Part shown: one piece after another, positions 1-60,300 of the stretch | Layout: every line of letters begins with the position of its first letter | Numbering within the stretch: position 1 is the stretch's first letter | From: Mariprofundaceae bacterium | GTDB taxonomy: Bacteria > Pseudomonadota > Zetaproteobacteria > Mariprofundales > Mariprofundaceae | NCBI GenBank assembly: GCA_021772895.1 | Contig: JAJFLC010000006.1 | Span: forward strand, 1 to 60,300 | Reading direction: 5' to 3' | DNA: 60,300 bases | Translations under genes and position numbers: made by a program | Notes under the pieces: model-generated | Databases searched by the model: none | What the model was told of the DNA's origin: nothing | What the model saw: the letters and a program-made list of their open reading frames with translations, nothing else

Positions 1-227
1 TGCCTTTTACCATGCTAAAACAGCAGGAAAAGGGGAAATTGTGAAATAATCACTTGAGGAAAGATGCCGTTCAATGCCAATTCAGGCTAAAAATATGCCT
101 TAATTAGCCGTTAATCTACCGCCGGACACCTGGACGGGACAATTATCAACCGGAAAACGCTCATGAGCAATCCACCCATCAGAAAAACGTTATGCTTATT
201 TTGATGTTGCCAGATGGTACGGAACGC
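1..227. other. left-edge intergenic DNA
   Basis: There is no convincing coding sequence on either strand. The longest in-frame stretch on the minus strand with a start codon is only about 20 codons. This is the region downstream of leuD. leuB, which often follows leuCD, is not present here and may lie beyond the window or elsewhere in the genome. Confidence 0.6.
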
Positions 228-863
228 TCAAAACATCCAGGGTGCCAGTTTCTTTTGCCTCGCTTCATACATCTGGATCGCTGCCGCATCCTGCAACGTT
301 AAATCAATATCATCCAAACCATTGAGCAAACAATGTTGACGAAAAGCATCCACCTCAAAAGGAAAACTGGCCCCCGATGGGGTAGAAACCGTTTGGGTGT
401 TCAAATCTACACTTAATGCATAACCCTCATTCGCAGAACATTCGGCAAACAGTCTGTCCATGATCGAATCATCCAGCACAACGGGAAGCATGCCGTTTTT
501 GAAGCAGTTGTTATAAAAGATGTCTGCAAAGCCGGGTGCGATCACACATCGAAAACCATAATCAAGCAATGCCCATGGCGCATGCTCCCTGGATGAGCCA
601 CAGCCGAAGTTTTCGCGAGCCAACAGTATCGATGCCCCCTGATAACGATCCTGATTCAATACAAAATCTGAATGAAGCGGCCGGTGTGTACAATCCATCT
701 CCGGCTGCCCAACATCCTTATAACGCCACTCATCAAATAAAAACGGGCCATAACCTGTGCGTTTAATGCTTTTTAAAAATTGTTTCGGAATGATTGCATC
801 GGTATCGACATTGGCGCGATCCATCGGCGCAACCAAACCTTTCATTGTTGTAAATGCCTGCAT
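228..863 (-). CDS. leuD: 3-isopropylmalate dehydratase small subunit
   Basis: Small subunit of isopropylmalate isomerase, which converts 2-isopropylmalate to 3-isopropylmalate in leucine synthesis in the cytoplasm. The 211-residue length is normal for the proteobacterial form. The swivelling domain carries the family motif [15 protein letters not shown] near residues 84-98, and an early IPKQFLKS stretch matches LeuD. An AGGAG ribosome binding site lies 6 bases before the ATG. It follows leuC by 9 bases, so the two subunits are almost certainly co-transcribed. Confidence 0.97.
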
Positions 864-872
864 AACGTACTC

Positions 873-2285
873 CTATCCCTTAAATTCCCAATCGCGAATA
901 TCAACAAAATGTCCTTTGATCGCCGCAGCCGCAGCCATGGCCGGGCTTACCAGATGCGTTTGCCCACCTGCACCCTGACGCCCTTCAAAGTTTCGGTTGC
1001 TGGTTGAAGCACAACGCTCACCTGCCTCCAGCCGATCCGCATTCATGGCCAGACACATGGAGCAACCCGGCTCACGCCATTCAAACCCGGCCTCAATAAA
1101 GATCTTGTCCAGTCCCTCATCTTCCGCCTGTTTTTTCACCAGACCGGAACCCGGTACAATCAATGCCAGTTTCACATTGGCAGCCATCTTATGGCCTGCC
1201 GCCACACGTGCTGCCTCACGAAAATCTTCAATCCGACCATTGGTACATGAGCCGATAAACACTTTATCCACTTCGATTGCCTCAATCGCAACACCTGCCT
1301 CAAGCCCCATATATACCAACGCACGCTCCCAACCCTCTTTCTGCACAGCATCTCTGGCATCAACAGGGCTCGGTACAGATGCCGTCACCGGCAACACCAT
1401 CTCGGGGCTCGTCCCCCAGGATACCTGTGGCACAATATCGCCTGCATTGAATACAATTTCATGATCAAACTCCGCATCGGCATCCGAATGCAATTCATGC
1501 CATGCAGCCTCGGCCAGCACCCACTGTTCGCCTTTTGGCGAAAAAGGACGGCCTTTGACATAATCAAGCGTCACATCATCCGCTGCCACCATGCCGCAGC
1601 GTGCACCAGCCTCGATCGCCATATTGCAGACGCTCATACGCCCTTCCATCGAGAGCGAACGAATCGCTGAACCGGCAAACTCAATCGCATAACCGGTACC
1701 GCCAGCCGTGCCAATCTGAGCAATGATGTAAAGCACCACATCCTTGCCTGTCACGCCGACAGGCAACTCGCCTTCAACCGAAATACGCATGCGTTTTGGT
1801 TTCTTTTGAATCAGACACTGGGTTGCCAGCACATGCTCTACCTCGGATGTGCCAATGCCCATAGCGATCGCACCAAATGCACCATGCGTGGCGGTATGAG
1901 AATCCCCGCACACCACTGTCATGCCGGGAAGTGTCAAGCCCTGTTCAGGCCCAACCACATGCACCACACCCTGACGCACATCATCCATACCAAACTCTGT
2001 AATCCCAAATTCTTTACAATTGGCATCCAGTGCCTCCACCTGTATGCGGGAGACTGGATCTTCAATACCTTTATCCCGATCAATGGTCGGCACATTATGA
2101 TCCGGTGTTGCCACCGCAGCGTTTACATTCCACGGTTTTCGTCCAGCGATACGCAACCCCTCAAATGCCTGGGGACTGGTCACTTCATGCACCAGGTGGC
2201 GATCAATATAGAGCAGCACAGAGCCATCATCATTTGTTTTCACAACATGTTGATCCCAAACCTTATCAAACAGTGTCTTTGCCAT
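873..2285 (-). CDS. leuC: 3-isopropylmalate dehydratase large subunit
   Basis: Catalytic large subunit of isopropylmalate isomerase, an aconitase-family [4Fe-4S] enzyme. At 470 residues it is full length. The three cluster ligands are visible: Cys347 in GSCTNGR and Cys408 and Cys411 in GCSMC. The substrate-loop motif [10 protein letters not shown] is at about 127-136. A GAGGAG ribosome binding site stands 6 bases before the ATG. It is the first gene of the leuCD pair and is divergent from a LysR-family gene across 127 bases, so that regulator may control it. Confidence 0.98.
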
Positions 2286-2412
2286 ATCATGCTCCTCATC
2301 ACCGGCTCACATATAGTTTAACTCAATTCATACATCGCCGGGTTGCATACCATATCGATACTTGCACTTACTTCAAAATGAAATATTCTACTTCCATGAT
2401 TGAGAAAATCTC

Positions 2413-3312
2413 ATGACTAAACCCATACCCTCACTCAATGCACTGCGTGCTTTTGTATCTGTTGGTAAACATCGCAACCTGAAAGCTGCCGCCGATGAGC
2501 TATTTGTAACTTCATCCGCCTTAAGCCATCAGATCAGAAACCTGGAGACCACGCTTGATGTACAGCTCTTTCACCGGAGCAAGATCGGACTATCGCTCAC
2601 ACAAGCCGGACAACTGATTCATAGCGATCTTTCCGATGCATTTAAACAGATCAGTCAAGCCATCTCCAAGCTTGATCAGCAACCGCATGATGAGCTTTTG
2701 AATGTCAGCATGCTCTCCACCTTTGCCATGCGCTGGTTTATCCCGCGTCTTTCCGACTTTCAGAAATTACACGCTGGCATCGAAGTACGCATCTCCACTT
2801 CAATCGCTCAGGTCGATTTCTCCCGCGAAGATATGGATTGCGCCATTCGTTCCGGTCGCGGCCACTGGCCGGGCCTGCACGCCGAATATCTTTTCACCGA
2901 GACCTTCACCCCTGTTTGTAGCCCGGAACTGGCAAAATCAATGAAAACGCCCAAAGACATCGAGCAATATACCCTGCTACATGCCCGATTGCGCCCGGAC
3001 GACTGGCAAGTATGGCTCAATGCAGTCGGTGCCGGTGCAATTCAACCTCTGCATGAACAGATATTTGAAACCAGAAACTTCGCCATTCAGGCTGCCGTTG
3101 ATGGTGTTGGCATTGCCATGATTGACCCATCACTCATCACCAAAGAGATCAAAGCCGGAAGGCTGGTGATGCCATTCCCCAAAACACTGGCAGATGAAAC
3201 TGCCTATTATTTGGTATATCCGGATAAACATGCATCACTCTCCCGCATTCAGATTTTTCAATCATGGTTATTGGCTCAAATCAATTCTTATTCGCATAAA
3301 ACAACTTCATAA
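2413..3312 (+). CDS. LysR-family transcriptional regulator (GcvA-like)
   Basis: A 299-residue LysR-type regulator. The N-terminal winged helix-turn-helix covers about residues 6-65, with the usual pattern LNALRAFVSVGKHRNLKAAA followed by TSSALSHQIRNLE. The remainder is a type-2 periplasmic-binding-like effector domain. The DNA-binding part (SHQIRNLE, LFHR, LTQAG) is closest in character to the GcvA/AmpR branch. Its divergent orientation to leuCD suggests control of leucine synthesis or autoregulation, but the effector cannot be read from the sequence. No strong ribosome binding site precedes the ATG. Confidence 0.9.
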   Translation: MTKPIPSLNALRAFVSVGKHRNLKAAADELFVTSSALSHQIRNLETTLDVQLFHRSKIGLSLTQAGQLIHSDLSDAFKQISQAISKLDQQPHDELLNVSMLSTFAMRWFIPRLSDFQKLHAGIEVRISTSIAQVDFSREDMDCAIRSGRGHWPGLHAEYLFTETFTPVCSPELAKSMKTPKDIEQYTLLHARLRPDDWQVWLNAVGAGAIQPLHEQIFETRNFAIQAAVDGVGIAMIDPSLITKEIKAGRLVMPFPKTLADETAYYLVYPDKHASLSRIQIFQSWLLAQINSYSHKTTS

Positions 3313-3668
3313 ATAAACAATAATTCAATCATAAAAACCAAAAAAAGACTCTTTCATGTCAATATTTATTGAATAATTTTATTTTTTAATATATTTATCT
3401 TTAAAACATGAAAATTATACAATAATATTTTCATATGTTTTCGCCAGAACCTAACCCCTTGACCTTCCTTAAACCGCTCACCCAAACCAACAAACACTTT
3501 TCACACCTTAATCTCAGGCAATCAAAGCAATATTTTTCATTAGCCAACTAATAGACGATAAAAAAAAATAACCAAATTGATTGTAACAAAAGTCACTAGC
3601 ATTTATAAATGAACAGGTTACTTTTCGCGCCACACAAACATGTGTGAATATAAGAGAAGGAGAATCAA
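3313..3668. other. AT-rich intergenic region
   Basis: A very AT-rich stretch between the LysR gene and the small envelope gene. It holds no ORF of note. An imperfect inverted repeat built on CATGAAAAT and ATTTTCATATG sits near 3407-3438. The downstream end presumably carries the promoter of the next gene, whose ribosome binding site (AGAAGGAG) is clear, but I cannot assign promoter boxes securely. Confidence 0.6.
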
Positions 3669-3923
3669 ATGTTACGATGGTTTATGTTGACCGTACTGAT
3701 ATTGGTTGCAAGCCCAGCTTTTGCAGCCAGTATTTTTAACGGCGTTGAGAACCGATCTCAGGCAATATATGCAGATTTAAAAGGCAACAATAGTTATCAC
3801 GCTCATCTGGCCAGAAAGTTGGCAGCACATGCGGTTGAAGAAAAAAGGCAAAGCGATATTGGGGTCGCACGGCAATTGATGGACATGGCCGAAGAACATG
3901 CCCGTAAGGCTGGAGGTCAGTGA
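3669..3923 (+). CDS. small exported alpha-helical protein
   Basis: An 84-residue protein with a clear signal peptide (hydrophobic core LTVLILVA, cleavage predicted after AFA at about residue 19). The mature part of about 65 residues is charged and probably helical. A strong AGAAGGAG ribosome binding site precedes the ATG. Its stop codon overlaps the start of the next gene, an OmpA-family lipoprotein, so the two are translationally coupled and probably work together at the envelope. The mature helix resembles the helical segment that precedes OmpA domains in DUF4398-type proteins, but this is an inference. Function unknown. Confidence 0.8.
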   Translation: MLRWFMLTVLILVASPAFAASIFNGVENRSQAIYADLKGNNSYHAHLARKLAAHAVEEKRQSDIGVARQLMDMAEEHARKAGGQ

Positions 3924-4591
3924 TGATGAAATTTGGATTTTTAGCCATCGTAACCGCACTGCTATCAGCTTGTGCAACCACACCACTTGATATTCAGCAC
4001 AGTGAATTGGATGAAGCACGCGCATTGATCGCCAAAGCAAAGGCTGCAGGTGCCGAGCGCTGTGCACCTAAGTTGCAAGCCAAGGCTGTTGCCGATCTTT
4101 ATATGGCCGCACATGAATACAGTGAAGGGAATGTACATCCTCAAGAGCAGGCTGATTTGGTCGCCAGCTCAACAAAAGCTGCCAAAAAGGCTTATCGGAC
4201 TGCAAAAAATAATTGTGGTGCAAAGCCAAAACCGAAACCAAAGCCAAAGAAGGTCGAAGTGATTGCACTTAAAGGTGTCTATTTTGAAACCAACAGTGAC
4301 ACGCTGACCGCTGCATCGGTTGTGACATTAAACAATGCCGTAACAACGTTGCAAAAACGTGCTTCGATTCGTGTTGAAGTTGCCGCACATACCGATAGCC
4401 GTGGCAGTGCAGTGTATAATCGTGATCTTTCAAATCGCCGTGCCAACAGCGTGATGAACTATCTGATTGAGCATGGTATCAATGCCGCTCGCCTCTCTGC
4501 AAAAGGTTATGGTGAAGCCTCTCCCATTGCAGATAATGCAACCGTGGCAGGCCGCGCTGAAAACCGTCGTGTTGAGCTTCGAGTTCAGTAA
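3923..4591 (+). CDS. OmpA-family peptidoglycan-associated lipoprotein
   Basis: About 222 residues. The N-terminus is a lipoprotein signal with lipobox LLSAC. A helical DUF4398-like segment follows to about residue 95, then a Lys-Pro repeat linker (KPKPKPKPKK), then a C-terminal OmpA-like peptidoglycan-binding domain with HTDSRG, LSNRRA and AENRRVELRV. It probably tethers the outer membrane to the cell wall. The ATG at 3923 is preferred because GGAGG lies 6 bases upstream. In-frame GTG and ATG codons flank it. A strong intrinsic terminator follows. The same domain order recurs in the larger protein at 58625-60049. Confidence 0.9.
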   Translation: MMKFGFLAIVTALLSACATTPLDIQHSELDEARALIAKAKAAGAERCAPKLQAKAVADLYMAAHEYSEGNVHPQEQADLVASSTKAAKKAYRTAKNNCGAKPKPKPKPKKVEVIALKGVYFETNSDTLTAASVVTLNNAVTTLQKRASIRVEVAAHTDSRGSAVYNRDLSNRRANSVMNYLIEHGINAARLSAKGYGEASPIADNATVAGRAENRRVELRVQ

Positions 4592-4618
4592 CCCGGAACC
4601 AATCTAACTGCCGCTATC

Positions 4619-4651
4619 AATAGCGCCTCTGCCATCAGAGGCGCTATTTTT
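4619..4651 (+). terminator. intrinsic terminator after the OmpA lipoprotein gene
   Basis: A perfect 13-bp stem (AATAGCGCCTCTG paired with CAGAGGCGCTATT) with a CCAT loop is followed at once by a T run. It lies 28 bases after the stop codon of the lipoprotein gene and should end that two-gene transcript. Confidence 0.93.
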
Positions 4652-4812
4652 CTTGTCATACAGTAAGACTTGTCCCTTCCCTGCTGTCCGTTGCAGGTGG
4701 ATTCACCTCGATTTAAAACGCATGTCTACAATGAAAGAGCTGAGTGAGGTGACATCTGATACACCACTGTTTCAAACTCACCAGATCAACCCAATGCTAA
4801 ATTCCTGACAGC

Positions 4813-4843
4813 AAAAAAAAGCCGCCTCCCAAAGGAGACGGCT
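4813..4843 (-). terminator. intrinsic terminator of the carbonic anhydrase gene
   Basis: Read on the minus strand, an AGCCG-CTCC stem pairs with GGAG-CGGCT with one internal mismatch and runs into eight or nine T residues. It lies about 35 bases beyond the carbonic anhydrase stop codon. Confidence 0.92.
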
Positions 4844-4878
4844 TTGACACATTAAACTCTGTTGCCAGAGCATCATCA

Positions 4879-5775
4879 TTATTTGATTGCAGACAGCAGA
4901 TCAGGATTCTGTACAAGGTTTCTTACACCGTGCGCGTGATCTTCCTTGAAGGTATTGCCTTTGCACCATTTGCCAACAGAGCCGATGTTAACTTTGGCAA
5001 CCTGAGGACGGACACTCCATGATACCTGAAACGGGGAACCTTTCTCATTGTAGCCAGGGCCAGTGGTAGAACCTTCATATTGAACAGCTGTGCCAGTGTT
5101 CTTAGGGATGTTCAGAGCCTGATTCAGGCCATTTACTTTTCCGTGTTTGGTCAGTTTACCGAAGTCCGCAGCATGCTTGTCATTCACCACTACATATACC
5201 TGTGTTTCCACACGCAGCTGAGGGTTGCCAATAGCCTTGCTCAGGCAAGAACCCAGAGTGGGACCTGGATTTACTTGAGCTGTTGAATGTACATAGTGAA
5301 CTTCGATAGTGTCACCTGATGACAGGCCTCCATGTGCACTTGGGCAGATTTCATGTTTTGCCGGCGCCAGTTCTGCTGCACTCAGCTTGCCGTTATATTT
5401 GTAACCGCCCAGGTAACCATGACCATCGCCGTTGCCAGCATAAGTAGTGAATTCACCACCTTTGTGCTCGGCATTTTTATGGAAATGGATGTTGCACAGG
5501 TTCATCTCTGTATATGCAGGTGCTGCATTGAAAGTACGGGCGTTATTGCCGGCTGCAGCATCGATATCTCGAGGTGATTGTGGGCCGAAGCCCGCACCTT
5601 TGGTATTTTTGGCAACTCTTTTGCGCTGATTGGCAATAACTGTATCATTAACTATTATATCATGAACAGTATTCTCAGTTGTTTGGGCATGGTTGTCGTG
5701 ACCTCCGTGGCTGCTGGCGAATGCCGGTGCAGCTAGCAGGCAGGCGACTGCCATTGCGATTGCAATGCGTTTCAT
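4879..5775 (-). CDS. secreted delta-class carbonic anhydrase
   Basis: A 298-residue protein with a signal peptide (cleavage near AFA-SS at residue 21) and a His-rich mature N-terminus. The segment NIHFHKNAEHKGGEF at about residues 94-108 resembles the zinc-histidine region of alpha/delta carbonic anhydrases, and IEVHYVHS at about 157-164 adds more His residues. I recognise it as the delta-like class known from diatoms and from some chemolithoautotrophs such as Hydrogenovibrio. The expected reaction is reversible CO2 hydration in the periplasm. It is a single-gene transcript with a GGGAGA ribosome binding site and its own terminator. Fit with an autotrophic lifestyle is good. Class assignment is by motif and not by alignment. 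Confidence 0.85.
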   Translation of the reverse strand: MKRIAIAMAVACLLAAPAFASSHGGHDNHAQTTENTVHDIIVNDTVIANQRKRVAKNTKGAGFGPQSPRDIDAAAGNNARTFNAAPAYTEMNLCNIHFHKNAEHKGGEFTTYAGNGDGHGYLGGYKYNGKLSAAELAPAKHEICPSAHGGLSSGDTIEVHYVHSTAQVNPGPTLGSCLSKAIGNPQLRVETQVYVVVNDKHAADFGKLTKHGKVNGLNQALNIPKNTGTAVQYEGSTTGPGYNEKGSPFQVSWSVRPQVAKVNIGSVGKWCKGNTFKEDHAHGVRNLVQNPDLLSAIK

Positions 5776-6160
5776 AATTATTTCTCCCTAGTGTTTTTCC
5801 AATGTTATTAAATCGGCTGAACTGCCAATTAACATACAATATAGTTCAACTTTTGAATTCTACAAGTTGCTTTGAAGTGGAAATTTTACACCATGGTTGA
5901 GAGGAATAAGTGATCAATGGTTACGTCAACACGGCTAAAATCAATAGGGTCAGACTGTCTACCCCTCCTCCGTATTTCCCGAAAAGGCACAGGCCTAAAC
6001 CTTCCCAACGTTCTACTGGATACCTGACCAAGCCAAACATGGCCGGTAAGCTTTGTGGGACAGCAGTGAATCAGACTCGATCGATTCTTAAATAAGCGAA
6101 TCATTTATCTTTAAACTGGGGAGAGACTTACTCGAAGCCCAGTAATTTTGATTAATACAG
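5776..6160. other. intergenic region, possible decayed repeat
   Basis: 385 bases between the carbonic anhydrase and DUF4197 genes. The first part must hold the carbonic anhydrase promoter on the minus strand. The stretch near 5940-6085 contains two short blocks, AGGGTCAGACTGTC and GAATCAGACTCGATC, of a kind often seen beside degraded Y1-transposase/REP-type elements. No intact ORF with family features is present, and short frames here look non-coding. Confidence 0.4.
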
Positions 6161-6901
6161 TTAACTCCCAAACACTTTTTTTAATATCTGCGTAGTTCGT
6201 TTTGCAGGGTTTTTCCGAATTTCTGCCTCTTCCACTGCCATATAATGAAAAATACCTGTTAACCCGCTATCCACCACATGAGAAATCAGATCGCCTTTCA
6301 CATCCGGTACAAACGGCAGCGCCTGATATTGTCCCATGACTTTATCATAAGCATTGATGGCCCCCACCTGTGCCAGTGTTTTCTCAATGATCGGACGCAT
6401 CTCTTTGGCCAGTGGCTCAGACATTTCACCTTTGAAATACTGCGTGGCTGCATCATTTGGGCCTTTGTAAATGCCTTGCACATCCTCGATGGTCATCTGC
6501 CGAATCGCATGACCAAACAGCTTCTTTGCTTTGGGCGTTGCAGCTTCTGCTGCACGGTTTAATTTTAATTCCAGGTCATCCATCAAATAACCCATACCCA
6601 TGCTATTGAGCATATCATCCACCCGCTTCAGATTCCCCGGCAAAGGAATGTGAATTTTAGGGTCAGCATTAAAACCATTACGCTTGGCAAGCTGTTTCAC
6701 CACCCGCTCGGAACCAACACGCAAAGCATCTTTTAATCCAGCCGTAATCTCTGAATTAGACAAACGATCAAGCGCAGATGAACTGACAGGCTTATCGCTC
6801 ATGATGCCGCCTAATGCACCACTTATATCGCTGAACCAGTCCGCCTGCGCATGAGCTGGTAGCAAAACAACAATACTGACAATCCAAAAGAAACGGGACA
6901 T
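6161..6901 (-). CDS. DUF4197 periplasmic protein
   Basis: A 246-residue protein with a signal peptide (hydrophobic core FWIVSIVVLLPAHA, mature start near ADWFSD). The mature part matches the DUF4197 pattern: ALDRLSNSEITAGLKDAL, PLPGNLKRVDDML, RAAEAATPKAK and a C-terminal GLTGIFHYMAVEEAEIR. Members are widespread in proteobacteria and have no established function. It stands alone, with no co-directional partner close by and divergent from the SPOR-domain gene. Confidence 0.88.
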   Translation of the reverse strand: MSRFFWIVSIVVLLPAHAQADWFSDISGALGGIMSDKPVSSSALDRLSNSEITAGLKDALRVGSERVVKQLAKRNGFNADPKIHIPLPGNLKRVDDMLNSMGMGYLMDDLELKLNRAAEAATPKAKKLFGHAIRQMTIEDVQGIYKGPNDAATQYFKGEMSEPLAKEMRPIIEKTLAQVGAINAYDKVMGQYQALPFVPDVKGDLISHVVDSGLTGIFHYMAVEEAEIRKNPAKRTTQILKKVFGS

Positions 6902-6994
6902 AACAACCCTCCGATATTCATATATCTACACCTTAGCAGCAGTTAGCAACGTCAGATAGCCATTTCATTCTTCCGAATCGTTCACATTTGATCT

Positions 6995-7663
6995 ATGGTA
7001 TTCACTATGTTGTTGAATCGGTTCCCAAACTGGAAGTCACTCACGATCACGCTGTCATTATTATTACTGGCTGCTCCCCCATTATTGATTGCAAATACTG
7101 ATGCAACCGCAGCAGAAGCCTGCTCCACATTCGAAAAGAAGCTTAAAAGAGAACAGTTCATTATTGTTGAACGGGAAAAAGAGCTCTCGCAAAAGATTAA
7201 AAAAGGCCACGATAAATTTGAACAGGCTGAACTAAACAGACTGATCGAACGCCACCATGCATCCATCGAAACATTCAACCAAAAATTAGAAGGCTTTAAC
7301 AAAAAATGTATTAAAAAAGTCATATCTAAACGCAAAACAGCCAAACTTAAAAAGCAAACCAAGCAGAACCGGAAAAGCCGACAGAGCAAAACAAACCCGG
7401 AAGCCGATGTGCAAGCCAGCCGCATGTTAATCAAAACACTAAAAGGTTATTTTATTCAGGCTGGAGCATTTAAACGTTATACCAACGCCACAAATCTGCA
7501 AACCCGTCTAACAAAAGAAAAAATAGACTCTCTCATCCTGACAAGACCTTATGTATATGCTTTATGGGTTGGTCCATACCAAAACAGACAAACTGCCTCT
7601 GCAGCCAAGGCAACGTTACTGAGCAACTATAAAATCGATGGTTATATCATCCACTTTAAATAA
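6995..7663 (+). CDS. SPOR-domain envelope protein
   Basis: A 222-residue protein with an N-terminal hydrophobic segment (about residues 14-30) that is a signal or anchor, then a long Lys/Glu-rich helical and probably coiled-coil middle, and a C-terminal SPOR domain from about residue 150 (GYFIQAGAF ... ALWVGPYQNRQTA). SPOR domains bind denuded peptidoglycan at the septum, so a division or cell-wall role is likely. No clear ribosome binding site was seen. An alternative ATG lies 12 bases downstream. It is convergent with rpoH. Confidence 0.85.
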   Translation: MVFTMLLNRFPNWKSLTITLSLLLLAAPPLLIANTDATAAEACSTFEKKLKREQFIIVEREKELSQKIKKGHDKFEQAELNRLIERHHASIETFNQKLEGFNKKCIKKVISKRKTAKLKKQTKQNRKSRQSKTNPEADVQASRMLIKTLKGYFIQAGAFKRYTNATNLQTRLTKEKIDSLILTRPYVYALWVGPYQNRQTASAAKATLLSNYKIDGYIIHFK

Positions 7664-7747
7664 TTTGGGATTAAAAGACATTTCTCAGATCATAGATTTT
7701 CAACAGTCAGAGAATACAGTATAAATACTGTTCTAAAGATGCTTTAA

Positions 7748-8581
7748 TTACGCTAAAAATTCCCTAAGTTTATTCATCGCGCGTTTCTCAAGCTGGCGAA
7801 CCCGCTCGATCGAAACACCCAGCTCTTCGGCAAGAACTTTTAAGGTTGTTGGCTCTTCACAAAGATGGCGTTGTTTTACAATATGACGGTCACGATCTGT
7901 CAATTCTCTCAGCGCTGTATAAAGCCGGGTCTGCTGATGATCCTGCCAGTTGGACTCCAGAACGTTTTCTTCAGGCGTTGCTTCTGATGCAGGCAGTGCA
8001 GTCACCAGCGTTTGGCCTTCCACATCGGCATCAAGCGAAACATCGCGCTGCAAATATGCATTTGCTGTCTCCTGATACTCGTGTGAGGTGATACCATACT
8101 CAGCCGCAACTTCATCAGCACTGTGTCCATCCAGCGCAGCAATTGCATTTTTAGCTTTCTGCAAACCTGCAAAAACCTTGCGCTGAAGCTTGTTGGTACC
8201 AAGCTTTACAATGCTCCATGAATGCAAAATAAAATCATGAATCGCTGCGCGAACCCACCATGAAGCGTAAGTCATTAAACGAAAACCACGATCGGGATCA
8301 AAACGTTTGACCGCATGCATCAAGCCCAATGTGCCTTCCTGAATCAAATCAGCTTCCGGCAAGCCAAAATGACGATATTCACGCGCAATCGCTGCCACGC
8401 CATACAAATTTGTAACCACCAGTTGCTGCGCAGCCTCACGATCCTGTTGATCGTGCCATCTACGTGCCAACGCAACTTCTTCTTCACGGCTTAAACGCTC
8501 AACACGTTTAACATCCCGATAAAAAAGAGAAAGACTCGACATATCTGCAACAGCAATATCCAAATTAACACTCCACACCAT
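7748..8581 (-). CDS. rpoH: RNA polymerase heat-shock sigma factor RpoH (sigma-32)
   Basis: Sigma-70-family factor with region 2 (DLIQEGTLGLMHAVKRFDP; YASWWVRAAI) and region 4 (ELGVSIERVRQLEKRAM). The RpoH-box-like stretch between regions 2 and 3 and its place behind ftsEX, as in E. coli, mark it as RpoH. I chose the ATG at 8581, which gives an N-terminus about as long as E. coli RpoH. A longer frame from 8593 would start inside the CIRCE operator, and an ATG at 8542 is a fallback. A sigma-70 promoter and a perfect CIRCE element lie directly upstream, so HrcA probably represses it. Confidence 0.95.
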   Translation of the reverse strand: MVWSVNLDIAVADMSSLSLFYRDVKRVERLSREEEVALARRWHDQQDREAAQQLVVTNLYGVAAIAREYRHFGLPEADLIQEGTLGLMHAVKRFDPDRGFRLMTYASWWVRAAIHDFILHSWSIVKLGTNKLQRKVFAGLQKAKNAIAALDGHSADEVAAEYGITSHEYQETANAYLQRDVSLDADVEGQTLVTALPASEATPEENVLESNWQDHQQTRLYTALRELTDRDRHIVKQRHLCEEPTTLKVLAEELGVSIERVRQLEKRAMNKLREFLA

Positions 8582-8586
8582 CGTTA

Positions 8587-8613
8587 TTAGCACTCTAATT
8601 ATAGGAGTGCTAA
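8587..8613 (-). promoter_or_regulatory. CIRCE operator (HrcA site) of rpoH
   Basis: TTAGCACTC, nine bases, then GAGTGCTAA: an exact match to the CIRCE consensus bound by the heat-shock repressor HrcA. The nine-base spacer contains the TATAAT -10 box of the rpoH promoter read on the minus strand, so repressor binding would block RNA polymerase directly. Confidence 0.95.
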
Positions 8614-8625
8614 TGTTTAAGTCAA
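8598..8625 (-). promoter_or_regulatory. sigma-70-type promoter of rpoH
   Basis: On the minus strand TTGACT (8625-8620) and TATAAT (8603-8598) are separated by 16 bases, close to the vegetative consensus. Transcription would start near 8591, leaving a very short leader before the ATG at 8581 or about 50 bases before the ATG at 8542. The -10 box lies inside the CIRCE element. Confidence 0.8.
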
Positions 8626-8656
8626 ATGCTTGATTGTTGAAATAATGAAAATAATA

Positions 8657-9547
8657 CTACGAATCGACGCTATCCGGTGAAATAAGTTTAGCCGTTGCAA
8701 TCATGGCACCAAGACAACCCACCAGCACACCACCAAACAAAAGCGGCAATAAAAGCGTAAACGGGCTTAACGCGATGCCCAGGCTACCTGCCCAACTTGA
8801 TACGCCCAGCACCAACGGCCATAAAAGTAACCAGCCCAGCAATGCTGCACCACCGCCCAATAAAGTTCCTTCCATAATAAACGGCATGCGTACAAACCAC
8901 TCTTTTGCGCCCAGAAGCCGCATCAAATGTACCTCATCGGCACGGGCCAGAAGAATCATCCGTAATGTATTGGATACAATCATCGCCATTGCTAACGCCA
9001 GGATCACACTGACAAACAAAACAAGCTGGCGAATGGATTGCAACAACTCATGAGCATTGGCTAACTGTATCTCATCCTCATTCACCGAAGCCCCAAAACG
9101 GGCAGCTTCATCTCGAATATCCGAAAAAATAAAATCATTTCGCTCGTCTGCCAGTGTTAATTCTAAACTCTCTGGCAGCTGGCTTGAGAACTTATCGACA
9201 TCCAGCGAGGTATCACCCAGCCAGTTCTGCATCCAAAGGGCAGCCTCTTTCCGATTGATGTATCGGACTGAATCCACGCCTTCGATTGTAGACAGCCTGC
9301 CTTTTAAATCACCAAGCTGGTCTTTTTTTTCGACAGGCAAATAAACGTGTAATTGAAGATTTCCCTGCCATGAGCCCACCCATTGCTGAGCACCCTGCAA
9401 ACCAAGCCAGACAGCACCAAGCGCCCACAAAGCAACACAAACAATCATCAAGGCAAGAAACTGATGAATACCAAAAGGCGGGAGCTGAAAACCTCCCGGT
9501 AAACGCAACTCAATGCGTTCAGGTACATGATTAATTCTGTCACTCAT
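8657..9547 (-). CDS. ftsX: cell division protein FtsX
   Basis: A 296-residue inner-membrane protein with the FtsX layout: a short cytoplasmic N-terminus, one membrane segment near residues 29-50 (FLALMIVCVALWALGAVW), a periplasmic domain, and three C-terminal membrane segments from about residue 172. With FtsE it couples ATP hydrolysis to activation of septal peptidoglycan hydrolases. It overlaps the end of ftsE by 8 bases. rpoH follows after a 75-base gap that contains its own promoter. Confidence 0.95.
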   Translation of the reverse strand: MSDRINHVPERIELRLPGGFQLPPFGIHQFLALMIVCVALWALGAVWLGLQGAQQWVGSWQGNLQLHVYLPVEKKDQLGDLKGRLSTIEGVDSVRYINRKEAALWMQNWLGDTSLDVDKFSSQLPESLELTLADERNDFIFSDIRDEAARFGASVNEDEIQLANAHELLQSIRQLVLFVSVILALAMAMIVSNTLRMILLARADEVHLMRLLGAKEWFVRMPFIMEGTLLGGGAALLGWLLLWPLVLGVSSWAGSLGIALSPFTLLLPLLFGGVLVGCLGAMIATAKLISPDSVDS

Positions 9548-10238
9548 ATGAATCCCCTACCAATGAGCCCTGATGCAATTGAACCACACGGCCGGGATGT
9601 GAAGTAAGCAAATGCAGATCATGTGTTGCCATGATGACCGTTGTACCACTTTGATTTAAAGACATTAGCAGATCCAAAACCTTGCGCGCAGTCTCTTCAT
9701 CCAGATTTCCTGTGGGTTCATCGGCTAAAATTATTGGCGGGTTTGTTACCATCGCCCGAGCAATCGCAATGCGCTGCTGTTCACCACCGGAAAGTGCTTC
9801 CGGATATGACCACAAACGATCATCAAGACCAACAAAGCCCAGCACTTTTCGCACACGGGGCACCAGACGTTCTTTATCCCAACCCTGAACGCGAAGTGGC
9901 AGTGCTACATTTTCAAATACAGTGCGTGAAAAAAGCAACTTATGATCTTGAAAGATAATGCCTGTACGCTGACGCAGTTCCCGCACATCACTTTCGGAAA
10001 CACTGCGCATGTCCCACTGCTGCACACCCATTTGCCCGGATGATGGTTTCAAACCACCATAAAACATGCGTAAAAGCGTTGATTTTCCTGCCCCGCTCTC
10101 GCCAGTCAAATAAACGAAGCTTCCTTGCGAAATGGCTAGCGAAACCCCGGACAAAGCAACCTTTCCTGTTGGATAACGAAGCATCAATTGCTGCATTGTG
10201 ATAATGGGCTTGGAAACTGTATTTTGATCATTCGACAT
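9540..10238 (-). CDS. ftsE: cell division ATP-binding protein FtsE
   Basis: ABC-type ATPase partner of FtsX. Walker A is GESGAGKST, the signature is [14 protein letters not shown], and Walker B is ILADEPTG. The frame is open further upstream to 10493, but the ATG at 10238 (MSNDQNT) is chosen because it gives the usual length of about 232 residues and because the extra 85 residues have no family match and would run across the divergent gene. It is the first gene of ftsE-ftsX-(rpoH). Confidence 0.95.
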
Positions 10239-10316
10239 CGGAATACAGTAGCGGTGCAAAAGCACCCTGTCAGCATTCCTGCTGACAAACCATAAATTTG
10301 ACTTCAGCATTGGCCC

Positions 10317-11378
10317 ATGCATATCTCCTGTCCACACTGCGATGCTGCTTATGAAGTTGGCCCACTGATCAAAAATGCTATTTTGGTGTGCCATCGCTGC
10401 CACACCGAATTCAATATCGATGATGCGCACTCCAAACAACAAAGTGCTGCTGAGACCGACAGTATGGAAATGCCGCTTCCACTGTTTGAACATACCGGCA
10501 CCCGGAAGAAAGATGGCGAAAAAAAAGGTGAACGGTCATCCAAACAAGCTTCAAAAAAGATCAAAAAAGATGAGCATCACACGCACGCCTCTAAGAGTCC
10601 TATCCCTGTGTTTCTTGAGAAAGATCAATACACAGACATATCTCAAGATAAAAAAATGTCTGCCAAGCCTGACCTGGCAAACGCGAATAATAATGCCCAT
10701 TCAGTAGATTCAGTAGAAACAACCGAAACTGATAACATTGAGCAACATGATCCAAAAGCCGCATTCAAGGCGTCGGAAGAGAATACCAGGCATAAAACTG
10801 CAAAAGAGGCTGATACAAAAGTATCTCCCAAAGAGCTGGAGAAAGTATTTCCACCAGCCAGAAAAAATGTCGTCATCTGGCCATGGCTTATTGTGATACT
10901 GCTGACGATCAGTGGTGCCGGTTTTTGGTACAAACAGGATGTATGGCTTGATCACCCCTGGTTACGAAGTGTGCTGATTAATATGCATCTGCCGGTGGAA
11001 GTCCGTGATAAAGACTGGCTTATTATTCCGGGAAGTGTGCAGGGGCACTGGCTCAAACGAGATGATGGAAGTCAGGTCTTTACCATACAGGGCCGTATTG
11101 AAAATCGCCTCTATTGCGAACTTCCGCCCCCTCAGATTCTGATACAGTTCTTTGACAATACAGGTCTTACTGAAAGCCTTGAAGAGAAAATATTTTCCAT
11201 TACCGAACCGCCTTCAATGGCGCAGATCAAACATGCACCCTTTGTGATTCCGAAACCTGATCTGCTCCCCATTGAGGCTCAGGGGCAACGCGGTTTCTTT
11301 TTAGTGCTGGAGTCACTGCCGGAACGAACAGCTGATTTTACACTCACGCCATCTGTAAAGACATCAGCAAATAAATAA
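10317..11378 (+). CDS. zinc-ribbon / DUF3426 membrane protein
   Basis: A 353-residue protein. It begins with a CxxC...CxxC zinc ribbon of the MJ0042 type (CPHCDAAYEV ... LVCHRCHTEF, Cys5, 8, 24, 27). A long polar and Lys-rich linker follows to about 180, then one membrane segment (VIWPWLIVILLTISGAGFWY), then a C-terminal DUF3426 domain with FTIQGRIENR and a ...GFFLVLESLP end. Such proteins are common in proteobacteria and their function is not known. It is divergent from ftsE and convergent with the next gene. Confidence 0.85.
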   Translation: MHISCPHCDAAYEVGPLIKNAILVCHRCHTEFNIDDAHSKQQSAAETDSMEMPLPLFEHTGTRKKDGEKKGERSSKQASKKIKKDEHHTHASKSPIPVFLEKDQYTDISQDKKMSAKPDLANANNNAHSVDSVETTETDNIEQHDPKAAFKASEENTRHKTAKEADTKVSPKELEKVFPPARKNVVIWPWLIVILLTISGAGFWYKQDVWLDHPWLRSVLINMHLPVEVRDKDWLIIPGSVQGHWLKRDDGSQVFTIQGRIENRLYCELPPPQILIQFFDNTGLTESLEEKIFSITEPPSMAQIKHAPFVIPKPDLLPIEAQGQRGFFLVLESLPERTADFTLTPSVKTSANK

Positions 11379-11392
11379 ACGCGTTTGAAAAA

Positions 11393-11821
11393 TCAGGCCG
11401 CAATCAGCTCAGGAATACGAAAACCAAAATGTTTAATCTGCTCTCGCAATTGCTGCTGAACCGAGCCAGACAAGTGGCCCGGATCATCAATGGAGACGAT
11501 ATTATCTCTCTGCCTGTATTGCAGACCATGAATCGACTTCACTTTACCCAAAAAGGCATCCGTCTCTTCCTGCCCAAACAATTCTCGCCAGAAGTCTGTA
11601 TCCAATGTGATACAAGCCGGATAAATATTTTCCCCGGGCTGTAGATAGAAAAAGTTTAACATTTGATCTTTGACCACCGATCGTCTTCCCAAAGCAATGG
11701 CACGATCAGACCAGTCCCACTCCAGCCCCATCTCCTGCCACTCATAAATGATAATTGAAAAAAGTTCGCGATGGATCGTATCGCAGCTTAAATAGAAGTC
11801 ACCAAGCCTTTTTTCACTCAT
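11393..11821 (-). CDS. conserved hypothetical protein
   Basis: About 142 residues from the ATG at 11821 (MSEKRLGDFY). The frame is open 15 codons further upstream, but a possible AGGT ribosome binding site favours the internal start. There is no signal peptide or membrane segment. The sequence is acidic/aromatic and has no cysteine cluster or nucleotide-binding motif that I recognise. It is convergent with the DUF3426 gene (14 bases apart) and lies 100 bases downstream of ispF. Function unknown. Confidence 0.65.
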   Translation of the reverse strand: MSEKRLGDFYLSCDTIHRELFSIIIYEWQEMGLEWDWSDRAIALGRRSVVKDQMLNFFYLQPGENIYPACITLDTDFWRELFGQEETDAFLGKVKSIHGLQYRQRDNIVSIDDPGHLSGSVQQQLREQIKHFGFRIPELIAA

Positions 11822-11926
11822 ATTGCATACCTGACATACAATGATTCTAGCAGTCGAAACCTGCAAAGACTATGTGAAATATCACACATAGTTTCAAAAC
11901 AACCACAGATTCGAAATCAGGTTCTC

Positions 11927-12403
11927 TTAACTTTTCGAAACCAGCAATACAATCGCCTGAGCAGCAATGCCTTCACCGCGTCCTGTGAAACCAAGTTGCT
12001 CAGTTGTGGTCGCTTTCACATTAATCCGGTCAATCTCAGCATCCATTGCAAAAGCCAGACTTTCACACATTTTAGAAATATACGGTGCAAGCTTAGGTGC
12101 CTGAGCAATCACAGTGGCATCCAGATTATTAACTGACCAGCCACACTCATTCAACTTCTGCATGACTATCGTAAGCAGTTTCAAGCTATCAATGCCTGCA
12201 TACTGCGGATCACTGTCAGGAAAATGATGCCCAATATCACCAAGACCAGCGGCACCAAGCAACGCATCACAAACAGCATGAATTAACACATCGGCATCCG
12301 AATGCCCGGCAAGCCCCAGCTCATAAGGAACTTCCACCCCGCCCAGTATAAGCCTTCGCCCTTCACAAAAGGCATGTACATCAAATCCCTGACCTATTCG
12401 CAT
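11927..12403 (-). CDS. ispF: 2-C-methyl-D-erythritol 2,4-cyclodiphosphate synthase
   Basis: MEP-pathway enzyme that forms the cyclodiphosphate in isoprenoid synthesis. The N-terminus [12 protein letters not shown] carries the metal ligands Asp8 and His10, [13 protein letters not shown] the substrate loop, and the end has [21 protein letters not shown]. About 158 residues, as usual. The ATG at 12403 gives the canonical start and has GAAGGG 8 bases upstream. ATG 12409 and GTG 12412 are also in frame. The ispD stop overlaps the ATG at 12409, so the pair is coupled. Confidence 0.96.
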
Positions 12404-12408
12404 AGCCA

Positions 12409-13095
12409 TCACCCTTCACCCTCCAAATATGAACGCAGCCAATCCATGTCTGATTGTGTTGTGATTTTCCGGTTCAAGGCATCACCCTGACTGATATAAA
12501 CAGGAAAACCGGCTGCTTCCAAAACAGACGCATCATCAGTATGAAGATGTAAACATTCACGTTCTTTTTCAATCGCCGCATTGAACCAGTCACGGCGCGC
12601 CACCTGAGGTGTCTGTACTGCCCGTAACAGGGTTCGATCCGGCGTTTCCATCACTTTCCCTTGTCTGTTCACCCGTTTGATTGTGTCATGAACTTCCATA
12701 CCGGGGACGGCGGCCCCATGTTTTTCGGCAACATCCAAAACATCCTGAAGAAGCTCCCGTGATGGCAATGGCCGTGCTGCGTCATGAACGCCCACCATAT
12801 CAATATCATCTGGCAAAGCAGCCAGACCACGCTGCATGGATATCGAGCGCTCCTTGCCACCTCTGACCGGGCTACGCAAATCAAACGGAAATTGGCAACC
12901 CCTGACTACATCTCTATAAAATGCATCCGCTTCAGCAATCACCGGCTGAACCACCCTGATTCGCGGCTCCTGAGCCAGACTATTCAAGGTATGCAGTAAC
13001 AAGGCTTGACCGGCAACAGGGAGATACTGTTTGGGCATCACACCACCAAAACGTTTGCCACTTCCCGCAGCCAATAACAAAATCGCAACTTTCAT
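12409..13095 (-). CDS. ispD: 2-C-methyl-D-erythritol 4-phosphate cytidylyltransferase
   Basis: Third enzyme of the MEP pathway, adding CMP to methylerythritol phosphate. The nucleotide-binding N-terminus is AAGSGKRFG, the mid region GVHDAARPL is a family motif, and [11 protein letters not shown] follows. I start it at the ATG at 13095 ([13 protein letters not shown]), which is preceded by AGGTG and yields about 228 residues. The open frame reaches 13152, but the extra residues lack family similarity and a ribosome binding site. It is divergent from the ypjD-like gene and coupled to ispF. Confidence 0.95.
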
Positions 13096-13243
13096 AACAC
13101 CTGATTGTGCGTCTTCACCGGGTAAGGTCAAACGATCCTGTATAGAAGGCATTCATTCAGCGGCCACAAAAGGCGATCCTTCATCACCCACAAGTTAGCC
13201 CTCAGTCATTGCACTACGCACATTCATCAGATATAAACCTGCC

Positions 13244-14068
13244 ATGCCATCCATTTACCTATTTCCAGTCGCTGGTTTACTGACACTGATATGTGCCTAT
13301 CTGGTATGGAGTGATGTCTGGAAAAATTCAGTCGCAGATACGGCCAGTAAAAAGCCCATCATTGAAATCATTTTACTGATCTCAATCACATTAACCCTCT
13401 GGGAATCCCTCAAACTTGAACCTGTCACAAATCAAGGCATTCATTTTTCATTTATTACTGCTGTCGCCATCGCTACATTTCTGGTTCAGGGCATGTACCT
13501 GATCGGTTTATGGCTGCATGGGATTCGAGGGCTCGGCCTCTTTCTTCTGCCCGCAACGGCAGTCCCTCTGTTTTTAGCGCCATTGCTTCCTGAGAGTTAC
13601 AGTGAGCGATGGATTCATACCTCATCCATTCTGGAATCAGGGCACTTGATGATTTCATTACTGGCTTATGCAATCCTGACATTGGCAGCCATTCACGCCA
13701 TCATGCATCTTCAGCTCGACCATGCACTGAAGAAGAAAAAAATAAGCCCGCTTATGAAGGCCATGCCATCACTATTTGAAATCGAGACACATCTTTTTGC
13801 TCAAGTTCGTTGGGGCACAGCCCTCCTTGCCATTGGAATCCTCACAGGCCTTACATGGCAATGGGTGGAATTTCAGCACTTTGCACTGTTTAACCATAAG
13901 GTTCTGCTGGCTCTTTTTTCATTTGGTGTATTGATTCTGTTGCTTTCAAAACGAAAAAAGTCAGGCTGGCATGGGCGCAGATCCAGCCATATGGTGCTTG
14001 CATCCTACACCTTGCTTCTACTGGCTTATTTTGGTGTCAAACTGATTAGCTCCTGGCTAACCCCATAG
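13244..14068 (+). CDS. ypjD: CcsA-family cytochrome c assembly-like membrane protein (YpjD)
   Basis: A 274-residue integral membrane protein with eight or so hydrophobic segments. Conserved features include the HLMISLLAYAIL helix with a His, and WQW...HFALFNHKV near residues 205-217, typical of the CcsA/YpjD group that handles haem in cytochrome c assembly. YpjD itself has no settled function. It lies 13 bases before a CorB-like gene, the same adjacency as ypjD-corB (yfjD) in E. coli. Confidence 0.88.
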   Translation: MPSIYLFPVAGLLTLICAYLVWSDVWKNSVADTASKKPIIEIILLISITLTLWESLKLEPVTNQGIHFSFITAVAIATFLVQGMYLIGLWLHGIRGLGLFLLPATAVPLFLAPLLPESYSERWIHTSSILESGHLMISLLAYAILTLAAIHAIMHLQLDHALKKKKISPLMKAMPSLFEIETHLFAQVRWGTALLAIGILTGLTWQWVEFQHFALFNHKVLLALFSFGVLILLLSKRKKSGWHGRRSSHMVLASYTLLLLAYFGVKLISSWLTP

Positions 14069-14081
14069 CACCCATTTACCC

Positions 14082-15368
14082 ATGAACATCATCGACCTTT
14101 CGCTACCGGCAGCCATTGGTATTTTGGTTTTTTTACTGCTTCTTTCCGCCTTCTTTTCAGGCTCGGAAACGGCTTTAACACGTGCACGCCGGGTACGACT
14201 CAGGCTACTGAGTGACCAGGGAAACAAAGGTGCTCAACAAGCCAACCGTTTACTCAAAAAACCGGAAAAAATGCTATCTACCATTTTGCTCGGTAATAAT
14301 TTTGTCAACATTGCCGCAACATCACTCGCAACAGCCATTTTTGTTGCAGCATTTGGTGAAGCCGGCATCCTTTATGCCACGGTCGCCATGACCGTAGTCG
14401 TTTTGATCTTTGCCGAAGTCTTGCCAAAAACCATGGCAGTCGCACATGCAGAAAGCATTGCCTGTCATGTTGCCACACCCTTAAAATGGATTCAAAAATC
14501 CCTTGCACCTGTCATTCTCATCCTGATGTACATCATCAACCTTTTTCAGCGGCTCTTTAAAGTGCCTGAAAACAGGGAGCTTGGTTTCAACCATCAGGAG
14601 CTGGCAACCATGATCGATATGAGTGCGGAAACAGGCATGCTCGATACAGCGCGGGAGCAAATGTTGATGAGTTCGCTACGTCTGCATGAGGTTACAGTCA
14701 AATCCCTTATGACACCCCGTAAGGATATGGTCATGCTTGATGCAGCTTTATCTGTCGCTGCGTGCCGTCAAGCTGCCGTGAAAAATCCACATTCCCGCTA
14801 TCCTGTTTTTCATCAAAAGTCCGATAATATTCTTGGCATTATTCACCTGCGTGAACTTTTCAAACTCAAAGAAACAAACATTCAGATGGCGCATGCCATT
14901 ATCTGGCGTGACCCTCCCTTTGTACCTGCAACGCGTAACGCGCTTACACAGCTTTTTGAGTTTCAATCCAAACATCAGCACATGGCGATTGTTGTTGATG
15001 AGTTTGGCGATATTGAAGGCCTGATTACACTGGAAGACATTATCGAAGAAATTGTTGGCGAAATTGTGGATGAATCCGACATTCCCTCGTTACCTGAAGT
15101 ATGGCCACAACCCGATGGCTCACTGGTTGTGGCAGGAACCGCCAACATCCACGATATCAACATGGCACTTGATACACAGATGCCGGAAGAAAATGCAACC
15201 ACCATTGGTGGCCTGCTTGTGCATCTTCTTGGAGATCAGCCTGAAGATAAGCTCTGCGTTGATGTGAATGGTGTTCACATCGAAATCATGAGCCTTCGGA
15301 ACGACTGGATCAGACGCGTAAAAATAACAAAAGACGAAACATTATCACCTCAGGATGGTCATGAATGA
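14082..15368 (+). CDS. corB: CNNM/CorB-family transporter with CBS domains
   Basis: A 428-residue protein, the same size class as E. coli YfjD/CorB. The N-terminal DUF21 membrane domain (residues 1-180, FFSGSETALTRAR motif near 25) is followed by a CBS pair starting at LMTPRKDMV, and a C-terminal CorC/HlyC domain (GTANIHDIN ... TIGGLLVHLLG). The family is tied to Mg2+/Co2+ transport or resistance. It overlaps the convergent uracil-DNA glycosylase gene by 10 bases. Confidence 0.9.
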   Translation: MNIIDLSLPAAIGILVFLLLLSAFFSGSETALTRARRVRLRLLSDQGNKGAQQANRLLKKPEKMLSTILLGNNFVNIAATSLATAIFVAAFGEAGILYATVAMTVVVLIFAEVLPKTMAVAHAESIACHVATPLKWIQKSLAPVILILMYIINLFQRLFKVPENRELGFNHQELATMIDMSAETGMLDTAREQMLMSSLRLHEVTVKSLMTPRKDMVMLDAALSVAACRQAAVKNPHSRYPVFHQKSDNILGIIHLRELFKLKETNIQMAHAIIWRDPPFVPATRNALTQLFEFQSKHQHMAIVVDEFGDIEGLITLEDIIEEIVGEIVDESDIPSLPEVWPQPDGSLVVAGTANIHDINMALDTQMPEENATTIGGLLVHLLGDQPEDKLCVDVNGVHIEIMSLRNDWIRRVKITKDETLSPQDGHE

Positions 15369-16159
15369 TAGCGTTGTCTAAGCGTGCAAAGATCACGCCA
15401 GGCCTGACTCTTTTGCTGAGGTGATCGAAGAAGGTAGGCAGGGTGATACATCACCAGCACAGGAATACCATGATATTCATGCCATTTTTTACGCATCGTA
15501 GCAAGCGGAACATCCGTTTCAAGCACCGTCTGAGCAGCAACGCGGCCTAATAAACAGATTAGTTTTGGCGCAACTGTTTTAAGCTGCGCATCAAACCATT
15601 TACCGCATGCCTCAACCTCTTCGGGTTTTGGATCACGGTTATTTGGAGGCCTGCACTTCACCGTATTCATAATATAGACCTGTGATCGATCCATCCCCAA
15701 TGAAACCAGCATACGATCCAGAAGCTTTCCGGATCGCCCAACAAAAGGCTCACCCTTCAGATCTTCATCACGCCCCGGTGCTTCCCCGATAAAAACAATA
15801 TCTGCCTCCGGGTTTCCTGTACCAAATACCACATTGTTTCTCTGCTCAGCCAACTGGCAGCCACGACATGTTACAGCTTGCATCGCAAGTTCCTGTAGAG
15901 GAGAAGGCATAGAAGCAGCTTTCGTGCCTGCTGTAGCGATTACAGTGCTTACCTGCACACTTTTCTGAAGTGTTCCCTGATGAGTTTTTTGCAAGTCATC
16001 TTCTGATTTTATTTGTGACAAAACATCCGTGGGTGAAAGAACAGGTTTTTCTTTTACAACATCATCCACTGTCGACTGCTTCGATTGAGCCATCAACGGT
16101 GTATGCACACCGATTTCACGAAGATAAAACGCCTGAAAATCGGAGTCTTCGGGCATCAT
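15359..16159 (-). CDS. family-4 uracil-DNA glycosylase
   Basis: Removes uracil from DNA arising from cytosine deamination. Four cysteines that hold the [4Fe-4S] cluster are visible: Cys98, Cys101, Cys169 and Cys185. The active-site motif GEAPGRDED is at about 125-133 and VMYHPAYLLR near the end supplies the conserved His. About 85 extra, low-complexity residues precede the catalytic domain, a common feature in this subfamily. It sits 6 bases after fbp and is probably co-transcribed with it. Confidence 0.92.
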   Translation of the reverse strand: MMPEDSDFQAFYLREIGVHTPLMAQSKQSTVDDVVKEKPVLSPTDVLSQIKSEDDLQKTHQGTLQKSVQVSTVIATAGTKAASMPSPLQELAMQAVTCRGCQLAEQRNNVVFGTGNPEADIVFIGEAPGRDEDLKGEPFVGRSGKLLDRMLVSLGMDRSQVYIMNTVKCRPPNNRDPKPEEVEACGKWFDAQLKTVAPKLICLLGRVAAQTVLETDVPLATMRKKWHEYHGIPVLVMYHPAYLLRSPQQKSQAWRDLCTLRQRYHS

Positions 16160-16165
16160 TAAACG

Positions 16166-17116
16166 CTAACCGAGAAGAGAATCAGTTGCAGAAGCAGAAC
16201 CTAAATAAACAGGTACGCGTTGATGTAAATCATTGGGTTCTACATCCAACACAGCCACACCTGCACTCATATAAGCTTTGCCTCCGGCTTTCTCCATCAA
16301 AAAACCCATCGGAATCGCTTCGTACAACAGACGTAATTTCCCGCTCCTGTTTTTCTCATCTGCCGGATAAAGAAAAATACCACCTTTAAGAAGCGTACGA
16401 TGCATATCTGCAACCATGGAACCTACATAACGCATCCCCAAACCTGTTGTACTCTTCATAGATTCCAGCTTATCGCCGACACCATCAAGCCATTTATCGG
16501 CGTTGGCCTCATTCACAGAGTAATAACCGCCTGATGTCGGAATCCGCATGTCAGGGTGACTCAGTTCAAAACGGGCAACAGCTGGATTAAAGGTATAACC
16601 ATGCACCCCTTCTCCAACAGAACAAACCAGCATCAGTGAGGGGCCGTACAACACATAACCTGCAGCAACAACTTCACGCCCTGATTGCAGGGTATCGGAT
16701 ACATGAGGAGATTCACTGTTTGCAGTTTTTCGCTTCACAACCGAGAAAATTGTGCCAACAGGCCCATCGATATCCAGATTCGAAGAGCCATCCAGCGGGT
16801 CAACAAGTACCAGCCAATCGGCATCCGCATATTCATCAATCACCAGAAGCTCTTCCTGTTCCTCTGAACCTACTGCACAGACATAGCCTGTTGAACGCAT
16901 CTCATCAAGAAAGATGTCATCCGAAAGCACATCAATTTTTTGCTGCTGCTCACCTTGGATGTTTTCGCTACCGGCAACCCCTAACGCATCACGAAAAACA
17001 GCACCCCGTAACAATGCGGAAATTTCAATGCCAGCACGTCCAACACCCTGAATAATCGGCATCATGGCGGAGCCATTCACACCCTCTTTGGCAATACGGT
17101 TCAATGTAGCTGGCAT
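16166..17116 (-). CDS. fbp: class 1 fructose-1,6-bisphosphatase
   Basis: Hydrolyses fructose-1,6-bisphosphate, serving gluconeogenesis and, in autotrophs, the Calvin cycle. At 316 residues it is full length. The metal-site motif DPLDGSSN is at about 107-114, GTIFSV follows, and the C-terminal LLYEAIPMGFLMEKAGGKA matches class 1. The first gene of a pair with uracil-DNA glycosylase. A tRNA-Asp terminator lies just upstream on the same strand. Confidence 0.96.
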   Translation of the reverse strand: MPATLNRIAKEGVNGSAMMPIIQGVGRAGIEISALLRGAVFRDALGVAGSENIQGEQQQKIDVLSDDIFLDEMRSTGYVCAVGSEEQEELLVIDEYADADWLVLVDPLDGSSNLDIDGPVGTIFSVVKRKTANSESPHVSDTLQSGREVVAAGYVLYGPSLMLVCSVGEGVHGYTFNPAVARFELSHPDMRIPTSGGYYSVNEANADKWLDGVGDKLESMKSTTGLGMRYVGSMVADMHRTLLKGGIFLYPADEKNRSGKLRLLYEAIPMGFLMEKAGGKAYMSAGVAVLDVEPNDLHQRVPVYLGSASATDSLLG

Positions 17117-17216
17117 CTAAAACCCCTTTGAATCTATTTATTTTGAAAATTTTCCGCATCATATCAACGATTGGATCAGGATACAAAAAGATCACACTTA
17201 AAATTTCCCACAACAT

Positions 17217-17247
17217 AAAAAAAGCCCCGGGCAGGAAGCCCAAGGCT
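17217..17247 (-). terminator. terminator of the promoter-distal tRNA-Val/Asp unit
   Basis: Read on the minus strand, AGCC-GGGC pairs with GCCC-GGCT around two-base internal loops and is followed by seven T residues. It ends the tRNA transcript before fbp. Confidence 0.88.
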
Positions 17248-17252
17248 TAATA

Positions 17253-17329
17253 TGGCGGAGCGGACGGGACTCGAACCCGCGACCTCCGGCGTGACAGGCC
17301 GGCATTCTAACCAACTGAACTACCACTCC
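17253..17329 (-). tRNA. tRNA-Asp (GUC), copy 1
   Basis: A 77-base cloverleaf with acceptor GGAGTGG paired to CCGCTCC, anticodon loop CTGTCAC (GUC), TTCGAGT T-loop, discriminator G and encoded CCA. It lies 11 bases downstream of tRNA-Val copy 1. Confidence 0.98.
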
Positions 17330-17340
17330 AGGCAGTATAA

Positions 17341-17416
17341 TGGTGGGCGCTGCAGGACTCGAACCTGCGGCCACCGCCTTGTAAGGGCGGTGCTCTACCA
17401 GCTGAGCTAAGCGCCC
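17341..17416 (-). tRNA. tRNA-Val (UAC), copy 1
   Basis: A 76-base cloverleaf with acceptor GGGCGCT paired to AGCGCCC, anticodon loop CTTACAA (UAC), TTCGAGT T-loop, discriminator A and encoded CCA. First gene of the distal Val-Asp pair. Confidence 0.98.
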
Positions 17417-17460
17417 AAATCAAAAAACAATCGTTCATTACTAAGTTTTGTTAAAAAATA

Positions 17461-17487
17461 TAAAAAAGCCCCTGATAACAAGGGCTT
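17461..17487 (-). terminator. terminator of the promoter-proximal tRNA-Val/Asp unit
   Basis: On the minus strand AAGCCC pairs with GGGCTT, followed by T residues. It sits between the two Val-Asp units, so each unit has its own terminator. Confidence 0.82.
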
Positions 17488-17491
17488 AATA

Positions 17492-17568
17492 TGGCGGAGC
17501 GGACGGGACTCGAACCCGCGACCTCCGGCGTGACAGGCCGGCATTCTAACCAACTGAACTACCACTCC
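17492..17568 (-). tRNA. tRNA-Asp (GUC), copy 2
   Basis: Identical in sequence to the copy at 17253-17329, with anticodon GUC and encoded CCA. It lies 12 bases downstream of tRNA-Val copy 2. Confidence 0.98.
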
Positions 17569-17580
17569 AGGCAGTATAAA

Positions 17581-17656
17581 TGGTGGGCGCTGCAGGACTC
17601 GAACCTGCGGCCACCGCCTTGTAAGGGCGGTGCTCTACCAGCTGAGCTAAGCGCCC
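17581..17656 (-). tRNA. tRNA-Val (UAC), copy 2
   Basis: Identical in sequence to the copy at 17341-17416, with anticodon UAC and encoded CCA. It is the first tRNA after the hup terminator. Confidence 0.98.
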
Positions 17657-17657
17657 G

Positions 17658-17686
17658 AAAAAAACAAGGGCCTAATAAGCCCTTGT
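17658..17686 (-). terminator. terminator of hup
   Basis: On the minus strand ACAAGGGC pairs with GCCCTTGT over a seven-base loop, and a run of seven T residues follows. It lies 35 bases beyond the hup stop codon and just before the tRNA genes. Confidence 0.93.
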
Positions 17687-17720
17687 TCATCTCATATGGT
17701 GGATAACTCCACCCGGTTAT

Positions 17721-17993
17721 TTATTTAACAGCGTCTTTCAGAGCTTTGCCAGCTTTAAACTTAGGCGCTTTAGATGCAGGAACATCAATAGGCTCGCCTG
17801 TGCGTGGATTGCGTGCTGTACGTGCTGCACGGTCAGATACTGAGAAAGTACCAAATCCAACCAGGCTCACACTGTCGCCATTGCTTAATGCGCCAGTCAC
17901 ACCGCTAATCACTGCTTCAACAGCAACACCTGCGGCTGCCTTGCTCAGATCAGCACTCGCTGCTACGTGATCAATTAATTCTGCTTTGTTCAT
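17721..17993 (-). CDS. hup: HU-family DNA-binding protein
   Basis: A 90-residue nucleoid protein that bends DNA as a dimer. It has the N-terminal helix [11 protein letters not shown], the GFGTFSV turn, and the beta-arm [13 protein letters not shown] with its Pro tip. A GGAGG ribosome binding site precedes the ATG. It follows lon by 99 bases, as hupB follows lon in E. coli, and ends at a strong terminator. Confidence 0.97.
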
Positions 17994-18092
17994 TTTTCCT
18001 CCCGCTGATGCGTTCGATGGGGCGAACTATAATCATTTGACCCCATCTACTGTCAACCGATTTTTTTTTACACTTCAATATTACTAAAAAAT

Positions 18093-20525
18093 TCAATGCG
18101 CCGTGGTCGAACCATCTTCAAGATATATCCCCACCACCGACTCCGGCACAAAATCTGAGGGCATACTTAACCCGGCAGGCAGCCGCGTCAAGGCATGTTT
18201 AAGCACATCATCTACATGCGATACAATATGAACCTCAAGACCTTTTAAAATATTTTCCGGAATCTCTTTTAAGTCCTTTTCATTCTCTTCAGGAATCACA
18301 ATATCTGTTAACCCGCCACGATGTGCAGCCAACAACTTCTCTTTCAGGCCTCCAATAGGTAAAGCCTTGCCACGTAAGGTTATTTCTCCCGTCATGCACA
18401 CATTTTTACGCACTGGAATGCCTGTCAATGCGGACACAATTGATGTCGCCATTGCCAAACCCGCAGAAGGTCCATCTTTTGGAATCGCTCCTTCCGGCAC
18501 ATGCACATGCACATCCACTTTCTGATGAAAATCGCTCTTCAATCCAAGCTGTTTTGCCCGGGAACGGACATAGGTAAAGGCCGCCTGTATCGATTCCTGC
18601 ATCACATCGCCCAATTGTCCTGTCACTGTGAGCTTGCCTTTGCCCGGTGTAAGTGCGGTTTCGATCTGTAGAAGCTCTCCACCGACCTCTGTCCAGGCAA
18701 GGCCTGTCACCACGCCAATTTGATCCTGTTCTTCAGCAAGACCAAAACGATATTTTTTCACACCCAAAAGTGTTTCTATATCTGAGGCTAAAACCTTCTT
18801 ACATGTTTCAAGGCCAGAGATCACCAGCTCTTTGGCCACTTTGCGGCACAATTTGGCCAGACAACGATCCAGGCCACGAACACCCGCCTCACGTGTATAA
18901 TATCGAACCACATCAAGCATTGCCGCTTCATCAAGCGTAAAATGCGCTCCCTTCAAACCATGATTTTTCATCTGTTTAGGCAAAAGATATTTCTGAGCAA
19001 TGGCAATTTTTTCTGCTTCAGTATATCCCGAAATTTGAATAATTTCCATTCGATCCAGCAATGGCCCAGGAATATTAAAACTATTCGCCGTGGTAATAAA
19101 CATCACTTCAGAAAGGTCATAATCTACTTCCATGTAGTGATCACTAAAGGTGTGGTTCTGTTCAGGATCCAGCACTTCCAACAGTGCCGATGAAGGGTCT
19201 CCACGAAAATCCGAGCCCATTTTATCAATTTCGTCCAGTAGAATTAACGGATTTTTTGTTCCCGCTTTTTTCATAGACTGAATAACTTTACCAGGCATCG
19301 ATCCGATATACGTACGCCTGTGCCCACGAATCTCTGACTCATCACGCACGCCACCGAGACTCATACGCACAAATTCACGGCGTGTTGCACGTGCGATAGA
19401 GCGGCCAAGTGATGTTTTACCCACACCCGGAGGACCTACAAAGCACAGTATCGGGCCTTTAAGTTTACGAACCAGTTGCAAAACAGCCAAGTGCTCAAGC
19501 ACACGCTCTTTCACTTTTTCAAGGCCAAAATGATCTTCGTCCAACACCTGTTCAGCAGCGACCAGATCCCTGCGAACACGGGAGCGTTTTTTCCATGGCA
19601 GTTCCAGCAACCAGTCCAGATAATTCCGAACCACCGTTGCTTCCGCACTCATTGGCGGCATCATTTTCAATCGTTTAAGTTCAGCTTCAGCTTTTGTTTT
19701 GGCCTCTGCAGTGAGTCCCAGCTTATCAATTTTTTCAGCCATCTCATCCAGTTCGGTGTGGGAATCTTCTTCCCCCAACTCTTTCTGAATCGCCTTCATC
19801 TGTTCAGAGAGATAATACTCTCGCTGACTCTTTTCCATCTGACGTTTCACACGTGAACGAATGCGTTTATCTACCTGCAACATCTCCATCTCTTCTTCCA
19901 TAAAGACATAGAGGCGCTCAAGACGCTCAATCACACTGGCCAACTCAAGCAGCGCCTGTTTTTCTTCCAGTTTCAGGTTCAAATGTGAGGCAATGGTATC
20001 TGCCAGCCTTTCCACATCTTCAACGGCTGAAATAGAGACCAGCACTTCCGGCGGCGTCTTTTTGTTCAGCTTCACATAGGATTCAAATTGAACCTCTAAA
20101 GATTTGGCAACAACTTCCTGCTCACGCGCATCTTCCTGTCTCTCTTCCATCGGAGAGAATTTACCACGCAGACACTTGCCGACATCCTGAATATTATCCA
20201 CGCATACACGTGCGCCACCTTCAACCAACACTTTAATCGTTCCATCTGGCAATTTAAGAAGCTGTAAAATACTTCCAACGGTTCCTACATTGTAGAGGTC
20301 TTCAACCTGAGGATCATCTTTTTCAGGATCTTTTTGAGCCAAAAGGAGAATCTGTTTTCCAGACTTCATCACTTCTTCCAATGCATACACCGATTTTTCA
20401 CGCCCGACAAAAAGCGGCACAATCATATGAGGAAATACAACAATATCACGAAGCGGTAAAACGGGTAACATGCCATCAACATTTTTATCGATCGGCCTGG
20501 TGGTTTCATTCATCAATTCAGCCAA
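18093..20525 (-). CDS. lon: ATP-dependent protease Lon
   Basis: An 810-residue LonA protease that degrades misfolded and regulatory proteins. The N-terminal LON domain ([15 protein letters not shown]) is followed by a coiled helical part, the AAA+ domain with Walker [10 protein letters not shown], and the protease domain with the Ser687 (PKDGPSAG) and Lys730 (GGLKEK) dyad. The start is TTG: GGAGG lies exactly 6 bases upstream, and the next ATG, four codons in, is too far from it. Flanked by clpX and hup. Confidence 0.97.
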
Positions 20526-20697
20526 AAGAGGCCTCCTTTATTTTCATCTTAATCCAGATATTCCAAACCACTGACAGTGCTTAAGTGGTCGATCAAGACC
20601 ATTAAAAAATCACACATTTATATATTCTTTTAAAGCAATCCAAGTATCATGCATCCAAAATGCTTCAATACACTTGCCCGAGTTTACTAAAAAGACC

Positions 20698-21954
20698 TCA
20701 GGCAGCGGCATCATCGGCGTGAAAAACCAGCACCGGTTTTGCCGAACTTTCAACGACATCATGGTTGATAACACATTTTTCCACATTTCCCATCGTGGGA
20801 ATATCATACATCACATCAAGCATCACTGCTTCCATAATGGCTCTTAGGCCGCGCGCACCTGTTTTACGTTTAATCGCCTTCTCCGCGATGGATACCAAAG
20901 CATCATCCGTAAAAGCCAACTCCACATTATCATAGCCAAGCAATGCCTGATATTGTTTCACCAATGCATTTTTTGGCTCTGTTAAAATTTGTAACAGTGC
21001 ATCTTTATCAAGTTCACTTAATGTCGCAACCGCTGGCAAACGACCGACCAGTTCAGGAATCAACCCGTACTGAATCAGATCTTCCGGCTCCACCTGACTC
21101 AAAATCAAGCCAATATCACGCTCTTCTTCCGTCTGCACCGCAGCCCCAAAACCAATCGAGCGCTTTTTACCTTTGGCTTCAATAAGCTTCTCAAGACCAG
21201 CAAAAGCCCCGCCAAGAACAAACAGAATATTGGTAGTATCAACCTGTAAGAACTCTTGCTGCGGATGTTTGCGACCACCCTGTGGCGGCACCGAAGCCAC
21301 AGTCCCTTCAATCAGTTTAAGCAGCGCCTGCTGCACGCCTTCACCGGAAACATCACGCGTGATCGATGGTGAATCAGCTTTACGGGAAAGCTTATCAACC
21401 TCATCAATGTAAACGATGCCACGCTGGGCTTTCTCAACATCATAATCAGCCGCTTGCAGCAGTTTCAGGATGATGTTTTCAACATCTTCTCCCACATAAC
21501 CGGCCTCTGTCAGCGTGGTTGCATCAGCCATAATGAAAGGAACATCAAAAATGCGTGCCAATGTTTGCGCCAATAGCGTCTTTCCACTGCCCGTTGGCCC
21601 CAGCAACAGCACATTACTTTTAGCAATTTCAACATCGCTTGTCTCATTATGTGCAATACGTTTGTAATGATTATAAACCGCAACAGCAAGCAGCCGTTTG
21701 GAAGATTCCTGTCCAATGACATAATCATCAAGGAATGCTTTTATTTCTGCGGGCTTGGGCAGCCCACCAGGTTTTGGCTCACTGCTTTTTTCATCGCCGG
21801 AAAGCTCTTCAACAATAATTTCATTGCAAAGCTCAATACACTCATCGCAAATAAAAACAGTTGGCCCTGCAATCAGTTTTTTAACATCGTGCTGACTCTT
21901 GCCACAAAAAGAGCAATAAAGTGTTGAATCGCCACCATTATTCTGTGTGCCCAT
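20698..21954 (-). CDS. clpX: ATP-dependent Clp protease ATP-binding subunit ClpX
   Basis: Unfoldase partner of ClpP. The N-terminal zinc-binding domain has Cys14, Cys17, Cys36 and Cys39. The AAA+ core has Walker A GPTGSGKT and Walker [10 protein letters not shown], and the IGF-type ClpP-docking loop is RSIGFGA. 418 residues, full length. GGAGG inside the end of clpP serves as ribosome binding site, and only 2 bases separate the clpP stop from the ATG. Confidence 0.98.
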
Positions 21955-21956
21955 AC

Positions 21957-22571
21957 CTAACCTCCGGTATTCTCATCACCCGGCATGTCGGCCCGGGAAA
22001 CAAGCACCTCATCGACCAAACCGTAATCGCGCGCTTCTTCGGCGGTCAAGAAATAATCGCGCTCCACATCATCCGCAACCTTGTCAATCGGCTGCCCCGT
22101 GTGATGTGCCATCATCTCGTTCATCCGCTCTTTCAGCTTGATGATCTCACGCGCATGAATCTCAATATCGGTTGCCTGACCTTGGAAACCACCCAAAGGC
22201 TGATGAATCATCACCCTTGCATTGGGCAAAGCATAACGCTTGCCAGCCTTGCCCGCTGCCAGCAACTGAGCACCCATACTGGCCGCCTGCCCCACACAGA
22301 GTGTTGAAACATCACAACGAATATACTGCATCGTATCATAAATGGCCATGCCGGCGGTCACAATCCCGCCCGGGCTATTAATATAGACATAGATATCTTT
22401 ATCCGGGCCTTCTGATTCGAGATACAACAACTGGGCTGTGATCAGGTTAGCCATGTGATCATCCACCTGACCTGAGAGAAAAACAATTCTCTCTTTCAAG
22501 AGCCTTGAATAGATATCATAGGAACGTTCACCTCTTGCTGTGCGCTCTACTACCATTGGAACCAGATTCAT
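21957..22571 (-). CDS. clpP: ATP-dependent Clp protease proteolytic subunit
   Basis: Serine peptidase that forms the ClpP double ring. The catalytic triad is intact and at the standard positions: Ser98 (QAASMGA), His123 (VMIHQPLGG) and Asp172 (VERDYFL). 204 residues. It follows tig by 56 bases and is coupled to clpX, giving the classic tig-clpP-clpX order. Confidence 0.98.
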
Positions 22572-22627
22572 GAAGCCTCCTGCAAATTCGTTCTTTCGCT
22601 ACCCGTTAAGCCGGACTTATAGCCGAA

Positions 22628-23956
22628 TCAGGTTTTATCCTGTGCTTCCTGCCATTCAGACAATGTCATGCTAACCTTTTTGGTTTTTGCTTGCGAGACA
22701 ATATATTCGACACACTTACCTTCTAGCAAGCGTTCACGCACAGAAGCCATCTGTTCCTTCTGGCTTTTAATCCATGAAACAAACTGATCTTTCTGCTCTG
22801 CCGGGTACTGAGTTGCCATTTTTTCAATTTCTGAATCGATGTCAGCGTCTTCAACTTCCAAACCAGCTTCATCACGAATGGATTGCATCAGAACAGACAG
22901 TTTCAAACCTTTTACAGAACGTTCACGCACCTCTTTTTTAAATGCTTCATCTTCAAACATTTCCTTGGTAAGTTCCATACCCTGTTGCTGCATATTCTGA
23001 GTAAGACGCTGCGTGGTTGCCTTCATGTCTTCTTCGATCAAACGATCCGGCAGTGAAACTTCATTGGCTTCCAACAGCGCCTCAAAAGCTGCTTCGCGTG
23101 TTCCCTGTTTTGCAGCATCTTCAGATTCCGCGTCAAGGCGAGTACGCGCATCAGCATTCAACGCATCAGCATTTTCAAACCCAAGTATTTCAGCCAGTTC
23201 GTCATTGTTTGTTGCTTTAACAGATTTTGCGACACTTTTCACCTGTGTTTCAAAGCGGGCTGCTTTACCTGCCAAATGATTGGCTTGATAGTCGGCAGGG
23301 AATGTCACTTCTATGGTACAATCATCCCCGGCTTTTTTACCCATCAACTGATCTTCAAAACCGGGAATAAACTGCCCTGCACCCAACACAAGCGGTGCAT
23401 CTTCGCCTTTACCGCCTTCAAATGCCTCATCGCCGATAAAGCCGACAAAATCAATGACAACCTGATCACCTTTTTCGGCTACACGACCATCTTCAACTGC
23501 ATATTTCACCTGTGATTCCATCAAACGATCAACCACCGTCTGGATATCCGCATCGGTCACTTCAACTTCAGTTTCGTTAAATTTCAATTTAGACAGCGCT
23601 TTCACTTTCACATCCGGCCAGGTCACAACATTCATCGTGAATGCAAAGCCCGCACCAGGCTGAACAGCAGGGATATCAAGTTCCGGCTGAGCCGCAGGTG
23701 TCAAACCCGATGCTTCAATTGCAGCAACGTAGTGTGTTTGAAGCAATTCAGAAACCGTATCTTCATGCAGTTTGGCACCAAACTGTTTTTTCAGCATATC
23801 CGCAGGCATCTTCCCTTGACGGAAACCCGGAAGCTTTGTGGATCCTGCGAGTTTGCTGGATTGTTCAGCATGAATACGATCATATTCTGACTGTGCAATT
23901 TGCACATCAACCTGATGTTCGTTATCGCCTAACTTCTTTACTGTCGTCTGGATCAT
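22628..23956 (-). CDS. tig: trigger factor
   Basis: Ribosome-associated chaperone and peptidyl-prolyl isomerase acting on nascent chains. The ribosome-docking loop is GFRQGKMP at about residues 44-51, the PPIase domain has GDQVVIDFVGFIGDEAFEGG, and the C-terminal helical arms follow. 442 residues, about the usual length. First gene of the protein-quality-control block. Confidence 0.97.
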   Translation of the reverse strand: MIQTTVKKLGDNEHQVDVQIAQSEYDRIHAEQSSKLAGSTKLPGFRQGKMPADMLKKQFGAKLHEDTVSELLQTHYVAAIEASGLTPAAQPELDIPAVQPGAGFAFTMNVVTWPDVKVKALSKLKFNETEVEVTDADIQTVVDRLMESQVKYAVEDGRVAEKGDQVVIDFVGFIGDEAFEGGKGEDAPLVLGAGQFIPGFEDQLMGKKAGDDCTIEVTFPADYQANHLAGKAARFETQVKSVAKSVKATNNDELAEILGFENADALNADARTRLDAESEDAAKQGTREAAFEALLEANEVSLPDRLIEEDMKATTQRLTQNMQQQGMELTKEMFEDEAFKKEVRERSVKGLKLSVLMQSIRDEAGLEVEDADIDSEIEKMATQYPAEQKDQFVSWIKSQKEQMASVRERLLEGKCVEYIVSQAKTKKVSMTLSEWQEAQDKT

Positions 23957-24085
23957 TATCTCATCTCCATTTGGCCATCATTTGACCATAAGCCATAAAT
24001 ACAAAGGGCCGCCTACCTCACCCCTGCTATCCGGGAAACTGGCAAAACGGCCTTTCTGTAGTCACATCGTATGTCGCATCAATAT

Positions 24086-24169
24086 TGGTACGAGGGGGGG
24101 GACTCGAACCCCCACATCATAGATACTGGTACCTAAAACCAGCGCGTCTACCAATTCCGCCACCCTCGC
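24086..24169 (-). tRNA. tRNA-Leu (UAG)
   Basis: An 84-base class II tRNA with a long variable arm, anticodon loop TTTAGGT (UAG), TTCGAGT T-loop, discriminator A and encoded CCA. The acceptor GCGAGGG pairs with CCCTCGT, leaving a G1-U72 wobble at the end of the stem. It lies upstream of tig on the same strand. Confidence 0.95.
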
Positions 24170-24308
24170 ATACATCTAAACCCGCAAACCAAAAAATAAG
24201 GCCCGCTAAATCAAGGGGCGGAACTATGCCATCTATATTTTCAGAATCAATCGTGTAAATGACCCATAAATAAAAACGACTGTCCTGCAAACTCAAAATA
24301 GCAATCCC

Positions 24309-25634
24309 TCAAAACGGTAATGGGACAGGTTTACCATTGATAGAAAGCTTTCCATCCGCCATATGCAGTGTGCTGTGCAACATGCCATCTTTCGCTTCAA
24401 TAAAACCATTCAGGGTCAGATTATCAGCTACTGGAGCCATTTTCGAATCCGCAAAATAAACTGCAGGCACTGTCAAATCAGCATCAATCAGCACACTCTT
24501 TTTTAAATGCTGAATATCCGCAAACTGTTCCGGTGCAGTTTCCGGCAGTGTGGTTTTCAATGTGCCCTGTACATTCCCATGAGGTGTCGACACCTCCATC
24601 TCGCTGATTTCAAGCACAGGCCCATGACTCAGCATCTCCGGCAAAAGCGTCATCAGATCCTGCATATTGACTGACTGGGCAGCATGACTTGCGGCCTTAC
24701 TCTCCAACTGTTGAATTTTCGCCAGCGTATCAACCGGAAGATTTTCCATAGACATACGGTAAACACCCGGGCCATACATCTCACCAGCCACATCAACAGA
24801 TTCCACCGTACTATTTATGACTGTATCAACCAAATCATCACGCGTCCCTATATGCGTATCCGAATCCAAATGTAAATTTTTAATCATCAGCTTCTTGCCT
24901 TGCCCCTCAAACAGAACCTTTTTCTGATCCCAGACTACATTGCCCACCCAGACACCTTGATAATGCTCAACATCTGTTTTAATTGTCGTCTCTGACAGAT
25001 TCACCACCCCTTCTTTTCCGGTAAATGTTAACCCTTCCCAAGTAATCTCACCTTTGGCCTGATGTCCCAGTTTTGCAATATGCCAATGACTTAATACAGG
25101 ATGAACAATCGCCATCTCCTCGGTTTGTTTATCATTGAATAATATTTTTGATGTGTTTAATATCACATCCGCACTGCGGCTAAAATGAACCATCACTTGC
25201 ATGGAGAGCAGCTCCCCTTCAAACATGCCTGCCGTTTTTGTACGTGTTTCATCATCCAGAATCAAACGACTTTCGACTTTACCTAACCCTATACCGAAGC
25301 TTTCACCCAACCAAAAGGGTCCATGATGAACAATACTCTCCACCTTAAATACAGGCCGTGTTTCATCACTTTTAATACCCGCAGATGCATTGGCTTTGTT
25401 CTTGTAACGCTTGTATTCAGCTGCAAATTTTTCGTCTGTCACTTCAAATTCAGTCACAATCGTGGATGACATCCAATCACGCTCATACCCCTTGCCATGC
25501 AAAAGAAAAACATCCTCAAAAGCTTCTTCCACCAACAATTCCTGATAGCGCTGCTCAAGCAATTTCCCCGATACAAAGGGCCCTGCAACAACAAAAATTC
25601 CCAGCATCACCAACACAACAATAGCCTTTTTCAT
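24309..25634 (-). CDS. DUF945 family protein (YdgA-like)
   Basis: A 441-residue protein with an N-terminal signal anchor (AIVVLVMLGIFVVAGPFVSG) and a long, beta-rich periplasmic part. The start GKLLEQRYQELL and repeated short strands match the DUF945/YdgA family of envelope proteins with no settled function. GAGG precedes the ATG. It is a single gene between tRNA genes. Confidence 0.85.
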   Translation of the reverse strand: MKKAIVVLVMLGIFVVAGPFVSGKLLEQRYQELLVEEAFEDVFLLHGKGYERDWMSSTIVTEFEVTDEKFAAEYKRYKNKANASAGIKSDETRPVFKVESIVHHGPFWLGESFGIGLGKVESRLILDDETRTKTAGMFEGELLSMQVMVHFSRSADVILNTSKILFNDKQTEEMAIVHPVLSHWHIAKLGHQAKGEITWEGLTFTGKEGVVNLSETTIKTDVEHYQGVWVGNVVWDQKKVLFEGQGKKLMIKNLHLDSDTHIGTRDDLVDTVINSTVESVDVAGEMYGPGVYRMSMENLPVDTLAKIQQLESKAASHAAQSVNMQDLMTLLPEMLSHGPVLEISEMEVSTPHGNVQGTLKTTLPETAPEQFADIQHLKKSVLIDADLTVPAVYFADSKMAPVADNLTLNGFIEAKDGMLHSTLHMADGKLSINGKPVPLPF

Positions 25635-25767
25635 GCCCCGCCTCCAAATAAAATGTTAGATGACACTAATACCATCTTAAAAATAATCATCACAAAATAT
25701 TTATGGAACACCCAATAAATAAACGAAACCCCAGCCTCAAAACACAGATGTAACATCGATAGAAAAT

Positions 25768-25803
25768 AAAAAGGCACCTACGGAAACGTAGGTGCCTTTT
25801 TTT
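25768..25803 (-). terminator. terminator of tRNA-Lys
   Basis: A perfect 10-bp stem (GGCACCTACG with CGTAGGTGCC) and a tetraloop, flanked by A and T runs on the two sides so that it can work in both directions. It follows tRNA-Lys by a few bases on the minus strand. Confidence 0.93.
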
Positions 25804-25804
25804 A

Positions 25805-25880
<76 letters not shown>

Positions 25881-26005
25881 TAAATTAATTATGATAACAA
25901 CTTCGGATGAATGATAGACATCATCATCCGACTTTTACAAGATGTTTAAAACAAAGCAAAAGTTACATTTTTGGCTTTGTCTTCACAACATCTCATACAT
26001 AAATA

Positions 26006-26081
26006 TGGGGTGGTCGAGGGGATTCGAACCCCCAACAACCGGCATCACAAGCCGGGGCTCTACCATTGAACTACGACCACC
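26006..26081 (-). tRNA. tRNA-His (GUG)
   Basis: Anticodon loop TTGTGAT (GUG), acceptor GTGGTCG paired to CGACCAC, discriminator C and encoded CCA. A G is encoded at position -1, opposite the discriminator C, as required for histidyl-tRNA synthetase recognition. Confidence 0.97.
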
Positions 26082-26100
26082 ATTATGTGTCTCGTTCGAC

Positions 26101-26177
<77 letters not shown>

Positions 26178-26200
26178 CCTGTCAGGCAAACAGTCGAAAA

Positions 26201-26277
<77 letters not shown>

Positions 26278-26429
26278 AATTTTTCGACACATCCGTCTCA
26301 CAACGGAAGGCGGCGCAACATATGCGGAAGATGCCCCTCCGTCAATCCCCGAGTCAGAAAAAAAGAGGCGGGTGACCCGGCTCTCCTGTCAATATACTAT
26401 ACCGGCCCCTTTCATGTGAGGTGATCGTA

Positions 26430-26987
26430 ATGAATAGCATTCAAGAGAGCATTAAAATGCGTGGTACAACAATTTGCTGCGTCCGCAAAAAGAATCAGGT
26501 GGCGATTGCCGGCGATGGTCAGGTCACCTTGGGTGATACCGTCATCAAACATGGTGCAAAAAAAGTGCGCAGCATTCGCGATGGCTCCATTCTCACCGGT
26601 TTTGCCGGTTCCACAGCCGATGCCATGAATCTCTTTGAAAAATTTGAAGCCAAACTGGATGAACATGGTGGAAGCCTGACCCGTGCAGCGGTAGGGCTTG
26701 CCAAAGACTGGCGTACTGATCGTTATCTTCGCAAACTCGAAGCCATGATGATTGTCGCTGATGCGGAGCGTACATTAATCATCTCAGGAAACGGCGATGT
26801 ACTGGAGCCTGATGAAGGTGTGGCCGCAATCGGTTCAGGCGGTGCTTATGCCAAGTCCGCAGCCATCGCGCTGGTTCGCCATAGCGATCTTAATGCACGC
26901 GATTCCGTCTCAGAAGCCATGAAAGTGGCTGCCGATATCTGTATTTATACCAACACCTCATTCACCATCGAATCACTGGAGAGCTAA
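26430..26987 (+). CDS. hslV: HslV (ClpQ) ATP-dependent protease peptidase subunit
   Basis: N-terminal-threonine peptidase of the HslUV protease. The motif RGTTICCVR suggests that a short leader of about 11 residues is removed to expose the catalytic Thr, as in other HslV with GTT. The [12 protein letters not shown] and GSGGAYA segments fit the family. ATG at 26430 is preceded by GAGGTG at ideal spacing; a GTG three codons earlier is less likely. hslU follows after 3 bases. Confidence 0.97.
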
Positions 26988-26990
26988 CAG

Positions 26991-28337
26991 ATGAGCCACA
27001 CCATGACCCCAAGAGAGATTGTTTCGGAACTCGATCGTTTCATTATCGGGCAACATGATGCCAAACGCGCTGTTGCGATTGCTTTAAGAAACCGCTGGCG
27101 CCGTCAGAAGGTAGAATCGCCCATGCGTGAAGAGATCACACCAAAGAATATCCTGCTGATCGGCCCCACGGGTGTAGGCAAAACTGAAATCGCCCGCAGA
27201 TTAGCACGCCTTGCCAAAGCACCTTTTATCAAAGTCGAAGCAACCAAATATACCGAAGTTGGTTATGTTGGCCGCGATGTTGAGTCCATCATTCGTGATC
27301 TGGTCGATTTTTCCATCAAAATGGTTCGTGATGAACATCTGATCAAAGTACAGACCCGTGCAGAAGAAGCAGCCGAAGAACATCTGCTCAACATCCTTAT
27401 TCCTCATTCCGTTGATGCTGGTAAGCCTGTCTCAGCAGATAGAAAAGACCCCAACCATGATTCACGGGAAAAGATGCGCCACAAACTTCGTTTGGGTGAA
27501 CTGGATAATCGGCAAGTGGAAATCGACATGCCTGAACAGGCGCAAATGCCAATGTTCCAAATGTTCTCCAACCAGGGCAGTGAAGAAGTCGATCTGAACC
27601 TGAAAGACATGTTTGGCAACATGATGGGCGGCGGCAAAAAGAAATCCAAACGTATGACTGTGAAAGAAGCTATGCAAGCACTCAAACAGCAGGAAGCGGA
27701 TCGTCTTCTCGATATGGATCGCATCAAAGAAGAAGCCATTGAGCGTACCGAAAACAGTGGCATCGTTTTTCTTGATGAGATGGATAAAATCACGCATCGC
27801 TCAGGAAAGGATGGCGATGTATCACGCGAAGGCGTGCAGCGTGATCTGTTGCCACTCGTAGAAGGAACCAGTATCAATTGTCGCCATGGTTCAGTCAAAA
27901 CCGATCATATTCTCTTTATTGCATCCGGTGCTTTCCATCTCTCCAAACCATCGGATTTGATCCCTGAGCTACAGGGTCGTTTTCCGATCCGGGTCAACCT
28001 TAGTGCCCTGACCGAAGATGATTTTCGCCGTATTTTGGTCGAGCCTGAATCATCTCTGACCAAACAATATGCCGCACTGTTGCAAACTGAAGGCGTAACG
28101 CTCAACTACACTGAAGACGGCATTGCTGAACTAGCCAGATTAGCTGTGCAAGTGAATGAAAAAACCGAAAACATTGGTGCCCGCCGTCTGCATACACTGC
28201 TGGAACGTGTTCTCGATGAAATCAGTTTTGATGCCACTGAGCGAGCGGACAAAGAGATCGAGGTCAATGCAGCGTATGTTTGTAATCAACTGGGCGACAT
28301 CGCCGAAGATGAAGATCTCTCGCGCTATATTCTCTAA
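26991..28337 (+). CDS. hslU: HslU (ClpY) ATP-dependent protease ATPase subunit
   Basis: AAA+ unfoldase that feeds HslV. Canonical start [17 protein letters not shown] (residues 5-21), Walker [10 protein letters not shown], the pore motif GYVGRD, Walker [10 protein letters not shown], a mid-insertion I-domain rich in Met/Gln, and the C-terminal end DLSRYIL that docks into HslV. 448 residues. The ribosome binding site lies inside the end of hslV. Confidence 0.98.
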
Positions 28338-28380
28338 AGACAGCGATACGATGAAGCCATAGCATTCGCTTTATTACAAG

Positions 28381-29100
28381 CTAATCCACAAATGGGCCGT
28401 GCTGATGGATCGACTCACCGTGAGGTTTTCCGAAGCACCACATGAATCGACTGCTTTCAACGGCGTCAATGACCAGACGACTCAAGCCATCTACATATGC
28501 GGCAGTTCCAGCACTGGCAGCTTCACCATTCACGTTAATTGAACCCTCAACCACATAGATAAAACCTTGAAACTCATTCGGCACAGCACGTTCAAATACG
28601 CTTCCCGAATCAAGGGAAATATCAAGATACTCAACATCTGTCTTTAACTGAATCGGACCACCTTCACCCACTATCATGCGCAGTGTGCCGCCATCTATAG
28701 TAATTTCCGAAATCTGATCTCTCTCAATCTGTTGATAATCAGGGTCTATACCCTTCAAACGCTGCGGTAGATTGATCCAGAGTTGGATACCAGCGGCTCT
28801 TCCCTCTGGCATCTCGGAATGAACCATGCCCCTGCCTGCCGTAAAACGCTGCGCACCCCCACCATGCACACATCCCTTGTTACCCAGATTATCCGCATGC
28901 TGCATGCCACCTGCAAACATGTAGGTAATTGCTTCAAAACCACGATGCGGATGATCGGGAAAACCACCGGCTGTTATATCAAAATGATCCCAGAGCACAA
29001 ACGGATCAAAATTTCTCAACCCTGCCACAGGCATCAATCGTTTAACCTCAACACCATCACCCTCGGGCACAACAAGAGCCTTCACAATATCAATACTCAC
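28381..29100 (-). CDS. pirin family protein (YhaK-like)
   Basis: A 239-residue bicupin. The N-terminal cupin has PFVLWDHF and the metal-binding FPDHPHRGFEAITYMF with further HGGG and HSEMPEG motifs. Pirins bind iron, and some act as quercetinases or redox sensors. It is the last gene of the nine-gene redox operon and overlaps the gene before it by 4 bases. In E. coli a pirin (YhaK) sits in the YhaJ/YqjG neighbourhood as well, supporting the shared-regulon reading. Confidence 0.93.
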   Translation of the reverse strand: MSIDIVKALVVPEGDGVEVKRLMPVAGLRNFDPFVLWDHFDITAGGFPDHPHRGFEAITYMFAGGMQHADNLGNKGCVHGGGAQRFTAGRGMVHSEMPEGRAAGIQLWINLPQRLKGIDPDYQQIERDQISEITIDGGTLRMIVGEGGPIQLKTDVEYLDISLDSGSVFERAVPNEFQGFIYVVEGSINVNGEAASAGTAAYVDGLSRLVIDAVESSRFMWCFGKPHGESIHQHGPFVD

Positions 29101-30602
29101 TTAACACCGCCGTATTTCACACCTGTCAAATCCGCCATCTCTTTTTTCCATGTTGTCAGGTCATGCGTATTAAACTGATTAAGGTGATCATGACCGCAAG
29201 CCCTTGCCATCACTTTCATCAATTCGGTGGATGCCGAAAAAAAGCGGGCCAAACGTTGTGCTGCTTCATCTACATTGAGTTTTGCACGCAGTTCAGGTTT
29301 TTGAGTTGCGACACCTGCCGGACATTGATTGGTATTGCACATCCGGGCCGCTACACAACCAATGGATTGCAGTGCCGCGTTGGAGAGCGCGATACCATCA
29401 GCGCCTAACGCGAGTGCTTTCATGAAATCTTCAGGCATACGCAAACCACCGGTAATGATCAACGTAATATCACCACGGCCTAATTGATCCAGATGATGCC
29501 TTGCCCGTGCCAAAGCGGGGATTGTCGGTACAGATATATGATCCCGAAAAATACGTGGTGCCGCGCCTGTACCGCCTCCCCGGCCATCGAGAATGATATA
29601 ATCCACACCGGAGGCCAATGCAAAATCGATATCATCTTCGATGTGATTGGCTGAAAGTTTCATCCCAATCGGAATGCCACCACTCACTTCCCGCACTCGA
29701 TCTGAAAAGTGCTTAAAATCCTTTGGCGTTTTCAGGTCAGCAAAGCCCGGCGGTGAAACAGCGTCCTCTCCGACACTCAAACCACGCACTTCAGCGATCT
29801 TCTCAGTCACTTTACTTCCGGGAAGATGTCCACCCGTACCCGTCTTGGCACCCTGTCCGCCTTTGAAATGAAAACTCTGAACTTTTTCAAGCAGTGCTTC
29901 CTGAAAACCAAATTTGGCAGAAGCCAGTTCATAAAAATAACGCGAGTTGGCCTGTTGCTCTTCCGCCAACATGCCACCCTCACCCGAACAGATTCCCGTC
30001 CCAGCTAACTCTGCTCCCCTGGACAAAGCTACTTTAGCCTCTTCAGACAGTGCACCAAAACTCATATCCGACACAAACAATGGAATCGCCAGCGTGAGTG
30101 GTTTTTTGGCATTCGGGCCAATCACCAGTTCACTGCTAACCGGAACATCTTCCATCAGTGGACTGGTCGCAAATTGCGCGGCCAGCATCTGGATATCATC
30201 CCATTGGGGCAGCTGTAAACGCGGTACGCCCATCGCTACCATCTCACCATGATGACCGGTTTTTTCCAGCCCAAAACGTGCCAAATCATGAATGCGTTTA
30301 ACCGTGGGCTCCTCAGGTGTGGCCTCAACACTCTCTATCTGAACCGGAACATCACCCCCTGCTGAAAGCGTTTTATGCGTGCCATCACAATAAGGAGCAT
30401 TTTTTGTATGTTTGCACATACATAAATACGCCTCCTCCGAAACCTCGGGCCTAAAAGCAACGGGTGTAAAACCTGTTCCGCGATGCGAACCGTCACAAAA
30501 CGGCTGATTCTTTGAACGGCCACAAGCACACCAATGGTATTCCTCACCTGCTTTAAGCTCAGTTGCTTTTGGGGCCCTGGCTGCGATCATCGGTTCACTC
30601 AT
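29097..30602 (-). CDS. CDGSH iron-sulfur / glutamate synthase-like fusion protein
   Basis: A 501-residue protein. The N-terminus has two CDGSH [2Fe-2S] motifs (Cys25, Cys27, Cys36, His40 and Cys61, Cys63, Cys72, His76). From about residue 105 it is an FMN-binding glutamate synthase domain with KGGQGAKTGTGGHLPGSKV, GRGGGTGAAP and the [3Fe-4S] motif CVAARMCNTNQC. There is no glutaminase domain, so it is not ordinary GltB. A flavin oxidoreductase fed by the CDGSH clusters is likely, but the substrate is unknown. Confidence 0.93.
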   Translation of the reverse strand: MSEPMIAARAPKATELKAGEEYHWCACGRSKNQPFCDGSHRGTGFTPVAFRPEVSEEAYLCMCKHTKNAPYCDGTHKTLSAGGDVPVQIESVEATPEEPTVKRIHDLARFGLEKTGHHGEMVAMGVPRLQLPQWDDIQMLAAQFATSPLMEDVPVSSELVIGPNAKKPLTLAIPLFVSDMSFGALSEEAKVALSRGAELAGTGICSGEGGMLAEEQQANSRYFYELASAKFGFQEALLEKVQSFHFKGGQGAKTGTGGHLPGSKVTEKIAEVRGLSVGEDAVSPPGFADLKTPKDFKHFSDRVREVSGGIPIGMKLSANHIEDDIDFALASGVDYIILDGRGGGTGAAPRIFRDHISVPTIPALARARHHLDQLGRGDITLIITGGLRMPEDFMKALALGADGIALSNAALQSIGCVAARMCNTNQCPAGVATQKPELRAKLNVDEAAQRLARFFSASTELMKVMARACGHDHLNQFNTHDLTTWKKEMADLTGVKYGGVK

Positions 30603-30632
30603 ACCCTTCTCCTTTTAATGATGTAACGGAAT

Positions 30633-31232
30633 TTAAACCGCTTTGCCCCAGATACCTGAGAAAAAAAGTTCATCGAATGGCTGGCGTTTACGCGCTGCTG
30701 TTTCCATGACCTGAAAATCCTGATCAAGATCATCAAGTACGCCCTGATATCCCACAGCAATCATCGCCATGGGTGTGAACTGTTCGGGAAGACCCACCGC
30801 ACTGCTGGCTGCTTCAGGGCTAAACCCACCCATCTGATGCGCAGATAATCCCAAAGCTTCGGCCTGCAAACAAAGTGAAATAGTAGCTGCTCCTGTATCA
30901 TACTGCGCCCAACGGTTGGGTTTTTCATTCATACGAAACTGTGAATCAGCAACCACCAGAATCAGCACAGATGCATGTTTGGCCCATAGCTGATTTTTAT
31001 CTGCAAGTGTTTCGAACAGTCCCTTCCAGCCTGCTTGATCATTAAAACGGTCTCCAATCACAAAGCGCCATGGCTCATCACCAAAACAGCTGGGGGCCCA
31101 GCGTGCAGCCTCAAGCAGAGAGAGCAGCTTTTCCCGTTCCACCGGACGAGAAGCATCATAAGCACGCGGACTCCAGCGCTTAGCGATCAGTTCATGCACC
31201 TCTGCTGTAGTTTCGATTCGAACTTCACTCAT
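30633..31232 (-). CDS. nitroreductase family protein
   Basis: A 199-residue FMN-dependent nitroreductase-type oxidoreductase. It has the family start RWSPRAYD, RWAPSCFGDEPWRFVI, and LQAEALGLSAHQMGGF near residue 130. Such enzymes reduce quinones, nitro compounds and other electrophiles with NAD(P)H. It lies 53 bases after the hydrolase-OsmC gene and 30 before the CDGSH fusion gene, in the middle of the redox operon. Confidence 0.92.
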   Translation of the reverse strand: MSEVRIETTAEVHELIAKRWSPRAYDASRPVEREKLLSLLEAARWAPSCFGDEPWRFVIGDRFNDQAGWKGLFETLADKNQLWAKHASVLILVVADSQFRMNEKPNRWAQYDTGAATISLCLQAEALGLSAHQMGGFSPEAASSAVGLPEQFTPMAMIAVGYQGVLDDLDQDFQVMETAARKRQPFDELFFSGIWGKAV

Positions 31233-31285
31233 ATACCTTCTCCTTATCTATTTTCTTGTTGCTCTGTTTTATAAAACAGATCGGA

Positions 31286-32518
31286 TCATAAAGCGTGTTC
31301 CAGGTTTCCTTTTTCCAAATATGTGGTCTTAATATGAACGTTATCGTGCAGCGTACGATGCACCGGGCAACGATCAGCCACCTCCAGCAAGCGCTTTCGC
31401 TGCGCAGCATCCAACTCACCCTCCACCTCAATCAAGCGTTCGATATGATCAATCTTGTGTGATGCGTCTAAACACGATTCACAATCTTCGGCATGCACCT
31501 TTTTATGGTTGAGATACACATTAATCTCTTTCAAATCCCACCCCTTATGATCGGCATACATCCGCAAGGTGATGCTTGTGCATGCGCCAAGCGCAGACAC
31601 AAGCAATCCGTAAGGGGTTGGGCCACGATCCGTACCACCAAGCCGAACAGGTTCATCTGCCAACAAACCGTGCCCACCCGATTTAATTTCGGTGTAGTAG
31701 CTGGAACCCGTACGGACACGTACCGCATGCGGGCCGGAATCCCATTCAACCTCACGTACAGGTGCGTATTTCTCAGCCCAGGTGGCAATCACCGAACCGA
31801 CATAACGGGCATCAGGCTCCGCGCTTAACAAATGATCTGCCTTATCCAACGTCACAAAGCTTTTGGGATGTTTTGCTGCCTCATAAATGCGCTGGGCATG
31901 TTTGATATCAACAATCTCATCGACCGGTGAATGAAAAATCAACAGTGCCTGTTTCAACTGACTGATCGCCGAACACGTCTCTGCCTCGTTCACATCATCC
32001 AGAAACTGTTTTTTGAGTTTGAAAACACGACCACCGAGTGAGACTTCCACTTCACCATCGTGTTCTAACGCATCTTCTTTGCCTGAAAAAATATGTTTGA
32101 TATGTGACGGGTCGCAAGGTGCACCAATCGTAGCAAGTGCTTTTGCGGATGGAATTTCACGCGCTGCAATAAACATGGCAGAGCCACCCAGCGAATGCCC
32201 AATCAAAATCTTTGGTGCCTCATATTCAGCCTCCAGAAAACGGGCGGCAGAAACAATATCACTCACGTTGGATGAAAAGTTGGTATCGGCAAAGTCTCCC
32301 TCACTCTCAGCCAGGCCTGTGAAGTCAAATCGCAACACTGCAATACCTTTGGCAGCCAAAGCGCGATTAATATGCGCCATGGATTTCAAATGTTTTGTCA
32401 GCGTGAAGCCATGCGCAAACAACGCATAAGCACGCGGTTTACCATCAATCGGAAAATCCAGATAGGCCGCAAGTTTTAAACCTTCTGCATTATCAAAAAA
32501 GACCTTTTTAGATCGCAT
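31286..32518 (-). CDS. alpha/beta hydrolase-OsmC fusion protein
   Basis: A 410-residue two-domain protein. Residues 1-250 form an alpha/beta hydrolase with Ser109 (GHSLGG), Asp200 (SPVDEIV) and His229 (ADHLL). Residues 260-410 form an OsmC/Ohr domain with the peroxidatic pair Cys313 (GACTS) and Cys384 (RCPVH). OsmC proteins reduce organic hydroperoxides; the hydrolase might release the acyl peroxide substrate, which is inference. The arrangement is known in other proteobacteria. In the operon between DUF2461 and nitroreductase genes. Confidence 0.92.
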   Translation of the reverse strand: MRSKKVFFDNAEGLKLAAYLDFPIDGKPRAYALFAHGFTLTKHLKSMAHINRALAAKGIAVLRFDFTGLAESEGDFADTNFSSNVSDIVSAARFLEAEYEAPKILIGHSLGGSAMFIAAREIPSAKALATIGAPCDPSHIKHIFSGKEDALEHDGEVEVSLGGRVFKLKKQFLDDVNEAETCSAISQLKQALLIFHSPVDEIVDIKHAQRIYEAAKHPKSFVTLDKADHLLSAEPDARYVGSVIATWAEKYAPVREVEWDSGPHAVRVRTGSSYYTEIKSGGHGLLADEPVRLGGTDRGPTPYGLLVSALGACTSITLRMYADHKGWDLKEINVYLNHKKVHAEDCESCLDASHKIDHIERLIEVEGELDAAQRKRLLEVADRCPVHRTLHDNVHIKTTYLEKGNLEHAL

Positions 32519-32547
32519 CCTTTACCTCTTTAACAGCACTGAAAACC

Positions 32548-33231
32548 CTAGTATGGCACCCCAACCGCACGGCATAATTGCTGCATGAACGGTTTGGCTG
32601 TTTCAAAATAGCTGCTGATCAAACCTGTCAGGTCATCCTGAAGCACGAGTTCCGGCATCAGCGGAGCAATACCGATAAAATCCTTGCGCTTTAGATCCTC
32701 AATCATGGCATGATCCAATGCATAACCTTTGGGTGCACGTATCAGAGCATCACCTGCCAGCGCATAGGCTTTAGCAAACCCGGCATCATCACGGCCATCT
32801 TCCCAACGGGTTGGATGTGCATCAATATAGGTACGTATCTTTTTCAATGTATCCGAATCCGGATGCCAGATTCCGGCACCAACAAACACCTCATGCGCCT
32901 CAATATGCAAATAAAATCCCGGTGCATGGATATCTTTACCCTGCTCATGGCGAAACTGGATACCGATATTGGTTTTATACGGTTGTTTGTTTTTAGAAAA
33001 ACGCACATCCCGATAGATCCGCATCAGCGATCCACCCACTTTTTTATCCTGCGCGACAAAGTGCGGTGCAAAACGTTCAAGTTCCGATCTCATGGCACGA
33101 ATAAAGGCGAGTGCAGGCTCTCGCACATCCTGCTCATATCTCGCCTTATGATCGTTGAACCAGTCCCTGTTATTGTTTTCACTCAGTTTTTTGAGAAATA
33201 CGAATGTTTTTTCGCTGAAGAAATCTGCCAT
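32548..33231 (-). CDS. DUF2461 family protein
   Basis: A 227-residue cytoplasmic protein of the DUF2461/TIGR02453 family, recognised by FLKKLSENNNRDWFNDHKARYE near the start, the segment GGSLMRIYRDVRFSKNKQPYKTN, and GFYLHIEAHEVFVGAGIWHP. Function unknown. Gaps of 29 bases on each side place it firmly inside the redox operon. Confidence 0.9.
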   Translation of the reverse strand: MADFFSEKTFVFLKKLSENNNRDWFNDHKARYEQDVREPALAFIRAMRSELERFAPHFVAQDKKVGGSLMRIYRDVRFSKNKQPYKTNIGIQFRHEQGKDIHAPGFYLHIEAHEVFVGAGIWHPDSDTLKKIRTYIDAHPTRWEDGRDDAGFAKAYALAGDALIRAPKGYALDHAMIEDLKRKDFIGIAPLMPELVLQDDLTGLISSYFETAKPFMQQLCRAVGVPY

Positions 33232-33260
33232 TCTGTTATTTCACCCCACTCATTTAACGA

Positions 33261-33848
33261 TTATCTACGCACACCTTCAATGGAAAGAAACAGTTCTACC
33301 TTATCCGCCGATGGGCCAAGCATCAGTGCTTTTTTCATGTTGTAATCCGACAAACTCAACGTCACTTCTCCTTCAAAGCCACGACGAAACCCACCCCACG
33401 GATCCAGACCTTTACCAATTTGTGTAACTGGAATTTTAATTTTCTCCGTAATACCTCGAAGCGTCAGGTTCCCTGTTAAAATGCCTTTGCCAAATCCTTT
33501 ATCTTTATAGCCTGTGCTGACAAAAGTTGCTTTCGGGTAGGTGGCCGTATCAAAAAAATCAGCACTACGCAGATGTTTGTCACGCTCAGCATGGTTGCTA
33601 TCAAGGCTTGCCACATCAATTTCAACATTCACACGATTCTTTTCCGGATGGCTATCATCCACGGTATATGTGCCGTTAAACGTATTAAAGCGTCCAATCA
33701 ACCAGCTATAACCCAGATGTTTCACCTTAAATTGGATGAATGCATGCTGACCTTTGATATCAAAATCATAAGTCTCTTCCGCAGCATACGCCGGAGTTTG
33801 TATTGCCAACAATAATACAAAGGCAGTTAATAATGTTTTAATTTTCAT
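33261..33848 (-). CDS. YceI-family periplasmic protein
   Basis: A 195-residue exported lipocalin-like protein with signal peptide (cleavage near AYA-AEE at residue 22). Motifs are HAFIQFKVKHLGYSWLIGRF, DKHLRSADFFDTATYP and ADKVELFLSIEGVR at the end. YceI proteins bind isoprenoid lipids such as ubiquinone analogues. It overlaps the preceding cytochrome b561 gene by 11 bases, a pairing seen in many proteobacteria and suggestive of joint work with membrane quinones. Confidence 0.94.
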   Translation of the reverse strand: MKIKTLLTAFVLLLAIQTPAYAAEETYDFDIKGQHAFIQFKVKHLGYSWLIGRFNTFNGTYTVDDSHPEKNRVNVEIDVASLDSNHAERDKHLRSADFFDTATYPKATFVSTGYKDKGFGKGILTGNLTLRGITEKIKIPVTQIGKGLDPWGGFRRGFEGEVTLSLSDYNMKKALMLGPSADKVELFLSIEGVRR

Positions 33849-34410
33849 TTTCTTCTCCTTTTCTTTTAGTTATACCCAACATACGTAACAATGTTACGTC
33901 TTTATCAATAAAATGGTGTTTCATCGCAGCCACAGCGTGCATACCTATATAGCCCATAAACCCCCAAGCCAGGTACATATGAATGATACCGGCAGTTGTT
34001 TCTCTCCCCTTATCTGCGGGTAACAGCGCGGGAATCTCAAACCAGCCAAACACATCAACACCTTTTCCCAGAGCCGTAGATATCAGATAACCACTGATGA
34101 TCACAGCAAACATAAGCAGGTAGTGACCGCGATGCACCCAAAGGGCAATCATCTTTTCCCAGCTTTGTCCAAGAATCTCCGGCACGGTATTGGTGAGACG
34201 CCATGCGAGCCTGAACAGCAGCAGAAACAGCAGCAGCATACCGATACTGCGATGCACCCATGGTGCCCGATGATACCACGTATCGTAATACTCCAACTCG
34301 ACCATCCACAGACCAAGTCCAAACATGCCAAAAATTGCCAGTGCCATGACCCAATGCAAGGTGATACTCACCCAGCCAAATTTATCGTGACTATTCAATA
34401 ACACGATCAT
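33838..34410 (-). CDS. cytochrome b561 family protein
   Basis: A 190-residue membrane protein with four hydrophobic segments. Haem-ligand His residues are in SITLHWVMAL, WVHRSIGMLL, HRGHYLLMFA and GYIGMHAVAAMKHHF. It is the CybB-type di-haem quinone oxidoreductase of the inner membrane. Its ATG follows directly after the stop codon of the CDGSH gene, and its end overlaps yceI, so translation is coupled along the operon. Confidence 0.94.
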   Translation of the reverse strand: MIVLLNSHDKFGWVSITLHWVMALAIFGMFGLGLWMVELEYYDTWYHRAPWVHRSIGMLLLFLLLFRLAWRLTNTVPEILGQSWEKMIALWVHRGHYLLMFAVIISGYLISTALGKGVDVFGWFEIPALLPADKGRETTAGIIHMYLAWGFMGYIGMHAVAAMKHHFIDKDVTLLRMLGITKRKGEENEN

Positions 34411-34650
34411 TCACGTCTGAATATTTTTGTGAGTACCATCGCAGTAAGGGCGATTGGCCGACTGCTGACAACCACAAACATATAAGGTTTTATCCTCTTC
34501 AAATTTCACGACTTCCGGCATTTTACGGGTCTCCACATGTGAGCCATCACAAAAAGGCCCGTTTTTAGAGAGTCCACACATACAGAACGCTTTGCTCTCG
34601 CCTGCTTTCACTTCAATCTTAAACGGTTCGTTTTTCCATGCACTCATCAT
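34411..34650 (-). CDS. tandem CDGSH iron-sulfur protein
   Basis: A 79-residue protein made of two CDGSH [2Fe-2S] motifs: Cys23, Cys25, Cys34, His38 and Cys59, Cys61, Cys70, His74. This doubling resembles mitochondrial MiNT/CISD3. It is similar in layout to the N-terminus of the glutamate synthase-like fusion further down the operon. It probably moves electrons or clusters in the same redox chain. Ribosome binding site AGGAGG lies upstream. Confidence 0.93.
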   Translation of the reverse strand: MMSAWKNEPFKIEVKAGESKAFCMCGLSKNGPFCDGSHVETRKMPEVVKFEEDKTLYVCGCQQSANRPYCDGTHKNIQT

Positions 34651-34696
34651 ATCCTCCTGATTTTCTGTTCATTCGCTCCTATTCGTTCATCCCTAT

Positions 34697-35668
34697 TCAT
34701 TTATTTTCAAATCTACCCCGGTCATGAGGTATTTCAAAATCCAATGCCGGGCCTTTGGGTACAATCCGGGTAGGGTTAATACTTTCATGTGAGTAAAAAT
34801 AGTGTTGTTTGATATGCTGCATATCCACAGTCTCGCTGATACCCGGCTGCTGATAGAGATCGCGCAAATAGTTTGAAAGGTTCGGATAATCTGCAATACG
34901 CTGACGGTTACATTTAAAATGATTCACATACACCGCATCAAATCGAACCAGCGTGGTAAACAGACGCCAATCAGCCTCCGTCAGAGCATTGCCAACAAGA
35001 TAACGATGTTCACTTAACATGGATTCAACACGGTCAAGTGCTTCAAAGAGAGCATCAAATGCCTCTTCATAAGCTTCTTGCGTTGTTGCAAAACCACAGC
35101 GATACACACCATTGTTGATACGCTCATAAATAAAGGCATTGATCTCATCTATATCCGCTCGCAAAGCTTTCGGATAATAATCATCGCTATTTCCGGTCAA
35201 CCCGTCAAAGGCACTGTTCAACATGCGAATAATTTCGGATGATTCATTGGAAACAATCGTATGTTGCTTTTTATCCCACAGGATCGGCACCGTCACCCGA
35301 CCTGAATATTTGGCATCAGCCCTGGTATAGAACTGATGAGCATACTGAAAACCATAGAGAGGTTCCGGCGAATCAAACTGCCAGCCATGCTCCAGCATGT
35401 GTGGAGCAACCACCGTCACATCAATCAGGCTCTCAAGCCCCTTCAGCTTACGGAATATAAGACTTCTGTGCGCCCACGGACATGCCAGCGATACATAAAG
35501 ATGGTAGCGCCCGGCTTCAGCTTTGAAACCTCCGGAACCAACAGGGCCAGCGCTTCCATCGGCCGTGATCCAGTTGTGAAATTGTGATTCACTGCGCACG
35601 AACCGACCACCGCTTTTACTGGTGTCATACCATTGATCGTGCCATTGGCCTTCAACAAGCAATCCCAT
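34697..35668 (-). CDS. yqjG: glutathionyl-hydroquinone reductase (YqjG-like)
   Basis: A 323-residue xi-class glutathione transferase that reduces glutathionyl-hydroquinones, freeing the hydroquinone. The N-terminal thioredoxin-like domain has the catalytic Cys63 in LACPWAHR and NESSEIIRMLN. The all-helical C-terminal domain has LTEADWRLFTTLVRFDAVY. AGGAG precedes the ATG. First gene of the redox operon, divergent from a YhaJ-like LysR gene across 160 bases. Confidence 0.95.
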   Translation of the reverse strand: MGLLVEGQWHDQWYDTSKSGGRFVRSESQFHNWITADGSAGPVGSGGFKAEAGRYHLYVSLACPWAHRSLIFRKLKGLESLIDVTVVAPHMLEHGWQFDSPEPLYGFQYAHQFYTRADAKYSGRVTVPILWDKKQHTIVSNESSEIIRMLNSAFDGLTGNSDDYYPKALRADIDEINAFIYERINNGVYRCGFATTQEAYEEAFDALFEALDRVESMLSEHRYLVGNALTEADWRLFTTLVRFDAVYVNHFKCNRQRIADYPNLSNYLRDLYQQPGISETVDMQHIKQHYFYSHESINPTRIVPKGPALDFEIPHDRGRFENK

Positions 35669-35768
35669 TTTATACTCCTGCTATCGATTATATTATCTGT
35701 TATTTTATGTGTTAATTTATAGCAGAATACTAGAACTGGATAATGATTGATAAAAAGCATAATATTTT

Positions 35769-35781
35769 GATCATCATGATC
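35769..35781. promoter_or_regulatory. candidate LysR operator
   Basis: A perfect 13-base palindrome, GATCAT-C-ATGATC, in the AT-rich gap between yqjG and the divergent LysR gene. Its place, about 48 bases before the regulator start, fits a LysR-type autoregulatory site. No binding data exist in the sequence, so this is a candidate only. Confidence 0.4.
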
Positions 35782-35828
35782 TATAATATAAATCATTTAT
35801 CATGCCAACATGTTCACCTGGAACATCC

Positions 35829-36710
35829 ATGACACTGGAACAATTGCATGTACTGGCCAGTATCGTTAAACACGGCGGTTTTCGAGCTGCTGCAAATGCG
35901 CTCTATCGAAGTCAATCTGCTGTAAGCATTGCCATTCGAAATCTGGAAGAAGAGCTCGAACTCAAGCTCTTTTTGCGTGATCAATATCGTCCCACTCTGA
36001 CCGACGAGGGCAAGGCACTGTATGAAAAAGCCAAAAGAATCCTTGCGCAAACCGATGAGTTTTCAAATCTTGCCCGCCATCTTGCCGCAGGTGAAGAGCC
36101 CGAACTCAGATTAGCCATGAGCGCTCTCGTACCCGTTGATCAAACCCTGTCGATACTCAAAGAGATTACAGAGCTAGCCCCCACCACGAAACTTTCACTG
36201 CTTGTCGAAACCCTGAATGGCACCATGGAACGCCTGGATGATGGTGATGCTGACATCGCCATGAGTGAAACATTCGAACATCACCCTGATTATGAGTATG
36301 CAGCGCTGACTGAAGTTGAGATGGTCAGCGTGATATCCCCCAAATCAAAGTTAGCCCGTAAAGTTGGACACATCACGCAAGAAGATCTGCAAGGCAGCAT
36401 CCAAATTATTGTTCGCGACACAAGCCAACATAGCGATAAAAAAAGTGCGGGTGTCATGGCGGGCATTCAGCACTGGGTCGTCAATGATTTTGCCATGAAA
36501 AAACGGATCATTGCATCCGGTATCGGCTGGGGACGCATGCCAAGGCACATGGTCGAAAAAGAGATCAGCAGCGGTGAATTGCTAATGCAAACTGAAGAAA
36601 ATTTCTCGCCGATACAGGTCAATATCAACATCGTCAGACGAAAAAACAAACCCATGGGGCCTATTGCCACAGAATTATGGCAACGGCTTCAGAACATCAA
36701 CTGGTCTTAA
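35829..36710 (+). CDS. YhaJ-like LysR-family transcriptional regulator
   Basis: About 293 residues from the ATG at 35829; an ATG nine codons earlier is less likely. The N-terminal helix-turn-helix (LHVLASIVKHGGFRAAANAL, SQSAVSIAIRNLE) is followed by an effector domain. The stretch around LLVETLNGTMERLDDGDADIAMSE resembles the same part of E. coli YhaJ (ITEVLAGAWERLEQGRADIVIA), a regulator that responds to quinone-like aromatic compounds. It is divergent from yqjG and ends directly against the convergent cysN gene. Confidence 0.9.
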   Translation: MTLEQLHVLASIVKHGGFRAAANALYRSQSAVSIAIRNLEEELELKLFLRDQYRPTLTDEGKALYEKAKRILAQTDEFSNLARHLAAGEEPELRLAMSALVPVDQTLSILKEITELAPTTKLSLLVETLNGTMERLDDGDADIAMSETFEHHPDYEYAALTEVEMVSVISPKSKLARKVGHITQEDLQGSIQIIVRDTSQHSDKKSAGVMAGIQHWVVNDFAMKKRIIASGIGWGRMPRHMVEKEISSGELLMQTEENFSPIQVNINIVRRKNKPMGPIATELWQRLQNINWS

Positions 36711-37991
36711 TTAAACAATCATCCCTGCACCGACAGTATTGTTGGTAAAACTATCAATCAGAATAAAGCTTCCTGTTGAACGGTTCGCTGCATAATGATC
36801 GGCATAGACAGGTTTCAGCAGTTTCAATTGAATCTGACCAATTTCATTCATTGCCAACTGATCAGCGGTTTCCTGCTCAAGTGAATGAATATCGGTTCTG
36901 AAATCAATCTCGGTGACCATCGCTTTCAGTGTATTGGTGGTATGTTTAATCCAGTATTTCTTTTTAGGTTCCAGCGGTTCATCCCCAATCCAGCAGACAT
37001 TGGCTGTGATCTCTTTTTTCGGCTCCATGCCTGAATCAGAATGCACCAGCATATCGCCGCGGGAAATATCGATTTCGTCCTGAAGTGTGATGGTAATGCT
37101 CTGCGGGGAAAAGGCTTCTTCCAGATTGCCGTCAAAGGTAACAATCTCTTTCACGATGGATGACTTGCCACTTGGCAATGCGGTCAACTTATCGCCCACT
37201 TTCACGGTGCCCGATGCAATCGTGCCCATGAAACCACGATAATCAGGAAGCTCCGCCGTCTGCGGACGGTTGAGCAACTGCACAGGGAAACGCAATGGCT
37301 GCGCATCAACATCATCCAGCACTGGCAGAGACTCAAACGTTTCCAGCAAGGTTGCACCTTCATACCACGGCATGTTTTCACCACGCACAGCTACCATATC
37401 ACCATTGAGTGCTGACATCGGAATGCAGATCAAATCTTTTATGCCCTGTTTGGCACAATAGTCTGTCATATCCTGACGAATTTTCTCAAACGTAGCCTGA
37501 TCAAAATTGACCATATCCATCTTATTAATGGCAACAATCAGATGCGGCATGCCAAGCAGACCCAGAATGTGCGTATGACGTTTGGTCTGCGGCATCACAC
37601 CATTACGTGCATCAACCAAAATAATCGCTGCACTGGCGGTCGATGCGCCGGTCACCATATTACGGGTGTACTGCTCATGTCCCGGACAATCGGCCATGAT
37701 GAACTTCCGTTTGGGGGTCGCAAAATAACGGTAGGCCACGTCGATGGTGATACCCTGCTCACGTTCGGCAGCCAGACCATCGGTCAACATCGCCAGATCA
37801 ATTTCCGATGCAGAAGCAATTTTTGTTTCGCCTTTCTTCTTACGAACCGCAAGCAACTGATCTTCAAACGCCCCTTTGGTATCCACCAGAAGACGACCAA
37901 TCAAAGTTGATTTGCCATCATCCACACTGCCCACCGTTACCAGCCGCAACAGTTCAATCTCTTTCGTCAAATCCAAATTTAATTCAGTCAT
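36711..37991 (-). CDS. cysN: sulfate adenylyltransferase subunit 1 (GTPase)
   Basis: GTPase subunit of ATP sulfurylase, which drives formation of APS from sulfate. Walker A GSVDDGKSTL at about 22-31, the EF-Tu-type G2/G3 motifs EREQGITIDVAYRYF and DCPGHEQY, NKMD, and beta-barrel domains at the C-terminus. 426 residues: there is no CysC kinase fused at the end, consistent with direct use of APS. Last gene of the sulfate operon, 170 bases after cysD. Confidence 0.97.
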   Translation of the reverse strand: MTELNLDLTKEIELLRLVTVGSVDDGKSTLIGRLLVDTKGAFEDQLLAVRKKKGETKIASASEIDLAMLTDGLAAEREQGITIDVAYRYFATPKRKFIMADCPGHEQYTRNMVTGASTASAAIILVDARNGVMPQTKRHTHILGLLGMPHLIVAINKMDMVNFDQATFEKIRQDMTDYCAKQGIKDLICIPMSALNGDMVAVRGENMPWYEGATLLETFESLPVLDDVDAQPLRFPVQLLNRPQTAELPDYRGFMGTIASGTVKVGDKLTALPSGKSSIVKEIVTFDGNLEEAFSPQSITITLQDEIDISRGDMLVHSDSGMEPKKEITANVCWIGDEPLEPKKKYWIKHTTNTLKAMVTEIDFRTDIHSLEQETADQLAMNEIGQIQLKLLKPVYADHYAANRSTGSFILIDSFTNNTVGAGMIV

Positions 37992-38050
37992 TACACTTCT
38001 CCGTGCATAAAACGCTTGTCAACTTATCCACCCTGTTTTGAAGCTCTCTT

Positions 38051-38086
38051 CCACCCATGGACGGGTGGCGAACCCCGTGGATTCGC
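38051..38086. repeat. tandem hairpins between cysD and cysN
   Basis: Two adjacent short inverted repeats: CCACCC/GGGTGG around ATGGAC, and GCGAA/TTCGC around a nine-base loop. A similar double hairpin lies at 49076-49116 before the thrC-like gene. It is a possible intergenic repeat or RNA processing element. Confidence 0.45.
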
Positions 38087-38124
38087 AAGGCTGGAGAAAA
38101 CCGTGTTTTTCTTCAGCCGCTCAA

Positions 38125-38150
38125 GTAAAAAGCCATGGAGGGCTTTTTAC
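38125..38150. repeat. AT-rich terminator-like hairpin after cysD
   Basis: GTAAAAAGCC pairs with GGCTTTTTAC. It lies 11 bases beyond the cysD stop codon. A second copy with compensating base changes lies behind the NIL gene at 46878-46903, and both are followed by GTATCAA. The A/T flanks make it look like a bidirectional terminator, although it lies inside an operon. Confidence 0.65.
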
Positions 38151-38161
38151 GTATCAAACAA

Positions 38162-39070
38162 TCAGAAATAACCTTCTTTCTTTTTATCTTCCATCGAATT
38201 GGCACCATGATCAATAATACGTGTTTCGCGCTCCGAACGACGTGCCGCAGCTGCCTCAGCAACAATCTCGGTCATATTTGTGGCCGATGAACGCACAGCT
38301 CCGGTACAAGGGCTACAACCCAGCGTACGAAAACGAGACATGATCATTTTTGGCGTTTCGCCTTCCAACAGCTGATCTTTATTCTCTTCATAATAAGGGA
38401 TCAGCATATCACCGCGCTCAATCATCGGACGCTCTTTGGCAAAATAAAGTGGCACAATCGGAATGTTTTCTTCTTTGATATAAAGCCAGACATCCATTTC
38501 AGTCCAGTTGGAAATCGGAAATACACGAACCGATTCACCTTCATGAATTCGGCCATTGTAGAGACTCCACAGCTCAGGACGCTGATTTTTTGGATCCCAC
38601 TGGCCAAATTCATCACGCATCGAAAACACACGTTCTTTGGCACGTGAACGTTCCTCATCACGACGCGCACCACCAAATGCAGCGTCATAACCACCCTCTT
38701 CAAGTGCATCAAGAAGGCCTTGTGTCTTCAAGGCACCACAGCAGCGTGCCACACCAAACTCTTTTGGATTCATGCCTTTGGCAATCGCATCTTCATTACC
38801 ACGCACAATCAAATCCACACCGATCTCTTTGCAAAATGCATCGCGAAACTCATACATCTCTTTGAATTTATAACCGGTATCCACGTGCAGCAGTGAAAAT
38901 GGCAACGGAGCCGGATAAAAAGCCTTGCGTGCCAAATGCAGTAATACGGATGAATCCTTACCCACAGAATAGAGCATCACCGGATTACGAAATTCTGCAA
39001 CCACCTCTCTGATAATGTGAATCGACTCAGCTTCAAGTGCTTTGAGCTGGGTCAGTTTGTGACCACTCAT
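38162..39070 (-). CDS. cysD: sulfate adenylyltransferase subunit 2
   Basis: Catalytic subunit of ATP sulfurylase, an ATP pyrophosphatase-type enzyme. The PP-loop is [10 protein letters not shown] at about residue 36, then [26 protein letters not shown], and QRPELW. About 302 residues from the ATG at 39070, which has GGAGAT upstream; the frame is open 16 codons earlier but without support. It overlaps the end of cysH by 4 bases and is coupled to it. Confidence 0.97.
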
Positions 39071-39777
39071 GAATGATCTCCTTCTTTTTTTGAAATCGGG
39101 CTCACATGCAGACCGCACTCAGCCACAGCCTCTTCATTTTCCCACCACCAGCGACCCGCTCTCGGGTCTTCACCGACTGCAACTGAACGGGTGCACGGCG
39201 CACAACCAATGGATGGGTAAAACTGATCATGCAGTTTATTATACGGCACATCATTTGATCGAATGTAATCCCAAACATCTTTTTCAGACCATTCGATCAA
39301 CGCATTGATTTTTTTAATACCAAAAGCAGTATCATCTTCAATCGGCTGCATCTCTGAACGTGAGGCAGCCTGCTCTCGTCGAACCCCAGTCACCCAGGCT
39401 TTCGCGCCTTTCAACGCACGTTTTAACGGCCTTATTTTACGAACACCACAGCAGAGTTTGCGATTCTCCAGACTATGATAAAAAAGATTTACACCCTTCT
39501 CGCGCACCATCGTTTCAACATCCGAGGCATCCGGAAAGTGAACTTCGATCTTCAGTCCATATTTTTCTCTGCAAGCATCGATCACATCATAAGTTTCCTG
39601 CGGCAAACGCCCGGTATCAAGTGTGACAATACGAATCAATGGCGCATGTTTGGCTATCAGATCCAACAACACAACATCTTCAGCACCAAAGCTGCACGCA
39701 AACACCAGATTCGGTGCATATTCACGCGCTGCCTGCTTTAAAAGATCGATCGTCTGATTCAATGAATCCATCTCCAT
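39067..39777 (-). CDS. cysH: assimilatory adenylylsulfate (APS) reductase
   Basis: Reduces APS to sulfite. It has the [4Fe-4S] cysteines of the APS-specific type: Cys109-Cys110 (KLCCGVRK) and Cys192/Cys195 (GCAPCTR), plus the catalytic Cys221 in ECGLHV. This, and the absence of an APS kinase in the operon, points to APS and not PAPS as the substrate. About 236 residues from the ATG at 39777, which has AGGAG upstream and overlaps the transporter stop codon (TAATG). Confidence 0.96.
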
Positions 39778-41198
39778 TACACTCCTAAGCCAACCCACGG
39801 CCACCATGTGCTACTGATGAAAACAAACAGCAGCAAGGCTGACAGTGATAATAGTGCACCGTAGCGCAGCATGCATGATAATTGCACATAGCCCGTACCA
39901 TAAATCATTGCGTTGGGGGGCGTCCCCATCGGCAAAATAAACGCAAAGCCTGCAATGATACCAACAGCCATCGCCGCAGTGACCGGATCAACACCCGCAG
40001 CCACAGCAAGTGGAATCACCACCGGCAACAAAATCGCCACAGCCGCTGCATTGCTGACACTTTCAGTCATCAACAGCGTGATCAGGGCAAACAATGCCAG
40101 AAGGGCAATACCTGCCAACCCGGATGGTAATAGCTCCTGCGCCAACCAGATGCCTGCACCGGTTACCGTCAGCGCCTTACCCACAGCAATGGCACCGCCA
40201 TACATCAATACCACACCCCAGTTCACATGGGATTCAACCTCTTTCCAGGAAACAAGCCTCAGCGCAAACATCAACACCACACTCACCAGTGCAATGCTGG
40301 CCAGCCCAAGCTCATGCCCTTGAGTGATCCACATCAATACTGTTACAAAAAGTAGCAGTGCCATGATTTTACCCTGAATACTCAAGCGACCCAGTTCCAA
40401 CTGCCTTTTTTCAATACGTTGTCGCGCGGACTGCACATGAAGCCCTTCAAACGGCGTCACAATCAGCAAAAGAGCTGCGCCAGCCACCAGCATGAAAACC
40501 ACCAAAGGCCCGGCCGCCAGAACCCAATCCAGAAAGGAGAAACCCTTACCCGTCAATTCCTGCACGATGCCCAATGCCAAAGGCCCTCGCGCACCACCGA
40601 GCAATGTTGCAACACCGCCAATGATCGCACCCCATGCCATCGCAAAAAACAGTGACTGTGCATAACGGTGCCCCGGCTTAAGACCAAGCCCACGCACAAC
40701 TTCCCAGACAATCGGAAGCATCACAGCTGCAACAGCATGTTCCGGCATAAATGCAGCCATCAACGCAGGAAGCAACAGCATGGTTAACAGTAAACGTCTT
40801 GGCCCAAGACCCACTTTATCAACCAGTGCAAGCGCAACATGCTCAGACAGCCCGGTTTGAATAATCCCGCCTGCAAGAAGAAACGCCCCAAGTATAAAAA
40901 ACACAGCCGAATTACCAAACATGCCATAGGCATCATCAGCAGGCATCACACCCAGCAAAGGCAAAAGTGCCAGCCCCATTAACGACGTCACTGACAACGG
41001 CAACAGTTGCGTCACCCAAAGGATCAGACAAAGGAAAAAGACAATGATGGCGCGCCAGCCATTTTCAGTCAGTCCCTCCGGCGGAGCATGACTCAACGTC
41101 AGATAGGCCAGCAAAACAATGACCGCCAGTGCTACGTAAGGCAATCCCTTCCTGGCCAAAAGAACATGCAGCGGCGAGCGATCAAAAACAACTGCCAT
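39777..41198 (-). CDS. SLC13/DASS-family transporter, probable sulfate importer
   Basis: A 473-residue inner-membrane protein with about 11-12 hydrophobic segments. The family motifs include SVSNAAAVAILLPVVIPLA and the C-terminal FILPMGTPPNAMIYGTGYV near residues 424-442. Members import sulfate or dicarboxylates with sodium. Location between the radical SAM gene and cysH, in an operon of sulfate reduction, makes sulfate the probable substrate. The start touches the end of the radical SAM gene. Confidence 0.92.
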   Translation of the reverse strand: MAVVFDRSPLHVLLARKGLPYVALAVIVLLAYLTLSHAPPEGLTENGWRAIIVFFLCLILWVTQLLPLSVTSLMGLALLPLLGVMPADDAYGMFGNSAVFFILGAFLLAGGIIQTGLSEHVALALVDKVGLGPRRLLLTMLLLPALMAAFMPEHAVAAVMLPIVWEVVRGLGLKPGHRYAQSLFFAMAWGAIIGGVATLLGGARGPLALGIVQELTGKGFSFLDWVLAAGPLVVFMLVAGAALLLIVTPFEGLHVQSARQRIEKRQLELGRLSIQGKIMALLLFVTVLMWITQGHELGLASIALVSVVLMFALRLVSWKEVESHVNWGVVLMYGGAIAVGKALTVTGAGIWLAQELLPSGLAGIALLALFALITLLMTESVSNAAAVAILLPVVIPLAVAAGVDPVTAAMAVGIIAGFAFILPMGTPPNAMIYGTGYVQLSCMLRYGALLSLSALLLFVFISSTWWPWVGLGV

Positions 41199-42433
41199 CA
41201 GTGCGTTCCTTTGCCCGAATCGCTCTGTTGCACCCGCAGGTTTCGGCGAAATTTATCCATAACCCCACCCAACCAGCGTCCTGTACCAGACATACCCCAT
41301 TGTTTAACCCTTTCACGAAGGCTTGCCGCATCACCAACCAGTGTCCGGCCCTCCATCGGCGTTAATACCCGTCCCATATCACGCAAACGATGAGTCGGAA
41401 TGCCTGAAGCGGTGAGCAATGCATACTGAATGAGAAGCGCCTGCTCCACATCATCCAGACTTGGAAGATCACAATGCTCCAGAGCCGTTCCCGGTAATGG
41501 CCTGAATGGAACCAGTAAAGGAACAATGCCTCTCTCAACCAGTGCCTTCATACCTTCTACGGTGGATTCAAGTGGTTCCAACCCCGGTATCAAATGGCTC
41601 ACAACAGCGCCTTCACAAAAAATCTGTCTGGCATGCGTAAGTGCTGCCCAGATGGCTTGCTGACCACCATGTTTTTGTTTGCCCGGACAGACCGATGCAA
41701 AACGTGCCTCATCGTGCAATTCAAGGTTACAGACAAAAATATCCAGTCCTGCCGCATAGAGTTCATCAATCACTGAAACATCCGCAGGTGCAACCGTCTC
41801 CAGTGCAATCTGCCTGTGCCCCAGATGACGACGAAGCAGGGCAATAATCGGAACAAGGCGTGCAAGGCCCGCATCTTCACCCGGCGCATATCCGTTGTAG
41901 AGGTAAACCGTATCCACTTCTCGCTCATCCAGTGCTGCGCGCACCACTTCTACCAGATCAAGGGAATCACGAAGCGGAGGTTCAACATCATTCAGCATCG
42001 AATCATATTGGCAGTAATGGCAGGCAAGCCCACGTTCCGCAAAAAAACCACAACCTAATAATGGATTCAGGATCAACAGCTTATCATGCAACGATGTGAA
42101 ACTACCCATTCTTGCACCCGAACGTGTCGTCTGACTGTAAAACGATGGTGCCTCAACCAACTCAACCGCCTGCTGCTCTCCTGCACAATTCAGATGAAAA
42201 CCATCATCTTCTTCATGTAACAGGAAGGTGCTCTTCTCCGTATAAGGTTGTCCCACGGGAACAGAACAGAAATGACCACTTGGCAAACGAATATCAATCA
42301 CCGTCTCAGCCGCATTGGCCTGTGCGATCCAGCGTGATGGCTGGCTCAGTCCTTCAGGCAAAGCCACACCACGACTAACCAAAGAAAGTTTGGTTCGCCC
42401 AGGGTTTGCAAAGGGATGAAGATCAGTTGTCAT
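41198..42433 (-). CDS. radical SAM protein of the sulfate operon
   Basis: About 411 residues from the ATG at 42433, two bases after the sulfite reductase stop; the frame is open 13 codons earlier. A radical SAM core with an unusual cluster motif: Cys128, Cys138, Cys141 (CX9CX2C), as in the Elp3/YhcC branch and not the usual CX3CX2C. VDTVYLYNGY, ALETVAPADVSVIDELYAAG and VCNLELHD fit the barrel. The first 110 residues are a separate beta-rich part. I do not know a function. Its place between sulfite reductase and the transporter implies a sulfur-linked job. Confidence 0.88.
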   Translation of the reverse strand: MTTDLHPFANPGRTKLSLVSRGVALPEGLSQPSRWIAQANAAETVIDIRLPSGHFCSVPVGQPYTEKSTFLLHEEDDGFHLNCAGEQQAVELVEAPSFYSQTTRSGARMGSFTSLHDKLLILNPLLGCGFFAERGLACHYCQYDSMLNDVEPPLRDSLDLVEVVRAALDEREVDTVYLYNGYAPGEDAGLARLVPIIALLRRHLGHRQIALETVAPADVSVIDELYAAGLDIFVCNLELHDEARFASVCPGKQKHGGQQAIWAALTHARQIFCEGAVVSHLIPGLEPLESTVEGMKALVERGIVPLLVPFRPLPGTALEHCDLPSLDDVEQALLIQYALLTASGIPTHRLRDMGRVLTPMEGRTLVGDAASLRERVKQWGMSGTGRWLGGVMDKFRRNLRVQQSDSGKGTH

Positions 42434-42435
42434 GG

Positions 42436-44784
42436 TCAGATTTGAGTGCTCTTTTCCACCCGGATCTTCCACTGATGCTCAGAAACTTTATCCTTAGCCA
42501 GAATGGTCTGTCCCTGTTCCTCCAGTGAAAGAGGCACATTTTCAATCGGCTCACCATCATCCAACAGAACGTCAAGCTGAGAACCAATCGGCATCGTCGT
42601 AAGTTTGATCTTTGTTTTCACAAAGTTCATCGGACATGCCACACCGGAAAGATCCAGCAACACCACTTCTGAGGAAGTCTCAGATGCAGTTTCATCTGTA
42701 GATGCTGACTCAGCCGTTCCCACTGGCACTGCGGCAAAACGCACTGCCGCAAATTCAAGCCATGCAGACTGAACCTCTTTAAGCTTTGTCACGCCCGGTG
42801 CAGGATCTGCTAAATCGACATTCATCAATGCGCCTTGCACAGCGCTGAAATGTTTCATCACTTCAACATCTGCACCGGCATTTGCCATCAACAAAGCAAA
42901 CACCTCAGCATCATCTTCCGGTGCTTCACCAAACGGCACAAGAAATCCGCGTGCGGTTGAAATCGTCGAACGACGCAGTGCCGTAAGCGCCTCAGCCCAA
43001 AACATCGCATCCGTATGTGCGCGCGCAATCAACAGCTCATACTCAGCTTCAGAAATCAGTGCATCGGTCATGGAAAGTACCGCACCGGCACACTCACCCT
43101 TCTTATTGCCCTTGGTATTGAATGCTTCGTTTTCACTCCAGTCGTAAATCAAACCTTCCACTTCGCCTTCACCCGCTGCGAAGGGTGCAAGGATCTCATT
43201 GATGGCATCCTGACCAATGCGCGATGCCCAGTTATGCACCGATTCATCGCTCTGGCGCTGATCTTTGTAACTGTTGAGAACAGACATGCCCGCTTCAGGT
43301 GCACGCTTGGCCGGAACCGGATTCGTTGCAAAAGCCAGAGCCTCGCCCCCCTTGCCTGAGCCGCCAACATGCAACTGATAATGAGGCACCGCCTGACCCT
43401 CAACCTTTTTAGCCAGCCCGTGAAAACCGAGATCGGCAATATGGTGGCGAGCACAGGAATGCTGGCAACCGGATGCCTTTACAGTGAGTCCCGCCAACAT
43501 GGGATCCTGCTTTAATTCAGTCATCAACGGTTGCATTGCTTCTGCAAGGCCACGTGAAGAGGTAATGCCCAAACGGCACGTCTCTGTGCCCGGACATGCC
43601 ACGACATCTGCAATGCCACGTGCATATTCTGTCTGAAGCTCCGCCGCTTTTAAAATTGCCAAAGCTGCATCTACTTTGTCTGTCTCCACATCGGCAATCA
43701 CCATGCCCTGCTCAGCAGTGACACGCAGCTCGGTGGTACCCGCTGCACGTGCCGCATTGGCAACCGCACGGCACTGATCAGGGATCAAGTCACCACGAAA
43801 CAGGTTCAGTAAAATAGCATGTTTGCCATTATGCTGCTCAACCACACCACTGGCAGAGACAGGCAATTCACCTGTTGCTGCTCTCCAGTTTGTTTCCGTA
43901 TAACCTTCATCATCGACATGTGTTTGTGCGATCACAGCACGCTGCTTCCGGTACTCTTCAACAAAACCTTCCGCACCCAACTTCTGCGCCACATATTTCA
44001 GACGTGCACGGGCGCGACGTTTGCGATCTGAATATTTAAAATGCATACGCATCAGAGCTTCGCCCACCAACAGCAGGTCAGATTCAGGGATGAATTCTTC
44101 GAGCAAAATGGCAGCCATGGGCTGAGAAGACAGGCCACCCGCAGCCCAAACCTTAAAGCCAAACGTGCCATTTTTTTCAGTCGCAATAAAACCAATGTCA
44201 TGCATGCCCGATAGTCCACAATCCGTATCACAACCGGAGAATGTAACCTTAAATTTACGAGGAAACTGCTGAGCCAATGGATGACGCAGGAAAAATTCCG
44301 CAAACTTTCTTGCATGCACGGTCACATCCGCACGCTCTGCCGGGCAACGCCCGGCAAGAAAACAGCTGGTTACATTACGGACTGTATTACCACATGCTTC
44401 ACGCGTGGTAAGCCCCGCAGCATCAAGTTTACGCAAAAATGGCAGAACGTTTTCAAGCTTTACAAAATTCGCCTGAATATCCTGACGCGTTGTTACATGC
44501 GCAAACTTGGTTGGATGTTCCGAAAGTGTGCCATCGGTTGGCAACGCACCGGCATAAGATTCCACACAATCTGCAATCACATCCATCTGATCCGGCGTGA
44601 CAACGCCGCCGGGCAATTTAACACGCACCATCTGTACGCCTTCCTGACGTTGTCCATACACACCCATTTGCAAACGAAATGGCGTGAAACGTTCCTCCGG
44701 CATCGTGCCTGCAAGAAAAGCCTTCAGCCCCGCTTCAAACTCATCCACATCCGATGTCTGTGCAAAATCAAACTGTGTTGTCAT
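42436..44784 (-). CDS. sulfite reductase (siroheme) fused to a TusA domain
   Basis: 782 residues from the ATG at 44784 (AGGAG 7 bases upstream). Residues 1-490 are a two-fold NirA/CysI-like reductase. The second half has the siroheme/[4Fe-4S] ligands Cys397, Cys403 (CX5C) and Cys440, Cys444 (CX3C). The first half also keeps Cys131, Cys141 and Cys185, Cys189. A helical stretch follows, then a TusA-type sulfur-carrier domain from about 705 with Cys717 in GVACPM. It reduces sulfite to sulfide and may hand the sulfur on. First gene of the sulfate operon. Confidence 0.94.
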   Translation of the reverse strand: MTTQFDFAQTSDVDEFEAGLKAFLAGTMPEERFTPFRLQMGVYGQRQEGVQMVRVKLPGGVVTPDQMDVIADCVESYAGALPTDGTLSEHPTKFAHVTTRQDIQANFVKLENVLPFLRKLDAAGLTTREACGNTVRNVTSCFLAGRCPAERADVTVHARKFAEFFLRHPLAQQFPRKFKVTFSGCDTDCGLSGMHDIGFIATEKNGTFGFKVWAAGGLSSQPMAAILLEEFIPESDLLLVGEALMRMHFKYSDRKRRARARLKYVAQKLGAEGFVEEYRKQRAVIAQTHVDDEGYTETNWRAATGELPVSASGVVEQHNGKHAILLNLFRGDLIPDQCRAVANAARAAGTTELRVTAEQGMVIADVETDKVDAALAILKAAELQTEYARGIADVVACPGTETCRLGITSSRGLAEAMQPLMTELKQDPMLAGLTVKASGCQHSCARHHIADLGFHGLAKKVEGQAVPHYQLHVGGSGKGGEALAFATNPVPAKRAPEAGMSVLNSYKDQRQSDESVHNWASRIGQDAINEILAPFAAGEGEVEGLIYDWSENEAFNTKGNKKGECAGAVLSMTDALISEAEYELLIARAHTDAMFWAEALTALRRSTISTARGFLVPFGEAPEDDAEVFALLMANAGADVEVMKHFSAVQGALMNVDLADPAPGVTKLKEVQSAWLEFAAVRFAAVPVGTAESASTDETASETSSEVVLLDLSGVACPMNFVKTKIKLTTMPIGSQLDVLLDDGEPIENVPLSLEEQGQTILAKDKVSEHQWKIRVEKSTQI

Positions 44785-44807
44785 CAATCAACTCCTGTTT
44801 CAACTGC

Positions 44808-44823
44808 GGCACAGAGATGTGCC
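44808..44823. promoter_or_regulatory. palindrome in the sulfite reductase leader
   Basis: GGCACA-GAGA-TGTGCC, a perfect six-base stem with a four-base centre, 24 bases before the sulfite reductase ATG. It could be an operator or a short RNA hairpin in the leader. No match to a named regulator is claimed. Confidence 0.4.
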
Positions 44824-44895
44824 ATCCAAACTAAAAACAACATTTTTCAGTTTAGAAAAAAGATGCAAAATTAAATATTTACACCCCATATCAAG

Positions 44896-44919
44896 AAAAA
44901 TGTCATATAAGTCATTTTT
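44896..44919. promoter_or_regulatory. A/T inverted repeat upstream of the sulfate operon
   Basis: AAAAATG and CATTTTT arms separated by ten bases, about 112 bases before the sulfite reductase gene. The spacing resembles a dimeric activator site of the LysR kind. It might serve a CysB-type regulator, but this is a guess. Confidence 0.3.
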
Positions 44920-44959
44920 GTATCAATCCACTGCTTTCAAACTACGAGTCAATGGTGAC

Positions 44960-45784
44960 CTAGCTATGACCCAACTGTAATTCACACGCCTGTTCATAGG
45001 TGACCAGATCAGTAATCGTTGGATTCTCACCACAAAGCGGACAGCCCGGATCTTTACGTAACTTCAGCTTTTTCCACTCCATACGCAGCGCATCAAACGT
45101 CATCAATTTTCCAGCCAGAGAATCACCAATGCCAAGTAATTCTTTAATCGCCTCGATCGCCTGAACAGTTCCAACTGCGCCCGCCAGAGCACCCAAAATA
45201 CCAGCCTCTGAACATGATGGAACCAGACCTGCCGGAGGTGGCTCCGGATAAAGACAACGATAACAAGGCGCTTCTTTTTCCTGATGGGGTTTGAATGTCG
45301 CTACCTGCCCTTCAAAACGGAACATCGCACCTGAAACCAAAGGTTTCTTCTCAAGATAACATGCGTCATTGACCAAAAAACGGGTCGGGAAATTGTCGCA
45401 ACCATCAATAATCAGATCATAGTCACGAATGATTTCGCGAACGTTATCTTCGGTCACAAAATAGTTATAGGTATTCACCTTCACATCGGGATTCAATGCC
45501 TGAATGGTTTCCCGGGCACTCTCCACCTTCGGCATGCCAATACGATCCTGATTATGAATAATTTGACGTTGCAGATTGGATGAATCCACCACATCTGCAT
45601 CCGCGATACCAATGGTGCCAACACCGGCAGCAGCCAGATAATAAGCCACAGGCGAACCAAGACCACCCGCTCCGATCATAAACACCTTAGACTCAAGCAG
45701 TTTGCTTTGGCCCTCGGCACCTACTTCAGGCAGGATGATATGGCGCGAATAACGTTCAACTTGTTCTTCTGTAAAATCAATCAC
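44960..45784 (-). CDS. MoeB/ThiF/HesA-family adenylyltransferase
   Basis: A 274-residue E1-like enzyme that adenylates the C-terminus of a ubiquitin-like sulfur carrier. ATP site GAGGLGSP at 38-45, DSSNLQRQ with Arg73, the zinc ligands Cys174, Cys177, Cys248 and Cys251, and the conserved Cys191 in SCSEAG. Its neighbours (MoaD-like carrier, cysteine synthase) indicate that it acts on that carrier in amino-acid sulfur transfer and not in molybdopterin or thiamine synthesis. Last gene of the riboswitch-headed group. Confidence 0.94.
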   Translation of the reverse strand: MIDFTEEQVERYSRHIILPEVGAEGQSKLLESKVFMIGAGGLGSPVAYYLAAAGVGTIGIADADVVDSSNLQRQIIHNQDRIGMPKVESARETIQALNPDVKVNTYNYFVTEDNVREIIRDYDLIIDGCDNFPTRFLVNDACYLEKKPLVSGAMFRFEGQVATFKPHQEKEAPCYRCLYPEPPPAGLVPSCSEAGILGALAGAVGTVQAIEAIKELLGIGDSLAGKLMTFDALRMEWKKLKLRKDPGCPLCGENPTITDLVTYEQACELQLGHS

Positions 45785-45840
45785 TTCATCACTCCGTAAA
45801 TCAATACAACGATGAGACGTGCCTCATCAACCATTAGATT

Positions 45841-46773
45841 CTAAACTTCGATACCTTTGAACAGATCCGTCGACATATACCGCTCAGCCATCGATGGAAT
45901 AATCACCACAATACGTTTGCCCTTCATCTCAGGTCTGGCCGCAACACTCAGTGCCGCAACAACGGCTGCACCGGAAGAGATACCACCGGGAATTCCCTCT
46001 TCATCAGCAAGACGACGTGCCATGGCAAACGCATCATCGTTACTCACCTGCTCCACACCATCAATGATATCGACATTCAGGTTTTTCGGAATGAAGCCCG
46101 CACCAATGCCCTGAATTTTATGTGGACCGGGACTACCACCGGAAATCACGGGAGAATCAGTTGGTTCAACCGCAAAGGCCTTGAACTCAGGATTGCGGGC
46201 CTTCAACACTTCCGCTGTGCCTGTAATAGTTCCACCAGTACCCACACCGGCAACAATCGCATCAACGTTGCCATCGGTATCAGCCCATATCTCTTCAGCA
46301 GTGGTCTGGCGATGAATCTCCGGGTTGGCCGGGTTTTCAAACTGCTGAGCCAAAAATGCACCCTCGGTTGAGCTTACAATCTCCTCAGCCTTGGCAATCG
46401 CACCTTTCATACCCAACTCAGCAGGTGTCAGAACCAGCTCTGCGCCCAAAAGCTTGAGCAATTTTCTACGCTCCAGACTCATGGACTCCGGCATAGTCAA
46501 TATACAACGATAACCTTTAGAACGCGCCACAAATGCTAAAGCAATGCCTGTATTACCTGAGGTTGCTTCTACAATAACGCCATTTTCTTTCAATTTACCA
46601 TCATGTTCAGCAGCTTCAATCATCGCTTTACCAATCCGATCTTTCACCGAATTCAAAGGATTGCAAAACTCCAGCTTGGCAACCACTTCAGCGCCTACGC
46701 CCGCGCTGATCCGGTTCAAACGAACCAGCGGCGTATTCCCGATGGCCTCTGCAGCATTATTATATATCGCCAT
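45841..46773 (-). CDS. cysK: cysteine synthase
   Basis: O-acetylserine sulfhydrylase, a PLP enzyme. The PLP lysine is Lys44 in [14 protein letters not shown] at about 70-75 binds the substrate carboxylate, and [10 protein letters not shown] binds the phosphate. 310 residues, the usual length. It lies 57 bases before the adenylyltransferase gene. In this company it may take sulfur either from free sulfide or from the thiocarboxylated carrier, as CysM does in Mycobacterium. Confidence 0.97.
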
Positions 46774-46877
46774 ATCTATCTCCTTTTAACACCCGCGACA
46801 CACGAATGTATCAACAAAACCAATCATGTTCGTCATTCGTTTTGTGAGCAAAGGGAAAGTTTTACCTTTGCGCCAAA

Positions 46878-46903
46878 GTAAAAAGTCACGGATGACTTTT
46901 TAC
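46878..46903. repeat. AT-rich terminator-like hairpin after the NIL gene
   Basis: GTAAAAAGTCA pairs perfectly with TGACTTTTTAC over a CGGA loop. It is the second copy of the element at 38125-38150, with compensating changes in the stem, and lies 14 bases beyond the NIL gene stop codon. Confidence 0.65.
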
Positions 46904-46917
46904 GTATCAATCAAACC

Positions 46918-47157
46918 TCATCCTTCAATGACGTTCTGCTCAATCGGCTCCACATGCACACCCTGCGATTCCAGCCACTTCACAGACGCCTCAACCACAT
47001 CCGATTCACCTTCAAGCTCAAGGCCAACCAATCCCATATGATCCTTCACCTCAGCAGTGCGAATATTGGTAATCACATCAAACTCTTTTGCCAGTTTCCA
47101 GATAATCGGCTCACGCACAGTTGCTTCATCAAATGTCAGATAAATTCGTAATTTCAT
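46918..47157 (-). CDS. NIL-domain protein
   Basis: A 79-residue protein that is a single NIL (ACT-like ferredoxin-fold) domain: RIYLTFDEATVREPIIWKLAKEF, then LVGLELEG and a C-terminal helix. NIL domains end methionine ABC transporter ATPases, where they bind methionine, and also occur beside homocysteine-forming enzymes. Here it may sense methionine or take part in sulfur transfer. Context is between the sulfur carrier and cysK. Confidence 0.9.
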   Translation of the reverse strand: MKLRIYLTFDEATVREPIIWKLAKEFDVITNIRTAEVKDHMGLVGLELEGESDVVEASVKWLESQGVHVEPIEQNVIEG

Positions 47158-47184
47158 TCAAATCTCCTTGATCTATCGATGAGC

Positions 47185-47286
47185 GTTTTTTGTTCACAGG
47201 CAAGACGCGAAAGATTCGAAGTGCACAGTCTATTCACCATACGTGAGCACTGGAGAATCAAACGCAACGCGACATGCGGACAAAAA
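47185..47286. repeat. palindromic intergenic repeat, copy A
   Basis: About 100 bases sharing roughly four of five positions with the copy at 47625-47722: common blocks GCAAG, CGAAAGATTCGAAG, ATACGTGAGCACTGGAGA, AACGCAACGC and CGGACAAAA. The ends TTTTGTTC and GGACAAAA are inverted repeats of each other. It lies directly behind the MoaD-like gene and ends 3 bases from its stop codon. Confidence 0.85.
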
Positions 47287-47289
47287 GAC

Positions 47290-47568
47290 TCATCGGCCTC
47301 CGGCGATAGCTGGAACGATGGACACCTCATCACCTTCTTTCAGCGCAGTGCTACGGCCATCAAGAAAACGAACATCTTCATCGTTCACATAAACATTCAC
47401 AAAACGACGGATTTCGCCCGCATCATCACACAAGCGTTCTTTCATGCCTGCATGTGCAGCTTCAAGCTTTTCAATCATCTCGCCAACATTGACTGCTTCG
47501 ATTGCAACTTCATCCGCACCATCTGTCAGTTTACGCAGTGGTGTCGGGATACGTACATTTACACTCAT
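47290..47568 (-). CDS. MoaD/ThiS-family sulfur carrier ending in Gly-Gly-Arg
   Basis: A 92-residue ubiquitin-fold carrier ([50 protein letters not shown]). Carriers of this kind are adenylated and thiocarboxylated on a terminal Gly. Here the diglycine Gly90-Gly91 is followed by Arg92 before the stop, so one residue must be removed first. Related carriers are CysO of Mycobacterium and HcyS of Wolinella. ATG at 47568 has AGGAG upstream; the longer open frame has no support. Repeat copies lie on both sides. Confidence 0.92.
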
Positions 47569-47624
47569 TTTATTCTCCTGTATCAAACAAACTTTATAAA
47601 TATAACTTTTAACATGTGCCACAG

Positions 47625-47722
47625 TTTTGTTCGAGAGCAAGGCACGAAAGATTCGAAGCGCGCAGCGTATTGGTGATACGTGAGCACTGGAGAGTCGAAC
47701 GCAACGCAGCTATCGGACAAAA
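47625..47722. repeat. palindromic intergenic repeat, copy B
   Basis: 98 bases with inverted ends (TTTTGTTCGAGAGC and GCTATCGGACAAAA) and an internal CGTAT/ATACG hairpin. Same orientation as copy A. It lies between the thrC-like gene and the MoaD-like gene, so the two copies flank the carrier gene as direct repeats. Confidence 0.88.
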
Positions 47723-47731
47723 GAGCGGTGA

Positions 47732-48976
47732 TCATTTAACGCCGTCGGCCTCAGCCAACACATCAAACTCTTTCAGGCTTGCCTCAATCACACGTGGCTT
47801 GGTGATATGATCTGCAACAGCTTCCTGCGTTTTCAGGCCGTTACCTGTAATACAAAGCACAATCGATTCATCACGTGGCAATTTACCGGATTCAATCATT
47901 TTCTTGGCACAACCCAACGTCACACCACCCGCAGTCTCAGCAAAGATGCCTTCGGCCTCAGCCAGTAGTTTCATTGCTGCAACCACTTCATCATCGGAGA
48001 TATCCTCAGCCCAACCGCCGGATTCTTTGATAACGCGGTTCGCATAAAATCCATCCGCAGGGTTACCAATCGCCAGAGACTTGGCAATGGTATCCGCATG
48101 CACCGGATGAATCATGTCCGTACCATCCTTCACAGATTTTGAGATCGGTGAGCAGCCTGTAGCCTGCGCGCCGTAAACCGCAGTGCCATTATCTTCGATC
48201 AGGCCAAGCTTGATGAATTCCTTGATCGACTTGTCCACTTTGGTGCAAAGCGAACCGGAAGCCATTGGAACCACCACATGTTTTGGTGCTTTCCAGCCCA
48301 ACTGTTCCATGACTTCGTAACCCAAAGACTTCGAACCTTCAGCATAAAACGGACGCACATTCACATTCACAAATGCCCAGCCGTATTTACCCGCCACTTC
48401 CGAGCAAAGACGATTTACATCATCGTATTTGCCTTTAATGCCGATAATCTTCGTACCAAAAATGCCCGCGCCCAGCACCTTGCCCTGTTCCAGATCGTGT
48501 GGAATGAACACATAAGACTCAAGCCCTGCCGCCGCTGCATTCGCTGCCACAGAACCCGCCAAATTACCGGTTGAAGCACATGCCACGGTTTTAAAGCCAA
48601 ACTCAACCGCTTTGGAAAGCGCAACCGATACCACACGATCTTTAAACGAGAGTGTCGGATAACAAACTGAGTCGTTTTTGATATAGAGTTCTTTCACGCC
48701 CAGTATTTTTTCAAGGTTTTTAGCACGAACCAGTGGTGTAAAGCCGTTCTGCGCACCCACAGTTGGCTCACCATCAATCGGCAACAACTCTTTATAACGC
48801 CACATGGTCTGCGGGCGAGACTCAATCAGCTCACGGGTAAATTTGCCTTCCAGTTTTTCGTAGTCGTAAACCACTTCCAACGGACCAAAGCAAAATTCAC
48901 AAACATGGGTCGGTTCAATCGGATATTCCTGACCACATTCCCGACATTTCAGTGCACGTACAATGCTTTCGCTCAA
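47732..48976 (-). CDS. thrC: threonine synthase-like PLP enzyme under a SAM riboswitch
   Basis: 414 residues. An N-terminal zinc ribbon (Cys11, Cys14, Cys26, Cys29) precedes a fold-type II PLP enzyme with the lysine Lys112 in LSFKDR, ASTGNLAGS and ITGNGLKT. The family makes threonine from O-phosphohomoserine. The start is TTG at 48976, with AGGAG 7 bases upstream; a longer frame from an ATG at 49051 lacks one. The SAM riboswitch upstream and the sulfur-carrier genes behind raise the possibility of homocysteine synthesis. By motif alone, threonine synthase remains the safe call. Confidence 0.9.
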   Translation of the reverse strand: MSESIVRALKCRECGQEYPIEPTHVCEFCFGPLEVVYDYEKLEGKFTRELIESRPQTMWRYKELLPIDGEPTVGAQNGFTPLVRAKNLEKILGVKELYIKNDSVCYPTLSFKDRVVSVALSKAVEFGFKTVACASTGNLAGSVAANAAAAGLESYVFIPHDLEQGKVLGAGIFGTKIIGIKGKYDDVNRLCSEVAGKYGWAFVNVNVRPFYAEGSKSLGYEVMEQLGWKAPKHVVVPMASGSLCTKVDKSIKEFIKLGLIEDNGTAVYGAQATGCSPISKSVKDGTDMIHPVHADTIAKSLAIGNPADGFYANRVIKESGGWAEDISDDEVVAAMKLLAEAEGIFAETAGGVTLGCAKKMIESGKLPRDESIVLCITGNGLKTQEAVADHITKPRVIEASLKEFDVLAEADGVK

Positions 48977-49075
48977 TTTCCTTCTCCTAACGCGAAAGAG
49001 CATCCTGCCTTTCGCTTTTAATCGTTTCGCAAAAATGTGATTTTGCTCCACTTACGGATTCGCTTTGCTCATCCG

Positions 49076-49116
49076 CCGCACATCCATGTGCGGAAGGGGC
49101 AATCTCACAGGATTGC
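49076..49116. repeat. tandem hairpins before the thrC-like gene
   Basis: CCGCACAT/ATGTGCGG with a two-base loop, then GCAATC/GATTGC around six bases. The arrangement resembles that at 38051-38086. It lies between the riboswitch terminator and the start of the thrC-like gene. Confidence 0.45.
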
Positions 49117-49145
49117 GATGAAACTTTTTTACCAGGATCCAGAAA

Positions 49146-49175
49146 CAAAAAAACCTCCGCGATAAAGCGAAGGTT
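49146..49175 (-). terminator. riboswitch-controlled terminator
   Basis: On the minus strand AACCTTCGC pairs with GCGGAGGTT (one G-U) over a six-base loop and is followed by seven T residues. It lies 46 bases downstream of the SAM aptamer and should form when S-adenosylmethionine is bound. Confidence 0.92.
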
Positions 49176-49220
49176 GAACTTAAAAGATGCATCGACATTG
49201 ATGCATATTAAATGATCAAC

Positions 49221-49367
49221 CCGAACATCATCGCTCCTGGAAAACTCACCAGGCAGGCATTGGCACCAGTCGCATTCAATCGATTTGTTATTATCAAACC
49301 TTGATTTTCAGCCGGTTGCCGCGGTTTCTGTGGGCCTGTAACCCTCCACCGCTCTGGATAAATTCGG
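49221..49367 (-). ncRNA. SAM-I riboswitch (S box)
   Basis: The minus strand shows the S-box core in order: AGAG then GGTGGAGGG, GGCCCACAGAAACC, GCGGCAACCGGC, GGTGCCAATGCCTGC and a closing GGAGCGATGATG. An 11-bp P1 helix forms between CCGAATTTATC and GATGATGTTCGG with one bulged T. It precedes a terminator and then the thrC-like gene, so high S-adenosylmethionine should switch the gene group off by ending transcription. Confidence 0.94.
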
Positions 49368-49483
49368 ATCCATATGTAAGAAGGCGTATTATTCGCAACT
49401 AAAAAGAAAACGCAAGCGCCAACTTACATCTATAAAATAAATGATGCATCAACGTTTCAGCGCACTCATATTTAACATCGATG

Positions 49484-49852
49484 TCACTTATTCAAATCAT
49501 CATGCTGCTGACTTCGATAAACCTGCAACTCACCTAACAACCAGTCGCTGCTATTTATTGTGGCTTCATTGGCACAATGTATCTTATATTTTTTACCGGA
49601 AAATGTACTCTCAGTTGCAGAATATTTTATGAAATCTTCAGCAGTTTCAACTTTGTCCTTATAATATTCATACTTCTTTTGAATATGATTTTTTGCCTCA
49701 GCACCACTATGCGAACTACCATTACGTTCGTATGTACATGGTGTTTGTTCAACAAATTGTAATAAATATTCTATTTCCTGTTGAGAATCGGCATATGCAC
49801 TATTTGAATACAAAACCAATGGTAAAAATGCCAATTTCAAAAACTTCATCAT
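49484..49852 (-). CDS. DUF5329 family exported protein
   Basis: About 122 residues from the ATG at 49852 (GGAG upstream; the frame is open 11 codons earlier). A signal peptide ends near AYA-DSQ. The mature part fits the DUF5329 pattern: EIEYLLQFVEQTPCTYERNG, GAEAKNHIQKKYEYYKDKVETAEDFIKYSAT and SSDWLLGEL. The two Cys residues of the mature part could form a disulfide. Function unknown. It stands alone, convergent with nothing close. Confidence 0.85.
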   Translation of the reverse strand: MMKFLKLAFLPLVLYSNSAYADSQQEIEYLLQFVEQTPCTYERNGSSHSGAEAKNHIQKKYEYYKDKVETAEDFIKYSATESTFSGKKYKIHCANEATINSSDWLLGELQVYRSQQHDDLNK

Positions 49853-50018
49853 TTTACTCCTCACAAATCTCACACTAACAGACATCCATCACACACAAAA
49901 AATTGAAAAGATGACACATACTCAACGGCTTTGCAGCTAAGTAAAACCAATTTAATAGTACTACATTATAAATCATAAAGTAGATGAAGAATCGACACAC
50001 AGACGCTAAGCTCCCGCC

Positions 50019-51413
50019 ATGTCTAAATCGCTCTTTGTCTGCCAAAACTGTGGTGCTGAACACCGAAAGTGGGCAGGCCAGTGCCCTGATTGCAATGAAT
50101 GGAACTGCATCACCGAACAAAGTGAAACACCCATCACCGCAAGAGTCGGGACAAAAGGCAAAGTGTTAACACCTTTATCCATCATTGAAATATCCAATGA
50201 AGATAACCCACGCCGAAGCACTGGTGTTGAAGAGCTGGATCGCGTCCTGGGAGGCGGGCTTGTGCCCGGCTCAGGTGTATTGATTGGCGGAGACCCCGGC
50301 ATTGGTAAATCAACGCTGCTTCTTCAGGCCTCCTGCCATCTCGCGGCCCTTGGTCAATCAACTGGACAAAACATGCTTTATATCACGGGTGAAGAATCCA
50401 TTTCACAGGTGAAAATGCGTGGTGAACGTATTGATGCACTTCATAAAGACCTGATGCTGGTTGCTGCATCGGAGCTCGAATCCATCATGGCAACCATCTC
50501 CAAGCAACGGCCGATGGCTGTGGTCATTGATTCCATCCAGACGATGATGAGCAATCGCCTGACATCGGCTCCCGGTACAGTATCACAAGTGCGCGATTGC
50601 GCCGCAGCGTTGATCCAACAGGCCAAACAGCTTGGCCATGCCTTGATCCTGGTTGGACACGTCACCAAAGACGGCAGCATTGCCGGACCACGTGTATTGG
50701 AACATATGGTCGATGCTGTGCTCTATTTTGAGGGTGACAAAGGCCATGCACATCGGATTCTCAGGGCGGTAAAAAACCGCTTTGGCCCAGCCGGTGAAAT
50801 TGGTGTATTCGAAATGAGCGACCGTGGACTCATCGGCATTCGTGATGCCTCAAAACTCTTTCTTGCCGAACGTGCGCTTGATGTTCCCGGCTCCACCGTG
50901 CTTGCCTGCATGGAGGGAACGCGCCCATTGCTGGTTGAGGTGCAGGCGCTTGTAGCTCCAACCGTTTATGCGACACCCAAACGTTCATCTGTCGGGCTTG
51001 ATATCAACCGGATTGCGATGCTGGCTGCTGTTTTGGAACGCCGCATGGGTATCCCCCTCGGTCAATTTGATATTTATGTCAATGTCGCGGGTGGTGCCAG
51101 AATCAATGAACCTGCGGCTGACCTTGCGGTATTACTGGCCATCATCTCTGCCTATCAGGAGAAACCCCTGCCTTCAAACCTTGCACTCTTTGGAGAGGTG
51201 GGGTTAACAGGTGAAATCCGGCCTGTTGGCAACCCTGAAGCAAGGGCCCGTGAAGCTGCTAATCTCGGATTTTCGCAGCTACTCTTGCCACGTGAAAATG
51301 AAACAAGAGTGCAGGAATCAAATCTTGCTGCTACGCTTCGCAAATCTGCCGATGGACTTCAGTGTCTATCGGCAAAACATCTATCCGAGGCGGTACAGGT
51401 GGCCTTAAGTTGA
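50019..51413 (+). CDS. radA: DNA repair protein RadA
   Basis: A branch-migration ATPase acting in homologous recombination. The N-terminal zinc finger has Cys8, Cys11, Cys22 and Cys25. The RecA-like core has Walker A GGDPGIGKST (Lys97), and the RadA-specific KNRFGPAGEIGVF motif follows, then a Lon-protease-like C-terminal domain with DLAVLLAI. 464 residues, full length. cvpA begins 19 bases after its stop. Confidence 0.97.
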   Translation: MSKSLFVCQNCGAEHRKWAGQCPDCNEWNCITEQSETPITARVGTKGKVLTPLSIIEISNEDNPRRSTGVEELDRVLGGGLVPGSGVLIGGDPGIGKSTLLLQASCHLAALGQSTGQNMLYITGEESISQVKMRGERIDALHKDLMLVAASELESIMATISKQRPMAVVIDSIQTMMSNRLTSAPGTVSQVRDCAAALIQQAKQLGHALILVGHVTKDGSIAGPRVLEHMVDAVLYFEGDKGHAHRILRAVKNRFGPAGEIGVFEMSDRGLIGIRDASKLFLAERALDVPGSTVLACMEGTRPLLVEVQALVAPTVYATPKRSSVGLDINRIAMLAAVLERRMGIPLGQFDIYVNVAGGARINEPAADLAVLLAIISAYQEKPLPSNLALFGEVGLTGEIRPVGNPEARAREAANLGFSQLLLPRENETRVQESNLAATLRKSADGLQCLSAKHLSEAVQVALS

Positions 51414-51432
51414 TAACACGAACGAGGAACCT

Positions 51433-52032
51433 TTGAACTTTTTTGATTATCTCCTGATCGGCATTGTTGGTCTGTCCGTCGTTCTTTCGCTATGGCGTGG
51501 TTTTGTTCGGGAAATTATTTCCCTGATTGGACTTGTTGCCGCTTTCTTTGCCGCCAGCAGAATATCCGGTCAGGCAGGTGATTTTCTCGGCCAATGGATC
51601 ACCAGCGGAACGGTTGCAGACATTGCAGGTTTTGCACTGGTGTTCGTTCTTATCATGCTCGCTGTTGGCATTGTCGGCGCGATCATTCGAAAACTGGTCG
51701 ACATGGCTGACCTGACAGCCACAGATCGCACGCTGGGTGTATTTTTTGGCGCAGCTCGCGGTGTATTGCTGATTGCACTGACATTTCTTATCTACACCTC
51801 TTATACAAAACCTGACTACAAGTGGATGGAAAAGAGTATATTAACGCCCTATGCCATTCAGTTGGGAGACATGCTGGGCAAGGTTATCCCTGCAGGTTAT
51901 CCATTTTCCCGCCAGGGCGAAGTCAAAAAACTTTCATTACCAAAGAAAACGTCCGCAAATAAAATTGCAGATTCAATTCCCGCATTGGACAAAAAAGAAC
52001 TACAATCGATTATTCAGGATAACATGAAATAA
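51433..52032 (+). CDS. cvpA: CvpA family membrane protein
   Basis: A 199-residue inner-membrane protein with four hydrophobic segments, beginning NFFDYLLIGIVGLSVVLSLWRGFVREI. CvpA is needed for colicin V export in E. coli, and its core role is in envelope integrity. The start is TTG with GAGG five bases upstream. Its stop overlaps the purF ATG (TAATG), matching the cvpA-purF order of E. coli. Confidence 0.93.
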   Translation: MNFFDYLLIGIVGLSVVLSLWRGFVREIISLIGLVAAFFAASRISGQAGDFLGQWITSGTVADIAGFALVFVLIMLAVGIVGAIIRKLVDMADLTATDRTLGVFFGAARGVLLIALTFLIYTSYTKPDYKWMEKSILTPYAIQLGDMLGKVIPAGYPFSRQGEVKKLSLPKKTSANKIADSIPALDKKELQSIIQDNMK

Positions 52033-53474
52033 TGATCAGTTATAATGACGACAAACATCACGAAGACGACCACTTCCACGATGAGTGTGGTGTATTTGGT
52101 GCTTACGACAATCTGGAAGCGGCCAATCTCACCTATCTGGGGCTTTATGCCCAACAACATCGTGGTCAGGAATCCGCAGGCATTGTTTCGACTGATGGCC
52201 GCTCTTTTAACAGCCACCGTGGCATGGGGCTGGTGGCCGATGTATTTAAAAAAACAGACATGGCCCGGTTGACAGGCGCAAGCAGCATTGGACATGTTCG
52301 ATACTCAACTTCCGGCGAATCAGGGCTTAGAAACTGCCAGCCTTTCTCTTTCGAATATGCACATGGTGGCATTGCCATGTGCCACAACGGTAACATTGTA
52401 AACGCACCGGAACTCCGTAAAGAGCTGGAACAGGAAGGTTCTATCTTCCAGTCCACTTCTGATACAGAAGTACTTATTCATCTGGTAGCCAAAAGCAAAG
52501 CAAGTGCAACACGTGATCGCCTGACAGAAGCGGTTAATCGGCTACAGGGTGGTTTTTCCCTGCTTGTACTGACCGAATCAAGTCTGTTTGGCGTGCGTGA
52601 TAAAAATGGCATTCGTCCACTTGTCCTGGGCAAGCTGGATGATTCGTATGTATTAGCATCCGAGACCTGCGCCTTTGATCTGGTTGGCGCCACCTATGAA
52701 CGTGATATTGAACCTGGTGAGATGGTACTGATTGATAAAGATGGCATTCAAAGCCTGCGTCCGTTTGACTCTTCAGAATCGAAATTCTGTGTGTTTGAAT
52801 ATGTCTATTTTGCACGCCCTGATTCAAACTTGGAAGGGGTCAACGTATATGAGGCGCGTTATCAGATCGGCGTTGAACTGGCCAAAGAATCGCCTGTAGA
52901 AGCTGATATTGTTGTGCCCGTTCCCGATTCCGGTGTGCCGCCTGCGATGGGTTTTGCAGAAGCCTCGGGCATCCCCTTTCAGATGGGCTTGATCCGCAAC
53001 CATTATGTTGGCCGCACATTCATTGAACCGCAACAATCGATCCGAAACTTCGGTGTAAAACTGAAGCTAAACCCGAACCGGAAATTGATCGAAGGTAAAC
53101 GTGTGATACTGGTCGATGACTCCATCGTCCGTGGCACCACAAGCCGGAAGATTGTTGAGATGGTACGGGCTGCCGGCGCGGCTGAAGTGCACATGCGTAT
53201 CTCCAGCCCACCCACCAAACACTCCTGTTTTTACGGCATCAATACGCCCAACTCAGAGGAGTTACTTGCCAATAAAATGAATCTTGAAGAAATGTGCAAG
53301 GCCATCAATGCCGATTCTCTTGCATTTGTCTCATCCGAAGGCATGTATCGTGCTGTTGGCAAACCTCGTTCCGTTCACTGCGATGCATGTTTCTCCGGTG
53401 ATTATCCGGTTCCAATTGATGGGCCACGCTCACCACAGCTATCCTTGCTGAGATTCTTTAGCCGAAAAGAATGA
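52032..53474 (+). CDS. purF: amidophosphoribosyltransferase
   Basis: First committed enzyme of purine synthesis, making phosphoribosylamine from PRPP and glutamine. An 18-residue leader precedes the catalytic Cys19 (DECGVFG) and would be cut off. The PRPP motif VILVDDSIVRGTTS is present. Cys residues in ESKFCVFEY, KHSCFYG and HCDACFSG match the [4Fe-4S] ligands of the Bacillus-type enzyme. It overlaps both neighbours by a few bases. Confidence 0.97.
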   Translation: MISYNDDKHHEDDHFHDECGVFGAYDNLEAANLTYLGLYAQQHRGQESAGIVSTDGRSFNSHRGMGLVADVFKKTDMARLTGASSIGHVRYSTSGESGLRNCQPFSFEYAHGGIAMCHNGNIVNAPELRKELEQEGSIFQSTSDTEVLIHLVAKSKASATRDRLTEAVNRLQGGFSLLVLTESSLFGVRDKNGIRPLVLGKLDDSYVLASETCAFDLVGATYERDIEPGEMVLIDKDGIQSLRPFDSSESKFCVFEYVYFARPDSNLEGVNVYEARYQIGVELAKESPVEADIVVPVPDSGVPPAMGFAEASGIPFQMGLIRNHYVGRTFIEPQQSIRNFGVKLKLNPNRKLIEGKRVILVDDSIVRGTTSRKIVEMVRAAGAAEVHMRISSPPTKHSCFYGINTPNSEELLANKMNLEEMCKAINADSLAFVSSEGMYRAVGKPRSVHCDACFSGDYPVPIDGPRSPQLSLLRFFSRKE

Positions 53475-53815
53475 AATATCTCACCCGCCTGATCGATGCA
53501 ACACGTTATTCATGGGCGGGGATTTTTACTGCAATGCGTAAAGAGCCTGCATTTCAGACTGAGGTGGCAATTTTACCATTTGCGATCATCGGAGCATTCT
53601 ACTTTGGCGATACCACACTGGAAAAACTGTTACTTGTTGTCAGTTGGATGTTTGTGCTTATTGTTGAACTGCTAAACAGTGCCATTGAAGCCGTCGTAGA
53701 TCGGATTGGGACTGAACGCCATGAACTCTCTGGTGCCGCTAAAGATATGGGCTCCGCAGCTGTACACCTTTCACTGGTCACGGCCGCAATCATCTGGGCT
53801 GTGATTGTTTTTTAA
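53471..53815 (+). CDS. dgkA: diacylglycerol kinase
   Basis: A 114-residue inner-membrane kinase with three membrane helices that recycles diacylglycerol from membrane-derived lipid turnover. The active-site region has VELLNSAIEAVVDRIG, and the N-terminus SWAGIFTAMRKEPAFQTE fits the family. It overlaps purF by 4 bases. The next gene, an LTA-synthase-like sulfatase, could produce diacylglycerol by cutting head groups from phospholipids, so the pairing makes sense. Confidence 0.95.
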   Translation: MKYLTRLIDATRYSWAGIFTAMRKEPAFQTEVAILPFAIIGAFYFGDTTLEKLLLVVSWMFVLIVELLNSAIEAVVDRIGTERHELSGAAKDMGSAAVHLSLVTAAIIWAVIVF

Positions 53816-53821
53816 CCACCG

Positions 53822-55795
53822 ATGCTACATAAAATCACATCCAACCAGACATGGCTGTTTGCCAATATTTTTAAACTTCTCGGCGTATTTTATCTTCTGT
53901 TTCTACTGACAAGAATCGCGCTGCTTTTTGCCTATCCTGAAGATTTTCAACATCTCTCTGCCATGCAAATCATGGGTTCGCTTCTGTCGGGCGCCATTCA
54001 TTTTGATACATCCATCACCCTGCTTCTGATTGGAGCCCCAATTCTTTTAACCTTGCTGCCATTTCAATGGGTCACCACAAAATTCTGGCATCATCTTGTA
54101 GGCTGGTATGCTTTCCTGCTTTTTATTGTTTGCCTGTTTATTCTCATTGGTGATTCCATCTATTTCGGACAAGTCCACAGGCACGCCGGGCATGAGTTAG
54201 GCGCAGCCATAAAAACTGATCCGATGCTACTGCTCTCCATTGCAATCGAAGCCTACGGTATTTATCTTTTATTGTTTGCTGCCTTTTTCCTGATGCTCTT
54301 TTATCTCTGGCGGCTGGGCATAAGAAATCTCTATATTCATCCCCATTTCGAGCGCCCTTCACTTTATGTTCGTTTGCCTCTTATCATCGTCATTATCGCC
54401 CTGATGGTTCTTGGCATTCGTGGCAGCATCACCAGCAAACCCATCAAGCCGGTTTATGCCTTTGAGAATGCCAGCATGGCAGAAGGATACCTTGCTCTTA
54501 ATGGTGCTTTCACAGCTTTTCACGCCTTAAACGGAGAACCAAGACCGGATGTGAATTTCTTTGCATGGAATGATGCTGTTGCTTCGGTTCAGCAGGACAT
54601 TACATCAGAATTTGAAACTTTTTCCGATATGCACTACCCGCTCATGCGCGATAGAAAGTCTCGCCCTTCGTACAATTCACACAAAAAACCACCAAATATT
54701 GTTGTTATATTGCTCGAAAGCTGGGATTTTGAACATCTGGATATCACACGAAAAATCGCTGGTCTCAAGCCTTTTGATGTAACGCCAAACTTCAATCGGC
54801 TTGCCAAAGAAGGATTATTGTTCACCCGTTTTTACGCCAATGGGCAACGCTCCATTGATGCCATTGCCGCTATTCTTACGGGTGTCCCTGCTATTCCCGG
54901 CGCGGGTTATTTGGGTGAGGGTGTGGAAACCAACCATTTTGCATGGCTCGGTCGTATGGCAAAAGAAAACGGCCACAATACATACATGCTTCAAGGCTCC
55001 CGTCGGGCCTCATTTTACCTTGATAAAATCGCACCCTTGGCAGGCTTTGATACCTACCTTGGTGCACAGGATTTTTCCCCCTCCTTACATAAAGATGTGG
55101 AATCGCCCGCATGGGGCGGCTGGGATTATGATGTCCTGATGCATGCGCATGAGCAGTTCTCAAATTCTGACCGACCCTTCACAGGTTTTATATTTACAGT
55201 CTCCACCCACACTCCCTACGGTGTCCCTGATGCCAAATGGCATCTTTATCCAGGAAAAACACCTGAAGAACAGTATTTAAACAGTCTTTTTTATGCAGAT
55301 TGGGCGTTGGGTGAATTTTTCAGGAAAGCCAAACAATCAGGCTATTATGATAACACTATTTTTATTTTGGCCGCCGACCATGTCTCAGGCCTCGGAAAAA
55401 ATGTGGATATTCCATCTCAACATCATATCCCTGCACTGATCATTGGCCCGAACATACAAAAGGGCATCAACAAAGAACCCGGTAGCCATGTTGATATCAT
55501 CCCCAGTATTATCGATCTGACGGGTTGGCAAAGCAGACATGCAAGTCTGGGCACCTCACTGTTTGAAAAACATGCTGATAAAGGCGTTTTTATCAGGCGC
55601 AACAACGTTGTTGGAAGAATCGAGCAGCAAGGGGTGATACTGCACAATTTTAAACAACGCATACATTTTAATGGCAACAAGGAAGTGACAGAGAGCATGC
55701 AGAAAAAGCTGCTTTCAACCACACAGGTTCTGGATGCCATCTTAAACACCAATACGGTCACCACACCCCTTCAAAATGATTCACCTGACCATTAA
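53822..55795 (+). CDS. LTA synthase-family sulfatase / phosphoglycerol transferase
   Basis: A 657-residue protein with about five N-terminal membrane segments (residues 15-205) and a periplasmic alkaline-phosphatase-type domain from about 290. The metal-site start is VVILLESWDFEHL, the nucleophile position is Ser344 in NGQRSIDA, and later motifs are FSTHTPYG-like VSTHTPYG and ILAADHVSG. It may transfer phosphoglycerol from phosphatidylglycerol to periplasmic glycans, releasing diacylglycerol. It lies 6 bases after dgkA. Confidence 0.92.
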   Translation: MLHKITSNQTWLFANIFKLLGVFYLLFLLTRIALLFAYPEDFQHLSAMQIMGSLLSGAIHFDTSITLLLIGAPILLTLLPFQWVTTKFWHHLVGWYAFLLFIVCLFILIGDSIYFGQVHRHAGHELGAAIKTDPMLLLSIAIEAYGIYLLLFAAFFLMLFYLWRLGIRNLYIHPHFERPSLYVRLPLIIVIIALMVLGIRGSITSKPIKPVYAFENASMAEGYLALNGAFTAFHALNGEPRPDVNFFAWNDAVASVQQDITSEFETFSDMHYPLMRDRKSRPSYNSHKKPPNIVVILLESWDFEHLDITRKIAGLKPFDVTPNFNRLAKEGLLFTRFYANGQRSIDAIAAILTGVPAIPGAGYLGEGVETNHFAWLGRMAKENGHNTYMLQGSRRASFYLDKIAPLAGFDTYLGAQDFSPSLHKDVESPAWGGWDYDVLMHAHEQFSNSDRPFTGFIFTVSTHTPYGVPDAKWHLYPGKTPEEQYLNSLFYADWALGEFFRKAKQSGYYDNTIFILAADHVSGLGKNVDIPSQHHIPALIIGPNIQKGINKEPGSHVDIIPSIIDLTGWQSRHASLGTSLFEKHADKGVFIRRNNVVGRIEQQGVILHNFKQRIHFNGNKEVTESMQKKLLSTTQVLDAILNTNTVTTPLQNDSPDH

Positions 55796-55845
55796 CCCCA
55801 GTCACGCAAGAAAAATAACACCGTGGCAGGCTAACTGTTATCCTC

Positions 55846-57558
55846 ATGTATAAAGCGCATTTTAATTTCACAGAGAAACCCTTCTCCATCGCACCCAATC
55901 CCCGCTATCTTTATATGAGTGAGAGGCACAGAGAGGCACTTGCCCATCTCATTTACGGCATGCAGGGTGAAGGTGGCATCGTATTGTTAACCGGAGAGGT
56001 TGGCACAGGCAAAACGACCATATGCCGCTGCATGTTAAATCAAATTCCAGACAACACAGATATTGCATTCATCGTGAACCCCAAGCTCTCTGCAACCGAG
56101 CTGCTTGCCACGATCTGCGATGAACTTGGCATTGATTACGACAAACGCACCCAAAGCATTAAAAAGCTCACTGATTTCATCAATGCCCATCTTCTCACGG
56201 CTCACGCCGAAGGCAGGCACACAGTGCTGATTATTGATGAAGCACAGAATCTTGAATCTTCGGTTTTAGAACAGCTCCGCCTGCTGACCAATCTGGAAAC
56301 CGATCAAAAGAAACTGCTACAAATCATCCTGTTGGGTCAACCCGAGCTGGCCGAGAAACTGGAACAAAAAGAGTTGCGTCAACTCTCTCAACGTATCACT
56401 GCCCGCTATCACCTGACACCTTTGAATAAAACAGAGATCCAGGCATACCTTCAACATCGTCTGGCGGTCGCAGGCAGCAACGACACCGATATCTTTCCTT
56501 CATCCATTATCGGGCAACTGTTTCGGGAAAGTGCTGGCATACCACGCCTGATTAACATCATGGCAGACCGCGCACTGCTTGGAGCCTACGCGCAAAACAG
56601 CAAAACAATCAGCAGACCCATCTTAAAACAAGCTATTCAGGAAGTGATCGGTAAAAAACATGAAAAAAAATCTCATGCCTTATCATGGAGTCTTGCAAGC
56701 ACACTTCTTTTAGCGATCGGCATTTTTCTTTTAAGTAACATCTGGCAAGATCAGGATGACGATCGTGCCATTGCCTCTATTCAAAAACCTGCCCAATCAA
56801 GCAAAACCATCGTCATGGCAGAACCCGGCATTGAATCAACCACTGAAACCCTTCCCGAAGCAACTCCCGAGGAAGCTCTCGAGGTAACTCCAGAGATACT
56901 CCCCGAGACCATCATATCGCCTGAAGCTATGGATGAAACAGTTCCTTCTGTTGAAAATCAGAACACCGCATTCATCCCTGTTTTTAACGCATGGGGCATT
57001 GAATATCGGCCGGAAACGCATGGTGATGCCTGCGAATTTGCCCGGACACAACACCTAAATTGCCTGCGTCAGCAGGGTGATATTGCCAGCATGCGAAACT
57101 TGGATCGGCCTGCGGTACTGACCATCTCCGACGAAAATGGTGTGAAAAATTTCACATCGATACTCAGCATTACCGGCACAAAAGCTGTCATTGGTAGTGC
57201 CAACCATACAACGGTAGAGAAAAACCTCTCTCAACTTGCACTACAGAGCCACAATGATTTCACCATCTTATGGCGTACACCCAAAGGTTACACTGGCCCT
57301 CTGCGTCCAGGCCATCGCGGCGAGATCATACAACTCTTAGCAGAAAAAAGTGCACAGGCTCAAAATCAGCAATGGATCGGCGCTGCACGTCTCTATTATG
57401 ATGCAGGGTTAAAAGAACAAGTGAAGTCTTTCCAACGAACACAGGGATTAACACCGGATGGTGTCGCAGGCCCAATCACCTGGGTTCATATCAACAGTTT
57501 GACTGAACCCAATCTCCCAACCTTGCGGCCACACCCTGCTGTAGAGGATGCCAGCTAA
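55846..57558 (+). CDS. gspA: ExeA/GspA-like ATPase with peptidoglycan-binding domain
   Basis: 570 residues. The N-terminal AAA ATPase has Walker A GEVGTGKTT near 51 and Walker B VLIIDEAQNL. A membrane segment is near 282-300 (SLASTLLLAIGIFLLS), then a Glu/Pro-rich linker, and a periplasmic C-terminus ending in a PG_binding_1 domain (VKSFQRTQGLTPDGVAGPITW). With GspB it helps insert the type II secretion secretin through the cell wall. It overlaps gspB by one base (TAATG). Confidence 0.93.
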   Translation: MYKAHFNFTEKPFSIAPNPRYLYMSERHREALAHLIYGMQGEGGIVLLTGEVGTGKTTICRCMLNQIPDNTDIAFIVNPKLSATELLATICDELGIDYDKRTQSIKKLTDFINAHLLTAHAEGRHTVLIIDEAQNLESSVLEQLRLLTNLETDQKKLLQIILLGQPELAEKLEQKELRQLSQRITARYHLTPLNKTEIQAYLQHRLAVAGSNDTDIFPSSIIGQLFRESAGIPRLINIMADRALLGAYAQNSKTISRPILKQAIQEVIGKKHEKKSHALSWSLASTLLLAIGIFLLSNIWQDQDDDRAIASIQKPAQSSKTIVMAEPGIESTTETLPEATPEEALEVTPEILPETIISPEAMDETVPSVENQNTAFIPVFNAWGIEYRPETHGDACEFARTQHLNCLRQQGDIASMRNLDRPAVLTISDENGVKNFTSILSITGTKAVIGSANHTTVEKNLSQLALQSHNDFTILWRTPKGYTGPLRPGHRGEIIQLLAEKSAQAQNQQWIGAARLYYDAGLKEQVKSFQRTQGLTPDGVAGPITWVHINSLTEPNLPTLRPHPAVEDAS

Positions 57559-58187
57559 TGTCCTACATTCTTGATGCACTCAAAAAAGCTGATCAGGAAC
57601 GGCAACAGGGCGATGTTCCGAACCTTAAAAGCAGCTCACCTTCAACAATCCAACACACCCCAAGCCATCGCAACATCATCTGGATGATGGCATTGGTCAT
57701 CATCATTGCACTGGTCTGGTTTAAACCGTGGCAAGGCCAAATATCCACACAACAAGCGGTTCAATCTGTTCCAGCAACTCAAACCACTGCAAATATTGAA
57801 CCTGCACTTGAAACGCCCCGGACGATTCAACCGGAACCTGTACAAAAAGAAACCGGACAAGTCCAACCGACTTCTGAAACAGGCACCCCAGTACCAACAG
57901 AAACAACAACTGCAACTCAAGAAAGCACTTCTGAACGCGTCAGCATTCCAAACGTCATGGAGCTACCTGCTCACACCCAAAGCACACTTCCCACCATTCA
58001 AATATCCGGCCACATTTATGATGCCGTCCCTGCCAACCGCATGATCATTATCAACGGCCGTGTTGAACGTGAAGGCCGCTACATTTCAGACAACACCATT
58101 CTTGATAGCATCACAGAAAATGGAATTATCCTGAACCATTCAGGCACACTGTTTTCCATGACTGTCTTTGATTCATGGCCGAGATAG
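57558..58187 (+). CDS. gspB: GspB-like type II secretion accessory protein
   Basis: A 209-residue bitopic membrane protein. It begins MSYILDALKKADQERQQGDVP, the typical GspB/ExeB start, has one membrane segment (NIIWMMALVIIIALVWF, about 35-51), a long Gln/Thr/Pro-rich linker, and a C-terminal domain with ISGHIYDAVPANRMIIINGR. It forms a complex with GspA. The rest of the secretion system is not in this window. Confidence 0.93.
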   Translation: MSYILDALKKADQERQQGDVPNLKSSSPSTIQHTPSHRNIIWMMALVIIIALVWFKPWQGQISTQQAVQSVPATQTTANIEPALETPRTIQPEPVQKETGQVQPTSETGTPVPTETTTATQESTSERVSIPNVMELPAHTQSTLPTIQISGHIYDAVPANRMIIINGRVEREGRYISDNTILDSITENGIILNHSGTLFSMTVFDSWPR

Positions 58188-58261
58188 CTATGAGAAGTGC
58201 TGGGACAAACACTAAGGTTAACCGAAAATGATCGTTCATAAGTAGACAATTTAGCATGATA

Positions 58262-58296
58262 GAAAAAGGCGGCACGTGGAAGCATACCGCCTTTTT
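58262..58296. terminator. bidirectional terminator between gspB and the small gene
   Basis: AAAAAGGCGG pairs with CCGCCTTTTT over a 14-base loop, with T runs readable in both directions. It lies between the convergent gspB and the small conserved gene and can serve both. Confidence 0.88.
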
Positions 58297-58315
58297 ATCA
58301 TCCGAGTGGGATGAT

Positions 58316-58528
58316 CTAAAAACTTATCCGATAATGAGGGTCCAGCCAACAGACAGGAAGGGCTTCTCCTGAAGGAAAGGTCAATGTCGATTTTTGAGTA
58401 TCAACAGGATCGCCTCGCTCTTCACCCGCATGAAAAGTCACATTGATGTTTTCCTGATTCGGATCCATCAGCGCTGTTAAATCAAGCACTTCAACCAAAT
58501 CACCCGTGCTTTTGTTACGTAGAAACAT
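58316..58528 (-). CDS. small conserved protein
   Basis: A 70-residue protein beginning MFLRNKSTGDLVEVLDLTALMDP, with FHAGEE and FPSGEALPVCWLDPHYR. Close relatives are frequent in proteobacteria and are often labelled acetyltransferase without a basis. No enzyme motif is visible. A GGAGAC ribosome binding site and its own terminator support a real gene. Function unknown. Confidence 0.8.
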   Translation of the reverse strand: MFLRNKSTGDLVEVLDLTALMDPNQENINVTFHAGEERGDPVDTQKSTLTFPSGEALPVCWLDPHYRISF

Positions 58529-58624
58529 AGTGTCTCCTTTTGAGCGGTGTTCTTAAATAACCACCTTACCCTTAGTTAAGCAGGTAAAAGCCGGACTGTC
58601 CAAGTCGAAAAAATCGAATTTTTA

Positions 58625-60049
58625 CTATGAGTGTGGTGCCAGCAAAACAATATCAATACGGCGATTCTTTTCCCGGCCTTGTGCAGTTTCATTGTTTGCA
58701 ATTGGTTTTTCTTCACCAAATCCAACAGCCTGAATCACACGTTTACCTTCAAGCTTCTCCATTAGATAAGTTTTTACAGCTTCCGCACGCCGCTCAGAGA
58801 GTTTCTGATTAAAGAGATTCGCACCCACAGCATCGGTATGACCCTCGACACGTACTGCACGATTGGTAAACATCACCATCGCCTGAGTTGAACCATCAAG
58901 TATGCTATAAGTATTGGGTGGAATCACCGCACTGCCACTTCGGAAATTAAGGCTTTTCATACGGAGAATCACATCAGCCTCGGTTGTTAAAAGAATCTCC
59001 ACATCATCCGCATTAAACAGTTTGGTCAGACGTTTAATCTTGGCTTCAGCATCGCGTTTTAATTGTAATTTACGACGCAGCTCCGCCATGCTGGCCAGAT
59101 CACCTTCATACGTACCCAATTTGGCATTCAGACTTTCGATCACTTTATCCGAATCCTTAAGCTGCTGCTGATAACTCTTTTCTGTCTCATCAATCGCCTG
59201 TCGAAGTAACATGGCCTGCTGTTCAGCATCTTTTGCATTGGTAAGATCAATACCCAAAGAATCACCAATCAAACGAAGTCGTGCCTCTTCAGCATCAACG
59301 AACCTCTCAATCTCCGCAGGATTTCTGGAAAGCTGATTGCCCATACTGGAAATCTTGATCGCTCGTTCTGCTTTTTGTTTGCCCTGTTCAGAAAGCGCAT
59401 ACATCTTCACCTGAGCATCCGGATCATTTTTTATCAAACCCTCAACTTTTTTCTGAGTGCTGATTGCACTCTGTAAAGTATTTGGAGCGTATGTTCTTGC
59501 ACGAACTTTTCGAGCTGCTGCAACATCTCTGGCAATCGGACGGGAATACTGCTCACGTGAAGCAACCACTTGAGCCGCACGAAGTGTCGTCAGTGCCATT
59601 TTGGCCTGCCCTTCAGCCTTTCGCATATCTCCATCTTCAACAGATTTCACAACATGACTGAAATCACGTTCCGCGCGATTCACCAGATCATCACGCAAAT
59701 AAGCAGGATCCGCCATTTGCATCCGATCACGGGACTCAACAAGCCCTGAAAACTGGTTACTCATCAACTGGGCTGTTTTAATTGCCAATGCAAGATGATC
59801 CGCGCTGTTATCAAGCTCTCTTCGGGCCTGTTCATTGTTTCCAGAAGACAGGTAAGCTCTGGCATTTTCCAAACCGTTTTTTGCCTCAGCATAGTGTTCA
59901 GGTGAAAACTCCAGCGCACGAAGTTGTTCGGCTTCTACCATACGCCCTTCCACCTCTTCCATCGTCACAGCATGAGCACTGGAAACAGACAGAAACAGCA
60001 TTGGAATCAACATCCAATAACGAACTGTAATCTTTTTATCATTTAACAT
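58625..60049 (-). CDS. OmpA-family protein with helical DUF4398-like region
   Basis: A 474-residue exported protein. A signal peptide (VRYWMLIPMLFLSVSSAHA) is followed by a long helical part with a DUF4398-like segment (EQLRALEFSPEHYAEAKNGLENA) and a predicted coiled coil to about 350, then a C-terminal OmpA peptidoglycan-binding domain with VRVEGHTDAVG, KLSERRAEAVK and GREKNRRIDIVL. It has no lipobox. It probably spans the periplasm and binds the wall. It shares its domain order with the gene pair at 3669-4591. Confidence 0.92.
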   Translation of the reverse strand: MLNDKKITVRYWMLIPMLFLSVSSAHAVTMEEVEGRMVEAEQLRALEFSPEHYAEAKNGLENARAYLSSGNNEQARRELDNSADHLALAIKTAQLMSNQFSGLVESRDRMQMADPAYLRDDLVNRAERDFSHVVKSVEDGDMRKAEGQAKMALTTLRAAQVVASREQYSRPIARDVAAARKVRARTYAPNTLQSAISTQKKVEGLIKNDPDAQVKMYALSEQGKQKAERAIKISSMGNQLSRNPAEIERFVDAEEARLRLIGDSLGIDLTNAKDAEQQAMLLRQAIDETEKSYQQQLKDSDKVIESLNAKLGTYEGDLASMAELRRKLQLKRDAEAKIKRLTKLFNADDVEILLTTEADVILRMKSLNFRSGSAVIPPNTYSILDGSTQAMVMFTNRAVRVEGHTDAVGANLFNQKLSERRAEAVKTYLMEKLEGKRVIQAVGFGEEKPIANNETAQGREKNRRIDIVLLAPHS

Positions 60050-60163
60050 AACAACCTCTCAACACCAGATGGTCAAAATCGATAGTGGAAGCTAAATGAT
60101 CGCTTTTATGAAGAAGTGATGCAAATCACTGGCTCTGTGATCATAATAACAACAAAAACAAAT

Positions 60164-60300
60164 GGGGCTGTCCCAGATAACACATAATTTGTATTATCGA
60201 GGATGGGATGAAGAAGAGTCGATTAAGTTGGTATAAGCAAGAGCGATTGATAGAGCATTTTGTAGCAGGAACGACAGCAAGATGTGCTGCTGATCTTGTT
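60164..60300 (+). mobile_element. left end of an IS1595-type insertion sequence
   Basis: GGGGCTGTCCCAGATAAC marks a probable terminal inverted repeat, followed within 45 bases by the start of a transposase gene. The element runs past the end of the window, so its right end and target duplication cannot be seen. Confidence 0.75.
60208..60300 (+). CDS. IS1595-family transposase, N-terminal part
   Basis: The first 31 codons of a frame open to the window edge. It begins MKKSRLSWYKQERLIEHFVAG and continues TTARCAADLV, the typical start of IS1595-family (ISSod11-like) transposases, where it forms a helix-turn-helix. A GAGG ribosome binding site precedes the ATG at 60208. It is partial only because the window ends. 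Confidence 0.82.
   Translation, partial: MKKSRLSWYKQERLIEHFVAGTTARCAADLV

Follow-up and report, generated by a model that had tools for sequence, protein, structure and literature searches.

A perfect CIRCE operator overlies the predicted promoter of rpoH, the gene for a sigma-32 type sigma factor, in the window, the 60,300 nt stretch of a Mariprofundaceae contig analysed here. The best explanation of this arrangement, and in our judgement a very probable one, is that the site is a functional operator at which HrcA would repress rpoH by promoter occlusion.

The predicted HrcA binding site occupies positions 8587–8613 (minus strand), where the window reads TTAGCACTCTAATTATAGGAGTGCTAA. This 27-bp palindrome matches the CIRCE inverted repeat TTAGCACTC-N9-GAGTGCTAA with no mismatch, so the exact 9-base arms described in the original prediction are indeed present. 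It is the sole match in the window even with three mismatches allowed, a level at which shuffled sequences yield 0.01 matches, and a perfect CIRCE is expected about 9e-7 times by chance in 60 kb. The spacer between the arms, CTATAATTA on the minus strand, contains the −10 box TATAAT (8603–8598). The −35 box TTGACT (8625–8620) is located 16 nt from the −10 box. Both boxes, placed as had been proposed, are read on the minus strand before rpoH. The boxes match at 11 of 12 positions, and in this AT-rich stretch one such match was found with 1.0 expected in shuffles. Taken alone, the promoter-box match is not beyond chance. Its weight comes from the position of the boxes and from their conservation in a sister species of the same genus (G076), where TTGACA and TATAAT are both kept at a spacing of 17 nt and the operator overlies them. 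TATAAT is also found within the CIRCE spacer of a further genome (G041). The rpoH transcript is predicted to start near 8591, approximately 7 nt past the −10 box.

The rpoH gene spans positions 7748–8563 of the minus strand. Its product scores 285 bits against NF005143 (PRK06596, sigma-32 subfamily), above the cut-off of 241, and 283.6 bits against TIGR02392 (rpoH_proteo), below the equivalog cut-off of 323.1. No other sigma factor of the genome is a comparable RpoH candidate (283.8 bits; the next one reaches 143.7). In the tree it groups with RpoH of beta-, gamma- and deltaproteobacteria (100/100), apart from the two other large sigma factors of the genome. Since the TIGR02392 cut-off is missed, yet score gap and tree placement favour RpoH, the protein is classified from its sequence as a divergent zetaproteobacterial RpoH-type sigma factor and not as a strict equivalog. 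Directly upstream of rpoH lies ftsX (8657–9547, minus strand; TIGR00439 FtsX, E = 5e-41, below the equivalog cut-off), which is preceded by an ftsE frame (9540–10493) with an ABC_tran domain. Elsewhere on the minus strand, the window contains a gene for a delta-class carbonic anhydrase (4879–5775; PF10563, E = 1e-82), a protein whose beginning resembles a signal peptide.

The operator also bears on the choice of the start codon, in agreement with the original prediction. The longest rpoH frame starts with GTG 8593 within the operator arm closer to the gene. This codon cannot head the gene, because the −10 box at 8603–8598 places the transcript start near 8591 and GTG 8593 would lie at or before it. 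Furthermore, the rpoH frame of the sister species has a stop codon between operator and gene, 36 nt upstream of the conserved MSSL. An NTG codon is found 21 nt before the conserved M(S/T/N)SL in 16 of the 17 CIRCE-bearing zetaproteobacterial rpoH genes (the window's included), usually just after GGAG(G). Because of this NTG in the relatives and the closed frame of the sister species, the start of rpoH is likely TTG 8563 and not ATG 8542, the methionine codon of MSSL. The probable Shine-Dalgarno sequence is GGAG at 8574–8571 (minus strand); GGAG(G) is likewise placed before NTG in most relatives.

The original prediction depended on the presence of the repressor, and one hrcA gene was indeed found in the genome (PF01628, E = 3.5e-54; G000:C19:117631-118284). 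Its product matches the solved HrcA structure 1STZ over residues 1–323. The scan for other CIRCE sites, which had also been proposed, identified sites before groESL and before hrcA-grpE-dnaK. The former is a perfect CIRCE 5' of groES (G000:C4:146949), and the latter is a degenerate copy with three mismatches upstream of the cluster that contains hrcA itself. A fourth CIRCE with one mismatch is located at G000:C16:36236-36262 (L036 6237-6263), about 270 nt upstream of a small DUF2188 gene on the minus strand (start near L036 5964). This gene is outside the usual HrcA targets.

The arrangement was compared across 78 zetaproteobacterial genomes. hrcA is present in 26 of them. CIRCE with up to two mismatches occurs in 23 genomes, all of which are hrcA-positive. 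Among the rpoH genes of hrcA-positive genomes, 17 of 26 carry a CIRCE with 0–3 mismatches 42–103 nt upstream of the conserved start region, whereas none of the 50 readable rpoH loci of hrcA-negative genomes has one, even at five mismatches (shuffled 300-bp regions typically give 7–9). A Fisher test on these loci, which ignores phylogeny, gives p ~1e-10. The operator is kept before rpoH genes whose proteins are only 57–87% identical to that of the window. The predicted hierarchy with HrcA above RpoH, as originally put forward, fits the anatomy of the locus, and the presence of the putative operator at rpoH tracks hrcA across the class.

This link is not obligatory, because the main rpoH is without CIRCE in six of the hrcA-positive genomes: L050, L052, L053 and L055 of genus g7 and L019 and L027 of genus g12. 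On this sequence comparison, they seem to be natural cases of rpoH outside HrcA control. Additionally, several genomes of genus g12 (L068, L077, L079 and others) have a second rpoH copy, about 57–60% identical to that of the window, and these copies never carry a CIRCE. On the RpoH tree the presence of CIRCE is patchy. This pattern fits an old site that would have been lost several times along with hrcA, but is no proof of it. It was also considered whether a CIRCE-rpoH cassette had been acquired laterally from Geobacter-like bacteria. Transfer of the gene is unsupported, since RpoH of the Zetaproteobacteria is a single clade (100/100), separate from the Desulfuromonadales type.

The wiring is not restricted to the Zetaproteobacteria. 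About 85,000 species genomes were scanned for the CIRCE core followed by the RpoH motif QEGxxGLM at the right distance. At least 119 CIRCE-rpoH stretches were found, a count of matches that gives no fraction of rpoH genes with CIRCE. Eighty of these were analysed as loci (L087-L166). The translation of each of the 80 can be aligned to E. coli RpoH, with 36–69% identity; in L111 and L138 the translated RpoH breaks off early. Among the matches listed, most belong to beta- and gammaproteobacteria, some to Geobacteraceae and Desulfuromonadales, and one to a zetaproteobacterium. By our own estimate, chance alone would give about 0.1 such cases across the rpoH promoters of all Proteobacteria. hrcA is present in all 24 further CIRCE-rpoH genomes tested. 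Judged from these sequences, CIRCE-at-rpoH wiring is widespread in Proteobacteria.

In the beta- and gammaproteobacterial loci, CIRCE is located 4–42 nt before the first possible start codon, and hrcA is present where tested, but the promoter under the operator differs from that of the window. It is often sigma-E-like instead of TTGACA/TATAAT. In about half of the 80 loci GGAACTT precedes the operator, most often 16 nt before the first base of the operator (e.g. L089, L106 and L139). The second promoter half, TCTnA, consists of the operator's own CTC and the first bases of the spacer, its TC being supplied by the CIRCE arm. The gap between GGAACTT and TCTnA is 16 nt in 22 of 35 measurable loci. 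With a strict definition of the motif, GRAACY is properly placed in 41 of 80 loci, compared with 1.2 (largest value 5) in shuffles. Since the scan pattern did not include this motif, its recovery owes nothing to the way in which the loci were selected. GGAACTT/TCTnA agrees with the established consensus of sigma-E promoters, among them P3 of E. coli rpoH. As read from the sequences, the operator is interlaced with a sigma-70 promoter in the window and often with a sigma-E-like promoter in beta- and gammaproteobacteria. The predicted repressing input (HrcA) is constant and the putative activating sigma factor differs between lineages. No report of a sigma-E/CIRCE composite was found in the literature searched; Permina and Gelfand (2003), the likeliest source for the beta- and gammaproteobacterial cases, lies outside that search, and no priority is claimed for the composite.

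The proposed mechanism combines computed elements (the site, the promoter match, the gene identity, the presence of hrcA, the conservation, and the lack of the site in genomes without hrcA) with binding, occlusion, GroEL sensing and a kinetic hierarchy taken over from established HrcA/CIRCE biology. In the unstressed cell, a GroEL-activated HrcA dimer would occupy the 27-bp palindrome. With the −10 box and the transcript start covered by the bound repressor, the rpoH promoter would be closed to RNA polymerase that carries the housekeeping sigma factor. Upon heat shock, unfolded proteins would draw off GroEL and HrcA would lose its activity. groESL, hrcA-grpE-dnaK and rpoH would then be derepressed together, and newly made RpoH would transcribe the remaining heat-shock genes. 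Restored GroEL would reactivate HrcA and shut off the cascade. A genome-wide search with a strict sigma-32 promoter consensus gave one match, equal to the control.

Other explanations differ in how much of the control of rpoH they leave to HrcA. CIRCE could only tune the gene, if ftsEX read-through or a promoter that escaped recognition supplied most of the transcript; HrcA would then be a damper and would not head a hierarchy. The end of ftsX and the operator are only about 43 nt apart and no terminator-like site was found between ftsX and rpoH, so some HrcA-independent read-through is possible and the effect of HrcA on rpoH may be tuning more than switching. The related species that keep hrcA without CIRCE at rpoH point in the same direction. 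On the other hand, the operator lies exactly over a near-consensus promoter, an overlap that the sister species has kept, and transcription arriving from upstream could itself be blocked by bound HrcA. On balance, we consider a role limited to tuning rather unlikely.

Still less probable is that rpoH is controlled mainly after transcription, e.g. by an RNA thermometer in its leader, with CIRCE in a secondary role. It is established that E. coli rpoH is controlled mainly at the level of translation, but the leader predicted here is short, with about 28 nt ahead of TTG 8563. The predicted fold of the first 122 nt is not better than that of shuffled sequences (z = −0.24), and none of the Rfam families attains its gathering score in this region. 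An RNA thermometer in the rpoH leader was rejected on these grounds. There is hardly any room for the palindrome being a chance resemblance or the site of another protein. No supporting point was found for this explanation, and against it stand a chance expectation of ~1e-6, the conservation of the site in place and its absence where hrcA is absent. Occlusion of the rpoH promoter by HrcA is thus the explanation we retain.

Parts of this arrangement are known from other bacteria. B. subtilis HrcA is a repressor tuned by GroEL. The B. subtilis regulon (groESL, hrcA-grpE-dnaK-dnaJ) has the same operator and the same repressor family as the window. B. subtilis is not known to have a sigma-32, and HrcA acts directly on the chaperone operons with no sigma-factor layer below it. 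The window resembles the E. coli ftsYEX-rpoH locus in having ftsE, ftsX and rpoH in this order and in encoding an RpoH-type sigma factor, but E. coli is without hrcA (it is not among the control genomes that match hrcA). Its rpoH gene has several promoters, one of which is sigma-E dependent, and an RNA thermometer.

The closest precedent is Geobacter sulfurreducens, for which a perfect TTAGCACTC-N9-GAGTGCTAA was computationally predicted at position −51 of rpoH (Rodionov et al. 2004; PMC545781, Table 8). CIRCE sites were also described before groESL and hrcA-grpE-dnaK-dnaJ (PMC545781). The genome of the window shares these three CIRCE targets (groESL, hrcA-grpE-dnaK and rpoH). G. sulfurreducens, however, belongs to a different phylum, and the CIRCE-rpoH loci of the Desulfuromonadales group are on a separate branch of the RpoH tree. 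This was the only direct precedent for HrcA/CIRCE at rpoH in the literature searched. Together with the cases from the scan, it makes the arrangement less singular than the original prediction implied. CIRCE before rpoH has been on record as a prediction for one species since 2004; the co-occurrence with hrcA across the class, the breadth in beta- and gammaproteobacteria and the sigma-E composite go beyond it.

The comparison leaves an evenly balanced case for a broader evolutionary reading. HrcA control of rpoH would be a common and probably old proteobacterial layer that is often kept together with hrcA, and the activating input would have been exchanged (sigma-E in many beta- and gammaproteobacteria, the housekeeping sigma factor in Zetaproteobacteria). 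The HrcA-less state of E. coli would then be derived.

Activation by sigma-32 and repression by HrcA are usually presented as parallel systems of the heat-shock response in Proteobacteria. CIRCE over rpoH, in the 17 zetaproteobacterial genes and in the at least 119 stretches of the scan, would place the two systems in series in many lineages. Accordingly, the sigma-32 regulon of many non-enteric species is predicted to be induced when hrcA is deleted.
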